DNA of 64,000 bases from NCBI RefSeq assembly GCF_003201285.1, contig NZ_QICS01000001.1, forward strand, positions 24,678-88,677, written 5' to 3'. Positions 1 to 64,000 of this stretch are shown piece by piece. The DNA is from Lachnotalea glycerini (GTDB lineage: Bacteria; Bacillota; Clostridia; Lachnospirales; Lachnospiraceae). Below the pieces are notes generated by a model. It was not told where the DNA came from and ran no database searches. It was given only the letters and a program-made list of their open reading frames with translations. The translations under genes were made by a program, and so were the position numbers. The stretch's first letter is position 1. The number at the start of each line of letters is the position of its first letter.

Positions 1-142
1 TTTTACCGATAAGTTAACGAGGAAACGAAGTATCCGAGATAAGTAATTCTGGTAAGAAGAACTTATCGGAAGAAAAACAAGCACGAGCAAAGCGAGTATT
101 TGTTTTTACCGATAAGTTAACGAGGAAACGAAGTATCCGAGA
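1..142. repeat. Duplicated 39-bp repeat with inverted arms upstream of queA
   Basis: The 39 bases at 1-39 recur exactly at 104-142, a spacing of 103 bases. Each copy contains CCGATAAGTT, and the reverse complement AACTTATCGG lies between them at 60-69. The segment can therefore fold in two ways (6-15 with 60-69, or 60-69 with 109-118). The second pairing is extended by runs resembling AAAAACAA and TTGTTTTT. No reading frame or known RNA family is recognised. The location immediately before queA suggests an intergenic repeat, or a terminator for a gene left of the window. Confidence 0.75.
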
Positions 143-182
143 GTTATCAGAAAGTTATCACAAAGTATAATAGGAGATTATA

Positions 183-1208
183 ATGAAACTGGAAGATTTT
201 AATTTTGATTTGCCGCAAGAACTGATTGCGCAAGATCCGATTGAAGATAGATCAAGCTCAAGACTTCTTGTTCTAGATAAAAAAACAGGAGAGATACAAC
301 ACCATATTTTTAAAGAGATTATTAACTATTTAGAGGAAGGTGATTGTCTTGTAATCAATGACACAAAGGTAATACCTGCAAGATTAATAGGAAGTCGTGT
401 CGGAACTGAGGCTAAAATAGAAGTATTGCTTTTAAAAAGAAAAAAAGAAGATATATGGGAAACATTGGTAAAACCTGGAAAGAAAGCAAAAGTAGGAACA
501 AGGATAAGCTTCGGTGGTGGTTTACTGATTGGTGAAGTAATAGAAATTGTTGAGGAAGGGAACCGATTAGTTAAATTTGAATATAATGGAATATTTGAAG
601 AGATTTTGGATCAATTAGGACAGATGCCTTTGCCTCCCTACATTACGCATGAACTTAAGGACAAGAATCGGTATCAAACAGTATATGCAAAACATGAAGG
701 TTCTGCAGCTGCGCCCACAGCAGGGCTTCATTTTACAAATGAATTACTTGAGAGGATACAAGAAAAAGGAGTGAATATAGCAAGGGTGACACTTCATGTT
801 GGACTTGGAACATTCCGTCCGGTTAAGGTGGAGAATATATTAGAACATCATATGCATTCCGAATTTTTCTGTATTGAAGAAGAGGAAGCATTTAAAATAA
901 ATAATGCAAAGAAAAATGGTAAGAGAGTTATTTCAGTAGGAACTACAAGTTGTAGAACATTGGAATCAGCGGCAGATGACAGTGGTATGGTAAGAGCAGC
1001 CTCGGGTTGGACAGAGATTTTTATATATCCAGGTTATCAGTTTAAAGTAATTGATGGCTTGATTACTAATTTTCATTTACCTGAATCCACATTATTAATG
1101 CTTGTTTCGGCGCTGGCTGGCAAGGAGAATATTTTAAATGCGTATGAAACAGCAATAAAAGAGCGTTACAGATTCTTTAGCTTTGGTGATGCAATGTTCA
1201 TAAGATAG
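183..1208 (+). CDS. queA: tRNA preQ1(34) S-adenosylmethionine ribosyltransferase-isomerase
   Basis: QueA transfers and isomerises the ribosyl group of S-adenosylmethionine onto the 7-deazaguanine base (preQ1) at position 34 of tRNA, giving epoxyqueuosine in queuosine synthesis. The protein has 341 residues, the usual length. Family motifs are all present: [11 protein letters not shown] near residue 22, [11 protein letters not shown] near 58, [14 protein letters not shown] near 172, [20 protein letters not shown] and [16 protein letters not shown] towards the end. An AGGAG sits 8 bases before the ATG. The gene ends 28 bases before the PilZ gene, so the two may be cotranscribed. The upstream neighbour lies outside the window; in many Bacillota it is ruvB. 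Confidence 0.97.
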
Positions 1209-1236
1209 CTTGTGAAAGCATGTACAAGGGAGAAAA

Positions 1237-1593
1237 ATGATGAGTGAAAAGAGAAAATACAAAAGAAGTGACCTTAAAGTTACAATTCATTTAAGACGTT
1301 GTGATAGCACAGAACATAATCGATTTTTGGTCGATGTGCAAGATTTATCAAGAGAAGGTCTGGGATTTTATTCAAATGAAGATTTAAAAATAGGCCAGTA
1401 CTTTGATACAGAAATTGTCATATGGACAAAAGAAGTAATTAAGGTTGTATTGAGGATAGTTCGTAAAACAGAGCAGCCTGATAAAGAAAAAATGTCCTAT
1501 GGTGGTGAATTTATTGGTTTATCGGAAGCCGAAAAGTTTCGGATTGATGTTTATCAGTGCGTAGAGGAAAACTTAGAAAAAGGTCAGGCATAG
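1237..1593 (+). CDS. PilZ domain protein, probable c-di-GMP receptor
   Basis: This is a 118-residue protein made almost entirely of one PilZ domain. The two c-di-GMP binding motifs are visible: RKYKR (RxxxR) at residues 6-10 and DLSREG (D/NxSxxG) at 36-41, followed by a beta-rich stretch. No other domain or membrane segment is present, so it probably acts by binding a partner protein when c-di-GMP is bound. A GGGAG sequence precedes the ATG; the adjacent ATG at 1240 is an alternative start. The window also encodes a GGDEF protein at 59 kb that could supply the ligand. The partner is unknown. Confidence 0.88.
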   Translation: MMSEKRKYKRSDLKVTIHLRRCDSTEHNRFLVDVQDLSREGLGFYSNEDLKIGQYFDTEIVIWTKEVIKVVLRIVRKTEQPDKEKMSYGGEFIGLSEAEKFRIDVYQCVEENLEKGQA

Positions 1594-1657
1594 GTTCTAT
1601 AATAAATGTTGGGGTATGCGGTTTTCATATATATCTCCAGCATTTTTATTTTATAAT

Positions 1658-1702
1658 AAAACCATATACAAGCAGAAATATGTTCTATTCGTATATGGTT
1701 TT
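1658..1702. terminator. Bidirectional terminator between the PilZ gene and aroA
   Basis: A perfect 12-bp inverted repeat, AAAACCATATAC at 1658-1669 and its complement at 1691-1702, lies between two converging genes. The stem is AT-rich with a 21-base loop and is followed by short T or A runs, so it could end transcripts from both sides. Confidence 0.6.
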
Positions 1703-1712
1703 GATAAAAATC

Positions 1713-2990
1713 TTATGCATGTAGCTTGGCAAGGTCTGAATAGAATGTAGGATAGGAAATATTAACGCACTCACTATTTTTAATTGTTGTAGTTCCATCT
1801 GCCATCAAGCCTGCAACAGCAAATGACATAGCAATTCTGTGATCTAGTTTACTGTCTAGCACAGCGGCGTGTAAGCTTCGTCCGCCGGTAATAATCATGC
1901 CATCATCGGTTGCTTTGACATTTGCATTCATGGCAGACAAGTTGTTTACGCATACGTCGATTCGATTTGATTCCTTAACTTTTAGCTCGGCAGCATCCTT
2001 TATCATTGTTTTGCCCTTTGCAAAGCATGCCAATACTGATATGATAGGAAGCTCATCGATTAGCGTAGGTATGATGCTGCCTCCAATTTCTATACCCGTT
2101 AGTTCGCTGGATTTTACCAAAATATCAGCTGTTTTTTCACCATTTTTATCGTTGATATTAAGCAGAGTAATATCTCCTCCCATTTGCTGGCATACCCGAA
2201 TGATTCCATCTCTGGTCGGATTGATTCCCACATTTTTAATGAGCAGTTCAGAATTTGGAACGATAAGACCTGCTACAATAAAATATGCGGCAGAAGAAAT
2301 ATCGCCTGGTACAGTTACCTTTTGCCCGGTTAAGACCGGGTTTGGTGTTACTGTGGCTGTTGTTCCCAATGTTTTAATACTTCCGCCAAAATATTTTAGC
2401 ATAATCTCAGTATGATTTCTGGAAACAGAAGGCTCGCTAACACTTGTTTCTCCCTCTGCAAATAAACCGGCAAGTAAGATGGCAGATTTAACCTGTGCAG
2501 AAGCTACCTTTGAAATATAATGAATGCCATTTAGTTTAGAGCCGCGAATCAGAAGAGGAGCGCATCCGTTATTGTTTATACTTGTAATGGAAGCGCCCAT
2601 TAAAGATAAAGGTTCTATAATTCTTCCCATTGGGCGTTTTTGAATAGAAGTATCACCCGTCAGACTTGTTTCAAAGGATTGAGCGGCAAGGATACCTGAC
2701 ATGATTCGAGTCGTTGTTCCACTGTTTCCAACATCAAGGATTTGAGAAGGTTTGGTTAGTCCGAGTAGCCCTTTCCCTTTTATAGTGACAGAATTTGCAG
2801 TATTATTAATGTCAATTCCCATTCTCCTGAAGCAATCAATGGTTGAAAGGCAGTCTGCGCCTTGTAAGAAATTACTAACTTCTGTGGTTCCCTTTGACAA
2901 TGCTCCAAGCATGATTGCTCTATGTGATATGGATTTATCACCCGGAATAGTTATTTCTCCATTTAATTTAGAAACTTTTGTAAAATGCAT
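1713..2990 (-). CDS. aroA: 3-phosphoshikimate 1-carboxyvinyltransferase (EPSP synthase)
   Basis: AroA joins shikimate 3-phosphate and phosphoenolpyruvate to give EPSP, the sixth step of the shikimate pathway. Motifs include PGDKSISHRA near residue 16 (substrate-binding lysine), DVGNSGTTTRI near 87, the catalytic aspartate region LIDELPI, KESNRI and DHRIAMSFAVAGL near the C-terminus. The start is chosen at 2990. An in-frame ATG at 3002 directly abuts the AAAGG ribosome binding site (zero spacing), whereas the ATG at 2990 gives the family-typical MHFTKVSKL beginning and a spacing of 12. The gene is last in the aroF-tyrA-aroA set and converges on the PilZ gene. Confidence 0.96.
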   Translation of the reverse strand: MHFTKVSKLNGEITIPGDKSISHRAIMLGALSKGTTEVSNFLQGADCLSTIDCFRRMGIDINNTANSVTIKGKGLLGLTKPSQILDVGNSGTTTRIMSGILAAQSFETSLTGDTSIQKRPMGRIIEPLSLMGASITSINNNGCAPLLIRGSKLNGIHYISKVASAQVKSAILLAGLFAEGETSVSEPSVSRNHTEIMLKYFGGSIKTLGTTATVTPNPVLTGQKVTVPGDISSAAYFIVAGLIVPNSELLIKNVGINPTRDGIIRVCQQMGGDITLLNINDKNGEKTADILVKSSELTGIEIGGSIIPTLIDELPIISVLACFAKGKTMIKDAAELKVKESNRIDVCVNNLSAMNANVKATDDGMIITGGRSLHAAVLDSKLDHRIAMSFAVAGLMADGTTTIKNSECVNISYPTFYSDLAKLHA

Positions 2991-3068
2991 ATGGAATATC
3001 ATCCTTTCTACTTAATATGTAATATTTGCTGGAACGATACAATAACGGAAGCAGCGAAAAAAACAGTA

Positions 3069-4166
3069 TTAGCGTTCGTATATATGATAACTGTATTTTA
3101 CCAGCAAGGCGAAAGCACGTTTGGATGAATCCTCGTCATAAAATTCTATTCTAAGAGCGCCTTCTACAAACTCACGATTGTGAATAATGCCAATGTTTTT
3201 AATACTTATATTGTTGCTTGCAAGAATGGTTGCAATCGTTGCAATTCCTCCAGCTTCGTCTATTATATCACAATAAAGCTCATATATCTTCTTTATTGGT
3301 CCAAGTGATGAATTTGCGATCGAATTTCTATATTCACGCGCATCATCAAATATATGATAAAGGTCATTTTCACAAGCACTATCAATTAAATCTTTGAAAT
3401 GACTCAATTCTTCAATATAATCATTTAGCAGTAAAGATATATTTTCCTTGTTGGTCAAGCAAATTTGCTGCCACATAGTAGGAGATGAGGAGGCTATGCG
3501 AGTAATATCTTTAAACCCTCCCGCTGCCATATTCTTCATTATTTTTTCACTAGAATCCTTTTTTTCAACAAAATTTACCAAGCTGGAAGCAATGATGTGT
3601 GGAAGATGGCTAATAGCCGCTGTTACATAATCATGTTCCTTGTAGTCAAGAACAATAGGGATCGAGCCTAGAGTTTCTACGTAATCAATGTAATGCATAA
3701 TTTTATCTTCACTTATCTTGGAGGACGGAGTTAATACATAATAAGCATTTTCAATTAAATGAGATACTGAATTTTCATATCCTGTTTTTTCAGAACCCGC
3801 CATAGGATGTCCGCCAATAAAGTTTTCCTCCAATTCAAGCTCAATCACCTTTTCGTGAATTGATGTTTTCACACTTCCCACATCGGTCAAAATGCATTCT
3901 GGCTTTATGACAGCTTTTAGGGAAGTGAGGTATGTAATATTATAGGAAACAGGGGCACATAAAAATATAAAATCACAGCAGCTAAAAGCATCATCTATAG
4001 AAGCCGCAATGGTGTCTACGACTCCTTCTTGCCGTGCAAAATGAATTGATTTTGTATTGGGATCATAGGCTGTAATTTTTGTATTTGGATACTTGGCTTT
4101 TATAGCTTTGGCAACTGAACCCCCTATAAGGCCAAGGCCAATAAAGCCAACCTGTGAATCATTCAT
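3069..4166 (-). CDS. tyrA: Prephenate dehydrogenase with C-terminal ACT domain
   Basis: TyrA oxidatively decarboxylates prephenate to 4-hydroxyphenylpyruvate with NAD, the committed step to tyrosine. The 365-residue protein has an N-terminal Rossmann fold (GLGLIGG at residues 10-16) and the prephenate dehydrogenase motif GGHPMAGSEKTGY near 123. A helical dimerisation region follows, with a C-terminal ACT domain from about residue 295 that probably senses tyrosine. Its ATG overlaps the aroF stop codon as TAATG, with GGAGG 9 bases upstream, which indicates translational coupling. There is no chorismate mutase domain on this protein. Confidence 0.95.
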   Translation of the reverse strand: MNDSQVGFIGLGLIGGSVAKAIKAKYPNTKITAYDPNTKSIHFARQEGVVDTIAASIDDAFSCCDFIFLCAPVSYNITYLTSLKAVIKPECILTDVGSVKTSIHEKVIELELEENFIGGHPMAGSEKTGYENSVSHLIENAYYVLTPSSKISEDKIMHYIDYVETLGSIPIVLDYKEHDYVTAAISHLPHIIASSLVNFVEKKDSSEKIMKNMAAGGFKDITRIASSSPTMWQQICLTNKENISLLLNDYIEELSHFKDLIDSACENDLYHIFDDAREYRNSIANSSLGPIKKIYELYCDIIDEAGGIATIATILASNNISIKNIGIIHNREFVEGALRIEFYDEDSSKRAFALLVKYSYHIYER

Positions 4167-5179
4167 TAAAATTTCCTCCCCGAAAGTTTTGCAAATGGAC
4201 GTATTTCTTCAGCAAGTAAATTAAATTGCTCAAAGGTTAATGATTGCGGACCGTCAGAAAGTGCCTTTGCCGGATCGTTATGTACTTCAATCATTAAACC
4301 ATCTGCACCGGCAGCAATAGCAGCCTTGGCAAGCGGCTTAACATAAGCTCGTACTCCAGTTGCATGACTTGGATCTACAATTACTGGCAAATGAGTTTTC
4401 TCTTTTAAAACAGGAACACAACTAATGTCCAAAGTATTTCTGGTTGCTGTTTCAAAGGTACGAATACCTCTTTCACACAACACAACATTGGGATTTCCTT
4501 CTGCTATAATATATTCAGCCGCATTGAGCCATTCGTCTATTGTAGCAGCTAAACCACGTTTTAATAAAACGGGAAGTCCTGCTTTGCCTGCCTCTTTTAA
4601 AAGATAGAAATTTTGCATATTTCTTGCACCAATTTGTATCATATCTATATATTTTACAGCTGAATTAATGGCATCTAAGCTAGTAACTTCACAAATGGTA
4701 GCAAGACCAGTTTCTTCTTTTGCTTTTTGCATATAACGCAGACCTTCTTCTTCAAGCCCTTGAAAGGAGTAAGGAGAGGTTCTTGGCTTGTATGCACCTC
4801 CACGTACAATATTGGCACCTGCCGCTTTTACTGCATGGGCGATGGACAAAAGCTGTTCTTCGGTTTCAACAGCACAAGGACCTGCCATAATTGTAAGGGT
4901 GCTGCCTCCGATTTGAGTATTTCCAACTTTAACAACAGATGGTTCTGGATGGAACTTTTTATTAGTCAATTTATAGCTTTCTGTTACTGGAACGATTCTT
5001 TCAACATCGGCAGCTATTTCAAGATTTTCTGTTTGAAGCTTGCTCTTATCTCCAACAACTCCAATAATAGTTACTTCTTTACCTGCAGAAATGTGTGTTT
5101 CGAGACCCTTTGACTCTATAATTCTTACTACATTGTTAATAGAGCTTTGAGGTGCATTTGGTTTCATTACAATTATCAT
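4166..5179 (-). CDS. aroF: 3-deoxy-7-phosphoheptulonate synthase (DAHP synthase)
   Basis: The enzyme condenses phosphoenolpyruvate and erythrose 4-phosphate, the first step of the shikimate pathway. It is of the Bacillus/Thermotoga type: residues 1-70 form a ferredoxin-like regulatory domain and the rest is the TIM barrel. Motifs are GPCAVET near 104, [17 protein letters not shown] near 130, a KRG motif and DPSHATG near 269. Length 337 is normal for this subtype. The ATG at 5179 has GGGGA 8 bases upstream. It is the first gene of an operon with tyrA and aroA, and the N-terminal domain suggests feedback control by an aromatic amino acid. Confidence 0.96.
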
Positions 5180-5227
5180 TTTTTTATCCCCAATCTTTTT
5201 AATAAAATGCGTTGCTTATTGAGTATA

Positions 5228-5256
5228 AGTTTATAACAGTTAGAAGGATATGTCAA
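5228..5256 (-). promoter_or_regulatory. Probable sigma-A promoter of aroF-tyrA-aroA
   Basis: Read on the minus strand, a perfect TTGACA -35 element (5251-5256) is followed after 17 bases by TAAACT (5228-5233). A TATAAA at 15-base spacing is an alternative -10. The site lies about 50 bases before the aroF start codon. Confidence 0.5.
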
Positions 5257-5265
5257 TACTGTATT

Positions 5266-5290
5266 GCTTTAAAGTGTAACGCTTTAAAGC
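5266..5290. promoter_or_regulatory. Inverted repeat next to the aroF promoter, possible operator
   Basis: GCTTTAAAG (5266-5274) and CTTTAAAGC (5282-5290) form a 9-bp inverted repeat. It lies just upstream of the -35 box of the aroF promoter, which fits a binding site for a dimeric regulator. No regulator gene is adjacent, and because TTTAAA is itself palindromic a chance occurrence is possible. Confidence 0.35.
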
Positions 5291-5437
5291 CTAAATCGTT
5301 ATTGATTATTTATAGTATAATTTAATAAAATTTTACAGAAATAAAGAATATTAAACTTATAATGCATAAATAAAGAATTGGAGAGTATTCATATATTAAT
5401 TAATATTAAATTTATATGTACAATTTACACGATAATC

Positions 5438-5466
5438 TTGTATAAATGCAAAATATTTAGTAAAAT
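5438..5466 (+). promoter_or_regulatory. Candidate promoter of the EF-G-like gene
   Basis: TTGTAT (5438-5443) and TAAAAT (5461-5466) are separated by 17 bases and lie about 95 bases before the start codon at 5560. The match is good but not perfect. The remainder of the 380-base divergent region 5180-5559 is very AT-rich and shows no other feature. Confidence 0.4.
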
Positions 5467-5559
5467 ATGTACAAAGCTTATATTTGCTTGAAACTTTAAA
5501 CCTACAATGCAGAGTTTCTGCATGAACAGTACGATTAAGCATGAATAGGAGGAATTTAT

Positions 5560-7650
5560 ATGAACGTTTACAAGACCGAACAAATTCGTAATGTAGTTCT
5601 TTTAGGGCACGGTGGCTGTGGCAAGACGTCGTTAGTCGAAGCCATGGCGCATTTAGCAGGTCTTATCAATCGAATTGGTAATGTTAGTGAAGGGAATACT
5701 CTAAGTGACTTTGATAAGGAAGAAACCAAAAGAGAATTTTCAATCAATACGTCAGTGGTACCGCTTCCTTGGAATGAATGTAAAATTAATATTTTGGATA
5801 CTCCTGGTTATTTTGACTTTGTAGGTGAAGTAGAGGAAGCAGCGAATGCAGCAGATGCTGCTATAATAGTTGTTTCTGGTAAATCTGGTGTTGAAGTGGG
5901 AACAGAAAAAGCGTGGGAAATTTGTGAGAAATATTCTTTGCCAAGGATGTTTTTTGTAGCAAATATGGATGATGATAATGCAAGTTTCAGACAAGTTGTT
6001 GATGATTTAACGGCACTTTACGGGAAACGCATAGCACCGTTTTTTATGCCGATTCGGGAAAATGAAAAGCTGGTAGGCTATGTAAACATTGTAAAAAAGG
6101 GTGGAAGAAAATTTAATGGTTTAGCTGAAAAAATCGATTGCGAAATTCCTGATTATTTAAAGGATTATTATGATAATTACAGAGAAAAATTGTTGGATGC
6201 AGTTGCTGAAACAAGTGATGAGTATATGGAACGATACTTTAATGGCGAAGAATTTAGTGATGAAGAGGTTCGTCAGGCACTTAGAAATAATGTGATTGAT
6301 GGATCAATTATTCCGGTTGCTATGGGCTCCAATTTAGAAATTCGTGGAGTATTTAATTTATTGAATGATATTGTTAAGTATTTTCCAAGTCCGAATAAGA
6401 TTGAGAGAGTTGGAACAAATAGAAAAACAAATCAAATATTTGAAGCTAATTATGATGAATCAAAGGCGATGTCAGCTTATATATTTAAAACAATTGCTGA
6501 TCCGTTTATTGGAAAGTATTCTTTAATAAAAGTGTGTTCAGGTGTGCTGAAAAACGATTCAGTGGTCTATAATTGTGATAAGGATATGGAAGAAAAATTG
6601 AATAAGCTGTATATTCTTCAGGGAAAGACTCCTTTTGAGGTAAAAGAGTTATCGGCAGGAGATATTGGCGCAATAGCAAAATTGACGAATGCCAAAACAG
6701 GGGATACATTATCAACAAAAGCAGTACCGATTATTTATGAAAAGGTAGATATGCCAGTTCCGTACACATATATGAGATATAAAGCTAAAAGTAAAGGCGA
6801 TGAGGATAAGGTTTCACAGGCTCTTGCCAAAGTTATGGATGAAGACCAAACGGTTAAGATCGTCAATGATACAGAGAACAGACAATCTTTAATCTATGGA
6901 ATGGGTGATCAGCATTTAGAAATTATTGTAAGTAAACTATATAATAAATACAAGGTGGAGATTGAATTGTCAAAGCCTAAGGTTGCATTTCGAGAAACAA
7001 TTAAGAAAAGCGCAGAAGTGCAGGGAAAATATAAAAAGCAGTCTGGCGGTCACGGACAATATGGTGATGTTAAGATGGTTTTTGAACCGTCAGGAGATTT
7101 AGAGCGGCCCTATGTATTTGAGGAGCGGGTTTTTGGAGGTGCCGTACCAAGAAACTTTTTCCCGGCTGTAGAAAAGGGAGTTCAGGAAAGCGTTATTAAG
7201 GGACCGTTGGCGGCTTACCCAGTTGTGGGAGTTAAAGCTACATTGATTGACGGCTCTTATCACCCGGTTGATTCTTCCGAAATGGCATTTAAAACGGCTA
7301 CTATGATGGCATTTAAAAAGGGATTTTTAGAGGCTGCTCCGATTCTACTTGAGCCTATTGCCTCGTTAAGGGTAAACGTTCCTGATCGTTATACAGGGGA
7401 TATTATGGGAGATTTGAATAAACGCAGAGGCAGAGTTATGGGAATGACACCAGCAGAGGGAGAAAGACAAATCATTGAAGCGGAAATTCCAATGACAGAA
7501 ATTTATGGTTATTCGACAGAGCTTCGCTCAATGACAGGCGGAAGAGGTGACTATTCTTATGAATTTATACGCTATGAGCCTGCACCGGCCGATGTGGCTG
7601 AAAGAGAAATTATAGAAAGAGCCAGTAAGGTAACTACAATAGAAGAATAA
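5560..7650 (+). CDS. EF-G-like translational GTPase (EF-G-2 type)
   Basis: The 696-residue protein has the EF-G domain order: GTPase, domain II, and domains III to V, with a normal C-terminal EF-G module. The P-loop is GHGGCGKTS at 16-24. Switch II reads DTPGYFDF (80-87), with tyrosine where canonical EF-G has the catalytic histidine. The usual NKMD guanine-recognition motif reads ANMD at 134-137. The Tyr in switch II is also known in Thermus EF-G-2, so this belongs to that paralogue group rather than being the main fusA, which normally lies with rpsL-rpsG and tufA. AGGAGG precedes the ATG. The exact role is unknown; ribosome-associated GTPase activity is inferred from the family. Confidence 0.88.
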   Translation: MNVYKTEQIRNVVLLGHGGCGKTSLVEAMAHLAGLINRIGNVSEGNTLSDFDKEETKREFSINTSVVPLPWNECKINILDTPGYFDFVGEVEEAANAADAAIIVVSGKSGVEVGTEKAWEICEKYSLPRMFFVANMDDDNASFRQVVDDLTALYGKRIAPFFMPIRENEKLVGYVNIVKKGGRKFNGLAEKIDCEIPDYLKDYYDNYREKLLDAVAETSDEYMERYFNGEEFSDEEVRQALRNNVIDGSIIPVAMGSNLEIRGVFNLLNDIVKYFPSPNKIERVGTNRKTNQIFEANYDESKAMSAYIFKTIADPFIGKYSLIKVCSGVLKNDSVVYNCDKDMEEKLNKLYILQGKTPFEVKELSAGDIGAIAKLTNAKTGDTLSTKAVPIIYEKVDMPVPYTYMRYKAKSKGDEDKVSQALAKVMDEDQTVKIVNDTENRQSLIYGMGDQHLEIIVSKLYNKYKVEIELSKPKVAFRETIKKSAEVQGKYKKQSGGHGQYGDVKMVFEPSGDLERPYVFEERVFGGAVPRNFFPAVEKGVQESVIKGPLAAYPVVGVKATLIDGSYHPVDSSEMAFKTATMMAFKKGFLEAAPILLEPIASLRVNVPDRYTGDIMGDLNKRRGRVMGMTPAEGERQIIEAEIPMTEIYGYSTELRSMTGGRGDYSYEFIRYEPAPADVAEREIIERASKVTTIEE

Positions 7651-7712
7651 AAAACAGGGGCTGCTGTCAGTTGACTCATTAGTCAATTTAATACAACAGC
7701 TCCTGTTTTTTG
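7648..7712 (+). terminator. Terminator after the EF-G-like gene
   Basis: A long imperfect stem pairs AAAACAGGGGCTGCTGT (from 7651) with ACAACAGCTCCTGTTTT (from 7693), with an inner TTGACT/AGTCAA stem and a following T run. This is a strong intrinsic terminator. Confidence 0.85.
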
Positions 7713-7887
7713 TTTTCACATGTATTTATTGAGTTGGTAATTGTTATAGAAATATTAACATTTGTTAAGGTTATATTTTAATTAAATAGAGTTATACTAG
7801 GTACGAATTCAATTTTGTGATACAATAAAATGTATAGTTTTGTCTTTGATTAGAAAAGTTTATTTAGACTGAAAATGGAGGAAGAAT

Positions 7888-9672
7888 ATGATTAAAAATA
7901 GATTACAGGCTTTAAGAGCTTTAATGAAAGAAAAAAATGTTGACATATATTTTATTCCGACATCTGATTTTCATCAATCAGAATATGTAGGAGAGTACTT
8001 CAAATGTAGAAGCTATATGTCTGGTTTTACCGGATCGGATGGAAATCTGGTCATAACTTTAACGCAGGCTTTTTTATGGGCAGATGGAAGATACTTTATA
8101 CAGGCAGAGAGGCAGCTTCAGGATTCTTCTATTGAATTATTTAAAATGGGAGAAGAAAAAGTTCCTACTGTAAAGGAATTTATTGAAGAGACTATTTCTA
8201 AAGGACAGACGCTTGGCTTTGACGGTCGTGTGGTTAGCTGTGAATTAGGAGAGGAATTAGAGAATATTGTTGATAAAAAGGAAGCTTTTATTAAATACGA
8301 TGAGGATTTAGTAGATCTTATATGGAAGAACAGACCAAAGCTTGCCCATGAGAAGGCTTTTATAATAGAAGAAAAATACAGCGGCATGTCAACCAACAGG
8401 AAGATAGAGCAGATAAGAAATAAGCTGATAAAAGCAGGGGCGGATACCCATATCATTACAAGTCTGGATGATATAGCATGGCTGTTTAATATAAGGGGTA
8501 ATGATATTGACAGCAATCCTGTTGTATTATCCTATGCAGTTATTACAGACACGGAGGCAATGCTTTTTCTAAATGAAAGTGTCTTAGACCAAAAGGTAGG
8601 TGCTGAATTAACGAAAAATAACATTATAATTAAAGATTATCAGGATATTTATGAATATGTAAAACAAATTGATGGAGATAAAATGGTTCTTTTGGATCAA
8701 ACCAAGGTGAATTATTCCATAGTAAAGCTGATAAAGGCTGGCATCATCAATGAAATAAATCCGACAACTCTTTTAAAAGCAGTAAAAAACAAAGTAGAAA
8801 TCGAAAATACGAGGAATGCACATATCAAGGATGGAGTAGCTTTTACCAAATTTATGTATTGGCTTAAAAATAATGTTGGAAAGCAAGAAATGACAGAAAT
8901 AAGTGTTTCTGATTATTTATATCATATGCGTTCTGTACAAGAAGGCTTTATTGAGGTTAGCTTTGATACCATTTGTGCCTATAAGGAAAATGCGGCAATG
9001 ATGCATTATTCGGCAAATGAAAGCAGCAATGCAAAGCTTTTGGCAGAAGGACTGCTGTTAGTGGATTCGGGCGGTCAATATTACGAAGGAACAACAGATA
9101 TTACAAGAACGATGGCTCTAGGTGTTATCAGCGATGAGCAAAAGGTTCACTTTACGGCTGTCGTAATAGGTATGCTGAATCTGCTGAATGCAAGATTTTT
9201 GTATGGCAGTAGAGGTATTAATCTGGATATTCTTGCAAGAGCGCCCATTTGGGAGCTTGACATTGATTATAAATGTGGAACAGGTCATGGAGTTGGTCAC
9301 ATATTAAATGTTCACGAAGGACCAAATGGCATAAGACCGAGATTGTTAAAGAACAATGAGATGAACTGCATTTTTGAAGAAGGTATGATTACGACCGATG
9401 AACCAGGCATATATATAGAAGGAAGTCATGGAATACGTATTGAAAACGAACTGGTATGTAGAAAAGGAACCAAGAATCAACATGGACAATTTATGTTTTT
9501 TGAAAATCTGACCTTTGCTCCGATTGATTTGGATGCCATTCAACCAGAGCTTATGTCAATTAAGGAAAAAAGTATGCTGAATGCTTATCATAAAGATGTT
9601 TTTGAAAAATTATCACCTTATATGAATCAGGAAGAGGTTGAATGGCTTAAAAAGTATACAAGAGAAATATAA
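7888..9672 (+). CDS. Xaa-Pro aminopeptidase, M24B family
   Basis: This aminopeptidase P removes N-terminal residues that precede proline. At 594 residues it is the long form, with two N-terminal creatinase-like domains (about 1-300), a pita-bread catalytic domain and a C-terminal M24 extension. The dinuclear metal ligands are visible: the aspartates in DSGGQYYEGTTDITRT (393 and 404), the histidine in GTGHGVGH, and the glutamates in TTDEPGIYIE and GIRIENELV. GGAGGAAG precedes the ATG. It is followed 21 bases later by a nitrilase-family gene. No signal peptide is present, so it acts in the cytoplasm. Confidence 0.94.
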   Translation: MIKNRLQALRALMKEKNVDIYFIPTSDFHQSEYVGEYFKCRSYMSGFTGSDGNLVITLTQAFLWADGRYFIQAERQLQDSSIELFKMGEEKVPTVKEFIEETISKGQTLGFDGRVVSCELGEELENIVDKKEAFIKYDEDLVDLIWKNRPKLAHEKAFIIEEKYSGMSTNRKIEQIRNKLIKAGADTHIITSLDDIAWLFNIRGNDIDSNPVVLSYAVITDTEAMLFLNESVLDQKVGAELTKNNIIIKDYQDIYEYVKQIDGDKMVLLDQTKVNYSIVKLIKAGIINEINPTTLLKAVKNKVEIENTRNAHIKDGVAFTKFMYWLKNNVGKQEMTEISVSDYLYHMRSVQEGFIEVSFDTICAYKENAAMMHYSANESSNAKLLAEGLLLVDSGGQYYEGTTDITRTMALGVISDEQKVHFTAVVIGMLNLLNARFLYGSRGINLDILARAPIWELDIDYKCGTGHGVGHILNVHEGPNGIRPRLLKNNEMNCIFEEGMITTDEPGIYIEGSHGIRIENELVCRKGTKNQHGQFMFFENLTFAPIDLDAIQPELMSIKEKSMLNAYHKDVFEKLSPYMNQEEVEWLKKYTREI

Positions 9673-9693
9673 AAACAAAAGGGGTGAAAGTGT

Positions 9694-10485
9694 ATGAAGA
9701 TTGGCTTGGCTCAAATGGATGTTGTTTGGGAAAAAAAAGAGGAAAATATCTTAAAGGCTGAAAAAATAATAGGAGAAGCAGCAAAGGCTAAGATAGACTA
9801 CTTACTGTTTCCTGAAATGAGTTTTACTGGATTTTCTATGAATACAGCTTTCATTGGTGAAAGTAAACTGGAGTTAAAAACAATAGGTATCCTTTCTGAT
9901 TTTGCTAAAAAGAATCAAATATGGCTTGGCTTTGGCTATGTGGAAAAGGGTTTTGATAAGGCACTAAATCGATTTGCTATAATAAATCGATTGGGACAAG
10001 TAGTTGCAGATTATGCAAAGATTCATCCTTTTTCCTATGGAGAAGAAAGTAATTATTATACAGGAGGAAAAGAAATCGAATTTTGTGTCGTAGAGGAATT
10101 TACAACAACCCCCTTTATCTGCTATGACTTAAGATTTCCCGAAATCTTTCAAATTGCTTCTAAGCATTCACAGCTTATTACTGTGGCGGCGAATTGGCCA
10201 ATTGAAAGAAGAGAGCATTGGCTGACTCTTTTAAGAGCAAGAGCAATTGAAAATCAATGCTACATAGCAGGAGTAAATAGAGTCGGATGCGGAAATGATA
10301 TTTTATATGGGGGTGATTCCATAATTGTTAATCCGTATGGAGAAATTATCTCATTTAATATAGAAGAAGGATTAATCAGTGCAGAGATTGATAAAGAAAT
10401 CGTCTTAAAATATAGAGAAAGCTTTCACTTAAAAAAAGACCGGAGAGAAGAACTGTATCAGAATCTAGGACGGCTTCCATGTTAA
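9694..10485 (+). CDS. Carbon-nitrogen hydrolase (nitrilase superfamily amidase)
   Basis: This is a 263-residue single-domain member of the nitrilase superfamily with the full catalytic triad: Glu41 in LFPEMSFTG, Lys109 in YAKIHPF and Cys143 in ICYDLRFPE. The closest characterised type by motif and size is omega-amidase (YafV/Nit2), which hydrolyses alpha-ketoglutaramate or related amides, but the substrate cannot be told from sequence. AGGGGTG precedes the ATG, and the gene likely shares a transcript with the aminopeptidase upstream. Its 3' end overlaps the reverse-strand AP2-like gene by 21 bases. Confidence 0.92.
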   Translation: MKIGLAQMDVVWEKKEENILKAEKIIGEAAKAKIDYLLFPEMSFTGFSMNTAFIGESKLELKTIGILSDFAKKNQIWLGFGYVEKGFDKALNRFAIINRLGQVVADYAKIHPFSYGEESNYYTGGKEIEFCVVEEFTTTPFICYDLRFPEIFQIASKHSQLITVAANWPIERREHWLTLLRARAIENQCYIAGVNRVGCGNDILYGGDSIIVNPYGEIISFNIEEGLISAEIDKEIVLKYRESFHLKKDRREELYQNLGRLPC

Positions 10486-11262
10486 AAGCTTTTTCGATAT
10501 TTTAATATTACTATAGATTTCTGCATAATTTTTTGCAGTGATATCGAGTATATAGTTGGTTTGGTAATTTTTATCCAAGCCAGCTTTTTTTATGATATCA
10601 ACCGCCTTATTATATGCAATTGCAGCCATAATTTCAGAATTATATATACCAACAATAAAGTTGCCATTGATATGTATTTTGGTTTGATAAAGTGTATAAT
10701 TACCTCGTCTTATTTTTTCTACACCATAGTATTTATTGATAATAATGATATTATGGTATCTGTAATCGTTGAAATCATTGTTTGCAAATAAATAATCCTT
10801 GCCTGGTATAGCATAACTTTTTATACCATATCTCGATAAAATATTTACCTGCATTCCATAATCAGCTACAAAAAGATGGCCTTGACGTTTCATTATTTTG
10901 TGACTGGAATAATAGAATAAATCGTCGATATCAAATTTTAATTCTAATTTGTTGCTTAAATAGTAGGAAAAATAATTCTTCCTTAAATAAATTGGGGTCT
11001 TAATATAGAGGTTATTATCTCTAAAATTTATCAAACATACCCATTTATGGAAATTTAATGTATTTTTTTTTGATGAATAGGAAATAATTGTTAAAGAATC
11101 ATCTAAAAGTATTTGAGAAGCTTCTAAATAAGCCCTATGTGCCAGTGATTCCTCAGAAAAGCTGCCAAGGCTGATGTGTTTGCTTTTATAGGTAATAGAA
11201 GAACGATAATACTTTGTACCGTCTTTTTTATATGCGGTATAAACACCAGGTAACGTTAACAT
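10465..11262 (-). CDS. Protein with two AP2-like DNA-binding domains
   Basis: The 265-residue protein has an AP2/ERF-like module at about residues 6-50 (GVYTAYKKDG, then LGSFSEESLAHRAY) and a second at about 179-228 (YGVEKIRRGNYTLYQTKI, then AAIAYNKAVDI). The middle (about 110-175) resembles the shape of an HNH homing endonuclease core, including NNDFNDYRYHNI, but the catalytic histidines are not evident. AP2 modules in bacteria are mostly found in homing endonucleases and integrases. This stand-alone copy may be a domesticated DNA-binding protein. GGAGGAG lies before the ATG. Its 3' end overlaps the converging amidase gene. Function unknown. Confidence 0.65.
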   Translation of the reverse strand: MLTLPGVYTAYKKDGTKYYRSSITYKSKHISLGSFSEESLAHRAYLEASQILLDDSLTIISYSSKKNTLNFHKWVCLINFRDNNLYIKTPIYLRKNYFSYYLSNKLELKFDIDDLFYYSSHKIMKRQGHLFVADYGMQVNILSRYGIKSYAIPGKDYLFANNDFNDYRYHNIIIINKYYGVEKIRRGNYTLYQTKIHINGNFIVGIYNSEIMAAIAYNKAVDIIKKAGLDKNYQTNYILDITAKNYAEIYSNIKISKKLLTWKPS

Positions 11263-11304
11263 AACTCCTCCATAAAGCTATTTTTATAAGTATTGATAAG
11301 AAAC

Positions 11305-11313
11305 ATTATATCA
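11305..11313 (-). promoter_or_regulatory. Candidate extended -10 promoter of the AP2-like gene
   Basis: On the minus strand TGATATAAT, an extended -10 element, lies about 45 bases before the start codon at 11262. No good -35 match is seen. The rest of the 394-base region 11263-11656 is extremely AT-rich and contains only this site and the promoter at 11577. Confidence 0.35.
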
Positions 11314-11576
11314 TATCTTATTCCCAAAAAGAGTCAGGATAGGGGTGAAAATCTATTTTTTATTAAAATATTAAAACTTTTCAGGCATAAACGGTATACA
11401 AATTAAAAAAAGTGTAAAAAATAATTAATAACTTTTTAACATATGCATAAAATTTGTATTGGTATTTTTTGGATAATATAGATAAAATAGTAATTTAAAA
11501 TTTATCTATTATTACATTATATTATAAATAAAATAAAAAAATTAAAAGAATAATTGCCAAATATGATTAATAGTTA

Positions 11577-11605
11577 TTGACACTATAAATAGTTTTTAAT
11601 ATAAT
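11577..11605 (+). promoter_or_regulatory. Perfect-consensus sigma-A promoter of the cell wall hydrolase gene
   Basis: TTGACA (11577-11582), 17 bases, then TATAAT (11600-11605), followed by the GGAG-preceded ATG at 11657. Both hexamers and the spacing match the consensus exactly. Confidence 0.75.
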
Positions 11606-11656
11606 GCTAATCATGTTCGGACATTGAAATCAAATAATAAGAAAAGAGGAGTATGT

Positions 11657-12427
11657 ATGCTAGGAATACGTTCATTTCTTCAAGGCGTGTATAAAATGCT
11701 GACTAAGCTTACGAAAAAAAATTATAGAAGCTGTGCAATAGTTATGGCTGGTACTGTAGCAATTGCAGTTATAGCATTTAATTCCACCTCCTTTGGAGGC
11801 AGCGGAAAGAATAAAACCACGACTTTAAGAAATGTATTGACATCAGAAGATGATTCTGATGAAGAAGAGACAGATACCCAAGCAAAAATACAAGCCGGAA
11901 TCGAAGAGGTGTTATCAACTATAGAGAATTCAGCGGAATTTTCGAAAAATCAGAACATAATCTGTTCTGTTATGTCACATGAAGCAGCTGAAGAGAACAT
12001 AGAAGTAAACACGAGTGAGACAGTGCCCAAAATTGAGCTATCCAGTACAGACTATAATGCATTGCTTAGAATAGTTGAAGCGGAAGCTACCGGAGAAGAT
12101 TTAAAAGGAAAAATTTTAGTTGGAAATGTGATAATGAATAGAGTCAGCAGTGATCAGTTTCCCGATACAGTTGAGGAAGTTATCTTGCAAAAGGTAGAGG
12201 GACATGTTCAGTTTTCACCTACAGCAGACGGAAGATATCAAAATGTACAGATAACCGATGAGACTGTAGAAGCTGTAGACCATGTGTTAGCTGGTGAAGA
12301 TTATTCACAGGGTGCGTTGTTTTTTTCTGCCAGAGATAAGGCAGATCCAGACAATATGAGTTGGTTTGATAATAATTTAAAATGGCTGTTTATTTATGGA
12401 GGTCATGAGTTTTACACTCTATATTAA
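11657..12427 (+). CDS. SleB-type cell wall hydrolase, membrane anchored
   Basis: The protein has 256 residues from the chosen start. One hydrophobic segment near residues 28-45 (signal anchor) is followed by an acidic linker. The C-terminal Hydrolase_2 (SleB) domain covers about residues 132-256: YNALLRIVEAEATGE with the likely catalytic glutamate, ILVGNVIMNRV, VQFSPTADGRY and GGHEFYTLY. SleB-family enzymes cleave peptidoglycan, classically in spore cortex germination. This one lacks the peptidoglycan-binding domain of SleB, and its consensus housekeeping promoter points to vegetative use. The ATG at 11657 has AGAGGA at good spacing; an in-frame TTG at 11624 has no ribosome binding site. Confidence 0.87.
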   Translation: MLGIRSFLQGVYKMLTKLTKKNYRSCAIVMAGTVAIAVIAFNSTSFGGSGKNKTTTLRNVLTSEDDSDEEETDTQAKIQAGIEEVLSTIENSAEFSKNQNIICSVMSHEAAEENIEVNTSETVPKIELSSTDYNALLRIVEAEATGEDLKGKILVGNVIMNRVSSDQFPDTVEEVILQKVEGHVQFSPTADGRYQNVQITDETVEAVDHVLAGEDYSQGALFFSARDKADPDNMSWFDNNLKWLFIYGGHEFYTLY

Positions 12428-12461
12428 TAATCTAGAAATACAGTGCGATTTTAAAATAAGC

Positions 12462-12490
12462 TTGTAGTGTAAAACAAGGTATGTTATAAT
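12462..12490 (+). promoter_or_regulatory. Sigma-A promoter of thrC
   Basis: TTGTAG (12462-12467) and a perfect TATAAT (12485-12490) are 17 bases apart. Transcription would begin near 12497, which places the upstream in-frame TTG at 12494 outside the message and supports the thrC start at 12551. Confidence 0.6.
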
Positions 12491-12550
12491 TTTTTGCAGT
12501 GGACATTGAACTTGTATGTAAAAGATTATAGAAAAGGAATGATAGATATT

Positions 12551-14038
12551 ATGGAATTACTTTATAAAAGCACAAGAAGTGAAAGTAAAACAGTTACAGC
12601 TTCACAAGCTATTCTAAAAGGTTTGGCGGAGGATGGAGGATTATTTGTACCTACAAGCATTCCGCAGCTTGATAAAAGCATTGTAGAATTATCTAAAATG
12701 ACTTATCAGGAACTGGCTTTTGAAGTTATGAAGTTATTTTTTACTGACTTTACAGAGGAAGAGTTAAAAGCGTGTATTAATAAAGCCTATGATGCGAAAT
12801 TTGATACAGAAGAGATTACCCCTATTGTAAAGGCTGACGGAGCATATTATTTAGAGTTATTTCATGGTGCTACCATTGCGTTTAAGGATATGGCTTTGTC
12901 AATTTTGCCACATTTATTGACTACCGCAGCCAAGAAGAATCAGGTTAAGAATGAAATAGTAATACTAACAGCAACATCAGGAGATACTGGGAAAGCTGCT
13001 TTAGCAGGTTTTGCAGATGTTCCTGGTACAAAGATTATAGTATTTTATCCTAAGGATGGAGTAAGTCCGATACAGGAAAAGCAGATGATTACACAAAAGG
13101 GTGAAAATACTTTTGTTGTAGGAATTAATGGTAATTTTGATGATGCGCAAACTGGTGTAAAAGCAATATTTAACAATAAAGGATTAGCAGATGAAATGAA
13201 TCAATCAGGGTATCAGTTTTCTTCAGCTAATTCAATTAATATTGGAAGACTAATACCTCAGGTGGTTTATTATGTATATGCATATTCAAGATTATTAGCA
13301 AATGAAGAGATTTGCGAAAATGAAAGAATAAATGTAGTAGTACCTACAGGCAATTTTGGTAATATACTAGCTGCTTATTATGCTAAAAATATGGGATTAC
13401 CGATTGATAAGTTGATTTGCGCATCGAATGATAATAAAGTCTTGTATGACTTTTTTATAACAGGAGAATATAATCGTAATCGAGACTTTATATTAACATC
13501 TTCACCATCAATGGATATTTTGATATCCAGTAATTTGGAAAGACTGATTTATAAAATTGCAGATTGTGATGCAAATAAAAATCATGAATTAATGTCAGCA
13601 TTGAGCAAAAATGGCAAATATGAAATTACAGAAGAGATGAAGTCTCAATTGGTTGATTTTTATGGAAATTATGCGACAGAGGAAGAAACGGCTCAGGTAA
13701 TCAAGCAGATATATCAGGATACCAATTATATTATTGATACACATACAGCAGTTGCTGCCTGTGTTTACAAGAAGTACAAAACTGATAAAAAGGATAAGAC
13801 AAAAACAATTGTGGTATCCACTGCAAGTCCATATAAATTTACAAGAAGTGTTATGTGTGCCATAGATAACAAATATAGTTCAATGTCTGATTTTGATTTG
13901 GTGGATGAACTTAACAAAATCTCAGGAGTAGAAGTACCACAGGCAATTGAAGATATTAGAAGTGCAAAAATTCTTCATAATACTGTTTGTGAAGTGGTCG
14001 AAATGCAGAAAGTGGTAAAAGAATTTCTGGAAATGTAG
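12551..14038 (+). CDS. thrC: Threonine synthase
   Basis: ThrC converts O-phosphohomoserine to threonine with pyridoxal phosphate. The 495-residue protein has the N-terminal motif LYKSTRS, then AILKGLAEDGGLFVP, the PLP lysine in FHGATIAFKDMAL, TSGDTGKAAL, and a glycine-rich phosphate loop VPTGNFGNILAAY. The length and motifs place it in the long, E. coli-like class. The start at 12551 gives the usual MELLYKSTRS beginning. An ATG at 12539 directly abuts the AAAAGGA sequence, and a TTG at 12494 lies before the predicted transcription start. The gene stands alone with its own promoter and terminator. Confidence 0.95.
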   Translation: MELLYKSTRSESKTVTASQAILKGLAEDGGLFVPTSIPQLDKSIVELSKMTYQELAFEVMKLFFTDFTEEELKACINKAYDAKFDTEEITPIVKADGAYYLELFHGATIAFKDMALSILPHLLTTAAKKNQVKNEIVILTATSGDTGKAALAGFADVPGTKIIVFYPKDGVSPIQEKQMITQKGENTFVVGINGNFDDAQTGVKAIFNNKGLADEMNQSGYQFSSANSINIGRLIPQVVYYVYAYSRLLANEEICENERINVVVPTGNFGNILAAYYAKNMGLPIDKLICASNDNKVLYDFFITGEYNRNRDFILTSSPSMDILISSNLERLIYKIADCDANKNHELMSALSKNGKYEITEEMKSQLVDFYGNYATEEETAQVIKQIYQDTNYIIDTHTAVAACVYKKYKTDKKDKTKTIVVSTASPYKFTRSVMCAIDNKYSSMSDFDLVDELNKISGVEVPQAIEDIRSAKILHNTVCEVVEMQKVVKEFLEM

Positions 14039-14040
14039 AT

Positions 14041-14099
14041 CATACATATAGAGAAAAAAAAGGAAAGCTTTGGCTTTCTTTTTTTTCTCTATATGTATG
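14041..14099. terminator. Strong bidirectional terminator between thrC and the CheX-like gene
   Basis: A near-perfect palindrome: CATACATATAGAGAAAAAAA at 14041-14060 pairs with its complement ending at 14099, and GGAAAGC/GCTTTC forms the inner stem. It separates two convergent genes and has A and T tracts suited to both directions. Confidence 0.88.
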
Positions 14100-14149
14100 A
14101 ACAGGCTAAAACCTATAATAATCATTGAAAAATACATTAATTCTCCAAA

Positions 14150-15046
14150 TTATTGATCTAATAAAACAAACATTACATTTACTGTACCAAATGTAAATTG
14201 AATAGGAATGTAGTAAATAGGAGCCTCTGGCACAAATAATACATCATTCTCTGTAAGAGTTGGCTGTAAATAAAGAGTTTTTGCATTGTCGTTAGACACA
14301 TTTACTGCAAATAGTCCATTATTTAGATTAATGAAATCCTCCATAGAGGATCTAACATATGCGTCATTGACTTTATAATCCTCTCCTACATACCTGGAGG
14401 CAAAAGAGATAAGAGTACTTTCATCCATGTCCATAGCAGTATGTAAGGAAAAATCACCGGTTATCTTTTGAGATACACACCAAGTGATAGGATATGCACC
14501 AATTTTGACAATAGGAAAAGGAGTAAAATCATTTCCGACAAATCGGATAATATTATTAAATAGTAAAATAATGTAACAATAGAGCATTTCCTTTAAATCA
14601 TCATTAACTTCATCAAACTCAAAAAACTCTCGTATTAGAGCATTAACCTTGTTACTTTGTTCATTTGCAAAGTCTAAATCGGTGAGTTCAAAACGAGACT
14701 GATACTCTATCATAGAAGCTTGAAACTCTTCCATAGTTAAATATCCTTTATCGACGAGAGTTTGACTAAGAAGGAGAAAATCAGGGGTTTGTTCATTCAA
14801 CAGTATATCTACCTGCTGCTTTGTTAAAAAACCTTCCTCAATAGCAATTTCACCAAAACGTTTGTCTACTTGAGTTTGTTTAACATGAACAAATTCTACT
14901 TCTTCGACCGTCATGAAGCCTCGATGAATTGCTAAGACGCCAAGCTTAAGATGAATATCTTGCTTGCATTGAATTGCATCTATTAGTTGTTCGGGGGTAA
15001 CTAATTCTTTATTGAGCAGATAGTTACCAAAAAACTGAGCGTACAT
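14150..15046 (-). CDS. Four-repeat MshEN-like plus CheX-like protein
   Basis: The 298-residue protein begins with four repeats of about 23 residues (near 5-29, 35-57, 64-86 and 92-116) of the form G-x-x-L-x3-G-x-LT-x-EQ-x4-L-x2-Q, such as FGEIAIEEGFLTKQQVDILL. These resemble the MshEN c-di-GMP-binding repeat. The C-terminal part (about 150-298) looks like a CheX phosphatase domain, with DFIN at 237-240 and Gly244 matching the ExxN-x3-G motif except that Asp replaces Glu. Its ATG overlaps the stop of the CheY gene (TAATG) with AAAGGAGG before it, so the pair is translationally coupled. Dephosphorylation of the partner CheY under c-di-GMP control is an inference. Confidence 0.6.
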   Translation of the reverse strand: MYAQFFGNYLLNKELVTPEQLIDAIQCKQDIHLKLGVLAIHRGFMTVEEVEFVHVKQTQVDKRFGEIAIEEGFLTKQQVDILLNEQTPDFLLLSQTLVDKGYLTMEEFQASMIEYQSRFELTDLDFANEQSNKVNALIREFFEFDEVNDDLKEMLYCYIILLFNNIIRFVGNDFTPFPIVKIGAYPITWCVSQKITGDFSLHTAMDMDESTLISFASRYVGEDYKVNDAYVRSSMEDFINLNNGLFAVNVSNDNAKTLYLQPTLTENDVLFVPEAPIYYIPIQFTFGTVNVMFVLLDQ

Positions 15047-15432
15047 TAATTTCCTCCTTTTACAGACAAATATTTCTCTATAACATTCACAACCGTACAC
15101 GTATCAAAAGGTTTTTGAAGAAAATCGTGAGCACCGGCAAAAATAGCATCCTTTAAATATTGTTGAGTACCAACAGAAGAAAACATTATAATGTAAGCCA
15201 TCGGATCATAATGCATTATTTCATTAATAGCTTCTATACCAGTTTTGTTTGGCATTATAATATCTAGAAAGACAATATCAGGTTGATGTTCTTTATATGC
15301 ATCAATCGCTTCTTGACCACTTGCAACTTCGAGAATAGAAGAACATTCATTAGCTGTAAAGAAATCTTTCATTTGTTTTCTAAATAAGATGGAATCATCA
15401 CATATCAGTACTTTTAACCCATTTAAATTCAT
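15046..15432 (-). CDS. CheY-like single-domain response regulator
   Basis: The 128-residue protein is a receiver domain with no output domain. The acidic pair is Asp12-Asp13, the phosphoacceptor Asp57 (IVFLDIIMP), with a Ser at 85-86 and Lys107 in LQKPF, so all catalytic residues are intact. It is coupled to the downstream CheX-like gene, which suggests the latter controls its phosphorylation. No chemotaxis kinase gene is nearby. The GGAGG before the ATG is strong. It may act on motility, given the soluble chemoreceptor encoded 1 kb away, but this is not shown by sequence. Confidence 0.93.
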   Translation of the reverse strand: MNLNGLKVLICDDSILFRKQMKDFFTANECSSILEVASGQEAIDAYKEHQPDIVFLDIIMPNKTGIEAINEIMHYDPMAYIIMFSSVGTQQYLKDAIFAGAHDFLQKPFDTCTVVNVIEKYLSVKGGN

Positions 15433-15591
15433 ATCAATTCCTCCTATTTTTACATAGTATTTTTATAATTATACATTTTTTATTCTTATTTTACAACAAA
15501 TATGGGAATGTTTCAACGTATATAAAAAATAAAAGTATTAAATTATTCGAAAATAATAATAAAGTTGAAACTTTATAAATCATTTTAACTA

Positions 15592-15620
15592 TTGTAAATG
15601 TAAAAGAATGTGGGTATAAT
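15592..15620 (+). promoter_or_regulatory. Sigma-A promoter of the 115-residue membrane protein gene
   Basis: TTGTAA (15592-15597), 17 bases, then a perfect TATAAT (15615-15620). The start codon at 15666 follows about 45 bases later with CGGAGGA before it. Confidence 0.6.
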
Positions 15621-15665
15621 CTAATTAGCTAATACAAAATTAATCATTAACACGGAGGAACGATT

Positions 15666-16013
15666 ATGGAATTTGGGGGCTTGATTGATGTTATTATACT
15701 AGCGTGTGGGAGCTATATGTTGTATTCTGCCTATCTAATGAAGACAAAGGGTGAATTGAAAGCAGGATGGCTGGTGAGCAAGAATATTAATCTTGAAAAA
15801 AGTAAGGATATTCCCGGATATATACATTATATGTATCCTAAGGTACTGGTTTTTTCTATTTGCACTATTTTTTATGGTATGATTGGTGTTTATAGTACTT
15901 ATATCAATACTTTAGGTTTGATACAAACCATAACGTTTTTTACATTTTTTATAATTGTAATATGGTTTGCTTATGTTTCTACTAAGGCCAGTAAAAATTA
16001 CTTGTCTGTATAA
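15666..16013 (+). CDS. Small three-helix membrane protein of unknown function
   Basis: The 115-residue protein has three predicted membrane segments, near residues 5-24 (ILACGSYMLYSAYLM), 58-78 (VLVFSICTIFYGMIGVY) and 88-107 (FFTFFIIVIWFAYVS), with a short charged loop between the first two. I do not recognise a family. CGGAGGA lies before the ATG and the gene has its own promoter. It stands between the divergent CheY gene and a soluble chemoreceptor gene, but no functional link is evident. Confidence 0.7.
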   Translation: MEFGGLIDVIILACGSYMLYSAYLMKTKGELKAGWLVSKNINLEKSKDIPGYIHYMYPKVLVFSICTIFYGMIGVYSTYINTLGLIQTITFFTFFIIVIWFAYVSTKASKNYLSV

Positions 16014-16112
16014 AGGCTCTTCTTAATTTACTAGATGTCGTTTGCGTATTGGTTAACTAAATTCACAAAAGAGATTTATTAAAATTTATTAAACATAAAG
16101 GAGTATAAATAA

Positions 16113-16949
16113 ATGGGAGATCAAAATATTATTATTGAGAAGCTGGTAGAAGCATTTAAGAATTTACAACCGTATTTGAAGATACTTTTTGAAAGTGAGG
16201 TTTCGGTTGCAATAACGGATCAGGAGAAATTCGTTTATGTAAATTATTGTGATAAATTAGATTTAAAATCACAGTCTGGTGATTTGATACCAGCTGGCGG
16301 TGCGATTCGTGATGCACTTAATAATAAAAGAGAAGTTATTAAAGAAGTTCCAAAGCAAGTATATGGTACACCTTTTAAATCGTTTGCAATACCAGTCAAA
16401 GATGCAAACAATGTGATTGGAATTGTTGTTTTTGGCAAAAGTTTGGAAAAGAAAAATTCCTTAACTGGAATAACCAAAGAGGTAGTAGATTCGCTTACAG
16501 AAATGTCTGGTGCCATAAATCATATCGCCGAGGCAGTCCAGTCATTGGCATTAATGAATGAAGAACTTCTTGTAGAGAGCAACAAAACAAATGATCAGGT
16601 AGAGGAAATAAAAAATGTGGTGAAAGTGGTTGAAGCAATTGCATCACAAACAAATCTATTGGGGTTAAATGCTGCAATCGAGGCAGCAAGAGCAGGAGAA
16701 AATGGAAGAGGATTTAGTATTGTTGCTCAGGAAATAAGAAATCTTTCTAATTCCTCAAGCGAATCAATGAAAAAAATCAGAGAAGTAATTGATAATATAA
16801 CAAAATCTACACAGAGTATAAATGGTAAAATAGTACAGTTTAATGATATTTCTCAAAATCAATCTGCTTCATTAGAAGAAATGGCAGCTTCTATTACCGA
16901 GATTAATAATACTTCAAAGTTATTGGAGGATATTGGGAATAGCCTTTAG
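16113..16949 (+). CDS. Soluble chemoreceptor-like protein
   Basis: The 278-residue protein has no membrane segment. Residues 1-120 form a small PAS/Cache-like sensing domain ([14 protein letters not shown]), and the rest is a methyl-accepting signalling domain with the hairpin-tip motif [20 protein letters not shown] near 186. Size and layout match cytoplasmic receptors such as Bacillus subtilis YfmS. It would link an internal signal to CheA/CheW. Neither cheA nor cheW is in the window. AAAGGAG precedes the ATG. The signalling domain is short, with few heptads after the tip, so methylation sites may be absent. Confidence 0.88.
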
Positions 16950-17067
16950 AGCAAAACCTAATCAAGGAAGTTCTTCTCTTATTTACAATTACTTTATCAT
17001 ACCAACACACAGTTAACACAATAATACCTTATATTTAGATTATTAAAATGTAAAACGGAGGTTGCAT

Positions 17068-17742
17068 ATGGACAAAATATTAGTGGTCGATGATGAAGAT
17101 AGAATCAGAGCTATCATTAAAAAGTATGCTGAATTTGAGGGATATCAAATTGTAGAGGCTGCAAATGGCATGGAAGCTGTAGAGAAGTGTAAAAATGAGG
17201 ATTTTGATGTAATCATTTTAGATATTATGATGCCAGAATTAGATGGATTTTCTACTTGTAGAGAAATAAATAAATTTAAAAAGATACCAGTTATTATGCT
17301 TTCTGCACGAGGAGAAGAGTATGATAGGATTCATGGTTTTGAATTAGGAATCGATGATTATGTTGTAAAGCCCTTTTCACCTAGAGAATTAATGATGAGG
17401 GTAAAGGTTGTAATTTCCAGAAACTGTAAAGATAATCCTACTTCAGAAAGGGAAATATTTGTTGCAGAAGGGTTGGAGGTCGACTTTACAGGAAGAACAG
17501 TTACGATTGACGGAAAAAGGATTGACATGACTCCAAAAGAGTATGATTTATTATTTTATATGGTTAAAAATAGGAATATCGCACTTACACGAAATAAACT
17601 GATAACAGATGTATGGGGTTATGATTATTTTGGAGAGGACAGAACCCTTGATACACATGTTAAATTATTACGAAGTAGTCTTGGAGAATACCGGAAATTC
17701 GTAATAACATTAAGAGGGGTGGGATATCGATTTGAAGTATGA
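17068..17742 (+). CDS. OmpR-family response regulator
   Basis: The 224-residue protein has an N-terminal receiver domain (Asp8-Asp9, phosphoacceptor Asp52, Lys near 101 in VVKPFSP) and a C-terminal winged-helix DNA-binding domain (MTPKEYDLLFYMVKN, then RTLDTHVKLLR and GVGYRFEV). The ATG at 17068 has GGAGG 7 bases upstream; an in-frame TTG two codons earlier is poorly placed. The 3' end overlaps the histidine kinase gene by 11 bases, so they form a coupled two-component system. The target genes are unknown. Confidence 0.95.
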   Translation: MDKILVVDDEDRIRAIIKKYAEFEGYQIVEAANGMEAVEKCKNEDFDVIILDIMMPELDGFSTCREINKFKKIPVIMLSARGEEYDRIHGFELGIDDYVVKPFSPRELMMRVKVVISRNCKDNPTSEREIFVAEGLEVDFTGRTVTIDGKRIDMTPKEYDLLFYMVKNRNIALTRNKLITDVWGYDYFGEDRTLDTHVKLLRSSLGEYRKFVITLRGVGYRFEV

Positions 17743-19342
17743 GAAGATAAGCCTGAAATGGAAAGTGTTCCAGTATCTTTTAGGCTTTACTGCTATACTT
17801 TTGGTTTTGCTATGGATGTTTCAAACTGTATATTTAGACACATTTTATACTGCGATTAAAAAAAATGAATTAGATCAGGCTTTACGAGTTCTTAAGGAGC
17901 ATATGGATGATGAGGATTTACAATCTACAATAGATACAATTAGTGGCGACTATGAAATTTACATACTAGTTAGTGAATCGGACGGTTCAAAACTATATGC
18001 ATCAGAATACTCACGTTCTTATAATGTAATATCTAAGGATAAAATTAAGGATTATTTTAAAGAATGTAAGGAAACTGGAGAAAAAATAGTTATTAATCAT
18101 AAGGCTCCAAGCAACATGGAATTGGGAGATGAGAATATTTTGCCAAATGATTCCTCTGCGGATGAATCTGAAAATCAGGAAGGTCAAGAAGATCAAGGCT
18201 CTGATAGTGAATCAGAACGGAGTTCAGATGCACCATCTAATAAACCATCTGATATACCATCTTCTGATTTGTCTGACCGACCAAAAGACTTTGGGAATAA
18301 GCCATTTTTCAATTTTAAAAGTAACGACGATTACCAAAATGTGACATATGCTGATATTGCTACACTGGATGGTGAAGAATGCATAGTAATGGTGAATGCA
18401 CAGCTTACACCGGTAGATGCTACTGTACATACTATACAGGTTCAATTGATTTGTATTTCTGTTATTATGATTATCCTTTCGTTAATCATTGCTTTACTTG
18501 TGTCAAAGAAAATATCACGTTCTATTGTAAAGGTAAATCAAACAGCCAAACAGCTTGCCAAGGGTGACTTTCAGGTTATATTTAATGGTAAAGATTATAA
18601 AGAAATAGCAGAATTATCTGATACATTAAATTCTACGGCCAAGGAATTGGGACGAGCAGAGAATTTACAAAGAGAATTAATTGCAAATGTATCTCATGAC
18701 CTAAGAACACCCCTGACAATGATTATAGCATATTCAGAGGTGATGAGAGATCTTCCGGATGAAAATACATCTGAGAATATTCAAGTTGTTATTGATGAGT
18801 CCAGAAGGCTGACCAATCTGGTAAATGATATGCTGGATATATCCAAGCTTCAGGCAGGGGTAGTGGAAAGTAAGGTGGAAGAATATAATTTGACGGAAAG
18901 TATTAAATTGGTCATTACAAGATATGCAAAATTGATTGAGCAAGATGGATATATGGTATCTTTTGAATATAATGAAAGTGTTATAGTAGAGGCTGATGAA
19001 TTTAAAATATACCAGGTTATATATAATCTGATTAATAATGCGATTAATTATACAGGGAAAGATAAATCGGTAATTGTAAAGCAGATTGTATCAGGGGATA
19101 GAGTGAGAATTGAAGTTACTGATACAGGAATTGGTATTTCGGAAAATGATATCAAATATGTATGGGAGAGATATTATAAGGTTGATAAAACACATAAAAG
19201 AGCTGTTATGGGAACAGGACTTGGTCTATCTATAGTAAAAAATATCTTAGAACTTCACGGTGCCAAGTACGGCGTAAAGAGTCAAGTTAATCAGGGCAGT
19301 ACGTTTTGGTTTGAACTAAATCATATAAAAGTATTTAATTAA
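17732..19342 (+). CDS. Sensor histidine kinase
   Basis: The 536-residue protein has a membrane helix near 15-35, an extracytoplasmic region to about 230, a second helix near 232-255, a HAMP linker, a HisKA domain with His322 in NVSHDLRTPLTM, and a HATPase domain (NNAINYT, DTGIGIS, GTGLGLSIV). The outer region holds a low-complexity stretch rich in Ser, Asp, Glu and Pro at about 132-190, which is unusual. The start is TTG, overlapping the regulator gene; the next in-frame Met lies inside the first membrane helix, so TTG must be used. A GGTGG sequence precedes it. The signal is unknown. Confidence 0.94.
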   Translation: MKYEKISLKWKVFQYLLGFTAILLVLLWMFQTVYLDTFYTAIKKNELDQALRVLKEHMDDEDLQSTIDTISGDYEIYILVSESDGSKLYASEYSRSYNVISKDKIKDYFKECKETGEKIVINHKAPSNMELGDENILPNDSSADESENQEGQEDQGSDSESERSSDAPSNKPSDIPSSDLSDRPKDFGNKPFFNFKSNDDYQNVTYADIATLDGEECIVMVNAQLTPVDATVHTIQVQLICISVIMIILSLIIALLVSKKISRSIVKVNQTAKQLAKGDFQVIFNGKDYKEIAELSDTLNSTAKELGRAENLQRELIANVSHDLRTPLTMIIAYSEVMRDLPDENTSENIQVVIDESRRLTNLVNDMLDISKLQAGVVESKVEEYNLTESIKLVITRYAKLIEQDGYMVSFEYNESVIVEADEFKIYQVIYNLINNAINYTGKDKSVIVKQIVSGDRVRIEVTDTGIGISENDIKYVWERYYKVDKTHKRAVMGTGLGLSIVKNILELHGAKYGVKSQVNQGSTFWFELNHIKVFN

Positions 19343-19343
19343 A

Positions 19344-19399
19344 CGAAAAAAAGAGCTATTACTATTTAACGTAAAATATTGATAGCTCTTTTTTGTTTC
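19344..19399. terminator. Terminator between the histidine kinase and citrate synthase genes
   Basis: An inverted repeat of AAAAAAGAGCTAT (from about 19348) with ATAGCTCTTTTTT (from about 19382) is flanked by A and T runs. It lies between convergent genes and may serve both. Confidence 0.8.
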
Positions 19400-19433
19400 T
19401 AATAATATCTGTTTTGTCTCAAATAATATCTGC

Positions 19434-20801
19434 TTAATTACGGTCCTTTAATGATTCATAAGGAGTATGTTTGGCAATACTCTTATAAGCAGGACGTATA
19501 ATTTTACCATTGTTAATTATCTCTTCTATTCGGTGTGCGCTCCAACCACTAATTCTGGATATAGCAAAAATAGGGGTATACAACTCAAGTGGTAAATCAA
19601 GCATGCTATAAACAAATCCGCTATAAAAGTCAACATTTGCGCTTACACCCTTATACATTTGACGTTCCTTAGCAATAACAGCAGGAGCCAGCTTTTCTAC
19701 CATTGAATAGAGCTGAAATTCATTATTTCGTCCCTTTTCATTTGCCAGACTCTCTACGTAGCCTTTAAAAATATTCGCACGAGGGTCGGACAAGGAATAG
19801 ACTGCATGACCAATACCATAGATAAGACCTGCTTTGTCAAAAGCCTGTTTGTGAAGAAGATTAGCCAGATAGTTTGATATTTCATCTTCATCGGACCAGT
19901 CCTTAACCTCTGTTTTCATATCTTCAAACATTTTTATTACCTTAATGTTAGCACCACCGTGACGTGGACCCTTTAAGGAACCAAGTGATGCTGCAATCGC
20001 TGAATACGTATCTGTACCTGTAGAGGTTACAACATGAGTTGTAAAGGTAGAATTATTTCCACCTCCATGCTCTGCATGAAGTACTAAGGCAATATCTAGT
20101 ATTTTCGCTTCGAGCGGAGTATATTTACTGTCTGGTCTAAGCATATACAATATGTTTTCAGCAGTAGAAAGTTCAGGCTGTGGTGAGTGGATATATAAGC
20201 TGTTACCATCATGATAATGGCTGTAAGCCTGATAACCATAAACAGATAAAACAGGAAAAAGACTAATAAGCTGTAAACACTGACGAAGAACATTTGGCAG
20301 TGAAGTGTCATCTGCATTATCATCGTAAGAGTATAAGGTCAATACACTTCGTGCGAGGGTGTTCATCATATCTTGGCTTGGAGCTTTCATAATAATATCT
20401 CTTACAAAACTTGTTGGAAGAGTTCTGTAATTTGACAGAACAGTTGTAAAATCAATCAGTTCTTTTTTAGTAGGTAATTTTCCAAATAGAAGTAGATAAG
20501 TAACTTCTTCAAAGCCAAAACGGTCATCTTCAATAAAGCCATTTACGATGTTTTCAACATCAATACCACGGTAGTATAATTTTCCTTCACATGGAACAAG
20601 CTCATGATCTTCAATTGTATAGGCCTTTACTTCTGCAATATCGGTTAAGCCGGCTAAAACACCTTTTCCATTAATATCACGAAGCCCTCTTTTGACTTCA
20701 TATTTTGTATATAGGTTTGGGTCTATTTGACCAGTACTGGTACAAAGCTTGGATAGGTCTAATATTTTGTCTGTTATTACTGATAAACTGTTATTATTCA
20801 T
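19434..20801 (-). CDS. Citrate synthase
   Basis: The enzyme condenses acetyl-CoA and oxaloacetate to citrate. The 455-residue protein has the conserved motifs HAEHGGGNNSTF, SLGSLKGPRHGGAN (active-site His region) and GIGHAVYSLSDPRA, plus the substrate-binding C-terminal region. Clostridia commonly use such a stand-alone citrate synthase in a partial TCA cycle leading to glutamate. The start at 20801 has AGGGGG about 10 bases upstream; the in-frame TTG at 20843 lacks a ribosome binding site. No aconitase or isocitrate dehydrogenase gene is in the window. Confidence 0.94.
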   Translation of the reverse strand: MNNNSLSVITDKILDLSKLCTSTGQIDPNLYTKYEVKRGLRDINGKGVLAGLTDIAEVKAYTIEDHELVPCEGKLYYRGIDVENIVNGFIEDDRFGFEEVTYLLLFGKLPTKKELIDFTTVLSNYRTLPTSFVRDIIMKAPSQDMMNTLARSVLTLYSYDDNADDTSLPNVLRQCLQLISLFPVLSVYGYQAYSHYHDGNSLYIHSPQPELSTAENILYMLRPDSKYTPLEAKILDIALVLHAEHGGGNNSTFTTHVVTSTGTDTYSAIAASLGSLKGPRHGGANIKVIKMFEDMKTEVKDWSDEDEISNYLANLLHKQAFDKAGLIYGIGHAVYSLSDPRANIFKGYVESLANEKGRNNEFQLYSMVEKLAPAVIAKERQMYKGVSANVDFYSGFVYSMLDLPLELYTPIFAISRISGWSAHRIEEIINNGKIIRPAYKSIAKHTPYESLKDRN

Positions 20802-20858
20802 GCTTTGGTTCCCCCTTTGTTTGTTCGTGTGATCAAGTTTCAAAATTATATTTTTATA

Positions 20859-21054
20859 ATGATAGCATAATAATGTACATATTTACAAGAAAAAAATATA
20901 AAACAACTTTTAAATATATTGTAAATTAAAATTGTGTTCAGTTTATGATTACACAAAACAAATATTTTAATTCATAATAAAAATTCAATTAATATTATAT
21001 AGAAAGTTTAAGAATAAAAAAACATTGTTAAATTAAGATAGAATGTGGTAATAT
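20859..21054. promoter_or_regulatory. Divergent promoter region, citrate synthase and 104-residue protein genes
   Basis: In the 309-base gap 20802-21110, a minus-strand pair TTGTAA (20883-20888) and TATCAT (20859-20864) with an 18-base spacer could serve citrate synthase. A plus-strand pair TTGTTA (21025-21030) and TAATAT (21049-21054), also 18 apart, could serve the gene at 21111. Both are imperfect. Nothing else is seen in this AT-rich gap. Confidence 0.3.
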
Positions 21055-21110
21055 ATGTATTGTATAGGTTAGTGTATATATAAAGAAGTATCGGCTGTGA
21101 GGTTATTAAA

Positions 21111-21425
21111 ATGATATGGTATCGCAATTTATATGTAGGTGAAACAGCGAGAAAGAGAAAACATGAAATTGTTTGGAAAGTTAAACACAAAGCAGGAATG
21201 CTTGGAGTGTATCTTATTTCATTATCCTCTAATCAGGAGAATCTTCTTGACATTATAGATTCCTCTATGCTCATACAGCCTTATTACGAAAAAGAAGATA
21301 TATTTATAGTAGGAATTGCTTGCGGTTATGATGAGGCACTTGAGTTAACGACTCGTATAATAGAAACACTTTATAAAAAAACAGGTGATTTTAAAATTAG
21401 ACAATATTTAACAAACGAACGGTAG
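21111..21425 (+). CDS. Conserved-looking 104-residue protein upstream of the DUF2953 gene
   Basis: This is a small soluble protein with no family that I recognise. It has a basic N-terminus (ARKRKHEIVWKVKHK) followed by an alternating hydrophobic pattern (GVYLISL, DIFIVGIACGYDEA) typical of a compact alpha/beta fold. GTGAGGT precedes the ATG at good spacing. The stop lies only 9 bases before the DUF2953 gene, which is followed at once by gerW/ytfJ. It therefore probably belongs to the same sporulation-linked transcript, but its own role is unknown. Confidence 0.75.
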   Translation: MIWYRNLYVGETARKRKHEIVWKVKHKAGMLGVYLISLSSNQENLLDIIDSSMLIQPYYEKEDIFIVGIACGYDEALELTTRIIETLYKKTGDFKIRQYLTNER

Positions 21426-21434
21426 GAGTGGAAT

Positions 21435-22499
21435 ATGCTGCATGTTTTATTGGTTATACTAAAAGTAGTGGGTATCGTAATATTATCAATATTACTTGTT
21501 TTGCTTTTGCTATTAATGCTGGTTTTGTTTGTGCCAATTCGATATCGGGTGTATGCATATGTCAATAAATCATCAAAGGTATATGCAAAAGTAAGTGCTT
21601 CATGGCTATTTCATATCATTCATTTTAGCTGCAATTATAAAGAGAATGAATTAAAAAAAAGTCTTAGAATTTTTGGTATATTAATTGTTACGTTTCAAAA
21701 ATTTTTACAAAATATAAAACATATTTTCTCTTTCAAAAAATCCGGCAATAAGATATACAGAAAGAATAAAAGAGAAATAGTGAAAAAGGAAAACAAACAA
21801 TTAGTTAGTAGTTTAGATGTTCAAAAAGAATTTAAGTCTAATAGTACAGAAGTAAATTCAAGTACAAAAGTAAATTCAAGTACAAAAGTAAATTCAAGTA
21901 CAAAAGTAAATTCAAGTACAGAAGTAAATTCAAGTACAGAAGCTAAAGAAAAAACAAAAAAAGTCTTAACAGATAATGAGTTGAATACAAACGGTACAGC
22001 TCACAAAGAAAAGTTTCAAAAGAAAAAAAATATCTTTCCTTTGTCAAAATGGTATTTAAAAATGCTAACCTGGATTAAAAATTCAAAGCAAAAGCTTAAG
22101 AACTTATTAAAAAAACTTATATTAATATTTAAAAATGCAAAAGATAAGATAGAAGAAATAAAAAAATTATTACAGGATGAAAAAAATAAAAAGGCTTTTC
22201 TATTGTGTAAAAAGCAATTGATAAAAGTACTTAGGCATGTTAAACCTAAAAAGTACAGAATAAATCTCAAGTACGGAACCGGAGATCCTGCTTTAACCGG
22301 ACAGATATTGGGAATATTAGGATTATTAATACCGATTTATAAAAATAACGTTCATATAGTTCCTGATTTTGAAGTAGCTATATTGGATGGAGAAATATTA
22401 CTGAAAGGAAGAATTACACTTGCGAAGATATTATGGATTGGATGGAAATTATATCGGGATAAAAATATAAAACGATGCTATAAAATGATAATGGAATAG
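21435..22499 (+). CDS. DUF2953 family membrane-anchored protein (YtfI-like)
   Basis: The 354-residue protein has an N-terminal membrane helix (about 5-35), a very basic middle region and a C-terminal DUF2953 domain (KYGTGDPALTGQILGILGL near 277, then ILLKGRITLAKI). In Bacillus subtilis the DUF2953 gene ytfI precedes ytfJ (gerW), the same order as here, which supports a spore-related role. The protein is longer than a plain DUF2953 protein because of a Lys/Ser/Thr-rich insert at about 85-260 that includes five copies of VNSST(K/E). TAGGAGTGG precedes the ATG. Confidence 0.82.
   Translation: MLHVLLVILKVVGIVILSILLVLLLLLMLVLFVPIRYRVYAYVNKSSKVYAKVSASWLFHIIHFSCNYKENELKKSLRIFGILIVTFQKFLQNIKHIFSFKKSGNKIYRKNKREIVKKENKQLVSSLDVQKEFKSNSTEVNSSTKVNSSTKVNSSTKVNSSTEVNSSTEAKEKTKKVLTDNELNTNGTAHKEKFQKKKNIFPLSKWYLKMLTWIKNSKQKLKNLLKKLILIFKNAKDKIEEIKKLLQDEKNKKAFLLCKKQLIKVLRHVKPKKYRINLKYGTGDPALTGQILGILGLLIPIYKNNVHIVPDFEVAILDGEILLKGRITLAKILWIGWKLYRDKNIKRCYKMIME
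21852..21941 (+). repeat. Five 18-bp tandem repeats inside the DUF2953 gene
   Basis: Five head-to-tail units of GTAAATTCAAGTACAAAA (the last two end in GAA) start at 21852, 21870, 21888, 21906 and 21924. Each encodes VNSSTK or VNSSTE, so gain or loss of units keeps the frame. Confidence 0.95.
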
Positions 22500-22510
22500 G
22501 AGGAACGAAG

Positions 22511-22924
22511 ATGTCAGCAGATAATAGTTTTAGTGCAACTATGGGTTCACTATTTAAAGGAATGGATAGTTTTATTACAAGTAAAACAGTGGTAGGTGAC
22601 GCAATTAAGGTGGGAGATACCATTGTATTACCTCTTATAGATGTATCCTTTGGAGTTGCGGGAGGAGCATTTAGTGAAGAAGGCAAGAAGAATAACGGTG
22701 GAGGCGGTATGGGTGGTAAGATGTCTCCAAGTGCAGTTTTAGTGATACAAAACGGAAATACAAAGCTTGTTAATATTAAAAATCAGGATGGAATTACTAA
22801 AATACTTGATATGGTACCTGATTTAGTCAATAAGTTTACAGGAGGCTCGAAAAAAGAAGAAGTGAACATGAGCAATGATATTGAAGAAGCAATCAAATCC
22901 AGTGTTAACGAAAAAGATAACTAA
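22511..22924 (+). CDS. ytfJ: GerW family sporulation protein (YtfJ)
   Basis: The 137-residue protein belongs to the GerW/YtfJ family, needed for normal germination of Bacillus spores. The family core is clear: TVVGDAIKVGDTIVLPLIDVS near 25-45, then a glycine-rich stretch (GGGGMGGKMSPSAVLVI) and a terminal amphipathic segment. No membrane helix is present. It follows the DUF2953 gene by 11 bases with AGGAGGA before the ATG. A sporulation-specific sigma factor would be expected to drive it, but no such promoter was identified. Confidence 0.93.
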   Translation: MSADNSFSATMGSLFKGMDSFITSKTVVGDAIKVGDTIVLPLIDVSFGVAGGAFSEEGKKNNGGGGMGGKMSPSAVLVIQNGNTKLVNIKNQDGITKILDMVPDLVNKFTGGSKKEEVNMSNDIEEAIKSSVNEKDN

Positions 22925-23229
22925 GACATATTGTACTATTAATTAAAAGTGATGCACCTACTTGAAAAATGAAAAACAGTGTGCTATTCTTTCTACGGAG
23001 CGGTATTCTTTGAAACTGCATCTGATGATAAACATTACCATACAATCAATTGTATTAAGTCAAATTGAGAAAAGTGAGAGCTTGTATCATACTAAGGAAC
23101 AAGACTTTCAAATACCGGGCTTTATAATATACAAATGGTATTATTTTAAGAATCTTATATTTAAAGTAAGGTTAAATCATCAAATGGTTTTGGTAATACA
23201 ACTCCAAAGTAAATTTTGGAGGTCATTTT
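22925..23229. other. Non-coding gap between gerW and panB
   Basis: This 305-base stretch holds no gene I can support. An open frame from 22962 into panB starts with TTG, lacks a ribosome binding site and has no recognisable protein signature. No clear promoter, terminator or riboswitch was seen. A GGAGG just before 23230 belongs to panB. Confidence 0.5.
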
Positions 23230-24057
23230 ATGAAAAATACAACAGTAACTTTTCAGGAAGCAAAAAATAATAATCAAAAAATAGCCATGCTCACTGCTTA
23301 TGATTATTCAACTGCCAAGTTGATAGATGAAGCAGGTGTGAACGCCATTTTAGTTGGTGATTCACTGGGTATGGTTATTTTAGGTTATAATGATACAATT
23401 TCAGTAACAATGGAAGATATGCTTCATCATTCCAGAGCAGTTTCCAGAGGTTGCGAAAATGCATTAGTTATAACAGATATGCCTTTTATGTCATATCAGA
23501 CTTCTGTTTATGATGCAGTTGTTAATGCAGGTCGTCTGATGAAAGAGGGCAGGGCAGGTGCGGTTAAGCTGGAAGGCGGAAGAGAAGTGCTGCCTCAGGT
23601 GGAAGCAATAGTGAAAGCTTCAATCCCAGTTATGGGGCATTTGGGACTCACACCACAATCAATCAACGCTTTTGGTGGCTTTAAGGTTCAGGGAAAAAAT
23701 GAAAAGGCAGCTAAGAAGCTAATCGAGGATGCCATTTTACTGGAACAGGCAGGTGCATTTGCCGTGGTTTTGGAATGTATACCGGAGTCACTTGCTAAAC
23801 TGATTACACAAAGAATTTCTATTCCTACGATTGGTATTGGCGCAGGAGCAGGATGTGATGGTCAGGTATTGGTATATCAGGATATGCTTGGTATGTATTC
23901 GGATATTACTCCTAAATTTGTTAAGAAGTTTGGTAATGTAGGAGAGGAAATGAAAAAAGCATTTGCTGAATATAGAAAAGAAGTAAGTACATCTGTATTT
24001 CCAGCGATGGAGCATAGCTTTACAATGGATGATAGCATTTTAAACAAACTTTACTAA
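23230..24057 (+). CDS. panB: 3-methyl-2-oxobutanoate hydroxymethyltransferase
   Basis: PanB adds a hydroxymethyl group from methylene-tetrahydrofolate to alpha-ketoisovalerate, giving ketopantoate. The 275-residue protein has the family motifs [27 protein letters not shown] (metal-binding Asp), [16 protein letters not shown] and [15 protein letters not shown]. The start has TTTTGGAGG 9 bases before it. It is the first gene of panB-panC-panD-coaBC, spaced 12-24 bases apart, covering three of the four pantothenate steps; panE is not present here. Confidence 0.97.
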
Positions 24058-24081
24058 CAATATTTAAGAGAGGACAATCAT

Positions 24082-24927
24082 ATGGAAATTGTAAAAACAA
24101 TAGAAGAGGTAAGAACTACGGTAAAAAAGTGGAAAATAGAGGGGAAAAGTGTGGGCTTTGTTCCCACTATGGGATATTTACACCAAGGACATCAAAGTCT
24201 GATTAAGAGAGCTTGTCAGGAAAACGAGAAAGTAGTAGTAAGCATTTTTGTAAATCCGACACAGTTTGGACCCAATGAAGATTTTAGCAGCTATCCAAGA
24301 GATATAGACAGAGATAGTGAAGTATGCAGCATAGCAGGTGCGGATTTGATTTTTCATCCTGAAACAGAAGAAATGTATGATTCTTTTGCATGTACCTATG
24401 TTAATGTGGATGGGTTAACCGATAAGCTGTGCGGAAAATCAAGACCTACCCACTTTCGGGGTGTATGCACAGTAGTTTCCAAGCTGTTTCTTATTGTAAA
24501 TCCTGACAGAGCCTATTTCGGACAAAAAGATGCGCAACAACTTGCTGTTATTAAAAGAATGGTTAGAGATTTAAATTTTGACATTGAAATAGTAGGCTGT
24601 CCAATCATAAGAGAGGAAGATGGTCTTGCCAAAAGCTCTAGAAACACCTATCTCTCTGTTGAGGAAAGAGAGGCTGCAACGGTATTGAATAGAGCGCTGA
24701 CACAAGGTAGAGTTCTCATTTCAGAAGGGGAGAAAAGTGTTGACAAGGTAAAAAATCTTATTCAAAGGGTGATTGAAGCAGAACCACTTGCCAGAATTGA
24801 TTATATTGAAGTAGTAGATTTTGAAACGATAGAGCCTATCTCGTTACTGGAGGGAACTGTTTTGGTGGCGGTTGCTTCCTACATTGGCAAGACGAGGCTG
24901 ATTGATAATTTTATCTTGAAAATATAG
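24082..24927 (+). CDS. panC: Pantothenate synthetase
   Basis: PanC joins pantoate and beta-alanine with ATP to form pantothenate. The 281-residue protein shows the nucleotide-binding motif FVPTMGYLHQGHQSLI near 25, VSIFVNPTQFGPNEDF near 53, DRAYFGQKDAQQL near 148 and the KSSRNTYLS loop near 190. AGAGAGGAC precedes the ATG. It follows panB and precedes panD, whose product makes the beta-alanine it uses. Confidence 0.97.
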   Translation: MEIVKTIEEVRTTVKKWKIEGKSVGFVPTMGYLHQGHQSLIKRACQENEKVVVSIFVNPTQFGPNEDFSSYPRDIDRDSEVCSIAGADLIFHPETEEMYDSFACTYVNVDGLTDKLCGKSRPTHFRGVCTVVSKLFLIVNPDRAYFGQKDAQQLAVIKRMVRDLNFDIEIVGCPIIREEDGLAKSSRNTYLSVEEREAATVLNRALTQGRVLISEGEKSVDKVKNLIQRVIEAEPLARIDYIEVVDFETIEPISLLEGTVLVAVASYIGKTRLIDNFILKI

Positions 24928-24940
24928 GAGGTGAAGTGAT

Positions 24941-25333
24941 ATGAATCTTACAATGCTAAAATCTAAAATACATAGAGCTGTCGTAAAGCAGGCAGATCTT
25001 TCTTATATTGGTAGTATTACAATTGATCAAGAATTGTTAGAGGAAGCAGGTATTTTGGAATACGAAAAAGTACAGATTGTTGATATTGAAAATGGAAATC
25101 GCTTTGAAACCTATGCAATAGCCGGAGAGCGCGGCTTGGGAATGATTTGCCTGAATGGAGCGGCGGCAAGATGCGTTCAACTCGGTGATCATATTATAAT
25201 TATGAGTTTTGCAAATATGGACGCAGAGGAAGCAAAGAAGTACAGACCTAAAGTCTTGTTTATGGATGATGAGAATCAGATTGTAAGAGTTACAAATTAT
25301 GAAAGACATGGAAAGTTAGCTGATATGGATTAG
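24941..25333 (+). CDS. panD: Aspartate 1-decarboxylase proenzyme
   Basis: PanD makes beta-alanine from aspartate. It is translated as an inactive chain that cleaves itself between Gly24 and Ser25 to form a pyruvoyl group. The YIGSIT sequence places this bond exactly at residues 24-25 of the 130-residue protein, which supports the start chosen. Downstream motifs [16 protein letters not shown] and [10 protein letters not shown] are typical. AGGAGGTGA precedes the ATG. Confidence 0.97.
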
Positions 25334-25345
25334 AGGAGAAAGCCT

Positions 25346-26539
25346 ATGTTAAAAAATAAGACAGTTATTCTGGGAGTGACAGGAAGTATTGCAGCTTATA
25401 AAATAGCAAGTCTTGCCAGCATGCTTGTAAAGCAGCATGCGGATGTAAACGTAATTATGACGAAAAATGCAACTCATTTTATTAACCCAATTACATTTGA
25501 ATCGTTAACAGGTAATCAATGTTTGGTTGATACCTTTGACAGGAATTTTCAATACAATGTGGAACATGTAGCTTTAGCAAAAAAGGCGGATGTATGCCTG
25601 ATTGCTCCGGCCAGTGCCAATGTTATTGGCAAAATGGCAAATGGAATTGCAGATGATATGCTGACAACAACCGTTCTTGCTTGTAAATGCAAAAAAATTG
25701 TTGCACCTGCAATGAATACAAATATGTACACAAATCCAATTGTAATGGATAATACAGATCGGCTAAAAGAATATGGCTTTGAAGTCATTAAGGCAGATAG
25801 TGGATATTTAGCATGTGGAGATATAGGAGAAGGGAAAATGCCGTCTCCGGAAGTTTTATTTGAATACATTCTAAAAGAAATTGCTTTTGAAAAAGATATG
25901 CTAGGCAAAAGAGTTCTTGTTACTGCGGGACCAACCAAAGAAAGTATAGATCCCGTTCGATTTATAACAAATCATTCAACGGGAAAAATGGGTTATGCAA
26001 TTGCTAAACATTGTATGCTTCGAGGTGCTGAGGTTACACTAATTACAGGAAAGACAGATATTAACCCTCCATTATTTGTTAAAACGATTGAGGCTGTAAG
26101 CGCCGGAGATATGTTTGAAGCTGTTAAAGAAAATTATAAGGATATGGATATAATAATAAAGAGCGCAGCAGTTGCTGATTATACACCGGCAGTGACAAGC
26201 GAGCACAAGATTAAAAAGTCGGATGCTGATATGCAGATAGAATTAATCAGAACAATAGACATATTACAATTTTTAGGCAACAATAAAAAAAGCAATCAAT
26301 TTGTGTGTGGTTTTTCTATGGAGACAGAAAATTTAATAGAGAATTCAAGGATTAAGCTTAGAAAGAAAAATGTTGATATGATAGTTGCTAATAACTTAAA
26401 GATGGTAGGTGCAGGTTTTGGTACTGATACCAATATTGTTACAATTATATCTGAAAATACTACAATAGAGTTGCCAATTATGTCAAAAGAAGAAGTGGCG
26501 GAAAATATTATTAATGAAATTTTAAAATTGTTAATTTAA
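25346..26539 (+). CDS. coaBC: Bifunctional phosphopantothenoylcysteine decarboxylase/ligase
   Basis: The 397-residue protein combines two steps of CoA synthesis. The N-terminal flavoprotein CoaC part has GSIAAYKIASL, HVALAKKADVCLIAPASAN with the active-site His, PAMNTNMYTNP and the substrate-recognition loop around LACGDIGEGKM. The C-terminal CoaB ligase part begins near 188 with VLVTAGPTKESIDPVRFITN and contains SAAVADYTP and the conserved HKIKK. AGAGGAG precedes the ATG. It completes the pan-coa operon; coaD lies 14 kb downstream. Confidence 0.97.
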   Translation: MLKNKTVILGVTGSIAAYKIASLASMLVKQHADVNVIMTKNATHFINPITFESLTGNQCLVDTFDRNFQYNVEHVALAKKADVCLIAPASANVIGKMANGIADDMLTTTVLACKCKKIVAPAMNTNMYTNPIVMDNTDRLKEYGFEVIKADSGYLACGDIGEGKMPSPEVLFEYILKEIAFEKDMLGKRVLVTAGPTKESIDPVRFITNHSTGKMGYAIAKHCMLRGAEVTLITGKTDINPPLFVKTIEAVSAGDMFEAVKENYKDMDIIIKSAAVADYTPAVTSEHKIKKSDADMQIELIRTIDILQFLGNNKKSNQFVCGFSMETENLIENSRIKLRKKNVDMIVANNLKMVGAGFGTDTNIVTIISENTTIELPIMSKEEVAENIINEILKLLI

Positions 26540-26590
26540 TAGAAGGAATAAGCATATAATATATAGAAACAAGACGTTGGTGTTGGAGTA

Positions 26591-26728
26591 ATGATAAGAT
26601 TAATTGGATTTGTGCTTTTTTGGATTGCAATTGGTATGTTTATAATGCTGTTACTCCATAATAGCTTTTTAGGATTATTAATTATTTGTATATTATTATT
26701 AATAGGATATAATTTATTTTGCTGTTAA
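26591..26728 (+). CDS. 45-residue hydrophobic membrane peptide
   Basis: A short frame beginning ATG ATA AGA at 26591 encodes 45 residues: two hydrophobic stretches (LIGFVLFWIAIGMFIMLLL and a second after a short LHNSF turn) ending in LFCC. A GGAG lies 2-3 bases before the ATG, which is close but usable. It follows coaBC by 51 bases and precedes a terminator. The pattern of two membrane helices with a terminal Cys pair is consistent with a real small membrane protein, but no function can be assigned. Confidence 0.55.
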   Translation: MIRLIGFVLFWIAIGMFIMLLLHNSFLGLLIICILLLIGYNLFCC

Positions 26729-26802
26729 AGTTGTTATCAGTTTCATAGCAGTTGCAAACCTTTCTTGTTATAGATTTAATAAATTAGAATATTGATAAAA
26801 AA

Positions 26803-26844
26803 AACTCATATAAAAAGGTTTATACAAATCTCTTTATATGAGTT
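26803..26844. terminator. Bidirectional terminator between the pan-coa operon and rpmB
   Basis: AACTCATATAAA (from 26803) pairs with TTTATATGAGTT (26833-26844), preceded by an A run and followed by TCTTTTCTC. It lies between convergent units. Confidence 0.82.
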
Positions 26845-26863
26845 CTTTTCTCTTATTATAGAA

Positions 26864-27052
26864 TTAAGCACGAACTACTAAGCCTGACTTTAAACAAGAA
26901 GTACACACGTACATTTTCTTAACGCCACCATTACTTAAATTAACTCTAACTGATTTTACGTTAGATTTCCACATTTTACTTGTTTTTCTATGAGAATGAC
27001 TCACGTTGTTTCCGAAGTGAGCACCTTTTCCACAAATTGAACATTTTGCCAT
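26864..27052 (-). CDS. rpmB: Ribosomal protein L28
   Basis: L28 is a 62-residue component of the large ribosomal subunit. The sequence MAKCSICGKG, VSHSHRKT, KMWKSNVKSVRV and CTSCLKSGLV is typical. Two Cys-x2-Cys pairs (near residues 4-7 and 51-54) mark it as the zinc-binding form. AAGGAGGTG precedes the ATG. It is divergent from yloU/yloV, the same neighbourhood as in Bacillus subtilis. Confidence 0.97.
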   Translation of the reverse strand: MAKCSICGKGAHFGNNVSHSHRKTSKMWKSNVKSVRVNLSNGGVKKMYVCTSCLKSGLVVRA

Positions 27053-27087
27053 ATTAGCACCTCCTTATATAAAATCATAACAAAACT

Positions 27088-27116
27088 ATTTTATCAGATA
27101 AGGATATACTTTGCAA
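27088..27116 (-). promoter_or_regulatory. Promoter of rpmB
   Basis: On the minus strand TTGCAA (27111-27116) and TAAAAT (27088-27093) are separated by 17 bases, about 35 bases before the start codon. Confidence 0.5.
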
Positions 27117-27331
27117 GTGTTAAATTAAAATTATCGAAATTGTACTAATTTTTTATAAATACAAAAAACATATTTCATTTTTGTAAAAAAAAGGTTATAA
27201 TATCAATATCCTATTGCTATTTTAGCAATTCTAAGTTATGGTAATATCTGTGATTTCTTCATAGAATATAAGAACGGATTGTTATAGTTAATAATTCGTA
27301 ACTCGGATTGAAAATATAAATGGAGGTAGTA

Positions 27332-27691
27332 ATGATGAAAGGACGCATGAATAATAGTTATGGCGAAGTGCTTATAGATACAGAAGTAATTGCAAACTAT
27401 GCAGGTTCAACGGCTGTCGAGTGTTTTGGAATTGTGGGAATGGCAGCGGTGAATGTGAAAGATGGTTTAGTTAAGCTGTTGAGAAGAGATAGTTTGACAC
27501 ATGGGATAACAGTGGATATTCTTGAGAATAAATTAATTTTAAATTTTCATGTTATTGTTGCATATGGAGTCAGCATATCAACAGTATCAGATAATCTAGT
27601 GAGTAGCGTAAAATACAAGGTTGAAGAATTTACTGGTATGGAAGTAGATAAAATAAATATCTTTGTAGAAGGCGTTCGTGTAATAGATTAA
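27332..27691 (+). CDS. Asp23/Gls24 family protein (YloU-like)
   Basis: The protein has about 119 residues and consists of a single Asp23 (alkaline shock protein) domain: GEVLIDTEVIANYAGSTAVE, then VSISTVSDNLVSSVKYKVEE and INIFVEGVRVI. Asp23-like proteins associate with the membrane and cell envelope. The position before a FakA-like gene matches yloU-yloV of Bacillus subtilis. GGAGG lies before two adjacent ATG codons (27332 and 27335), and either could be used. Confidence 0.92.
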   Translation: MMKGRMNNSYGEVLIDTEVIANYAGSTAVECFGIVGMAAVNVKDGLVKLLRRDSLTHGITVDILENKLILNFHVIVAYGVSISTVSDNLVSSVKYKVEEFTGMEVDKINIFVEGVRVID

Positions 27692-27709
27692 TTTAAGGAG
27701 GAACTTATT

Positions 27710-29374
27710 GTGACAATTAACAGAATAGATGCCGAAATGCTATCAAAGATGTTTTTGGCAGGCGCAAAGAATATAGAGGCTAAGAAGGAATGGATTAATG
27801 AGTTGAATGTATTTCCGGTTCCTGATGGGGATACAGGTACTAATATGTCGTTGACAATTATGGCAGCCGCAAGAGAGGTGAGTACACTTAATAATCCATC
27901 AATGGCAGAATTGGCAAAGGCTATTTCTTCTGGTTCATTAAGAGGCGCCAGAGGTAATTCGGGAGTTATTCTTTCACAGCTTTTCAGGGGGTTCACTAAG
28001 GTAATTAAGGAATATGATGAAATAGATAAATTTACTATTACAAATGCTTTTTCTAAGGCTGTAGAAACTGCTTATAAAGCGGTTATGAAGCCAAAAGAGG
28101 GAACAATTTTAACCGTTGCTAAGGGGATGGCAGATAAATGCGTAGAAATTGTAGATGAAGTTGAGGATTTAGAAGAATTTATAAGACAGGTAATTGAACA
28201 TGGAGATTATATACTCAGCCAGACACCTGAAATGCTACCTGTTCTTAAACAGGCAGGAGTTGTTGATTCGGGTGGACAAGGCTTAATGCAGGTTTTAAAA
28301 GGTGGATTTGATGCATTTCTTGGAAAAGAAGTTGATTTGTCCATACAAGGTTCTAACCATTTTGTTATCAATAAGAGTTCGGCAACTGTGGAAGAGACAG
28401 CAGATATTAAATTTGGTTATTGCACAGAATTTATTGTTATGCTTAATAAAGAATATACCATGGATACGGAGCATGAATTTAAAGAATTTTTAGGTTCCAT
28501 TGGAGATTCATTAGTTGTAGTATCAGATGAAGATATCGTTAAGGTTCATGTACATACGAATGATCCTGGTTTAGCGATACAAAAAGGCTTAACATATGGT
28601 TCTCTAACCAGTATGAAAATAGATAATATGCGTGAGGAACATCATGAGAGATTAATTAAGGATGCCGAAAAGCTTGCCAAGATTCAGGCTCAGGAAATGG
28701 AGAAGACACCTAAAAAAGAGGTGGGCTTTATTGCAGTTTCGATTGGGCAAGGAATCAATGAGATTTTTCAGGAATTAGGAGTTGACTATCTGATTGAAGG
28801 TGGGCAGACGATGAATCCGAGTACCGAGGATATGTTGAATGCAATTGATAAAGTAAACGCAGATAATATATTTATATTACCCAATAATAAAAATATTATT
28901 TTGGCGGCAAATCAGGCGAAAGAATTGATAGAGGATAAAAATATAATTGTTATTCCAACTAAAACAGTACCGCAAGGTATTACTGCGGTCATTAATTACG
29001 TTTTGGATAAATCGGTGGAAGATAATGAAAAAAGTATGCTTGAAGAGATAGCTAGAGTTAAAACAGGTCAGGTAACTTATGCGGTTAGAGATACAAATAT
29101 AGATGGTAAAGAAATCAAAGAAAACGATATTATGGGAATAGGGGATCATTCTATTCTTACGGTAGGCCGTGCAGTTGAAAAAGTTACCAAAGATATGTTG
29201 AAAGAATTAGTGGATGATGAGTCTGAGTTAATCAGTATTTATTATGGTGAAGATATTTCAGAAGATATTGCAAACAAGTTGGCAGAAGAAATTACAAACG
29301 AATATAAGAATTGTGAAGTAGAAATTCATTTCGGCGGTCAGCCAATTTATTATTATATTGTTTCTGTCGAATAG
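27710..29374 (+). CDS. FakA-like kinase (YloV family, DAK2 domain)
   Basis: The 554-residue protein has an N-terminal DhaL/DAK2 ATP-binding domain with NVFPVPDGDTGTNM at about 30-43 and RGARGNSGVILSQ near 78, a middle region, and a C-terminal DegV-like module (GFIAVSIGQGINEIF, GGQTMNPSTEDML). In Staphylococcus the family member FakA phosphorylates fatty acids bound to FakB. A FakB gene is not in the window. The start is GTG with AGGAGGA upstream, 18 bases after the Asp23 gene, which implies cotranscription. Confidence 0.93.
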   Translation: MTINRIDAEMLSKMFLAGAKNIEAKKEWINELNVFPVPDGDTGTNMSLTIMAAAREVSTLNNPSMAELAKAISSGSLRGARGNSGVILSQLFRGFTKVIKEYDEIDKFTITNAFSKAVETAYKAVMKPKEGTILTVAKGMADKCVEIVDEVEDLEEFIRQVIEHGDYILSQTPEMLPVLKQAGVVDSGGQGLMQVLKGGFDAFLGKEVDLSIQGSNHFVINKSSATVEETADIKFGYCTEFIVMLNKEYTMDTEHEFKEFLGSIGDSLVVVSDEDIVKVHVHTNDPGLAIQKGLTYGSLTSMKIDNMREEHHERLIKDAEKLAKIQAQEMEKTPKKEVGFIAVSIGQGINEIFQELGVDYLIEGGQTMNPSTEDMLNAIDKVNADNIFILPNNKNIILAANQAKELIEDKNIIVIPTKTVPQGITAVINYVLDKSVEDNEKSMLEEIARVKTGQVTYAVRDTNIDGKEIKENDIMGIGDHSILTVGRAVEKVTKDMLKELVDDESELISIYYGEDISEDIANKLAEEITNEYKNCEVEIHFGGQPIYYYIVSVE

Positions 29375-29437
29375 CAATAGATTATACATTTAAAGTGAAG
29401 AGACATTTAAGTGAGAAGCTTGAGTGAAAGGCAAATA

Positions 29438-29469
29438 AAGAGAGAATCCGTTTTTAGATTCTCTCTTTT
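29438..29469 (+). terminator. Terminator after the yloV-like gene
   Basis: AAAGAGAGAATC (from 29438) and GATTCTCTCTTT form a perfect 12-bp stem with a short T-rich loop, followed by TTGTC. Confidence 0.88.
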
Positions 29470-29583
29470 GTCAATTAGAAAATATGATACGCTTCTTGTA
29501 TTATGAATGCTGAATCGTTATAAATCTTGTTACTATAATAACTAATAATACGAATAAAATGAAATCAATAGGGTGTATGGACA

Positions 29584-31641
29584 ATGGATCAAGATTCTTT
29601 AATTATTAATTTAAAAGGTGTCGGTGAAAAAACAAGTGCTTTATTTCATAAAATAGGTATTGATACGGTAGAAGATTTAATATCATACTATCCTAGAGAT
29701 TATGATGTTTATAAGGAACCGGTTTTAATCTCTGGGATAAAGTCAGATGAAACAGTGGCAGTAGAAGGGATTATAATTAAAAATATAGAAATAAAGAAGA
29801 TTCGTTCACTTACAATTGTTACAACGGCAATAAAGGATGAAAGCGGAGCATTAAATATTACGTGGTACAATATGCCCTTTTTAAAAAATGCAATAAAGCA
29901 GGGAAGCCACTTGATTTTAAGAGGAAGAATTAATAACAAAAATGGAAGATTAACAATGGAGCAGCCTCAAATATTTCAATTGGAGGAATACAAAAGTGTT
30001 TTAAAAGTCATGCAGCCAAAATATAGTCTGATTGCAGGAATTACTAATCATACAATTACCAAAGCTGTAAGGCAGGCAATGGAGCAAAACATAACAGTTG
30101 TAGAGTATTTACCAAAATATATAAGGAAACAGTTTCATTTAGCCGAATATAATTTTGCAGTTGAAAATATTCACTTTCCTAATAATATGGAAGATTTGAT
30201 TATAGCAAGAAATCGCTTGGTTTTTGATGAATTTTTCTTATTTATTTTGGCGATAAGACAATTAAAAGAAAAGAAAGAGGCAGCAATTAATCATTTTGAG
30301 TTATTTAAAGTATCAGACACGCAGAAACTGATTCAAATGCTGCCATATCGGCTTACTAATGCTCAATTAAAGGTCTGGGATGAAATCGAACAAGATCTAA
30401 TAGGTGAAACAGTGATGAACCGTCTGGTGCAGGGAGATGTAGGCTCAGGTAAAACAATTATTGCGATACTGGGTATTCTTATGGTCATAAGCTGCGGCTA
30501 TCAAGGGGCGTTTATGGTGCCTACAGAGGTGCTTGCAAAGCAACAGTATAATTCAATAACAGAGCTTTTTATGCTCTATCAATTTCCATATAAAGCGGTA
30601 TTGCTAACCGGATCAATGACAGCAAAAGAAAAAAGAGAGGTATATCGGCAAATTGAAAAAGGGGAGGCACAGGTTATCGTTGGCACACACGCGCTGATTC
30701 AGGAAAAGGTTCAATATAAGAACTTAGCGTTAGTGGTGACCGACGAACAGCATCGATTTGGCGTAAGGCAAAGGGAAACATTGTCAAAGAAAGGACAAGA
30801 TCCACATGTCCTTGTTATGAGTGCTACTCCGATACCAAGAACTCTTGCTATTATATTATATGGGGATTTGGATGTTTCGGTTATTGATGAGCTTCCGGCT
30901 GAAAGGCAAGTTATTAAAAATTGTGTAGTAAATAGTGGTTACCGGCAAACTGCTTATCAGTTTATAAAAAAAGAAGTGGAAAGCGGTCGTCAGGCCTATA
31001 TTATATGCCCTATGGTAGAAGAAAGTGAGAATATTGAAGTAGAAAATGTTGTGGAATATGCCCAGCTTTTAAAAACTCAACTGCCCGCAAATATTCGGAT
31101 AGAGTATTTACATGGGAAAATGAAAGCAAAAGATAAAAATAATATTATGGAGCAATTCGGGGCTAATGAAATACAGGTGCTTGTCAGTACTACTGTAGTT
31201 GAGGTAGGAGTAAATGTAGTAAATGCAACTGTCATGATGATTGAAAATGCTGAACGCTTTGGACTGGCTCAGCTTCATCAGCTAAGAGGGCGTGTCGGTC
31301 GAGGAAAGCACCAGTCTTATTGCATTTTAGTGAACGGTTCCGACAGTAAAGCTTCTAAGAAAAGATTAGAGATTTTAAATAAGTCGAATGACGGCTTTTT
31401 TATTGCAAGTGAAGATTTAAAACTTAGAGGACCTGGCGATTTATTTGGAATCCGGCAGAGTGGATTACTTGAATTTAAAATAGGAGATGTATTTACAGAT
31501 GCATCTGTATTGCAAAATGCAAGTGAAGCCGCCACTGTCATTTTAGACAAGGATAGAAATCTGGAAATGCCTGAAAACAAGCGGCTACGGGAAAAGATTG
31601 ATCAATATATGAAGCTTGGACTTAGCAATCTAAGTCTGTAA
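29584..31641 (+). CDS. recG: ATP-dependent DNA helicase RecG
   Basis: RecG remodels stalled replication forks and branch-migrates Holliday junctions. The 685-residue protein has an N-terminal wedge/OB domain and the SF2 helicase motifs: GDVGSGKT near 284 (Walker A), DEQHRFGVRQR near 386 (motif II, DEQH), SATPIPRTLA near 413, TTVVEVGVNVVNAT and QLRGRVGRG (motif VI). The C-terminal region has the usual LRGPGDLFGIRQSG. The ribosome binding site is weak. The gene precedes parE/parC; recG after yloV is also the Bacillus order. Confidence 0.97.
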   Translation: MDQDSLIINLKGVGEKTSALFHKIGIDTVEDLISYYPRDYDVYKEPVLISGIKSDETVAVEGIIIKNIEIKKIRSLTIVTTAIKDESGALNITWYNMPFLKNAIKQGSHLILRGRINNKNGRLTMEQPQIFQLEEYKSVLKVMQPKYSLIAGITNHTITKAVRQAMEQNITVVEYLPKYIRKQFHLAEYNFAVENIHFPNNMEDLIIARNRLVFDEFFLFILAIRQLKEKKEAAINHFELFKVSDTQKLIQMLPYRLTNAQLKVWDEIEQDLIGETVMNRLVQGDVGSGKTIIAILGILMVISCGYQGAFMVPTEVLAKQQYNSITELFMLYQFPYKAVLLTGSMTAKEKREVYRQIEKGEAQVIVGTHALIQEKVQYKNLALVVTDEQHRFGVRQRETLSKKGQDPHVLVMSATPIPRTLAIILYGDLDVSVIDELPAERQVIKNCVVNSGYRQTAYQFIKKEVESGRQAYIICPMVEESENIEVENVVEYAQLLKTQLPANIRIEYLHGKMKAKDKNNIMEQFGANEIQVLVSTTVVEVGVNVVNATVMMIENAERFGLAQLHQLRGRVGRGKHQSYCILVNGSDSKASKKRLEILNKSNDGFFIASEDLKLRGPGDLFGIRQSGLLEFKIGDVFTDASVLQNASEAATVILDKDRNLEMPENKRLREKIDQYMKLGLSNLSL

Positions 31642-31689
31642 AACTTTTGAAAATGAATAAAATTATTCAGGGTATGAGAGGAAGAAAAG

Positions 31690-33612
31690 ATGGCAAAGCA
31701 AGTAAAATATGATGCTTCAAGTATTTCTGTATTGGAAGGGCTTGAGGCAGTAAGAAAAAGACCTGGTATGTACATTGGAAGTGTGTCTAGAAAAGGTTTG
31801 AATCATCTGGTATATGAAATTGTAGATAATTCAGTGGATGAGCATTTGGCAGGTTATTGTGATAAAATTACTGTTATTTTAGAGCAAGATGGCTCTGCCA
31901 CTATTTCTGATAATGGACGAGGTATTCCGGTAGGAATGCATGAAAAGGGAGTATCTGCTGAGCGAATTGTATTTACAACATTGCATGCAGGCGGTAAGTT
32001 TGATGACTCTGTTTATAAAACGAGTGGGGGACTTCATGGTGTTGGATCTTCTGTAGTCAATGCACTGTCTGCTTATTTAGATATACAGATTAGCAGAGAA
32101 GGTTATATTCACCATGACCGATATGAAAGAGGGATACCGGCATTAGAGCTGGACAATGGTCTTTTGCCTATACTTGGTAAGACAAAAGAAACCGGTACAA
32201 TGATCAATTTTTTACCGGATGATACAATATTTGAAAAGACAAGATTTCAGGCAAGTGAGGTGAAAAGTAGATTACATGAGACTGCTTATCTGAATCCGAC
32301 ACTTACGATAATATTTGAAGACAGGCGTGGTGAAGAAAAAGAGTATATTGAATATCACGAACCAGATGGAATTATTGGTTTTGTGCTTGATCTGAATAAA
32401 AATAAAGAACAGGTGCATGATCCGATTTATTTTAAGGGTGAAATGGAAGGAATTACAGTGGAAGGAGCTGTACAGTTTGTTAATGAATTTCACGAAAACG
32501 TACTTGGATTTTGTAATAATATATATAATGCAGAGGGCGGCACGCATTTGACCGGCTTTAAGACAGTTTTTACAAGTGTAATGAATTCCTATGCAAGAGA
32601 GCTTGGAGTGTTAAAGGAAAAGGATGCAAATTTTACAGGAGTAGACATTCGAAATGGAATGACGGCAGTGATATCCATTAAGCATCCAGCGCCTCGATTT
32701 GAAGGGCAGACAAAGACGAAACTTGATAACCAAGATGCACTTAAAGCGACGAGCAAGGTATCAGGAGAGGAACTTTCACGCTATTTAGACAAGAATTTAG
32801 ATACTTTAAAGGCAATTCTTTCCTGTGCAGAAAAAGCAGCGAAGATTCGAAAAGCAGAGGAAAAGGCGAAAACCAATCTTTTAACCAGACAAAAATATTC
32901 CTTTGATTCCAATGGAAAACTTGCGAATTGTGAAAGCAGGGAGTCAGACAAATGCGAAATATTTATAGTGGAAGGAGATTCTGCTGGAGGTTCTGCAAAA
33001 ACAGCCAGAGATAGAAATTATCAGGCGATTCTTCCGATTCGTGGAAAAATTTTGAATGTAGAGAAGGCAAGTATTGATAAAGTGTTGGCAAATGCAGAAA
33101 TTAAGACAATGATAAACGCTTTTGGTTGTGGCTTCTCAGAAGGTTATGGAAATGATTTTGATATTACAAAATTAAAATATAATAAAATTGTAATCATGGC
33201 GGATGCGGATGTAGATGGTGCACATATTTGTACCTTGTTATTAACGTTATTTTATCGCTTTATGCCACAATTGATCTATGAGGGTCATGTCTATATTGCT
33301 ATGCCTCCTTTATATAAAGCAATGCCATTAAAAGGACAAGAAGAATATCTATATGATGACAAAGCTCTGGAAAAATACAAAAAAAAGCATAAAGGATCCT
33401 TTACCTTACAAAGATACAAGGGTCTTGGAGAGATGGATGCAGAGCAATTATGGGAAACGACACTAAATCCTAAAACAAGAAAGCTAAAGCTTGTAGAAAT
33501 AGAAGATGCAAGAATGGCATCCGAAGTAACAGAAATGCTGATGGGAAGTGAAGTTCCCCCTAGAAAAGCATTCATATATGAATATGCACAAACAGCAGAA
33601 TTAGATATATAA
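31690..33612 (+). CDS. parE: Type II DNA topoisomerase subunit B (ParE/GyrB-like)
   Basis: The 640-residue protein has the GHKL ATPase (NSVDEHLAG, DNGRGIPVG, GGLHGVGSSVVNALS), a transducer domain and the TOPRIM region (EGDSAGGSAK, PIRGKILNVEKA, ADADVDGAH). It forms the ATP-driven half of a heterotetramer with the product of the next gene. I call it ParE because gyrB-gyrA normally lie near dnaA-recF, while this pair follows recG and the partner resembles ParC in size and C-terminus. The usual GGTHE motif reads GGTHLTGF here. GyrB of a second gyrase is possible. GAGGAAG precedes the ATG. Confidence 0.82.
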   Translation: MAKQVKYDASSISVLEGLEAVRKRPGMYIGSVSRKGLNHLVYEIVDNSVDEHLAGYCDKITVILEQDGSATISDNGRGIPVGMHEKGVSAERIVFTTLHAGGKFDDSVYKTSGGLHGVGSSVVNALSAYLDIQISREGYIHHDRYERGIPALELDNGLLPILGKTKETGTMINFLPDDTIFEKTRFQASEVKSRLHETAYLNPTLTIIFEDRRGEEKEYIEYHEPDGIIGFVLDLNKNKEQVHDPIYFKGEMEGITVEGAVQFVNEFHENVLGFCNNIYNAEGGTHLTGFKTVFTSVMNSYARELGVLKEKDANFTGVDIRNGMTAVISIKHPAPRFEGQTKTKLDNQDALKATSKVSGEELSRYLDKNLDTLKAILSCAEKAAKIRKAEEKAKTNLLTRQKYSFDSNGKLANCESRESDKCEIFIVEGDSAGGSAKTARDRNYQAILPIRGKILNVEKASIDKVLANAEIKTMINAFGCGFSEGYGNDFDITKLKYNKIVIMADADVDGAHICTLLLTLFYRFMPQLIYEGHVYIAMPPLYKAMPLKGQEEYLYDDKALEKYKKKHKGSFTLQRYKGLGEMDAEQLWETTLNPKTRKLKLVEIEDARMASEVTEMLMGSEVPPRKAFIYEYAQTAELDI

Positions 33613-33635
33613 AAGAGCGGAGGAAATTTAGTATT

Positions 33636-35873
33636 ATGGAAGAACAAATTATAAAAACAGAATATTCTGACGTCATGCAAAAATCATATATCGACTATGC
33701 CATGAGCGTAATTGTTGCAAGAGCATTACCAGATGTCAGAGATGGACTAAAACCGGTACAAAGGCGTACTTTGTATGATATGTATGAACTAGGCATAAAA
33801 TATGATAAACCATATAGAAAATGCGCCCGTATCGTAGGAGATACCATGGGTAAATATCATCCTCATGGTGATTCTTCTATTTATGAATCTCTGGTAGTAA
33901 TGTCGCAGGATTTTAAAAAGGGATTACCGTTAGTTGACGGACATGGTAATTTTGGTTCTATAGAGGGTGATGGTGCGGCTGCAATGCGTTACACAGAGGC
34001 TCGTCTTCAGAAAGTGACGCAAGAGGCCTATTTAGGTGATTTGGATAAGGATGTTGTAGATTTTATTCCTAATTTTGATGAAACGGAAAAAGAACCGGCG
34101 GTTTTACCGGTAAAGATACCTAATTTGTTAATTAATGGTGCAGACGGCATAGCCGTTGGAATGGCAACCAATATTCCTCCTCATAATTTAGGGGAGGTTA
34201 TTGAGGGTGTGCAAGCTTATATATCAAAACCTGATATTACAACCAAGGAGTTGATGAAATATATTAAAGGACCGGATTTTCCCACAGGAGGCCGTGTTGT
34301 GAATAAGGATGAGCTTCTATCCATTTATGAAACCGGGCAGGGAAAGATTAAAATACGAGGCACGGTAAAAACAGAATCTAGTAAAAACGGTAAGGATAAG
34401 CTTATCATAACGGAAATACCATATCCTATGATTGGTGCAAATATAGGCAAATTCCTAAATGATATATGCACTTTGGTTGAAAGCAAAAAGGCAAATGAAA
34501 TCGTTGATATATCTAATCAATCCTCAAAGGACGGAATACGAATTGTATTGGATCTGAGGAAAAATTCAGATGTTGAACATCTTCTTAACATGCTATACAA
34601 AAAGACTAAGCTGGAGGATACCTTTGGGGTAAACATGCTCGCTGTGGCAGATAATAAACCTGAGACAATGGGTCTTAAGGAAATTATTAAGAGAAATGTA
34701 GAATTTCAGATAGAGCTTACAACAAGAAAGTATAAAACGTTATTAGCCAGAGAATTGGATAAAAAAGAAGTACAAGAAGGTCTTATTACAGCCTGTGATG
34801 TCATAGATTTAATTATAGAAATATTAAGAGGAAGTAAAAATATTAAGGACGCTAAGGACTGTCTTATAAATGGAAATACCGCTAATATTAAGTTTAAGAG
34901 TAAGGCTTCTGAAAAAAGTGCAGGCAAACTATGTTTTACCCAAAGGCAGGCAAGCGCTATTTTAGAAATGAGATTATATAAGCTGATAGGTTTAGAAATA
35001 GAAGCTCTTATAAAGGAACATGAAGCTACACTTAAAAATATTGCTCTTTATGAGGATATTCTTAGCAATCGTTCGATCATGCTTAAGGTTATTAAAAAAG
35101 AACTTGAAGCAATTAAAAAAGAATATGCAGTTCCAAGAAAAACAGTGATTGAAAATGCGGCAGAAGCAGTATACGAGGAAAAGAAAATTGAAGAGCAGGA
35201 AGTTATTTTTTTAATGGATCGTTTCGGCTATACGAAAACAATTGATACTGCAGCATTTGAACGAAATAAGGAAGCTGTTTTGAGTGAAAACCGATATGTG
35301 TTTACCTGTATGAATACTGATAAAATATGTATTTTTACAGATAAGGGAATGCTTCACAGTGTAAAAATAATCGATCTGCCATTTGGGAAATTTAGAGATA
35401 AAGGCATTCCCATTGATAATGCGTGTAATTATAACAGTAGTGAAGAAAATCTGATTTACGTAACAAGCTTAGGTAATATCAAAAACAGGCAATTGTTATT
35501 TACTACTAAAATGGGAATGATGAAGCAAGTGGACGCAAATGAATTTGATGTTGCAAAACGCACCATTTCAGCTACAAAACTTAACGAGGAAGATGAGCTG
35601 ATTTCTATTGATATTATGGATGGAAATCAAAATATTGTAATACAAACGTATAAGGGCGTATTCCTTAGATTTATGTCTGAAGAAATTCCACAAAAGAAGC
35701 GAGGCGCAATTGGAGTTAGGGGAATTAAGCTAGGCAAGGATGATTATATTGAAGAAATATATAAATTTTATGAAAACACATCTATTAATATTACGTATAA
35801 GGAAAAAGAAATTTCTTTAAACCGGCTTAAAATAGCAGGTCGCGATACGAAAGGAACGAAAGCCAGGGTATAA
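33636..35873 (+). CDS. parC: Type II DNA topoisomerase subunit A (ParC/GyrA-like)
   Basis: This is the breakage-reunion subunit. The 745-residue protein has [17 protein letters not shown] near 28, the region [13 protein letters not shown] near 75-87 (the position equivalent to GyrA Ser83 is Ser80) and the active-site Tyr119 in [10 protein letters not shown]. The C-terminal domain is shorter than in GyrA and has only a degenerate GyrA box ([11 protein letters not shown] near 692), consistent with topoisomerase IV, which decatenates chromosomes. It follows parE by 23 bases with CGGAGGA before the ATG. Confidence 0.82.
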
Positions 35874-35897
35874 GGCAGCTATTACTATCTTAATATA

Positions 35898-36070
35898 ATG
35901 ATGTTGGGGTCAAAGATATTTTGCCTTCTGCTGCCTGTGGATTGTTTGGCACGTTATGTTTTCACAATCCTAAAAGTATTTAAAATCAGCCCTATAGGGC
36001 TACTTTCTCATGTTTTGCGGGTTTCAAAGGCATGCTTTTACATGTAAACATGAAACACATGCCTTTGAAC
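35898..36070. repeat. Palindromic intergenic element, copy A
   Basis: The region starts with ATGATGTTGGGGTCAAAG (35898-35915), which is also seen in copy B at 38.2 kb. It ends in a hairpin of TTTCAAAGGCATG (36022-36034) with CATGCCTTTGAA (36058-36069), whose loop holds a CATG-TAAA-CATG palindrome. It may act as the terminator of parC, but the resemblance to copy B suggests a dispersed repeat. Confidence 0.55.
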
Positions 36071-36108
36071 CTAGTAATAGATAATAAAAAAAGGGGATGA
36101 CTGCTGCT

Positions 36109-37581
36109 ATGCATTATACAACAGAATCAGAGGTTTTAAAACAAAACGGTGTACCAGAGTGGTTTCAAGATGCAAAGTTTGGAATATTTATACATTGGGG
36201 AATTTATTCTATTCCGGCTTATGGAGACGAGTGGTATGCAAGAGCAATGTACAATGGGGATAAACATTGGGCAATGACGCAAGGCTATGATAAGGGTAAG
36301 CCTACTATAAAAGAGCATCACATTAAAAAATATGGTCCTTTAGAAATTTTTGGGTATAAGAATTTCATTGACATGTGGGATATCACAAATTACAATCCTG
36401 ATGAATGGATTGATTTATTTGAAAAGGCCGGAGCAAAATATGTTATGCCTGTTGGAATTCATCATGATTCATTTGCCCTGTATCAATCGGACATCACTCC
36501 GTGGAACAGCGTGAATAAAGGCTTGGGTACTGATAAATTTGGCTGGAAGGTTACAAATGGGCAGGGCAGGGATTTGATTAAAGAACTCAAAGAAGCGGCA
36601 AAGAGGAAGGGAATGTATTTTGGCATATCCAATCATTTAGCTGAGAACGCTACGTGGATTCCACATATGGATGAGTATGATACCAACCCTGACAAAGAAA
36701 ATGATCCATATGAAACCAGAATGTTATATGGATCACATTTGACAAAAGAGGAAGAGGCTGAAAGATGGCTTTCAATGACAAATGAAATAATAGATAAGTA
36801 TCATCCTGATATGACTTATTTTGATGCAGCACTTTCTAATAATACATTTCAGTTTGTAAAAAAAGAATTTGCAGCACATTATTATAATTCTGCATTGGAA
36901 AATAATCCAAATGGAGTACTGTTTTTCTATAAGTTTGGAGCTTTTGAAGAGGGAGAAGCTGTTCTTGATGTGGAACGCGGGCAGCTTAAAGACATTCGTA
37001 CGCTTCCTTGGCAGACGGATACATCGATCAGTGCAAAATCTTGGGGCTATATCGAAGAAGATATTTATCGAAATGCAGATTTCTTTATTTCGTCACTAAT
37101 TGATATTGTAAGTAAAAACGGAAATCTGCTATTAAATATTGGACCCAAGGCAGATGGAAGTATATCGGAAGAAGTGAAGCAGATTTTACTTGAAATAGGA
37201 GAATGGTTAAATATTAATGGAGAAGCCATATATAATACGAGGCCGTGGATTAAGTTTGGAGAAGGTGTAACGATCCCAGGAAGCTATTATTCGGATTCAG
37301 GCTTAGAATTTACGGAAGGAGACATTCGCTTTACAAAAAGTAAAAGTGATTCAACCTTTTACATTTTACCTTTGGTTAAACCGACAAAGGATACTCTATG
37401 TATTCAAACACTAAAAAGCGATGTTCTAGATATTCAAAACGTATGTGAAATCATTTTATTGGACGGTAACACAAGATTGGAATATAAGCAGACACAATCA
37501 GGCTTAGAAATCAATCTACCATTAGACTGGAACTTAAGATTAAAGAGTGCGTATGCTATGAAAGTTAACCTAAAAGCATAA
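36109..37581 (+). CDS. Alpha-L-fucosidase, GH29 family
   Basis: The enzyme releases alpha-linked fucose from glycans. The 490-residue protein has the GH29 N-terminal signature WFQDAKFGIFIHWGIYSIPA, the region KYVMPVGIHHDSFALY, the probable nucleophile Asp in TYFDAAL near 244, and NGNLLLNIGPKADGSI before a C-terminal beta domain. No signal peptide is present, so it is cytoplasmic and would act on imported oligosaccharides. AAGGGG directly abuts an ATG at 36097; the ATG at 36109 (12-base spacing) is chosen, but 36097 is possible. No transporter or fucose pathway genes are adjacent, and the gene is bracketed by related repeats. Confidence 0.9.
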   Translation: MHYTTESEVLKQNGVPEWFQDAKFGIFIHWGIYSIPAYGDEWYARAMYNGDKHWAMTQGYDKGKPTIKEHHIKKYGPLEIFGYKNFIDMWDITNYNPDEWIDLFEKAGAKYVMPVGIHHDSFALYQSDITPWNSVNKGLGTDKFGWKVTNGQGRDLIKELKEAAKRKGMYFGISNHLAENATWIPHMDEYDTNPDKENDPYETRMLYGSHLTKEEEAERWLSMTNEIIDKYHPDMTYFDAALSNNTFQFVKKEFAAHYYNSALENNPNGVLFFYKFGAFEEGEAVLDVERGQLKDIRTLPWQTDTSISAKSWGYIEEDIYRNADFFISSLIDIVSKNGNLLLNIGPKADGSISEEVKQILLEIGEWLNINGEAIYNTRPWIKFGEGVTIPGSYYSDSGLEFTEGDIRFTKSKSDSTFYILPLVKPTKDTLCIQTLKSDVLDIQNVCEIILLDGNTRLEYKQTQSGLEINLPLDWNLRLKSAYAMKVNLKA

Positions 37582-37613
37582 TTCATAAATATATTAAAAT
37601 ATTATTTTTTAAC

Positions 37614-37665
37614 AGCATAAAAAAAGAGGTAAAGCCATAAAGACTTTACCCCTTTTTCTATGCTG
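37614..37665. terminator. Bidirectional terminator between the fucosidase and SASP genes
   Basis: AGCATAAAAAAAGAGGTAAAG pairs with CTTTACCCCTTTTTCTATGCT around a short loop, giving a long stem with A and T tracts on the two sides between convergent genes. Confidence 0.87.
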
Positions 37666-37705
37666 CTTTGATTAATAAATGATATCTGTCATTTAAAATA
37701 AATGC

Positions 37706-37909
37706 TTATTTACCAGCCATCTGTTTTTCTTGCTCTTCTATCATTTTCTTAACCATGTAACCACCTACAGAACCATTTTGTTTTGAAGTAAGGTTACCAT
37801 TATATCCATCTGTTAATGGAACACCTAATTCGTTTGCTACTTCATACTTGAATTTGTTTAATGCACTTTTTGCTTCAGGTACTGATGCAGAATTACTTGA
37901 ACTTGTCAT
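37706..37909 (-). CDS. Small acid-soluble spore protein, alpha/beta type
   Basis: The 67-residue protein belongs to the alpha/beta SASP family that coats and protects DNA in the spore. The family core is present: ALNKFKYEVANELGVPL (containing the germination protease site) and GYNGNLTSKQNGSVGGYMVK. The start at 37909 (MTSSSNSA) has TGGAGG 7 bases upstream; a longer frame from 37954 lacks a ribosome binding site. Forespore-specific expression (sigma-G) is expected from the family; I did not find a convincing sigma-G promoter. Its presence shows that the organism makes endospores. Confidence 0.96.
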   Translation of the reverse strand: MTSSSNSASVPEAKSALNKFKYEVANELGVPLTDGYNGNLTSKQNGSVGGYMVKKMIEEQEKQMAGK

Positions 37910-37940
37910 AATAAGACCTCCATTTTGCTTTCGCCATATT

Positions 37941-37979
37941 GGTAATATCAACACTGTGTTTTACAATACTTATATTACC
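37941..37979. repeat. Inverted repeat upstream of the SASP gene
   Basis: GGTAATAT (37941-37948) and ATATTACC (37972-37979) are complementary, flanked further out by CTTTCG and CGAAAG. It lies 30-70 bases before the SASP start and could be a leader hairpin or an operator. Confidence 0.4.
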
Positions 37980-38232
37980 AAACGAAAGTTAATTGATTTT
38001 TGTTAACCTAACAAATTATTTAATTTGATTGAATTTGTTAAGTGGTTACAATCATATTATGTGCAAATCAAAAAGCAATAAACTAGAAGTTGTTTCAATT
38101 TTTTACAATATTTTCAAATGAGTTTAAAATGTGAAAAAAGCGTTCACTTATTTCTTTAAAATGATATAATATGCTTAACAATTTATTTTATAATATAGTA
38201 TAATTAGGATAGAATTGTTTTACTCAGATATT

Positions 38233-38304
38233 ATGATACTGGGGTCAAAAAGTCATACGTTTTATACTTGCATGAAAAACATGACTTTGGAACCCCAACA
38301 TCAT
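38233..38304. repeat. Palindromic intergenic element, copy B
   Basis: A 24-base arm at 38233-38256 matches the reverse complement of 38281-38304 at 19 of 24 positions, with a 24-base loop. The outer sequence ATGATGTTGGGGT and the CATGAAAAACATG centre resemble copy A at 35.9-36.07 kb. Apart from this, the inverted repeat at 37941 and the promoter at 38322, the 474-base gap 37910-38383 is featureless. Confidence 0.65.
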
Positions 38305-38321
38305 TTAATAGGTTAAAACAG

Positions 38322-38350
38322 TTGTATGTTTCGACGCATAGTGTTAGGAT
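38322..38350 (+). promoter_or_regulatory. Candidate promoter of the TraX-like gene
   Basis: TTGTAT (38322-38327) and TAGGAT (38345-38350) are 17 bases apart, 33 bases before the GTG start. Confidence 0.35.
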
Positions 38351-38383
38351 ATAAAAGCAATTAATTTTGGAGGGGATAACATA

Positions 38384-39073
38384 GTGGAAATAATGAGTAA
38401 GAAAAAACAATTAAGCGGCAGTTCGCTCAAAGTCATTGCTATTATAACAATGCTTATTGATCATATCGGAGCTGGTATATTGGAGAATTTGCCTGGATGT
38501 TTAGAAAGTCAATCTTCTTTGCATTACACGTATTATGTTTTTAGGTATATAGGTCGAATCGCATTTCCTATTTTTTGTTTTCTATTGGTTGAGGGTTATT
38601 TACATACGAGTAATGTTAAGAAATATGCAATTCGATTATTTATATTTGCAATTATTTCTGAGATTCCTTTTGACTTGGCATTTTATCATACAGTATTTAT
38701 AACAACACATCAAAATGTTTTTTTTACCTTGTTGATAGGTCTTATTACTTTAGTTGCAATTGATCATTTCAATTGCAGCAGCTTACTTAGATTGGTGTGT
38801 ATGTTTGCAGGCTTTTATGTTTCATATATTTTAAATACAGATTACGCTGGATTTGGTGTTGTTTTTATAGTGTTATTATATATGCTTCATGATAATATTA
38901 AACTAAGAAATTTTGTATGCTCACTCGCTATTGCGTGGGAAATTACGGCACCAATTGCGTTTATTCCGATTACACTATACAATGGTGAAAGAGGACTTAA
39001 AATGAAGTATTTCTTCTATTTATTTTATCCTGTACATTTATTATTGATTTATGCTATTTCAAGATTACTATAA
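38384..39073 (+). CDS. TraX family membrane protein
   Basis: The 229-residue protein has about six or seven membrane helices and the TraX signature KVIAIITMLIDHIGA near the N-terminus, followed by YVFRYIGRIAFPIFCFLLVEGY and EIPFDLAFY. The founding TraX acetylates F pilin; the chromosomal relatives in Bacillota are thought to be membrane acyltransferases of unknown substrate. The start is GTG with GGAGGGG upstream; an ATG three codons later is too distant from it. It precedes a lipoprotein gene by 34 bases. Confidence 0.88.
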   Translation: MEIMSKKKQLSGSSLKVIAIITMLIDHIGAGILENLPGCLESQSSLHYTYYVFRYIGRIAFPIFCFLLVEGYLHTSNVKKYAIRLFIFAIISEIPFDLAFYHTVFITTHQNVFFTLLIGLITLVAIDHFNCSSLLRLVCMFAGFYVSYILNTDYAGFGVVFIVLLYMLHDNIKLRNFVCSLAIAWEITAPIAFIPITLYNGERGLKMKYFFYLFYPVHLLLIYAISRLL

Positions 39074-39107
39074 TTTGGAAATAGGGAGTAATGGAGGAAG
39101 GTTTAGT

Positions 39108-40001
39108 ATGAAAAGGCTTATTATATGTATGATTACATGTATGATGTTAACTGGATGCTCTACCACTGTAGATCAAGAGGTGATTGAAAATGTTGATAAT
39201 CCACAAACTGATTTGGAAAATACAAATGAATCTGAAGATGAAAGTACAATGACAGCAGAGGATGAGAAAGCTGCGTCAGATGAAAATCTGACGGATACAA
39301 AAAGCTCCAAAGAAATAAGTAAATTAGAATCAGTAGACGTAACGATAGAAACACTGGAAAGCCAATATGAAAATCAGAATGAAATTGTATCTCATGTTAA
39401 GATTCAATATCCTGTCATAAAAAATGATACAGATAATGAAAGCATAAAGGAAATCAATAACTTTTTTCAAGAGTCAGCACAGGCGTTGTATGAAGAGAAT
39501 AATACGTATGCTCTTGATAATGTGGAGGCAATGACAGAGGAGACTTTGATTAATAATACGGTGAGAGAATATTACAGCGAGTATTTTGTAATGATAGACA
39601 TCAAATATAACGAAAATGGACTTTTCTCTGTTTTACAAAATTTTAGTGAAAGTTATAGTGCAGAAAATAAAAATACTTTCTCTACAGGCTATGTCTTTGA
39701 TCTTAATTCAGGAGAGCGCCTGAATATAAGTGATATTTTTATTGGAACGCAGGAAGAAGCGGCACAAATTATAGGACAGGCATTTTTAAATTCTGACAAT
39801 ATTACAGAGAATTTAAAAAATCAATACAAGGAAGAATTGATGGCTAATACACAATATGTTGAATTTTATCTTGAGGAAAATAATATTTATTTTTTTTATA
39901 ATCCAAATATGATTGCTCCTTATTATGAAGGAACATTTAGCACAAGTATTCCTTTAAATTCGGAGAGTATTTTTAAATTAGAATTGAATCAAAAAGACTA
40001 A
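39108..40001 (+). CDS. Lipoprotein with DUF3298-like domain
   Basis: The protein of about 297 residues has a lipoprotein signal (MKRLIICMITCMMLTGC, lipobox LTGC with Cys17). An acidic, low-complexity linker follows to about residue 75. The C-terminal part resembles DUF4163/DUF3298 (QYPVIKN, NEINNFF-like helix, TGYVFDLNSGERLNISDIF, FYLEENNIYFFYNP), as in the outer domains of PdaC and RsiV. It should sit on the outer face of the membrane. ATGGAGGAAG precedes the ATG at 39108, whose frame begins after the TraX stop. The ligand is unknown. Confidence 0.8.
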   Translation: MKRLIICMITCMMLTGCSTTVDQEVIENVDNPQTDLENTNESEDESTMTAEDEKAASDENLTDTKSSKEISKLESVDVTIETLESQYENQNEIVSHVKIQYPVIKNDTDNESIKEINNFFQESAQALYEENNTYALDNVEAMTEETLINNTVREYYSEYFVMIDIKYNENGLFSVLQNFSESYSAENKNTFSTGYVFDLNSGERLNISDIFIGTQEEAAQIIGQAFLNSDNITENLKNQYKEELMANTQYVEFYLEENNIYFFYNPNMIAPYYEGTFSTSIPLNSESIFKLELNQKD

Positions 40002-40020
40002 AAATGAAAGGGAGAATAAA

Positions 40021-40572
40021 GTGAGAGTAATAGCAGGACAGGCAAGGAGAATTAATTTAAAGACAATACCGGGAATGGATACAAGACCTACTAGTGACAG
40101 AATAAAAGAAACATTGTTTAATATGATTCATTCTTATTTAACGGATATTTGCTTTTTGGATTTATTTGCAGGGAGTGGACAAATGGGAATAGAAGCGTTA
40201 AGCAGAGGTGCAAAGCAGGCAATATTTGTTGAAAGTAATAAAGGTGCTGTTTCTTGTATTGAACAAAATTTGGAACTTACAAAGTTGAAGGATAAGAGTA
40301 AGGTGATTTGCCAAAATGTAATACCTGCATTAATGCGATTGGAAGGAAATTACCATTTTGAGTATGTTTTTATGGATCCGCCATATCATGTTTTTTTAGA
40401 AAAACAGGTTCTTGAATATTTAAAAAATTCTTCACTTATTGACAGCGATAGTGTTATAATTGTAGAAGCATCTTTGGAAACAAAGTTTGACTATTTAGAA
40501 AATTTGGGATTTCAGATTATAAAGAGAAAAGAATACAAGACGAATATGCATTTGTTTCTCCAAATGCAGTAA
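40021..40572 (+). CDS. rsmD: 16S rRNA (guanine(966)-N(2))-methyltransferase
   Basis: RsmD methylates G966 of 16S rRNA. The 183-residue protein has the N-terminal [30 protein letters not shown], the SAM motif [19 protein letters not shown] and the catalytic FMDPPYH near 120. The start is GTG, with AAGGGAG upstream. It is followed 20 bases later by coaD, the conserved rsmD-coaD order (ylbH-ylbI in Bacillus). Confidence 0.97.
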
Positions 40573-40592
40573 AGACTAGAAAAGAGGGAAAG

Positions 40593-41078
40593 ATGAATAA
40601 AGCGATTTACCCGGGAAGTTTTGATCCAGTTACTTTTGGACATTTAGATATTATTAAGCGTTCAGCAAATTTGTTTGATGAATTAATCGTAGGGGTATTG
40701 AATAACACTACAAAAAGTCCATTGTTTTCTGTGGAAGAACGTGTTAATATGTTAAAGGAAGCAACTGCAGATATTTCAAACATCAAAGTTGCATCTTTTT
40801 GTGGGCTTTTGGTAGATTTTGTTGAGGAAACAAAAGCGTCGGTAGTAGTTCGTGGGCTAAGAGCTATTACAGATTTTGAATATGAATTGCAACTAGCTCA
40901 AACCAATCATATACTATGTCCAAGTGCGGATACCATGTTTCTGACTGCTGGATTGGAGTATTCTTATTTAAGTTCAACAATAGTGAGAGAGGTCGCAAGA
41001 TTCGGCGGGGATATTTCTAAGTTTGTTCCGGATAAGATAGCCAAAGAAATGTATGCGAAATACAATATTGTAAAATAA
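40593..41078 (+). CDS. coaD: Phosphopantetheine adenylyltransferase
   Basis: CoaD makes dephospho-CoA from 4'-phosphopantetheine and ATP. The 161-residue protein has [16 protein letters not shown] near the start (nucleotidyl-transferase TxGH motif), [14 protein letters not shown] and the [16 protein letters not shown] motif. It completes, with panB-panC-panD-coaBC at 23-26.5 kb, most of CoA synthesis in this window. AGAGGGA precedes the ATG. Confidence 0.98.
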
Positions 41079-41091
41079 GGAGTGTGGACTT

Positions 41092-41679
41092 GTGAGCAGT
41101 AAAATTGAACAGATTATTGAAGAAATAGAAGAATATATCAATGGCTGTAAATATCAGCCATTATCAAATACTAAAATAGTTGTGAACAAAGAAGAAATAG
41201 ATGAGCTTCTTACAGAATTACGTTTAAAGACTCCTGATGAGATTAAACGTTATCAAAAAATAATCAATAATAAGGAAGCGATTCTGGCTGATGCGCAGGC
41301 AAAGGCGGATGCTATAATTGCACAGGCCACTGTACATACCAATGAGTTAATTAATGAGCATGAGATTATGCAGCAGGCTTATGCCCAAGCAAATGAAATT
41401 GTTTTAATTGCAACCAACCAGGCACAGGAAATACTGGATAAAGCCACAATAGATGCTAACAATATACGATATGGAGCAATACAATACACAGATGATATGC
41501 TTGCCAATATGCAAGGAATTATTAGCCATGCAATAAATAGTAGTACAGCAAAATATGAGAATTTAGTAAAATCGTTGCAAGATTGTTATGATATAGTCAA
41601 CGCGAATAGAGTTGAGTTAGCGCCGCAAGAGGATGAGGAAGAAGTAGCGGAGGCTTTGGTGCAGGAGGAACAGGAATAA
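41092..41679 (+). CDS. Ala/Gln-rich coiled-coil protein next to coaD
   Basis: The 195-residue protein consists largely of helix with heptad character (about 60-165: ADAQAKADAIIAQA, QANEIVLIATNQAQEI, DKATIDANNI), an N-terminal acidic helix and a Glu-rich tail. It resembles the helical stalk subunits of rotary ATPases and DivIVA-like proteins in composition only, and no ATPase domain is present. The start is GTG, with AAGGAGTG about 6 bases upstream and only 13 bases after coaD, so it should be cotranscribed with rsmD-coaD. Function unknown. Confidence 0.8.
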   Translation: MSSKIEQIIEEIEEYINGCKYQPLSNTKIVVNKEEIDELLTELRLKTPDEIKRYQKIINNKEAILADAQAKADAIIAQATVHTNELINEHEIMQQAYAQANEIVLIATNQAQEILDKATIDANNIRYGAIQYTDDMLANMQGIISHAINSSTAKYENLVKSLQDCYDIVNANRVELAPQEDEEEVAEALVQEEQE

Positions 41680-41697
41680 TAAATAGTTTTATTGTAT

Positions 41698-41725
41698 AAA
41701 GAGTGCGTTAAACAACACACTCTTT
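41698..41725 (+). terminator. Terminator after the rsmD-coaD unit
   Basis: AAAGAGTG (41698-41705) and CACTCTTT (41718-41725) form a stem, followed by GTTAGTTT. The T tract is short. Confidence 0.65.
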
Positions 41726-41734
41726 GTTAGTTTA

Positions 41735-41855
41735 TAGAAAAGTTCTACGAACAACCATGTTAAATAAAAGGTACTACGTGCCAAAATGCGCATCTCGCTA
41801 AAAGGAGTGTTAATGCTTCGCAATCCGCTCGGGTGCAAAAGTGTCTGCGAGCCAT
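41735..41855. repeat. Possible intergenic repeat element after ylbJ
   Basis: This short region between convergent genes holds several small palindromes: GTTCTACGAAC near 41742, GGTACTACGTGCC near 41771 and GCGCATCTCGC near 41788. Its GC-richer, structured sequence differs from the surrounding AT-rich spacer and resembles dispersed intergenic repeats of clostridia. No frame is supported. Confidence 0.4.
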
Positions 41856-42794
41856 TTAAGATCTATTGAGTATGAATAAATAGATAATTGATAAAAATAA
41901 AGTGAAAGACAGATTAAGCAGCTTTGACAATATGTAATAGTAAATTGGCAAGCCAGAGCTTTTAATCATACTTTGTGTTTGAGCTACACAGGATAAACCG
42001 CCAAAAGAGACGGAGGTCAGCACAATAATGAACTTGCATGCAAAGGATAAAGATGACCCAGAGACGATGGAAAGTCCATTTGTTATCTCTGTGAGTGATA
42101 TCATCCAATATTTTAAGAAAGTGTGTTGTAATGGAATATGTATTAGCATCTGGGATAGCAGAGCAAATAATATAATATAACCGCCGAGCTTTGTGATTGC
42201 TTCAAAGCCATTTAAAATTGCGTTGTCTATTAATTTAAAATCAACGGCGGCCTCACAGGTTGAGAAAGAAAAATCATTATATTTCATAGCATTTTTTCGA
42301 ATTAATGGTCTTATAACAATTGCACATAATATAGGCGAAAGATAAATTATAATACATACAGGCTTTAGTAAGGATTGTGAATGAAAGGTTTCATTAATGA
42401 TATAATTGATGATAAAAATGGGACTTACATTGTTACAAAAGCTTAATAAATAAATGCCTTCTGATCTTGATATTTTATGGCTGGTAACTAAATCAGCAGT
42501 TATTTTGGCGCCCATAGGATAACCACATAAAAAACCAGTAATAACAGCATAGCAGCCATCTTTACTAATCCCAAACAAGAATTTAAGAAGAGGCGCAAAT
42601 AGGAATGTAATATAAGAGGCTGCATTAAGTGATATAATTAGGTTGGAGAGAATCATAAAGGGCAAAAGGTTTGGAATGATGACATTGAACCAAAGCATCA
42701 AACCACCTTTCGCTGTACTGACCGACTCTAATGGATATATAAAAATAAATAGGAATATACTAATAATTATGATAGAATATATCGTTTTTTTCAA
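41856..42794 (-). CDS. ylbJ: Sporulation integral membrane protein YlbJ
   Basis: The 312-residue protein has about eight membrane helices and the YlbJ/nucleoside-recognition signatures FLCGYPMGAKITADL near 105 and FCNNVSPIFIINYI near 135. In Bacillus, YlbJ is made in the mother cell and is needed for heat-resistant spores. Its position beside rsmD-coaD matches ylbH-ylbI-ylbJ, though here it is on the opposite strand. The start is TTG with only a weak AGAAAG upstream. It is shorter than the Bacillus protein (about 400 residues), mainly in the loops. Confidence 0.92.
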   Translation of the reverse strand: MKKTIYSIIIISIFLFIFIYPLESVSTAKGGLMLWFNVIIPNLLPFMILSNLIISLNAASYITFLFAPLLKFLFGISKDGCYAVITGFLCGYPMGAKITADLVTSHKISRSEGIYLLSFCNNVSPIFIINYIINETFHSQSLLKPVCIIIYLSPILCAIVIRPLIRKNAMKYNDFSFSTCEAAVDFKLIDNAILNGFEAITKLGGYIILFALLSQMLIHIPLQHTFLKYWMISLTEITNGLSIVSGSSLSFACKFIIVLTSVSFGGLSCVAQTQSMIKSSGLPIYYYILSKLLNLSFTLFLSIIYLFILNRS

Positions 42795-42867
42795 TGATTG
42801 AGACTTTCTTGGTTTTTAACAATATATTAAAACAATACAAATATTATGTATCATGGAGGTGGAATGA

Positions 42868-44328
42868 ATGAATACAATAGAAGATTTACAACCAAAGGAA
42901 TTTTATAAATATTTCAAGGATATAGCGGCAATACCTCATGGCTCAAAAGATACCAAAGGAATCAGTGATTATTGTGCAGCCTTTGCTATAAAGCATAATT
43001 TAAATTATGTTCAGGATGAGCATAACAATATCATAATAATAAAAGAAGCAAGTGAGGGTTATGAAAATGTGCCTGCAGTTATTATTCAAGGACATTTGGA
43101 TATGGTATGTGAAAAGGAATCAGATTGTGAAATTGATTTTACTAAGGATGGATTAAGGCTTGAACTAAATGGTAAATTTTTAAGCGCGAAAGGAACAACA
43201 CTAGGTGCAGATGATGGTGTGGCTATTGCCTATTCGTTGGCATTGTTGGCCGATGATACGCTTAATCATCCACGAATGGAAATTGTTTTAACAACAGACG
43301 AGGAAATTGGATTACTTGGCGCAGCAGCAATTGATGTATCGATGCTGCAAGGTAAGTATATGATTAATATAGATTCTGACATAGAAGGGATGTTTTTGAC
43401 CTCCTGCGCAGGTGGAATGACAGCCAAATGTAGTATACCTGTTAATTATAAGGATGAAACAATGATGAAATATACCATTAAGATAACAGGCTTACAGGGA
43501 GGACATTCAGGATCTGAAATAGATAAATACAGAGGCAATTCCAATAAGTTAATGGGAAGACTGATGTATTTCCTAAGCAAAGAATTAAACTATGGTATTG
43601 TTTCACTTAATGGAGGTTCTAAGGATAATGCAATCCCTAGAGAGACTATCGCTGAGATTTTACTAGAGGAAACGGATTGCAGTCAATTAGAGGAACTGAT
43701 TCATAGCTTTGATAAAATTGTAAAAAATGAGTATATGACTAACGATATGGGCATTGCTGTTTTATTGGAGAAAAATGATATTCAAAAAGAAAAAATGCTG
43801 ACACCAAAAAGTAAGGAATGCGTTCAGTTTTTACTTATGAATACACCAAATGGTGTTCAGAATATGAGTAGTGATATCAAGGGTCTTGTTCAGACTTCTC
43901 TAAACTTTGGAATATTAATGTTGGACCAGGAAAAGTGTGAAATGACTTTTTCAATAAGAAGTGCTCAGAATTCAGAAAAGCAGGCAATCAGTGATCAGCT
44001 TTGCTATATGACTGAATTCTTAGGCGGTGAATATCAGGTGAGCGGTGAATATCCGTCATGGCCTTATAAAAAAGATTCTAAGCTTCGTGAATTGATGGTT
44101 CATATATACGAAAAGCAGTTTGGTATCATACCAAAGATTGAGGCGATTCACGCGGGACTTGAATGTGGCTTGTTTTGTGAGAAGATAAAGAATTTAGATA
44201 CAATCTCAATTGGACCTGAGGTATTTGATATCCATACACCAAAGGAAAGAATGAATGTAGAGTCAGTTGCAAGATATTGGCAGTTTATCAGAAGTGTAAT
44301 ATCAAGCTTTAAAGAAATAGAAGATTAA
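42868..44328 (+). CDS. pepD: Aminoacyl-histidine dipeptidase, M20 family
   Basis: The 486-residue cytosolic enzyme hydrolyses Xaa-His dipeptides and related substrates. Metal-binding motifs of the M20 family are present: IIQGHLDMVCEK near 74, LGADDGVAIAY near 113 (bridging Asp), TTDEEIGLLGA near 143 (catalytic Glu), and the dimerisation-domain motif GLQGGHSGSEI near 209. The C-terminal AIHAGLECGLFCEK is typical of PepD. ATGGAGGTGG precedes the ATG. It is divergent from ylbJ. Confidence 0.95.
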   Translation: MNTIEDLQPKEFYKYFKDIAAIPHGSKDTKGISDYCAAFAIKHNLNYVQDEHNNIIIIKEASEGYENVPAVIIQGHLDMVCEKESDCEIDFTKDGLRLELNGKFLSAKGTTLGADDGVAIAYSLALLADDTLNHPRMEIVLTTDEEIGLLGAAAIDVSMLQGKYMINIDSDIEGMFLTSCAGGMTAKCSIPVNYKDETMMKYTIKITGLQGGHSGSEIDKYRGNSNKLMGRLMYFLSKELNYGIVSLNGGSKDNAIPRETIAEILLEETDCSQLEELIHSFDKIVKNEYMTNDMGIAVLLEKNDIQKEKMLTPKSKECVQFLLMNTPNGVQNMSSDIKGLVQTSLNFGILMLDQEKCEMTFSIRSAQNSEKQAISDQLCYMTEFLGGEYQVSGEYPSWPYKKDSKLRELMVHIYEKQFGIIPKIEAIHAGLECGLFCEKIKNLDTISIGPEVFDIHTPKERMNVESVARYWQFIRSVISSFKEIED

Positions 44329-44380
44329 TATTTTAAAAAAAAGAGCATATATATAAATGATGATACTTTAGGATAGATTT

Positions 44381-45280
44381 ATGAAACCATATTCATGTAT
44401 TTCAAATCGAAAGCTAAGGGTAAAATTAATTTATATATTAATGCTCTTTATTTTGCTTGTTTGTGTCTATATCATTTCCTTTGAAAAAGAAATATATAAT
44501 ATGACAGGCATAAGAAATTTAAAAGAAAATATAGAAGAAACGATAGAATTTCGAAGTATGAATTTATCTGAGGGTGCATTAAATAAACTGAAGGAGTTGA
44601 ATAAAGACAATGGCGATGAAATACCTAACATGTTAACCATTTTTATGCTGGATAATAATTATGATTTAACCAATTGCAGCTTTCATACATATTCCACCCG
44701 TGATTATGAAAAAAGTTATTTCTACAAATATAATAAAAGACCTGAGGATTTAGAAAATCTAATTCAAAAATATAAAACAATTTGGTCTGATTTAGTATAT
44801 TTTCCAGTTCCATTATCAACCCAAAATGATAATGCTATTGTAAGCTATGAAAATTCTTGGCTGGCAGAACGTACCTATGGGGGAAAGAGATTTCATGAAG
44901 GCACAGATATAATGGCGGGTATTAACGAGCCTGGTTTGTATCCTGTAGTCAGTATGAGTGATGGAATAATTGAAAAATTAGGCTGGCTAGAAAAGGGTGG
45001 CTGGCGTATTGGTATCAGAGGGAATCGGGGTGCCTATTTTTATTATGCGCATCTGGACTCTTATGCGCAGGGCTTGGAGCAGGGGCAATATGTGACAGCA
45101 GGACAATTAATTGGATATATGGGAAATTCCGGATATGGTGAAGAGGGTACAACAGGAAAATTCGATGTGCATCTACATGTAGGTGTTTATATTAAGACTG
45201 AAAATTACAATGAACTAAGTATCAATCCATATTGGATATTGAAGTATTTGGAGGATAACAAATTAAGCTATTCTTATTAG
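44381..45280 (+). CDS. Membrane-anchored M23 (LytM) peptidase
   Basis: The 299-residue protein has one N-terminal membrane helix (about 13-33), a helical linker and a LytM domain from about 165. The zinc ligands are His172 and Asp176 (FHEGTDI) and His266, with His224 and His264 as catalytic residues (YYAHLDS, DVHLHVG). All are intact, so it is probably an active peptidoglycan endopeptidase facing the outside. Some clostridial proteins of this shape act in sporulation, but that is not shown here. AGGAT lies before the ATG. Confidence 0.9.
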   Translation: MKPYSCISNRKLRVKLIYILMLFILLVCVYIISFEKEIYNMTGIRNLKENIEETIEFRSMNLSEGALNKLKELNKDNGDEIPNMLTIFMLDNNYDLTNCSFHTYSTRDYEKSYFYKYNKRPEDLENLIQKYKTIWSDLVYFPVPLSTQNDNAIVSYENSWLAERTYGGKRFHEGTDIMAGINEPGLYPVVSMSDGIIEKLGWLEKGGWRIGIRGNRGAYFYYAHLDSYAQGLEQGQYVTAGQLIGYMGNSGYGEEGTTGKFDVHLHVGVYIKTENYNELSINPYWILKYLEDNKLSYSY

Positions 45281-45358
45281 CATTGTTTGAAATAGACACC
45301 AAATTGTGTGTGTGTTATAATAAATAAGGGGCATAATGGATGTAAAGGAGAGGGATTA

Positions 45359-46177
45359 ATGGAAATACAATTATGGAGAGAACTGCTAAATCCATATGAA
45401 TTAGCAGTAAATGAACTAACTCTTAAGTTTCGCCATTTAATAAAGGAGCACAAAGAGAATGGACTTTATTCACCAATTGAACAAGTGTCAGGGAGAGTAA
45501 AAACTATTTCCAGTATTTTAGAAAAAATGCAAAAGAAGAAAATAATATTTGAGGACATTGAGGATAAAATAGAAGACATAGCAGGAATAAGAATAATATG
45601 TCAATTTGTAGAGGATATATTTAAGGTAGTAGAATTAATTAATAATAGAGGTGATATGGAAGTCAAGGTAGTGAAAGACTATCTGAATAATATTAAGGAA
45701 AGCGGGTACCGAAGCTATCATATTATCATTTTTTACAATGTTCAGACAATCAGAGGTCCAAAAAAGATACAGGTAGAAATACAAATTCGTACGTTGGCAA
45801 TGGATTTTTGGGCAACCATTGAGCATTCGTTACAATATAAGTACAAGAAAAATATGCCAGAACATATTAAGCAGCGATTAAGCAGTGCTGCCAGTGCAGT
45901 ACTTTTGTTGGATAATGAAATGTCTTCGGTTAGAAGCGAAATTATGGATGCACAAAACTCCTTTCAGATTAAGGCAAATGTTGTAGCTGATATTTTAAAT
46001 AATATACAGAATTTGTATAAAGTGGCAAATAAGAGAGAAGTAAGTAAAATACAGGATGAATTTTATAAAATATACAGAACGGAAGATGTCGATCAGTTGA
46101 AACGCTTTAACAAGCAACTTGATATCATATCCGAAGGATATCGGGCACAGGCAATTACTAAAGATTTTTATTATTAA
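45359..46177 (+). CDS. Small alarmone synthetase (RelA/SpoT domain)
   Basis: The 272-residue protein contains a single RelA_SpoT synthetase domain: RVKTISSILEKMQKK near 46, DIAGIRIICQFVED near 74, NIKESGYRSYHIII and VEIQIRTLAMDFWATIEH near 138. There is no HD hydrolase, TGS or ACT domain, so it makes but does not break (p)ppGpp, like YjbM and YwaC of Bacillus. An extra helical C-terminus of about 60 residues may serve in oligomer formation. The start at 45359 has AAGGAGAGGG upstream; the longer in-frame extension has none. Confidence 0.93.
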   Translation: MEIQLWRELLNPYELAVNELTLKFRHLIKEHKENGLYSPIEQVSGRVKTISSILEKMQKKKIIFEDIEDKIEDIAGIRIICQFVEDIFKVVELINNRGDMEVKVVKDYLNNIKESGYRSYHIIIFYNVQTIRGPKKIQVEIQIRTLAMDFWATIEHSLQYKYKKNMPEHIKQRLSSAASAVLLLDNEMSSVRSEIMDAQNSFQIKANVVADILNNIQNLYKVANKREVSKIQDEFYKIYRTEDVDQLKRFNKQLDIISEGYRAQAITKDFYY

Positions 46178-46189
46178 TATGGAGTAATT

Positions 46190-46903
46190 ATGAGATTAGA
46201 TAAATTTTTATCAGAAGCAGGAATTGGCAGCAGAAGTCAGGTCAAGACATATATTAGAAAAGGACTAGTTTCGATTAATCAGGAAAAGGTATGCCAGCCT
46301 GAGCTTAAAATCAATATAGAAAATGATGTGGTACAATATAATGGGAGCGTTGTAGAGTACACACAATTTGAATATTTTATGTTAAACAAGCCTCAAAATG
46401 TGGTTTCGGCAACTAAGGATAATGTATTTGAAACGGTAGTTGGACTTATTAGGGAACGTAAACGAGATGATTTATTCCCGGTAGGGAGACTTGATAAGGA
46501 TACCGAAGGTCTGTTGATTATTACGAATGACGGAGAGCTTTCTCACAATATGCTTTCTCCAAGAAAGCATGTGAATAAGACATACTACGCAAAGATAAGT
46601 GGTCTGATTTCCAATCAAGATCAAGAAATGTTTGAAAAGGGGCTTGATATCGGAGATGATAAGCCAACCCTGCCGGCAAAGCTTACAATATTAAAGAGCG
46701 ATACACTTTCAGAAATAGAACTTACCATACAAGAAGGACGCTTTCATCAGGTAAAAAGAATGTTTGAAGCGGTAGGTAAAAAGGTTTTGTTTTTAAAAAG
46801 AATTGAAATGGGAGGGCTTAAGCTTGATGAAAAGCTAATGCCTGGTGAGTATAGATGCTTAACAAAGGACGAAATTGATTTATTAAGGAGAATACAATGC
46901 TAA
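46190..46903 (+). CDS. RsuA-family rRNA pseudouridine synthase
   Basis: The 237-residue protein has an N-terminal S4 RNA-binding domain (MRLDKFLSEAGIGSRSQVKTY) and the RsuA/RluB/RluE catalytic motif GRLDKDTEGLLIITNDGEL near 100, with the catalytic Asp. Length and the single S4 domain fit RsuA, which modifies U516 of 16S rRNA, but RluB-type specificity is not excluded. The ribosome binding site is ATGGAG. The stop overlaps the next gene by 7 bases. Confidence 0.93.
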   Translation: MRLDKFLSEAGIGSRSQVKTYIRKGLVSINQEKVCQPELKINIENDVVQYNGSVVEYTQFEYFMLNKPQNVVSATKDNVFETVVGLIRERKRDDLFPVGRLDKDTEGLLIITNDGELSHNMLSPRKHVNKTYYAKISGLISNQDQEMFEKGLDIGDDKPTLPAKLTILKSDTLSEIELTIQEGRFHQVKRMFEAVGKKVLFLKRIEMGGLKLDEKLMPGEYRCLTKDEIDLLRRIQC

Positions 46904-47571
46904 ACAATATAAAAGCAGTACTGTTTGATTTGGATGGTACTTTAATTGATTCCATGTCAGTTTGGAAATCAATAGATATAGAGTTTCTGGCTGACTATGG
47001 CTTGGAGCTTCCAAACGATTTGCAAAGCAGTATCGAAGGTATGAGCTTTACGGAAACAGCTTTTTATTTTAAAGAGCGTTTTCATTTTAAAGAATCAATA
47101 GAAGAGATTAAGAGTATCTGGAATAAAATGGCCTATGAAGAATATACAACAACCGTTCAATTAAAGGATGGGGTTGTAAGTTTTTTACAGTATCTAAAAG
47201 AAAACAATATTAAAACAGGTATCTCTACAAGTAATTCGATTGAATTAGTAAAGGGTGTATTGAATGCCAAAGGGATTAGTCATTTTTTTGATACAGTTTT
47301 GACTGCCTGTGAAGTAAATGCAGGTAAGCCTTCCCCGGATATCTACTTAAAGACGGCAGAAAGATTGAATGTAAAACCAACAGAATGTCTTGTATTTGAA
47401 GATATTCCTATGGGGATTTTAGCCGGCAAGAATGCGAACATGAAAGTTTGTACGATATACGATGACTTTTCTAAAAATCAGGATTCAAAAAAGCGTGAAT
47501 TGGCTGATTATTACATAAATACATTTTATGAAGTATTAGAAGGAACCTATGAGGTATTAATAAATGAGTAA
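46897..47571 (+). CDS. HAD-superfamily phosphatase, beta-phosphoglucomutase-like
   Basis: The 224-residue protein has the HAD motif [12 protein letters not shown] near 11, motif II STSN near 110, and Lys in [10 protein letters not shown] and [13 protein letters not shown] (motifs III and IV), with a helical cap between motifs I and II. The substrate is unknown; members of this subfamily dephosphorylate sugar phosphates or act as mutases. It overlaps both the pseudouridine synthase gene (7 bases) and the YgiQ gene (8 bases), so it lies in a tightly coupled operon. AGGAG precedes the ATG. Confidence 0.92.
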
Positions 47572-49459
47572 AGGATTTTTGCCTATCAGTAAGGATGATA
47601 TGAACAGAATGAAGATAGACCAGCTAGATTTTGTATATGTGATTGGAGATGCATATGTAGATCATCCATCCTTTGGTCATGCTATTATCAGCCGTGTTTT
47701 AGAAGCAAATGGATATAAGATCGGGATCATTGCACAACCAGATTGGAAAGATAAGAACAGTATCAATGTTTTGGGGGAACCAAGACTTGGTTTTTTGGTT
47801 ATGGCAGGAAATATGGATTCTATGGTAAATCATTATTATGTATCCAAGAAAAGGCGTACGAATGATGCTTTTACACCAGGTGGAATTATGGGAAAAAGGC
47901 CAGATCACGCAACGTTAGTATATTGTAATTTGATTAGGCAAATTTATAAGAACAAACCAATTATTGTTGGAGGAATTGAAGCAAGTTTACGACGTTTAGC
48001 ACATTATGATTATTGGTCAAATAGCTTGAAGCGTTCTTTACTTTTGGATTCAGGAGCAGATTTGCTTTTATACGGTATGGGTGAACGTTCTATAGTCGAG
48101 ACTGCCGATGCACTTAATAGCGGAATAGATATTAAGGACATTACTTTTATTGAAGGTAGTGTTTACAAAGCAAAGAGTAAGGATAGTGTTTATGATGCGA
48201 TTGAATTGCCGGATTATCAGGCGTTATTAAAGGATAAAGCAAATTATGCAAGAAGCTTTTATATTCAATATACAAATACAGACCCTTTTTCAGGTAAGAG
48301 ATTAGTAGAAAAATATAACGATAATTTATATATCATTCAAAATCCGGCATCAAAACCCTTATCATCACAGGATATGGACAGAGTTTACTCCTTGCCTTAT
48401 ATGCGTACCTATCATCCATCTTATGAAAAATTTGGAGGAGTTCCGGCAATAGAAGAGGTTAAATTTAGCGTTGTAAGTAATCGAGGCTGCTTTGGAGGCT
48501 GCAGCTTTTGTGCACTTACTTTTCATCAGGGAAGAATGATACAGGTAAGGAGTCATGAATCAATACTTGCAGAAGCCAATCAAATGATATGGGACAAGGA
48601 TTTTAAAGGCTATATCCATGATGTGGGAGGACCTACTGCTAACTTTAGGCATATGGCATGTGATAAACAGCAGACTAAGGGAGTATGTACAAATAAACAA
48701 TGTCTGTTTCCGAAACCTTGTAACAATTTAAAGATTGATCATAAGGATTATTTAGCGCTACTTCGTAAATTAAGAGAGCTGCCCAATGTTAAAAAGGTAT
48801 TCATACGTTCCGGAATTCGATTTGACTATTTAATCCATGACAAAGATGAAGAGTTCTTTCATGAGCTTTGTGAACATCATGTTAGTGGGCAGTTAAAGGT
48901 CGCACCGGAGCATATTGCAGATGCTGTACTTAGTAGGATGGGAAAACCTGAAAATAGTGTTTATGAAAAGTTTTTAGATAAATTTAAGCAAATGAATATG
49001 GAGCTAGGTAAAAAGCAATTTGTTGTTCCTTATTTAATGTCCTCACATCCTGGGTCAACGATGAAAGAAGCAATTAGGCTTGCGGAGTATTTACGAGATT
49101 TAGGCTATATGCCAGAACAGGTACAGGATTTTTATCCTACCCCTTCTACCATATCAACCTGTATGTATTATACTGGCTTAGATCCAAGAACGATGGAGGA
49201 GGTTTATGTTCCAACTAATCCTCACGAAAAAGCGATGCAAAGGGCTTTGATTCAATATAGAAATCCTAAGAATTATGATTTGGTGGTGGAAGCCTTGAGT
49301 GTAGCTCACCGGATGGATTTAATTGGGTTTGACAAAAAATGTCTGATCAGACCAAGAAAGGGTGATAAAGCTTACCAAAATCCAAACGCTAATTCAAAGG
49401 ACAAAAAGCTCGTGAAAAAGAAAACCATACGAAATGTGCATAAGAAAAAGACAAAATAG
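47564..49459 (+). CDS. YgiQ family radical SAM protein
   Basis: The 631-residue protein has an N-terminal B12-binding-like region ([20 protein letters not shown]) and a radical SAM domain with the cluster motif [10 protein letters not shown] (Cys-x3-Cys-x2-Cys) near 313. Conserved YgiQ sequences follow: [24 protein letters not shown]-like and [11 protein letters not shown]. The C-terminus is very lysine-rich. YgiQ proteins are widespread but their reaction is unknown. The first ATG overlaps the HAD gene. Confidence 0.94.
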
Positions 49460-49474
49460 TATAGGGAGAGATGA

Positions 49475-50194
49475 ATGAGAATAGCTATAGTAACAGGCGC
49501 TTCATCAGGTCTTGGTGAAGAATTTGTAAAGCAAATATCAAAATATTCAAAGATTGATGAAATATGGGTAATTGCCAGAAGAAAAGAGAAGCTGGAGAAT
49601 TTAAAAAAGATCTTAAATAAAAGGATAAAAGTAGTTGCATTGGATTTAATTTTGCAGGATAATATAGAGAAGCTTAAATGGCTTTTATCAAATGATAAGC
49701 CAAATATTAAGCTTTTAGTAAATTGCGCTGGTTATGGTATACGTAAAAGTTTTATTGACGGAACTTATGAGGAAGAACTGGGGATGCTTGATATCAACTG
49801 TAAGAGTCTGACTGCATTAACTTATATTTGCATTCCTTATATGCATAAAAATAGCAGAATTATTCAAATTGCTTCTGCGGCTGCATTTTTGCCCCAGCCT
49901 GATTTTGCCATCTATTCTGCAAGTAAGGCGTATGTTCTTAGCTTTTCCAGAGCATTAAATAAGGAACTAAGATGCAGGAAAATTTATGTTACTGCCGTAT
50001 GTCCCGGACCAGTCGATACGGAATTTTTTAGAATTTCCGATGCAGGGGGAATTATGCCGTCTTATAAGAGGCTTTTTTTGGCAAAGGCTGACAGGGTAGT
50101 ACAAAAGGCGTTGAGAGATTCTAAACGCAAAAAAAACATTTCTATTTATGGAATATCGATCCAACTTTTAAGGCTACTAACTAGATTTTTATAA
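49475..50194 (+). CDS. Short-chain dehydrogenase/reductase
   Basis: The 239-residue protein is a classical SDR: nucleotide motif TGASSGLGEEF near 6, NCAGYG near 84, catalytic Ser in QIASAAAF and Tyr-x3-Lys in YSASKAYVLSF near 147, followed by PGPVDTEFF. The basic residues after the second strand (ARRKEK) suggest preference for NADP. The substrate is unknown. GGGAGAG precedes the ATG, and it lies 16 bases after the YgiQ gene. Confidence 0.94.
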   Translation: MRIAIVTGASSGLGEEFVKQISKYSKIDEIWVIARRKEKLENLKKILNKRIKVVALDLILQDNIEKLKWLLSNDKPNIKLLVNCAGYGIRKSFIDGTYEEELGMLDINCKSLTALTYICIPYMHKNSRIIQIASAAAFLPQPDFAIYSASKAYVLSFSRALNKELRCRKIYVTAVCPGPVDTEFFRISDAGGIMPSYKRLFLAKADRVVQKALRDSKRKKNISIYGISIQLLRLLTRFL

Positions 50195-50209
50195 GAACGG
50201 AGTAAAGTA

Positions 50210-50800
50210 ATGAGGATAAAAAAAGGCAGTTATGGGCATATCGAGAGCAATAAGAGGATTTCTATGATGAAATCGTTTAGTGGTTTAGGAATCATACTTG
50301 TGATATTTGTTTTGGGGTTAGTGATAACCAAAACAAGGTTGAACTGGTTTACCTTTGCATCAGTATTATGTGCTCTGCCGGTTGGTAAAACAATTGTAGA
50401 ATTTATTGTGGCATGGCCTCATAAACCAATGCCGAAAGAGCATTACAATAAGATTAAAGAAAAAGAGGATGGGATGATAATTCTATATGATTTGGTCATT
50501 ACCTCTTATGAAAAAATAATGCAGATAGATTCGATTGCTATCAAAGGAAATACTCTGTGTGCTTATTCAACGGATAAAGGGTTAAATCATGATCATGCAT
50601 CCAAATATATAAAAAACATATTAGTAAACAATGGGTGTAGTACATCTGTTAAAATATTTGAAGATGTGGATACTTATTTAGCTAGAATAGATGAGATAAA
50701 CAGTAACTTAAATAGAGAAGATAAGAGTGATACAGCTAAAGATAGAGATAAGAATAAAGAGGATAAGGTGGTGGAAACTTTATTGGCAATTTCCATCTAG
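50210..50800 (+). CDS. Membrane protein of unknown function
   Basis: The 196-residue protein begins with a basic cytoplasmic segment, then two adjacent membrane helices at about 24-41 (GLGIILVIFVLGLVI) and 47-68 (WFTFASVLCALPVGKTIVEF). A soluble C-terminal domain of about 100 residues follows (HYNKIKEKEDGMIILYDLV, then YIKNILVNNGC), with a charged tail. I do not recognise a family. CGGAGTAA precedes the ATG, 16 bases after the SDR gene, and the RluA-like gene begins 10 bases after its stop. Confidence 0.78.
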   Translation: MRIKKGSYGHIESNKRISMMKSFSGLGIILVIFVLGLVITKTRLNWFTFASVLCALPVGKTIVEFIVAWPHKPMPKEHYNKIKEKEDGMIILYDLVITSYEKIMQIDSIAIKGNTLCAYSTDKGLNHDHASKYIKNILVNNGCSTSVKIFEDVDTYLARIDEINSNLNREDKSDTAKDRDKNKEDKVVETLLAISI

Positions 50801-50810
50801 TGAGGTTTAT

Positions 50811-51776
50811 ATGCAAAGTATAAAAATAAATAGGAATGAAGAAGGACAAAGACTTGATAAGCTTTTGGCCAAATACTTAAATAAAGCACCTAAGAACTTC
50901 TTATATAAAATGCTTAGAAAAAAAAATATTACATTAAATGGAAAGAAAGCAGATGGCAGTGAGAAACTTTGTCTTGGGGATGAAGTAAAGCTTTTTTTAG
51001 CAGATGAAACGATAGAGAAATTCTCTGAGCAGCATATAAAACAGGTAGAAGCGATTATGCTTAATATTATATTTGAAAATGAACATGTTATAATTATGAA
51101 TAAGCCTGCAGGTATGCTGTCACAAAAAGCAAAAGCTTTTGATATTTCTTTGAATGAATATCTTCTATCGTATCTGATTGAAAGTAAGAAAATTACAAAA
51201 GAAGAGCTTAAGACATTTAAGCCTTCTATCTGTAATCGGTTGGACAGAAATACGAGTGGCATTGTAATAGCGGGGAAAACGCTTGCCGGCTTACAGGAAA
51301 TGTCCAGACTATTAAGAGACAGAGATATGAATAAATATTATCGGTGCATTGTAAATGGAAACGTAACCGATAGGCAACTAATAGATGGCTGGTTATATAA
51401 GAATGAAAGAACAAATAAGGTATCAATTTTAAACAGTGAAAAAGGCGGAGCCTCTTATATCAAAACAGAATATGCTCCGATTGCACATGGTGAGGATATT
51501 ACCTTGCTGGAGGTAAAGCTGTTGACAGGCCGATCCCATCAAATTCGTGCACATCTAGCATCCATTGGGCATAGTATTATAGGTGATTATAAGTATGGTA
51601 ATCAAGCCATCAATAAGTTTTATAAGGAAAAATATAATGTCGAAGCTCAATTATTGCATTCCTACCGTTTAGAATTTCCCAAACTACCCCCTCCATTTGA
51701 AGATATGTCAGAAATGGTGATTGTTGCAGAACTTCCGATAATTTTTGAAAAGATACAAAAAGAGAAAATACTATAG
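50811..51776 (+). CDS. RluA-family pseudouridine synthase
   Basis: The 321-residue protein has an S4-like N-terminal domain (QRLDKLLAKYLNKAPKNFLY) and the RluA catalytic region NRLDRNTSGIVIAGKTLAG near 141, with the catalytic Asp, then TGRSHQIRAHLASIGH. RluA-family enzymes convert uridine to pseudouridine in 23S rRNA or tRNA; the C-subtype (RluC/RluD) is suggested by the S4 domain, but the target site is not known. The ATG at 50811 has GTGAGGT before it, and the upstream in-frame extension is only overlap with the previous gene. Confidence 0.92.
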   Translation: MQSIKINRNEEGQRLDKLLAKYLNKAPKNFLYKMLRKKNITLNGKKADGSEKLCLGDEVKLFLADETIEKFSEQHIKQVEAIMLNIIFENEHVIIMNKPAGMLSQKAKAFDISLNEYLLSYLIESKKITKEELKTFKPSICNRLDRNTSGIVIAGKTLAGLQEMSRLLRDRDMNKYYRCIVNGNVTDRQLIDGWLYKNERTNKVSILNSEKGGASYIKTEYAPIAHGEDITLLEVKLLTGRSHQIRAHLASIGHSIIGDYKYGNQAINKFYKEKYNVEAQLLHSYRLEFPKLPPPFEDMSEMVIVAELPIIFEKIQKEKIL

Positions 51777-51786
51777 GAGGAATTGT

Positions 51787-52668
51787 ATGTTATCTTATCA
51801 TATTTTTGAATGGATATTATTTTTTTATATCTATTGCTTTTTAGGGTGGGTTTTTGAATCTACTTATGTTTCTATAAAATCCAAAAGATTCGTTAATCGA
51901 GGATTTATGAAAGGACCAATGATACCAATCTATGGAGAAGGTGCTATTATGATGCTTGTGGCAACTACTCCAGTACAGGGTAATCTGGTCTTAGAATTTG
52001 TCATGGGAATGATTGGTGCGACCTTACTGGAATACGTTGTTGGAGCCTTAATGGAATCTGTTTTTAAGGTGAAATACTGGGATTACAGTAATCAACACTT
52101 TCATATCAAAGGCTATATTTGCTTAAGCAGTTCGATATGCTGGGGGGCGCTGTCTGTTTTGATGGCAGAGGTGATTCATCTTCCGATTGAACGTTTCGTT
52201 CTATCATTAGATTACACAGTGTTAGTTGTAATTGCTTTGGTGGTGACCACAATCTTTATTACGGATGTAGTAACGTCTGCAAAGGAAGCATGGAATCTAA
52301 GAATTGTTTTAGTTGCGCTTACCAAAGCCAGAGGGGAAATTGCTGCGCTACAACATCAGCTAGAGCTTAAAAAAGTACAAATTACGGAACAGTTTGTTGA
52401 TAAAAAGGAAGAGCTGGTAGAGGATTGGCAGGCGAAAAAGGATTTTTTGCTGCAATCGCTTAAAGGTAATTTGCAAAGTGCAGTTGATACTGAGAATATT
52501 AAGGCTAAACTGGATGAAGAATTGACAAAATACCAATCATTGATTGAAAAATTCACATCAACAAGTATATGGATTTTAAAGCGTAATCCGGGAGCAACTT
52601 CTAAAAAGTTTTATGAAGCTCTTGAAAATGTAAAAGAACATATTGACTTTAAGAGAAAGAATAAATAG
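51787..52668 (+). CDS. CmpB-like membrane protein (putative ABC-transporter type IV, PF06541)
   Basis: The 293-residue protein has an N-terminal membrane region with about five helices and the family motif FLGWVFESTYVSIKSKRFVNRG near residue 20 (GFMKGPMIPIYGEGA). A cytoplasmic helical, coiled-coil-like C-terminus follows from about 185 (LTKARGEIAALQHQLELKK). Despite the family name there is no evidence of ATP-binding partners here. ATAGGAGGA precedes the ATG at 51787; the extra upstream frame overlaps the previous gene. Function unknown. Confidence 0.85.
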   Translation: MLSYHIFEWILFFYIYCFLGWVFESTYVSIKSKRFVNRGFMKGPMIPIYGEGAIMMLVATTPVQGNLVLEFVMGMIGATLLEYVVGALMESVFKVKYWDYSNQHFHIKGYICLSSSICWGALSVLMAEVIHLPIERFVLSLDYTVLVVIALVVTTIFITDVVTSAKEAWNLRIVLVALTKARGEIAALQHQLELKKVQITEQFVDKKEELVEDWQAKKDFLLQSLKGNLQSAVDTENIKAKLDEELTKYQSLIEKFTSTSIWILKRNPGATSKKFYEALENVKEHIDFKRKNK

Positions 52669-52696
52669 TCTAAAGTAAAATGGAAAGGGTGATGAT

Positions 52697-53230
52697 ATGC
52701 CGTCTTGGAACTCAAGAGGACTTAGGGGCTCTACCCTTGAAGAATTAATCAACAGAACAATAGAAAAATATAGAGAGTCGGGATTATGTCTGATACAAAA
52801 GATACCAACTCCCATTACTCCGATTAAGATTGATAAAGAAAACAGACACATTACTCTTGCCTATTTTGAACAAAAGAGTACGGTGGATTACATCGGAGCC
52901 GTACAAGGAATTCCAATTTGTTTCGATGCGAAAGAGTGTATAAAGGATACGTTTTCGCTGCAAAATATCCATAAACATCAGGTACAGTTTATGGAAGAAT
53001 TTGAAAAACAAGGTGGAATTTCTTTTATATTAATTTATTATGCATCTAAAAATGAATTTTATTATTTGACCTATCAAAAGTTAAGAGAATTTTGGGATAG
53101 AATGCTAAGTGGAGGAAGAAAAAGTTTTCGATATGATGAGCTTGATAAAAAATTTTTATTTATATCTGGGAATGGAGTATTCGTTCCTTTTCTGGAGGTT
53201 TTGCAAATAGATTTGGACTTGAGGGATTGA
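52697..53230 (+). CDS. recU: Holliday junction resolvase RecU
   Basis: RecU is the Holliday junction resolvase of Bacillota, acting in recombination and chromosome segregation with RuvAB. The 177-residue protein has the N-terminal WNSRGLRGSTLEELIN, the nuclease core STVDYIGAVQGIPICFDAKE (metal-binding Asp and the Asp-Ala-Lys-Glu motif) and LIYYASKNEFYYLTY. AAAGGGTG precedes the ATG. In Bacillus recU is next to ponA; here it is followed by the his operon, whose promoter overlaps its stop codon. Confidence 0.9.
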   Translation: MPSWNSRGLRGSTLEELINRTIEKYRESGLCLIQKIPTPITPIKIDKENRHITLAYFEQKSTVDYIGAVQGIPICFDAKECIKDTFSLQNIHKHQVQFMEEFEKQGGISFILIYYASKNEFYYLTYQKLREFWDRMLSGGRKSFRYDELDKKFLFISGNGVFVPFLEVLQIDLDLRD

Positions 53231-53255
53231 CAATAACGATACAATGAATTATAAT
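53227..53255 (+). promoter_or_regulatory. Perfect-consensus promoter of the his operon
   Basis: TTGACA (53227-53232), 17 bases, TATAAT (53250-53255). Both boxes match the consensus and the -35 overlaps the recU stop codon. The leader to the hisZ ATG is about 90 bases and shows a small CACT-AA-AGTG hairpin but no convincing T-box or attenuator. Confidence 0.75.
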
Positions 53256-53352
53256 ATTTCAAATTGATAACAAGGTAGCATGGTAGCACACTAAAGTGAT
53301 AAAGCACCAACAATTAGGACTTATATACTAAATGGCAGAAAGGATGTAGCTT

Positions 53353-54612
53353 ATGAATAGAAAGTTATTACATACTCCAGAGGGTGTACGAGATATATAT
53401 AATTCTGAATGTGAAAAAAAATTAGCTTTGCAGGAAATTTTGCATAATAAGTTTAAACTATATGGTTTTAAAGATATACAGACACCAACCTTTGAATATT
53501 TTGACATATTTAGTCGTGAGATTGGCACAATTTCATCAAAAGAATTATACAAATTTTTTGACAGGGAGGGAAATACATTAGCTTTAAGACCTGATTTTAC
53601 ACCTTCGATTGCAAGATGTGTGGCTAAATATTATATGCAAGAAGATATGCCCCTTCGTTTGTGCTATGAGGGAAATGCATTTATAAACAGCTCAGAATAT
53701 CAAGGAAAGCTTAAGGAATCGACGCAGATGGGAGCAGAATTAATTGGTGATGATACGGTGGATGCTGATGCCGAGATGATAACCCTTGTTATTCAAGCTT
53801 TATTAAAATCAGGGCTTACAAAGTTTCAGGTAGAAATTGGACAAATTGATTTTTTTAAGGGAATTTTGGAGGAAGCTGGTATTGATGAGGAAATAGAAGT
53901 TGAATTGAGGGAGCTAATATCAATTAAAAACTATTTTGGTGTTGAAGAATTAGTATCAAATCTTTCAGTAAAAGAGGAATTGAAAGAGGTATTTTTAAAA
54001 TTGCCGCAGATGTTTGGATCTATAGAAATTTTAGAAGAAGCGAAAGCTTTAACAGATAATTTATGCGCAGTTCAAGCAATTGAGAGATTGGAAAGGCTTT
54101 ATGAAGTTCTAAAAATATATGAACTGGAACAATACATTTCCTTTGATTTAGGCATGCTAAGTAAATATAAGTATTATACAGGTATTATATTTAAGGCTTA
54201 TACCTTTGGAACAGGTGAAGCTATTGTTAATGGAGGAAGATATAATAATCTGTTAGGCTGGTTTGGAAAAGAGGCTCCGGCAATCGGATTCGTTATTATT
54301 GTTGATGCGTTAATGTCTGCATTAATGAGACAAAATATTAGTATTGCATACAATAATAATCATACCATGATATTGTATAAGAGTGAGCAGCAAAAGCGGG
54401 CGATTGAGTTAGCAATTTATTTAAGAAACAAAAATAAGAATGTGGAGTTAGTCTCAATGCCTTCTGATAAAACGTTAAAAGACTGTGTAGAATATGGTAA
54501 AAGAAATCAAAACTCAGTAATTCTTTTTCTTGACAAAGATGATGAAATAATCCAGATAGATATAGAAACAGGTGATAGTCGGAAGATATTAAGGACTGAT
54601 TTGCAAGGGTAA
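53353..54612 (+). CDS. hisZ: ATP phosphoribosyltransferase regulatory subunit
   Basis: HisZ is a histidyl-tRNA synthetase-like protein that lacks the anticodon-binding domain and activates the short form of HisG. The 419-residue protein has TPEGVRDIYNSE near the start, the class II fold motifs (RPDFTPSIARCVAKYY, LRLCYEGNAF) and a C-terminal extension of about 100 residues. It is the first gene of the operon, with AAAGGATG before the ATG, and its presence with a 211-residue HisG fits the two-subunit enzyme. Confidence 0.94.
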   Translation: MNRKLLHTPEGVRDIYNSECEKKLALQEILHNKFKLYGFKDIQTPTFEYFDIFSREIGTISSKELYKFFDREGNTLALRPDFTPSIARCVAKYYMQEDMPLRLCYEGNAFINSSEYQGKLKESTQMGAELIGDDTVDADAEMITLVIQALLKSGLTKFQVEIGQIDFFKGILEEAGIDEEIEVELRELISIKNYFGVEELVSNLSVKEELKEVFLKLPQMFGSIEILEEAKALTDNLCAVQAIERLERLYEVLKIYELEQYISFDLGMLSKYKYYTGIIFKAYTFGTGEAIVNGGRYNNLLGWFGKEAPAIGFVIIVDALMSALMRQNISIAYNNNHTMILYKSEQQKRAIELAIYLRNKNKNVELVSMPSDKTLKDCVEYGKRNQNSVILFLDKDDEIIQIDIETGDSRKILRTDLQG

Positions 54613-54632
54613 CTAAAATATAAGGAGAGCAT

Positions 54633-55268
54633 ATGAGATATATAACATTTGCCCTTGCAAAAGGGCGTTTAGCTAAAACAACATTAGGTATGTTTGAAAA
54701 AATTGGTATTACATGTGAGGAAATGAAAGATAAGGATTCCAGAAAGCTTATTTTTGTCAATGAGGAGTTAAAGCTTCGATTTTTCCTTGCAAAGGCGCCT
54801 GATGTACCTACGTATGTAGAATATGGGGCAGCAGATATTGGAATCGTTGGTAAAGATACAATATTAGAAGAGGGTAGACGTCTCTTTGAGGTATTGGATT
54901 TAGGCTTTGGAAAATGTAAAATGTGTGTAGCAGGGCCAAAGACTGCAAGGGAATTATTGCAGCATCATGAATTAATACGGGTTGCGACGAAATATCCAAA
55001 TATAGCCAAGGATTACTTCTATAATAAAAAGCACCAAACAGTAGAAATTATTAAATTAAATGGTTCCATTGAACTGGCTCCCATTGTTGGTTTGTCGGAA
55101 GTCATAGTAGATATTGTTGAGACTGGGGTTACGCTAAGGGAAAATGGGTTGGATGTCTTGGAAGAAATATGTCCCCTATCTGCAAGAATGGTAGTCAATC
55201 AAGTGAGTATGAAAATGGAAAATGAGAGAATTACAAAGCTGATAACTAACTTACGCTCAATTTTGTAA
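54633..55268 (+). CDS. hisG: ATP phosphoribosyltransferase catalytic subunit, short form
   Basis: HisG condenses ATP and PRPP, the first step of histidine synthesis. The 211-residue protein is the short form, without the C-terminal regulatory domain, and so depends on HisZ. Motifs include [30 protein letters not shown] and the PRPP-binding region [23 protein letters not shown] precedes the ATG, 20 bases after hisZ. Confidence 0.97.
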
Positions 55269-55290
55269 TGTTTTTATTTGGAGGAATAAG

Positions 55291-56580
55291 ATGAGAATAA
55301 TAAGAATGGATGAAAAGACAAAGAAGAATCTTTTGGATGATTTATTAAAAAGAAGTCCCAATAATTACGACTCTTATACAGCATCGGTGAATGAAATAAT
55401 AAATACAGTAAAAAACAAAGGAAATCAGGCTGTTTTTGAGTATACAAAGCAATTTGACAAAGCAGAAATTAGTGAAGAGAATATAAAGGTTACAAATGTA
55501 GAAATAGAAGAGGCTTATCGTTTAGTAGATCAAAGTCTGATCGATGTGATGCGTAAGGCACTGTTGAATATTAAAAGTTATCATGAAAAGCAGCGTCAAT
55601 ACAGTTGGTTTGACAGTACGCCAAATGGAACCATACTGGGGCAGAAAGTAACTCCGCTTGAAAAAGTGGGTGTTTATGTACCGGGAGGCAAAGCCGTATA
55701 TCCATCTTCGGTGCTTATGAATATTATACCTGCAAAAGTAGCGGGGGTGTCAAAGATTGTTATGACAACTCCTCCAGACAAGGATGGTAAGGTGAATCCG
55801 AACACGTTAGTGGCGGCAAAGGAAGCCGGAGCAGATGAAATATACAAGGTTGGAGGAGCACAAGCCATTGCAGCTTTAGCTTTTGGTACAGAAAGCATTC
55901 CAAAGGTGGATAAGATTGTGGGACCCGGCAATATTTATGTTGCTCTGGCTAAAAAGTCGGTTTATGGGTATGTGAATATTGATTCCATTGCAGGACCTAG
56001 TGAAATTCTTGTTATAGCAGATGAGACGGCGAATCCAAGATTTGTTGCAGCCGATCTTTTATCACAGGCGGAGCATGATGAATTAGCTTCGGCTATATTG
56101 GTTACTACGAGTGAAGAATTAGCAGAGAAAGTATCAAGGGAAGTAGAGCAGTTTGTATCTAATTTATCTAGAAAAGAAATATTAGAAAAATCTTTAGAAA
56201 ATTATGGATATATTTTATTGGTAAAGGAATTAGAGGAAGCAATTTCAGTAGCCAATGAGATTGCATCTGAGCATTTGGAAATCGTTACAAAGGATCCATT
56301 TACTGTGATGACCAAAATTAAAAATGCAGGTGCTATCTTTATTGGTGAATATAGCTCAGAGCCTTTGGGTGATTATTTTGCCGGACCAAATCATGTATTA
56401 CCGACCAATGGAACTGCTAAATTCTTTTCACCGCTTGGGGTAGATGATTTTATAAAAAAATCAAGTATTATATCCTATTCAAGAGAAGCTTTAGAGCCGA
56501 TTCATAAAGATATTATTCAATTTGCAGAAGCAGAACAGCTTACAGCACATGCCAATTCGATAAAAGTTAGATTTGAGTAG
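55291..56580 (+). CDS. hisD: Histidinol dehydrogenase
   Basis: HisD carries out the last two oxidations that convert histidinol to histidine, with NAD and zinc. The 429-residue protein has VGVYVPGGKAVYPSSVLMN, KVDKIVGPGNIYVALAK, the region GPSEILVIADETANP, the zinc-binding QAEHDE near 259 and the catalytic SEHLEI and GPNHVLPTNGTA regions. TTTGGAGGA precedes the ATG. It follows hisG by 22 bases. Confidence 0.98.
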   Translation: MRIIRMDEKTKKNLLDDLLKRSPNNYDSYTASVNEIINTVKNKGNQAVFEYTKQFDKAEISEENIKVTNVEIEEAYRLVDQSLIDVMRKALLNIKSYHEKQRQYSWFDSTPNGTILGQKVTPLEKVGVYVPGGKAVYPSSVLMNIIPAKVAGVSKIVMTTPPDKDGKVNPNTLVAAKEAGADEIYKVGGAQAIAALAFGTESIPKVDKIVGPGNIYVALAKKSVYGYVNIDSIAGPSEILVIADETANPRFVAADLLSQAEHDELASAILVTTSEELAEKVSREVEQFVSNLSRKEILEKSLENYGYILLVKELEEAISVANEIASEHLEIVTKDPFTVMTKIKNAGAIFIGEYSSEPLGDYFAGPNHVLPTNGTAKFFSPLGVDDFIKKSSIISYSREALEPIHKDIIQFAEAEQLTAHANSIKVRFE

Positions 56581-56592
56581 GAGGATTACAAA

Positions 56593-57183
56593 ATGGAGGA
56601 ACGTAAAGCCACTATAAATAGAAAAACAAAGGAAACTGAAGTTGACTTAGAATTAAATATTGATGGAGCAGGAGTTTCAAATATAGAAACAGGTATCGGT
56701 TTCTTTGACCATATGCTAGATGGCTTTGCAAGACATGGTTTATTTGATCTTTCTGTTCTAGTAACGGGCGATTTGGTAGTGGATTGCCATCATACGATAG
56801 AGGACACAGGAATTGTTCTTGGTAATGCAATTAAGGATTCGATAGGTGACAAAAAAGGAATTAAGCGCTATGGAAGCTGTATTTTGCCTATGGATGATGC
56901 TTTGGTACTTTGCTCAATCGATTTATCAGGTAGACCCTATTTAGCTTTTGAGCATGAATTTACAACGGATCGTGTTGGATACATGGATACTGAAATGGTA
57001 AGAGATTTTTTTTATGCAATCTCTTATTCTGCGGGAATGAATCTTCATCTTAAAGTAATGTCAGGAACCAACAATCATCATATTATAGAAGCAATGTTTA
57101 AGTCATTTGCAAAGGCATTGGACGAAGCTACTATAATAGATGCCAGAATCAGAGATGTGTTATCAACAAAGGGAACTCTATAA
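56593..57183 (+). CDS. hisB: Imidazoleglycerol-phosphate dehydratase
   Basis: This is the monofunctional dehydratase form of HisB (196 residues), without the phosphatase domain seen in enterobacteria. It dehydrates imidazole glycerol phosphate in a manganese-dependent reaction. The metal-binding histidine motifs are present: GFFDHMLDGFARHG near 37, DCHHTIEDTG near 63 and NNHHIIEAMFKSFAKAL near 157. TAGGAGG precedes the ATG and hisD ends 12 bases before. Confidence 0.98.
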   Translation: MEERKATINRKTKETEVDLELNIDGAGVSNIETGIGFFDHMLDGFARHGLFDLSVLVTGDLVVDCHHTIEDTGIVLGNAIKDSIGDKKGIKRYGSCILPMDDALVLCSIDLSGRPYLAFEHEFTTDRVGYMDTEMVRDFFYAISYSAGMNLHLKVMSGTNNHHIIEAMFKSFAKALDEATIIDARIRDVLSTKGTL

Positions 57184-57198
57184 TTAAGGAGATTGCGT

Positions 57199-58479
57199 AT
57201 GTTTAAGAAAATAGTAAGCTGTATTTATTTAAAGGATAAAAAAGCGGTAAAGAGTTTACATAGTAATGAAATAGTGAGTGATAATCCCATTCGCCTGGCA
57301 AAATATTATAGTGATAACGGTGCAGATGAAATTATAATTTTTGACTTATCGGTATCTGATTTTGAGCATGAACAGTCCATCGGAATCATCAAAGAAATTG
57401 CAAGAGTAATTGAAATACCAATGATTGCAGGGGGGAATATTAAACGTGCAGAGGATGTGAAAAAGCTTCTTTATGCAGGAGCTTCAAAAGCAATGCTTAA
57501 CTATGCAAAGGAGGAAAACATTGCACTAACGGAGGAAGTATCAAAGCGTTTTGGAAAAGAAAAGCTTGCAGTATGTGTGGATTCTGCCCAGCAAATTTAC
57601 AAAAATAAAGCTCAAATAGAAGAATTTGTGTCCTTGCTTGTGGCTATAAAGGAAATTGAATTAGAGAAAAATCAGGCAATTATTCCGGTCAAGATATTTG
57701 CCTTGCTTGATACAATTGATTTAGGTTATTTGATAAAAACACTATATTTGGATATCGTAGAAGGGGTTAGCGGTGAGTTAATAAATAGCACAGAAACCGA
57801 TTTGCTTCGTGTGAAAGCCGCATGTAAAGCTGCTGATATTAATGTGGATTTATTTGAAAGTGAAATGAAATGGTCAGAATTTAAATTAAATTCGGATGGA
57901 ATGATTCCAGTTGTTGTGCAGGATTATAAGACAAATGAGGTGTTAATGCTGGCTTATATGAATGAAGAGGCGTTTCTTAAAACAATTGAGACTGGTAAAA
58001 TGACCTATTGGAGCCGAAGCAGAAATGAATTATGGACAAAAGGGCTGACTTCAGGGCATTTCCAATATGTAAAATCTTTAATAATGGATTGTGATAATGA
58101 CACGATGCTTGCCAAGGTGTCACAGATTGGGGTGGCTTGTCACACAGGGAAACGAAGCTGCTTTTTCCAAAAGGTTGTTGAAAGGGAATATAAAGAAACG
58201 AATCCTTTAAAGGTTTTTGAAAAGGTATATGGTGTAATTGAGGATAGAAGAAGAAATCCAAAAGAAGGCTCTTATACGAATTATTTATTCGAGAAAGGGA
58301 TCGATAAAATCCTTAAAAAGCTGGGAGAGGAAGCAACTGAAATTGTTATTGCAGCTAAAAACCCAGACCCAGAAGAAATAAAATATGAAATGTCTGATTT
58401 TTTATATCATGCTATGGTATTAATGGTTGAGAAGGGTGTTACATGGGAGGATATAACGAAAGAATTGTCAAATAGATAA
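57199..58479 (+). CDS. hisIE: HisF-like domain fused to HisI and HisE
   Basis: The 426-residue protein has three parts. Residues 1-220 align with HisF (cyclase TIM barrel): [18 protein letters not shown] matches the HisF N-terminus, but the catalytic Asp11 is Tyr10, while the second catalytic Asp remains as Asp128 (AVCVDS). The second half of the barrel is poorly conserved. Residues 223-325 are HisI (cyclohydrolase) with the metal motif MDCDNDTML and Cys314/Cys321. Residues 338-426 are HisE (pyrophosphatase) with [20 protein letters not shown]. HisI and HisE look active; the HisF part probably is not. The ATG at 57199 has AAGGAG 7 bases before it. It is the last gene of the operon, and hisH, hisA and a normal hisF are absent here. 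Confidence 0.88.
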
Positions 58480-58597
58480 TCATGGGGAGCTTCTATAGCA
58501 TAAAATATCATGATTCAAATGGTCATAAACGATGAAGTGGCGGCATATAATATCAATAAGATTATATGCTATCACTTTTTTTGTTGGAGGAATTAAG

Positions 58598-58939
58598 ATG
58601 CGTAATTCATCTTTGGAACAAAGAGTTGAAATGATTCAGAATATAAGAGAAATATCAGCCAATAATGAAAGAACAATGAGTAACATACATGGTATAATAG
58701 GAAATTCTTTTTCAACTGACACTGTTGCAACGAAAAGCAAAAGCAAAAATAAATTTAAATATCGTATGTTAATTGCATCTGTAATGTTTGGCATATATGT
58801 TTTGTTAGCCATAGAAAATCTGCAATGTATGGGATATGATTCGAAAGCTATTGATAAAATGATAGCGTATAATATTGATTATAAGGAAATATTAGAACAA
58901 GTGAACGTTCAATTAACAAATGCTGTAAAGTCTGAGTAG
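58598..58939 (+). CDS. Small single-pass membrane protein
   Basis: The 113-residue protein has a soluble, polar N-terminal half (about 1-50), one hydrophobic segment near 56-73 (MLIASVMFGIYVLLAI), then a short C-terminal part. No family is recognised. TTGGAGGA precedes the ATG at 58598; a longer frame from 58532 lacks one. It lies between the his operon and the diguanylate cyclase gene, 75 bases before the latter, so the two may be cotranscribed. Confidence 0.7.
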   Translation: MRNSSLEQRVEMIQNIREISANNERTMSNIHGIIGNSFSTDTVATKSKSKNKFKYRMLIASVMFGIYVLLAIENLQCMGYDSKAIDKMIAYNIDYKEILEQVNVQLTNAVKSE

Positions 58940-59014
58940 TGTGAGTCAGCTATAAGGGAGTAACGGTAACGTTACGATAATACCAATGCACCACAGAAAC
59001 GGTTGGGTGATGAA

Positions 59015-60697
59015 ATGAGTGGAAAAAAAGATTTATTGAAATCTTTATTTTGGGTCTGCATTGCTTCAGGCATAATTTTTATTTTAATTGTTCATATTAC
59101 ATATCGATTGCAAAATCCATCCATTTCCTCAGAAGTGAGGAAATATGATGGCTGGTATGCTTTACTTAATCAACAAAAGCAAAAGCTGAATTGTAATGAA
59201 AAATTAGTTGTATCAAATAAACTATTTTCTGTTTATAATGTTTTACCGCAAAATCTGAATCACGATTCCATCTTATTTCGAACTTATCATCAATGCGTTA
59301 AGGTAATTGTAAATGAACAAGTAATCTATGAATATGGAGATAATGATAAAGTATGCTTCACAAATACGCCAGGCTCTTCTTATCATATCGTAGATTTGGA
59401 CAACTCTTTTTCCGGTAAAAAAATTGAGCTTCAATATAAATCAATAACAGACGTTGGAAGCAAAAAGATATTTGATTTTTATATTGGTTCTACTCAGGAC
59501 TTAACAAAATTAGCAATTGCTGAAAATTTACCAACCTTAATGATGAGCTTGCTTCTTTTTGTTTTAGGCGTATTTTTTATCATATTTGCTATCATATTTA
59601 CGAAAAAAAACAAAATAAAACAGACTCTCTATATTGGTATGTTTACTCTTTTATTTTCTGTGTGGTCAATTCTTCAGTCTTGTGTTTTACAGCTTATTTT
59701 TGAAAATAACTTAACATTTATGTTTATGCAATATGTAGCATTTTTAATTATGCCTATCGCAATGACAATGTACATACGAGAATTATTTCAGTTTTATGAA
59801 GATAAAGGTTTAATCTTATTAAGTGCTTGTTTCTGCATTAATTTCGTTTGTTGTATTTTATTGCAACTACTTAAAATCATAGACATGAGAGACATTTTTT
59901 TGATCATTCATATTTTAATTGTGTCAGAATTTTTTTATATATTCTATTTACTAAACCAGAATTATAAAGATTTATGTAAGTCTATCACTTGCACAACAAT
60001 AAGGATAATGTTTATTGTTATGATAACAATACTTGTCGACTTGTATCGTTATTATAATATGACGGCTAAGGATGAAGCTAAATTTACTCGCATTAGTATA
60101 TTGATTTTTATGTCCTATATACTGATTGGTTATGTTCAGGAAATAATTAAAAAGTCAAAGGAATATACAGAAACAAAATTGATGGCAAAATTAGCTTATA
60201 AGGATGTAATGACGGACTTATATAATCGAACTGCATATATTGAAGATATTAGAGACTGTGAAAAGCTTTTGAAACTTGCGCCCCAGAAACTAAATTTGAT
60301 ATTTGTTATTTTTGATTTAAATGATTTAAAGGTAATGAATGACTTTCATGGACATGGTGTAGGGGATCATTATATTATAACCACCGGAAAAATAATTAAA
60401 AAAGCCTTTGAAAAAGTAGGAAAATGTTATAGAATAGGTGGAGATGAGTTTGCAGTTATCATAAATGATCGTAGTTTTGATGATTATTTAAGGGCAATGA
60501 AGGAACTCAACAATATGGTTGTAAAGGAAAATGAGACATCTAAGCTAGAGTATTCAATAGCCTATGGTTATGCAGTGTTTGAAGCTGGTAAGTATCAGTC
60601 GTTAAAGGATTTAATTGATAAGGCGGATAAAAATATGTATAAAAATAAGAGCATATATAAAGAAAATAAAATATTCTTAGCTGATTTTACAACATAA
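59015..60697 (+). CDS. Membrane diguanylate cyclase with GGDEF domain
   Basis: The 560-residue protein has an N-terminal helix (about 9-28) and an extracytoplasmic domain to about 180, like the 7TM-DISM extracellular module. A block of about seven membrane helices (about 180-375) and a C-terminal GGDEF domain (about 395-560) follow. The active site is GGDEF at 475-479, so it should make c-di-GMP. The RxxD inhibitory site upstream is absent (the equivalent positions read EKVG). The start at 59015 follows GGGTGATGAA; a TTG at 59003 is possible. It may provide ligand for the PilZ protein at 1.2 kb. The input signal is unknown. Confidence 0.9.
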   Translation: MSGKKDLLKSLFWVCIASGIIFILIVHITYRLQNPSISSEVRKYDGWYALLNQQKQKLNCNEKLVVSNKLFSVYNVLPQNLNHDSILFRTYHQCVKVIVNEQVIYEYGDNDKVCFTNTPGSSYHIVDLDNSFSGKKIELQYKSITDVGSKKIFDFYIGSTQDLTKLAIAENLPTLMMSLLLFVLGVFFIIFAIIFTKKNKIKQTLYIGMFTLLFSVWSILQSCVLQLIFENNLTFMFMQYVAFLIMPIAMTMYIRELFQFYEDKGLILLSACFCINFVCCILLQLLKIIDMRDIFLIIHILIVSEFFYIFYLLNQNYKDLCKSITCTTIRIMFIVMITILVDLYRYYNMTAKDEAKFTRISILIFMSYILIGYVQEIIKKSKEYTETKLMAKLAYKDVMTDLYNRTAYIEDIRDCEKLLKLAPQKLNLIFVIFDLNDLKVMNDFHGHGVGDHYIITTGKIIKKAFEKVGKCYRIGGDEFAVIINDRSFDDYLRAMKELNNMVVKENETSKLEYSIAYGYAVFEAGKYQSLKDLIDKADKNMYKNKSIYKENKIFLADFTT

Positions 60698-60719
60698 ATA
60701 AAGAAAAGAAAGGTAATAT

Positions 60720-62585
60720 ATGAGAAAAACAGCGCTAACAGATGAAATACTTTTAAGTATAGATAAACCGGCAAGATATATTGGAAATGAGGTTAATAGT
60801 GTTATTAAGGATTTGACTCAGGTTAATATTCGTTTTGCTATGTGCTTCCCAGATGTATATGAAATTGGAATGTCTCATTTGGGAATTCAGATTTTATATG
60901 ACATGTTCAATCAAATGGAAGATGTGTACTGCGAAAGGGTATATTCGCCGTGGACAGATTTAGATAAAATTATGAGAGAAAGAAATATTCCACTTTTTGC
61001 ACTTGAATCTCAGGATCCGATTAAAGCTTTTGACTTTCTTGGAATTACGATTCAATACGAAATGTGCTATACCAATATATTACAGGTTTTAGAATTAAGT
61101 CAGATTCCTTTGCTTGCAAGCGAAAGAGGTGAAGAATTTCCAATTGTAATTGGTGGAGGACCTTGTACCTATAACCCTGAGCCATTGGCAGACTTTTTTG
61201 ATTTGTTTTATATTGGAGAAGGAGAGACTTCCTATTTCCCGCTATTAGAAGCATATCGTGAAAATAAGAAAAATGGTGGGAATAAATTAGATTTTCTTAA
61301 GAAAGCGGCACAGATTCCAGGAATTTATGTGCCGTCATTTTATGATGTCAAATATAAGGAAGACGGTACGGTTAAAGAATTTACGCCAAATGTGGCAGAA
61401 GCCCCCAAAACAATCAGAAAAGAAATTGTAATGGATGTGAGTGAAACTTTTTACCCCAAAAAGCCAGTCGTGCCTTTTATCAAGGCTACTCAGGACAGAG
61501 TTGTTCTTGAAATACAAAGAGGCTGTATAAGAGGCTGCCGATTCTGTCAGGCAGGTATGATATACAGGCCTGTAAGAGAGAGAAGTCTGGATATGCTAAA
61601 AGAGTATGCTTATGAGATGCTTCATAATACAGGATATGAAGAAATATCGCTTAGTTCTTTAAGTTCAAGTGATTATTCTCAGTTACAGGGATTAGTGAAT
61701 TTTTTGATTGAGGAATTTAAGGAGCAGGGTGTGAATATTTCGCTCCCATCGCTGCGTATTGACGAATTTTCTTTGGATGTTATGAGTAAGGTACAGGATG
61801 TTAGAAAAAGCAGTTTAACTTTTGCACCGGAGGCTGGGACACAAAGACTTAGGGATGTCATTAATAAAGGACTGACGGAAGAGGTAATTATAGAAGGTGC
61901 CGGAAAGGCTTTTGAGAGTGGCTGGAATCGGGTTAAGCTGTATTTTATGTTGGGTTTGCCAACAGAAACGCTTGAGGATATGGTGGGAATTGCAGAGCTG
62001 TCTGATAAAATTGCACGAAGATATTATGAGATTCCAAAGGATCAAAGAAACGGAAAAGTACAAATTGTTGCGAGTACCTCATTTTTTGTTCCTAAGCCAT
62101 TTACTCCGTTTCAATGGGCTACAATGAGTACCAAGGAAGAATTTATTGAAAAGGCAAGAATTGTAAAACAGGCAATTAAGTCTCAGCTTAATCAAAAGAG
62201 TATAAAATATAATTGGCATGAGGCTGATCTGACAGTTTTAGAGGGCGTCTTAGCCAGAGGTGACAGAAGAGTTTCAAAGGTTATTTTGCAGGCATATCGA
62301 AATGGTTGTATTTATGATGCATGGTCGGAAACTTTTGATTATTCAAAATGGCTGGCTGCATTTGAAAATACAGGAGTTGATATTAATTTTTATACGACAA
62401 GAGAAAGAGCTTTGGATGAGATTTTTCCATGGGATTTTATCGATACAGGTGTCACAAAGGAGTTTTTGAAACGAGAATGGGAAAATGCGAAGAATGGATT
62501 AATTACCTTGAATTGTAAAATGGCATGTTCAGGTTGCGGAGCTATGATTTTTAATGGAGGTGTATGCTTTGAAGATAAGAATTAA
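60720..62585 (+). CDS. B12-binding/radical SAM protein, TIGR03960 family
   Basis: The 621-residue protein has an N-terminal B12-binding-like domain (FAMCFPDVYEIGMSHLGIQI near 38) and a radical SAM core with the cluster motif RGCIRGCRFCQAG (Cys-x3-Cys-x2-Cys) near 266, plus LPSLRIDEFSLDVM and FAPEAGTQRLRDVINKG. The C-terminus carries further cysteines (CKMACSGCGAM). This family is conserved with TIGR03936 and RNase E/G genes in clostridia, as here. Its chemistry is not known to me; a role in RNA or translation is inferred from context. AAAGGTAA precedes the ATG. Confidence 0.92.
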   Translation: MRKTALTDEILLSIDKPARYIGNEVNSVIKDLTQVNIRFAMCFPDVYEIGMSHLGIQILYDMFNQMEDVYCERVYSPWTDLDKIMRERNIPLFALESQDPIKAFDFLGITIQYEMCYTNILQVLELSQIPLLASERGEEFPIVIGGGPCTYNPEPLADFFDLFYIGEGETSYFPLLEAYRENKKNGGNKLDFLKKAAQIPGIYVPSFYDVKYKEDGTVKEFTPNVAEAPKTIRKEIVMDVSETFYPKKPVVPFIKATQDRVVLEIQRGCIRGCRFCQAGMIYRPVRERSLDMLKEYAYEMLHNTGYEEISLSSLSSSDYSQLQGLVNFLIEEFKEQGVNISLPSLRIDEFSLDVMSKVQDVRKSSLTFAPEAGTQRLRDVINKGLTEEVIIEGAGKAFESGWNRVKLYFMLGLPTETLEDMVGIAELSDKIARRYYEIPKDQRNGKVQIVASTSFFVPKPFTPFQWATMSTKEEFIEKARIVKQAIKSQLNQKSIKYNWHEADLTVLEGVLARGDRRVSKVILQAYRNGCIYDAWSETFDYSKWLAAFENTGVDINFYTTRERALDEIFPWDFIDTGVTKEFLKREWENAKNGLITLNCKMACSGCGAMIFNGGVCFEDKN

Positions 62586-63273
62586 ATTTAAAAAAGAGGA
62601 TTCTATGAAATTTATCGGACACTTGGATATTATGAGATATTTTCAAAAAGCGATGCGTCGTGCCGATATTGACATTGCATATTCAGAAGGCTACAGTCCG
62701 CACCAGATTATGTCTTTCGCTTCACCGTTGGGAGTTGGAATAACAAGTGATGGAGAATATATTGATATTGAAATAAAAAACAGGATATCTTCAAAAGAAG
62801 CAATGCACAAGTTAAATGAGGTTATGGTAGAGGGAATTGAGATTTTATCCTTTCGGCAACTTCCAAAGGACAGTAAGAATGCAATGTCAATCGTAGAAGC
62901 GGCCGATTATGAAATCAAATTCAGAGAGGGTTATGAACCTAAATTGTGGGAAGAAAGATTAAAAGATTTCTTTACACAAGAAGAAATTACTGTAACAAAA
63001 AAGACGAAAAAAAGTGAGAAGGAAGTAGATATTAAGCCAATGATTTATTCGCTTAATGTAAGTAATGGAAAAGTTTCTATGCAAATTGCCTCCGGTAGTG
63101 CCAATAATTTAAAACCGGAGCTTGTTATGCAGGCTTTTTGTGAATTTATTGACTTTGAACCAAGGGAATTTGCACTCTTAATACATCGTAAGGAGCTATA
63201 TGTCAATATTGGAGATGAGAGTAAAAAAGAATTCCTTGCGCTGGAGAATTTGGGTGAAGAGCTATATGAGTAG
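62569..63273 (+). CDS. TIGR03936 family radical SAM-associated protein
   Basis: The 234-residue protein is the usual partner of TIGR03960 and often found fused to it. The N-terminus LKIRIKFKKEDSMKFIGHLD and FSEGYSPHQIMSFASPLGVG-like region (SEGYSPHQIMSFASPLGVG near 41) are characteristic. It has no cluster cysteines. A TTG start at 62569 is preferred because GGAGG lies 8 bases upstream, and the family begins with a KIRIKF-type sequence. A longer ATG form from 62554 has no ribosome binding site. It overlaps the upstream gene by 17 bases. Confidence 0.88.
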   Translation: MKIRIKFKKEDSMKFIGHLDIMRYFQKAMRRADIDIAYSEGYSPHQIMSFASPLGVGITSDGEYIDIEIKNRISSKEAMHKLNEVMVEGIEILSFRQLPKDSKNAMSIVEAADYEIKFREGYEPKLWEERLKDFFTQEEITVTKKTKKSEKEVDIKPMIYSLNVSNGKVSMQIASGSANNLKPELVMQAFCEFIDFEPREFALLIHRKELYVNIGDESKKEFLALENLGEELYE

Positions 63274-64000
63274 GATGATTATAACTAAAATACCTTCCTT
63301 GGATCACTTTATCATTACTGCACAATTCGATCAGGATAAGTTGGTTCAGTTGGATTGCGATAACACAAATAAACAATCTATTTTAAATAATATTTATATT
63401 GGTAAGGTAAAAAACATAGTTCAAAATATTCAGGCGGCTTTCATAGAAATAGAAAAGGGGCTTGAATGTTATTATTCTCTTGAAGATAATAAAAATCCTG
63501 TTTTTGTAAAGCCCAAAAAAAATAATAAGATTAATATCGGAGATGAACTGGTAGTACAAGTTTCAAAGGAAAATATAAAAACGAAACAACCGGTTTTAAC
63601 CTCAAATATTACATTGACAGGAAAGTATGTCGTAGTCTCTTCGGGGAATAAAAAGGTCGGAATTTCAAACAAGCTGGATGCTAAACAAAGACATAGACTG
63701 AAAGAGTTGCTTTCTAATGATAAAACGAAAGAGGTAGGAATTATTGCAAGAACAAATGCAAAAAATGCAACGGATGAGCAAATTTTTGAGGAGATTGAAG
63801 CACTGAGTAGGAAGCTTCAAGAGCTTTTACAAAATGCAAAACACCGTACCTGCTACAGTGTATTGTATCATTCAGAAGAGAGTTATATTACGATATTAAG
63901 AGGATTTTATGAGGAAAAGCTGGAGCAAATTGTAACGGACGATGATGAGATATATAATAAGGTAAAGACGTTTTTAATAGAAAATAAAATGGAGCCTGAT
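63266..64000 (+). CDS. rng: Ribonuclease E/G family protein, 5' part only
   Basis: An open frame from the ATG at 63266 runs off the end of the window (245 codons seen). It matches the N-terminus of RNase G/E: MIITKIPSLDHFIITA, an S1-like domain with NIYIGKVKNIVQNIQAAFIE and GIKPKKN-like basic stretch, then IGDELVVQVSKE, PVLTSNITLTGKYVVV and GISNKL. These enzymes cleave AU-rich single-stranded RNA. An ATG at 63275 is an alternative start. The first ATG overlaps the TIGR03936 gene by 8 bases, so the three genes form one operon. The catalytic metal site lies beyond the window. Confidence 0.92.
   Translation, partial: MSRMIITKIPSLDHFIITAQFDQDKLVQLDCDNTNKQSILNNIYIGKVKNIVQNIQAAFIEIEKGLECYYSLEDNKNPVFVKPKKNNKINIGDELVVQVSKENIKTKQPVLTSNITLTGKYVVVSSGNKKVGISNKLDAKQRHRLKELLSNDKTKEVGIIARTNAKNATDEQIFEEIEALSRKLQELLQNAKHRTCYSVLYHSEESYITILRGFYEEKLEQIVTDDDEIYNKVKTFLIENKMEPD

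Follow-up and report, generated by a model that had tools for sequence, protein, structure and literature searches.

Textbook examples of the TIM barrel, HisF and HisA serve as models for the evolution of enzymes and for ammonia channelling. The active site of HisF lies at the C-terminal strand ends of the barrel, and in the established histidine pathway the product of HisI is the substrate of HisA. Five his fusions are given in the accessible text of Fani et al. 2007 (PMC1963479), namely the hisA/hisF elongation, hisIE, hisHF, hisNB and hisIED, with hisIE occurring in part of the Clostridia; the fusion of a dead HisF to HisIE is absent from these five. In the accessible part of PMC9413887, hisF-hisI-hisE is mentioned in a single sentence as one of the fused genes, with nothing further said of it. 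For Roseburia, the available portion of PMC7478625 gives his loci split into hisG/Z/D/Bd/EI, hisF/H and a separate hisA, which is the same split as that found here, and an extra domain on hisEI goes unmentioned in that portion. A survey of titles and abstract openings, with most subscription papers outside its scope, did not find a dead HisF fused to HisIE. The protein described here completes a natural series that begins with active operonic HisF and ends with a barrel that is dead, fused and under selection; intact-looking fusions known from other families and a HisA that died in the same way allow comparison. As the assays for this pathway are well established, the question of why pseudo-enzymes are kept can be put to a direct test.

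The window, that is, the whole stretch of 64,000 nucleotides of Lachnotalea glycerini that was analysed, carries a his operon on its forward strand. hisZ (53353-54612; TIGR00443, 323.6 bits against a cut-off of 271.65), hisG (54633-55268; TIGR00070, 206.4 against 75.75), hisD (55291-56580; TIGR00069, 571.1 against 243.8) and hisB (56593-57183; NF002111, 277 against 231) are followed by a 426-codon frame at 57199-58479, which starts with the ATG at 57199 (an alternative TTG lies two codons 5′). As the original prediction had it, this single open frame encodes a HisF-type barrel fused to HisI and HisE, in that order. The HisF-derived (beta/alpha)8 barrel, hereafter F′, covers residues 1-222 (57199-57864, forward strand) and is assigned from Pfam PF00977, phmmer against the PDB, AlphaFold2 (AF2) and fold matches. 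HisI (phosphoribosyl-AMP cyclohydrolase) occupies residues 225-331 (57871-58191, forward strand; NF000768, 165.4 bits; PF01502, 120 bits), and HisE (phosphoribosyl-ATP pyrophosphohydrolase) residues 341-426 (58219-58476, forward strand; TIGR03188, 107.3 bits; PF01503, 76.1 bits). In Pfam, His_biosynth (residues 5-163, 86.8 bits), PRA-CH (250-323) and PRA-PH (342-425) are all above cut-off. The HisI and HisE motifs are intact, as had been claimed, with strong scores over residues 225-330 and 341-423, respectively, and with their conserved positions kept in the window protein and in most of 101 aligned proteins. The fusion, F′-IE, thus resembles the bifunctional HisIE (NF002747/PRK02759) in having both domains (271.9 bits against an equivalog cut-off of 187), but differs from it by the extra barrel of 222 residues. 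Since the fusion protein is the sole match to PF01502 in the genome, it is very likely the HisI of the cell. At the same time, matches to both HisF and HisIE domains could lead to its being annotated as trifunctional. Between positions 51000 and 60000, no Rfam family reached its gathering score.

Genuine hisA, hisF and hisH genes, which the original prediction had proposed to look for, are all present above cut-off in the L. glycerini genome (4.86 Mb, 97.9% complete). Contig 17 carries adjacent hisH and hisF genes (HisH, 238.7 bits against 105.4; HisF, 384.6 bits against 294.55), and contig 7 a eukaryote-type HisA (TIGR02129, 322.3 bits against 229.3); the three pass their cut-offs again when scored as proteins. 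With separate HisF, HisH and HisA, the steps from HisZG to HisB/HisD are covered without any cyclase activity of F′, and the genuine HisF rules out F′ as the cyclase of this genome. Other identities were also rejected: as a HisA, F′ scores 51.6 bits against the TIGR00007 cut-off of 228.95 and is placed beside HisF in the tree described below, while for WbuZ and AglZ-HisF2 it remains below cut-off with 84 against 299.7 bits (TIGR03572) and 68.7 against 310 bits (NF038364).

The first 130 residues of F′ align to HisF in the PDB search with Tyr10 (codon at 57226-57228) in the position of Asp11, and the multiple alignment agrees with this replacement of the catalytic residue, which had been noted from the start. 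Against the HisF profile TIGR00735, F′ reaches 80.9 bits, below the cut-off of 294.55, with a match spanning residues 3-138; altogether, likeness to HisF sequences ends at about residue 130-165 according to NCBIfam, Pfam and PDB phmmer. In counts that hinge on the alignment, 34 of 35 F′ domains lack Asp11, locus L128 being the sole Asp bearer (three HisA-HisI fusions, L176, L178 and L186, were excluded from the initial 38 rows), whereas D11, K19, D51, G82, D130 and D176 are present in 31/31 HisF proteins of the family and its sister families, and N103 in 30/31. HisF Asp130 aligns with Asp128 of the window protein, a position that varies across 101 proteins (N in 41, T in 18, D in 12).

Structure prediction and profile comparison, both of which had been suggested as checks, give a predicted barrel nearest to HisF that misses the HisF and HisA cut-offs. 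The AF2 model of F′, built on an alignment of 80 sequences, has a mean pLDDT of 93.9 and eight strands forming a complete barrel. Its best PDB folds are HisF structures, aligned within residues 1-225 at most (4evz: VIA Z 25.1 over 222 residues, at 24% identity and an rmsd of 2.8); HisA reaches about Z 22. The view that the N-terminal 220 residues are plainly HisF-like therefore stands for the predicted fold and not for the sequence, in which the likeness is limited to the first 130-165 residues. Nor is the second half eroded in this protein, as had been supposed; it is divergent, contributes to a full eight-strand predicted barrel and is under purifying selection in six close pairs of relatives (dN/dS 0.065). 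F′ shares with HisF (TIGR00735; 1gpw, 1thf, 4evz) the predicted barrel fold, Asp49 and Asn101 (HisF D51 and N103) and its place in the operon, but has Asp11 replaced, is about 30 residues shorter, lacks HisF-like sequence in its second half and is fused to HisIE. Judged from its sequence, with Asp11 lost and a second half without likeness to HisF, F′ has most likely ceased to produce IGP and AICAR. The loss of Asp11 and the separate HisF, HisH and HisA of the genome support the proposal that F′ is a pseudo-enzyme, and we regard this as highly probable.

Regarding the origin of the domain, operon position points to descent from a resident hisF. Among 20 sister-family loci, picked by hand from the best-scoring HisF rows of other families, hisF lies directly 5′ of hisIE or hisI in 18, with hisA just upstream of hisF in 17 of those; in the remaining two, hisF stands alone. 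In the named records, the order hisZ-G-D-B-F′IE is found in 67 of 80 loci (the best 80 of at least 518), several of the others being cut by contig ends. The regions of the own family discussed here were likewise chosen by hand, one set of 20 for divergent F′ and for genomes of interest and further ones mostly for a weak or absent F′ match, and are not random samples; in 8 of 20 such loci, hisB and F′-IE are separated by a hisA-type gene. Two further family loci (L182 and L205) show the full order hisZ-G-D-B-H-A-F-I(E), and their his genes, low-scoring against those of the window, may be foreign. In a tree, the 35 F′ domains form one clade (100% support), sister to 31 HisF proteins (95%) and with 12 HisA proteins outside; WbuZ and AglZ were left out of this tree, and long branches make the depth of the F′ branch and the deep order unsafe. 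The operon order suggests that an operonic hisF of old lost catalysis in place. The old gene would have been fused in place to hisIE, with the separate hisH-hisF pair serving the cyclase reaction; F′ would have lost its catalytic Asp11, and selection would subsequently have retained the barrel as a part of HisIE without catalytic function.

Decay is not an inevitable result of fusion, as indicated by intact HisF-HisI(-HisE) fusions in other families. Intact-looking HisF-HisI fusions are found in his operons of other families of the class (L234-L239), as is one intact-looking HisF-HisI-HisE fusion in a frame of 470 residues (L240, 1135-2544, reverse strand), which from its sequence is possibly trifunctional. 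These seven fusions resemble F′-IE in domain order and his operon setting and differ in their hosts and in having kept the catalytic HisF residues, with D11, K19, D51, G82, N103 and D130 in 7/7 and D176 in 6/7.

A parallel loss has affected operonic HisA. A canonical-type HisA is present in 25 hand-picked family loci, in three as part of a HisA-HisI fusion; its catalytic Asp is gone in six of the 25, replaced by N (L126, L131), H (L179, L181, L190) or F (L211). The eukaryote-type HisA profile TIGR02129 is above cut-off in 6/6 genomes with an Asp-less HisA versus 0/19 of the others, a split that indicates that here, too, a displaced barrel remained in the operon past the loss of its catalytic Asp. 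The three HisA-HisI frames (L176, L178, L186; 355-382 residues) keep the HisA catalytic motifs and lie after hisB in the his operon.

F′ is widespread in its own family, the Lachnospiraceae. A search with the window sequence, counted by eye, found it in at least about 130 of 200 genomes. Among the strongest matches, as listed for the order, F′ was present in 32 of 33 genomes of the family, while in 213 genomes of other families none of the listed matches extended past residue 137, that is, they looked HisF-like; for the class, the numbers were 17 of 18 genomes of the family and, again among the matches listed, no match beyond residue 137 in 374 genomes of other families. Among the matches listed, those reaching past the HisF half are thus confined to the Lachnospiraceae. 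A scan of named records gave at least 518 encoding relatives, of which the best 80 were retained; many of these are titled Lachnospiraceae, a few titles give other groups (e.g., Muribaculaceae, Bacillus), all as MAGs, and the two named hosts that were checked were both Lachnospiraceae. A plasmid home was rejected, as 72,556 plasmid records gave no match at E 1e-20, and so was decay in one genome alone, given the spread over the family together with purifying selection. On the other hand, of 39 family regions chosen by hand, 13 have HisI alone in the place of F′-IE and three more a HisA-HisI fusion, so F′ is dispensable over evolution. The HisI-only frames at this site (L180, L188, L192-L199, L202, L207 and L210) encode 114-173 residues, and the one in L196 stands after a hisA. 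Three genomes with F′ and hisD (G037, G044 and G165; 90-96% complete) and one with HisI alone (G014; 99% complete) have no HisF above cut-off, for which assembly gaps would be the simplest reason. In another locus (L140, 5913-7382), the HisE end turns in a frame-like manner into unrelated residues, perhaps because of a genuine frameshift or a fault in the assembly, and the HisE branch takes the maximum value of 10.

Purifying selection acts on all parts of the fusion. Pooling of six close pairs that are independent of one another gives a dN/dS of 0.032 for the first and 0.065 for the second half of F′, 0.026 for HisI and 0.024 for HisE. These values, with 61 nonsynonymous versus 287 synonymous differences in F′, weigh against its being a harmless vestige on its way out, kept because the start of the fusion lies upstream. 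The faster evolution of F′ relative to HisI (median HisI/F′ ratio of terminal branches 0.69, in 123 proteins after removal of twelve near-identical ones) and its partial or complete loss in some lineages would fit a vestige, but 18 F′ positions are conserved in 93% or more of the 120 proteins compared and a full barrel is predicted at high confidence, and this explanation, already disfavoured, is in our judgement very improbable. Instead, F′ is read as a selected, non-catalytic and separable domain.

The distribution of the conserved residues offers some indication of what is being selected. In the class I alignment of 80 proteins, the invariant positions include D43, D49, S51, D54, H57, G79, E85, D86, K88, Y92, G94, F118, G119, G189 and K206, and N80, R83, N101, S103 and K104 are near-invariant. 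Asp49, Ser51, Asp54, His57, Gly79, Asn80, Arg83, Asn101, Ser103 and Lys104 are placed at or just past the C-terminal ends of strands 2-4, as read from predicted secondary structure rather than from inspected coordinates, and would form a candidate binding face. We lean towards a retired operonic HisF kept for binding, in which these polar residues, clustered in the first half on the catalytic face, would bind a partner protein or a ligand carrying phosphate and thereby regulate or position HisIE. Such a pocket would contain new polar residues; as an alternative surface, an interface on helix 3 might serve, in a role that would be to regulate, assemble or localise HisIE. A phosphate pocket is not a feature shared by every F′, since the class II domains (L124-L126, L128, L129, L131-L133 and others) are without loop 1, the Gly82 region and Asn101.

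When class II is included, most of the best-kept positions among 101 proteins fall on helix 3 or on the turn that leads into strand 5 (R83 in 97, E85, D86 and K88 in 100 each, K89 in 97, Y92 in 99, F118 and G119 in 101). This pattern, together with the dismantling of the class II pocket while the helix 3 and turn residues stay, is what would be expected if F′ were a structural scaffold only, stabilising or oligomerising HisIE without any ligand, with the conserved residues forming an interface. We consider such a role possible but doubtful, because it leaves the invariant or nearly invariant polar cluster of class I unaccounted for and because the full-length AF2 model of F′-IE (mean pLDDT 88.9, pTM 0.62; L103 and L121 were omitted from its alignment, and the short or cut L074 and L099 from some alignments) predicts no firm packing, so the arrangement of F′ relative to HisIE is not firmly predicted. 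Counting against the binding reading, HisIE does not generally need F′, given the regions with HisI alone and two Faecalimonas loci (L154, L155) in which HisIE is whole while F′ lacks part of its second half.

It could also be envisaged that F′ docks the eukaryote-type HisA or HisHF, channelling the ProFAR made by HisI onward. HisI and HisA share this compound as product and substrate, F′ and the Asp-less HisA in one operon could be the remnant of a complex, and K4, E44 and K97 of F′ match R5, E46 and K99 of HisF in the PDB phmmer alignment, residues that we take to be the HisH-side gate. However, the F′ classes do not strictly follow the type of HisA, class II being found with either, and F′ is kept in two Faecalimonas genomes (G123 and G444) that have neither a hisD match nor a HisF-level match, which speaks against HisF/HisH docking as its sole role. 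Docking is accordingly given a low probability.

These two genomes also show F′ and HisI parting ways. In both G444 (whose protein matches L103, F. umbilicata DSM 103426) and G123 (equivalent to L121, L136 and L148), the F′-IE frame is open, hisD gives no match, and the F′ profile finds no second match at the level of HisF; in G123, HisF above cut-off was not found either. The gene directly 5′ of F′-IE is hisZ in L103 and recU in L136, so the locus has lost hisG, hisD and hisB. Near-invariant F′ positions are retained at 18/18 (L103) and 17/18 (G123) and conserved HisE positions at 46/49 and 44/49, as opposed to just 37/50 and 23/50 in HisI. The HisI/F′ branch ratios are 2.78 in L103 and 5.79 in G123, values reached by one and none, respectively, of 120 other proteins. 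In Pfam, all three domains of L103 are still above cut-off, while in G123 His_biosynth and PRA-PH are above and PRA-CH is below (21.8 versus 27). By a rough estimate, free drift of HisI would be expected to produce about 9 stops in G123, where the chance of finding none is about 1e-4, and 3.6 stops in L103, where it is 0.03. The converse is observed within the same genus in L154 and L155, where hisD is present and 0/99 HisIE positions are lost, but F′ has lost 4 and 3 of its 18 positions, respectively, and part of the second half. F′ and HisI are thus constrained independently, and the retention of F′ beside a decayed HisI is a further point against the scaffold.

The Faecalimonas remnant might be taken as a new protein combining a binding barrel with a nucleotide pyrophosphohydrolase, which would give F′ a job outside histidine synthesis. 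We consider this unlikely, owing to the looser branches of both domains in the orphan genomes: those of F′ are 0.18 (L103) and 0.22 (G123) against a median of 0.10, and those of HisE 0.34 and 0.90 against 0.08, clearly looser in G123. A histidine-free role as a general property of F′ is also counted against by the ten hisD-less genomes among the 200 (completeness 90% or more, contamination 5% or less), of which only G113 and G123 contain F′-IE, the other eight giving no F′-IE match. G113 (L137), which has no hisD match, has decayed chiefly in HisE and HisI, with 16/49 and 13/50 positions lost, respectively, and has also lost R83 and Y92 of F′. The product of hisZ is the partner of HisG, and in both L103 and L137 hisZ still adjoins F′-IE, although the genome gives no hisD match and the available stretch contains no hisG.

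Directly 3′ of F′-IE, the window encodes a small predicted membrane protein without a Pfam match (58532-58939, forward strand). With phmmer, relatives of this protein turn up at the same site in 13 or more of the 75 loci; three loci outside these 13 (L066, L094 and L083) have a similar small frame by eye. In the window, the small membrane protein adjoins F′-IE in a genome whose histidine pathway is intact.
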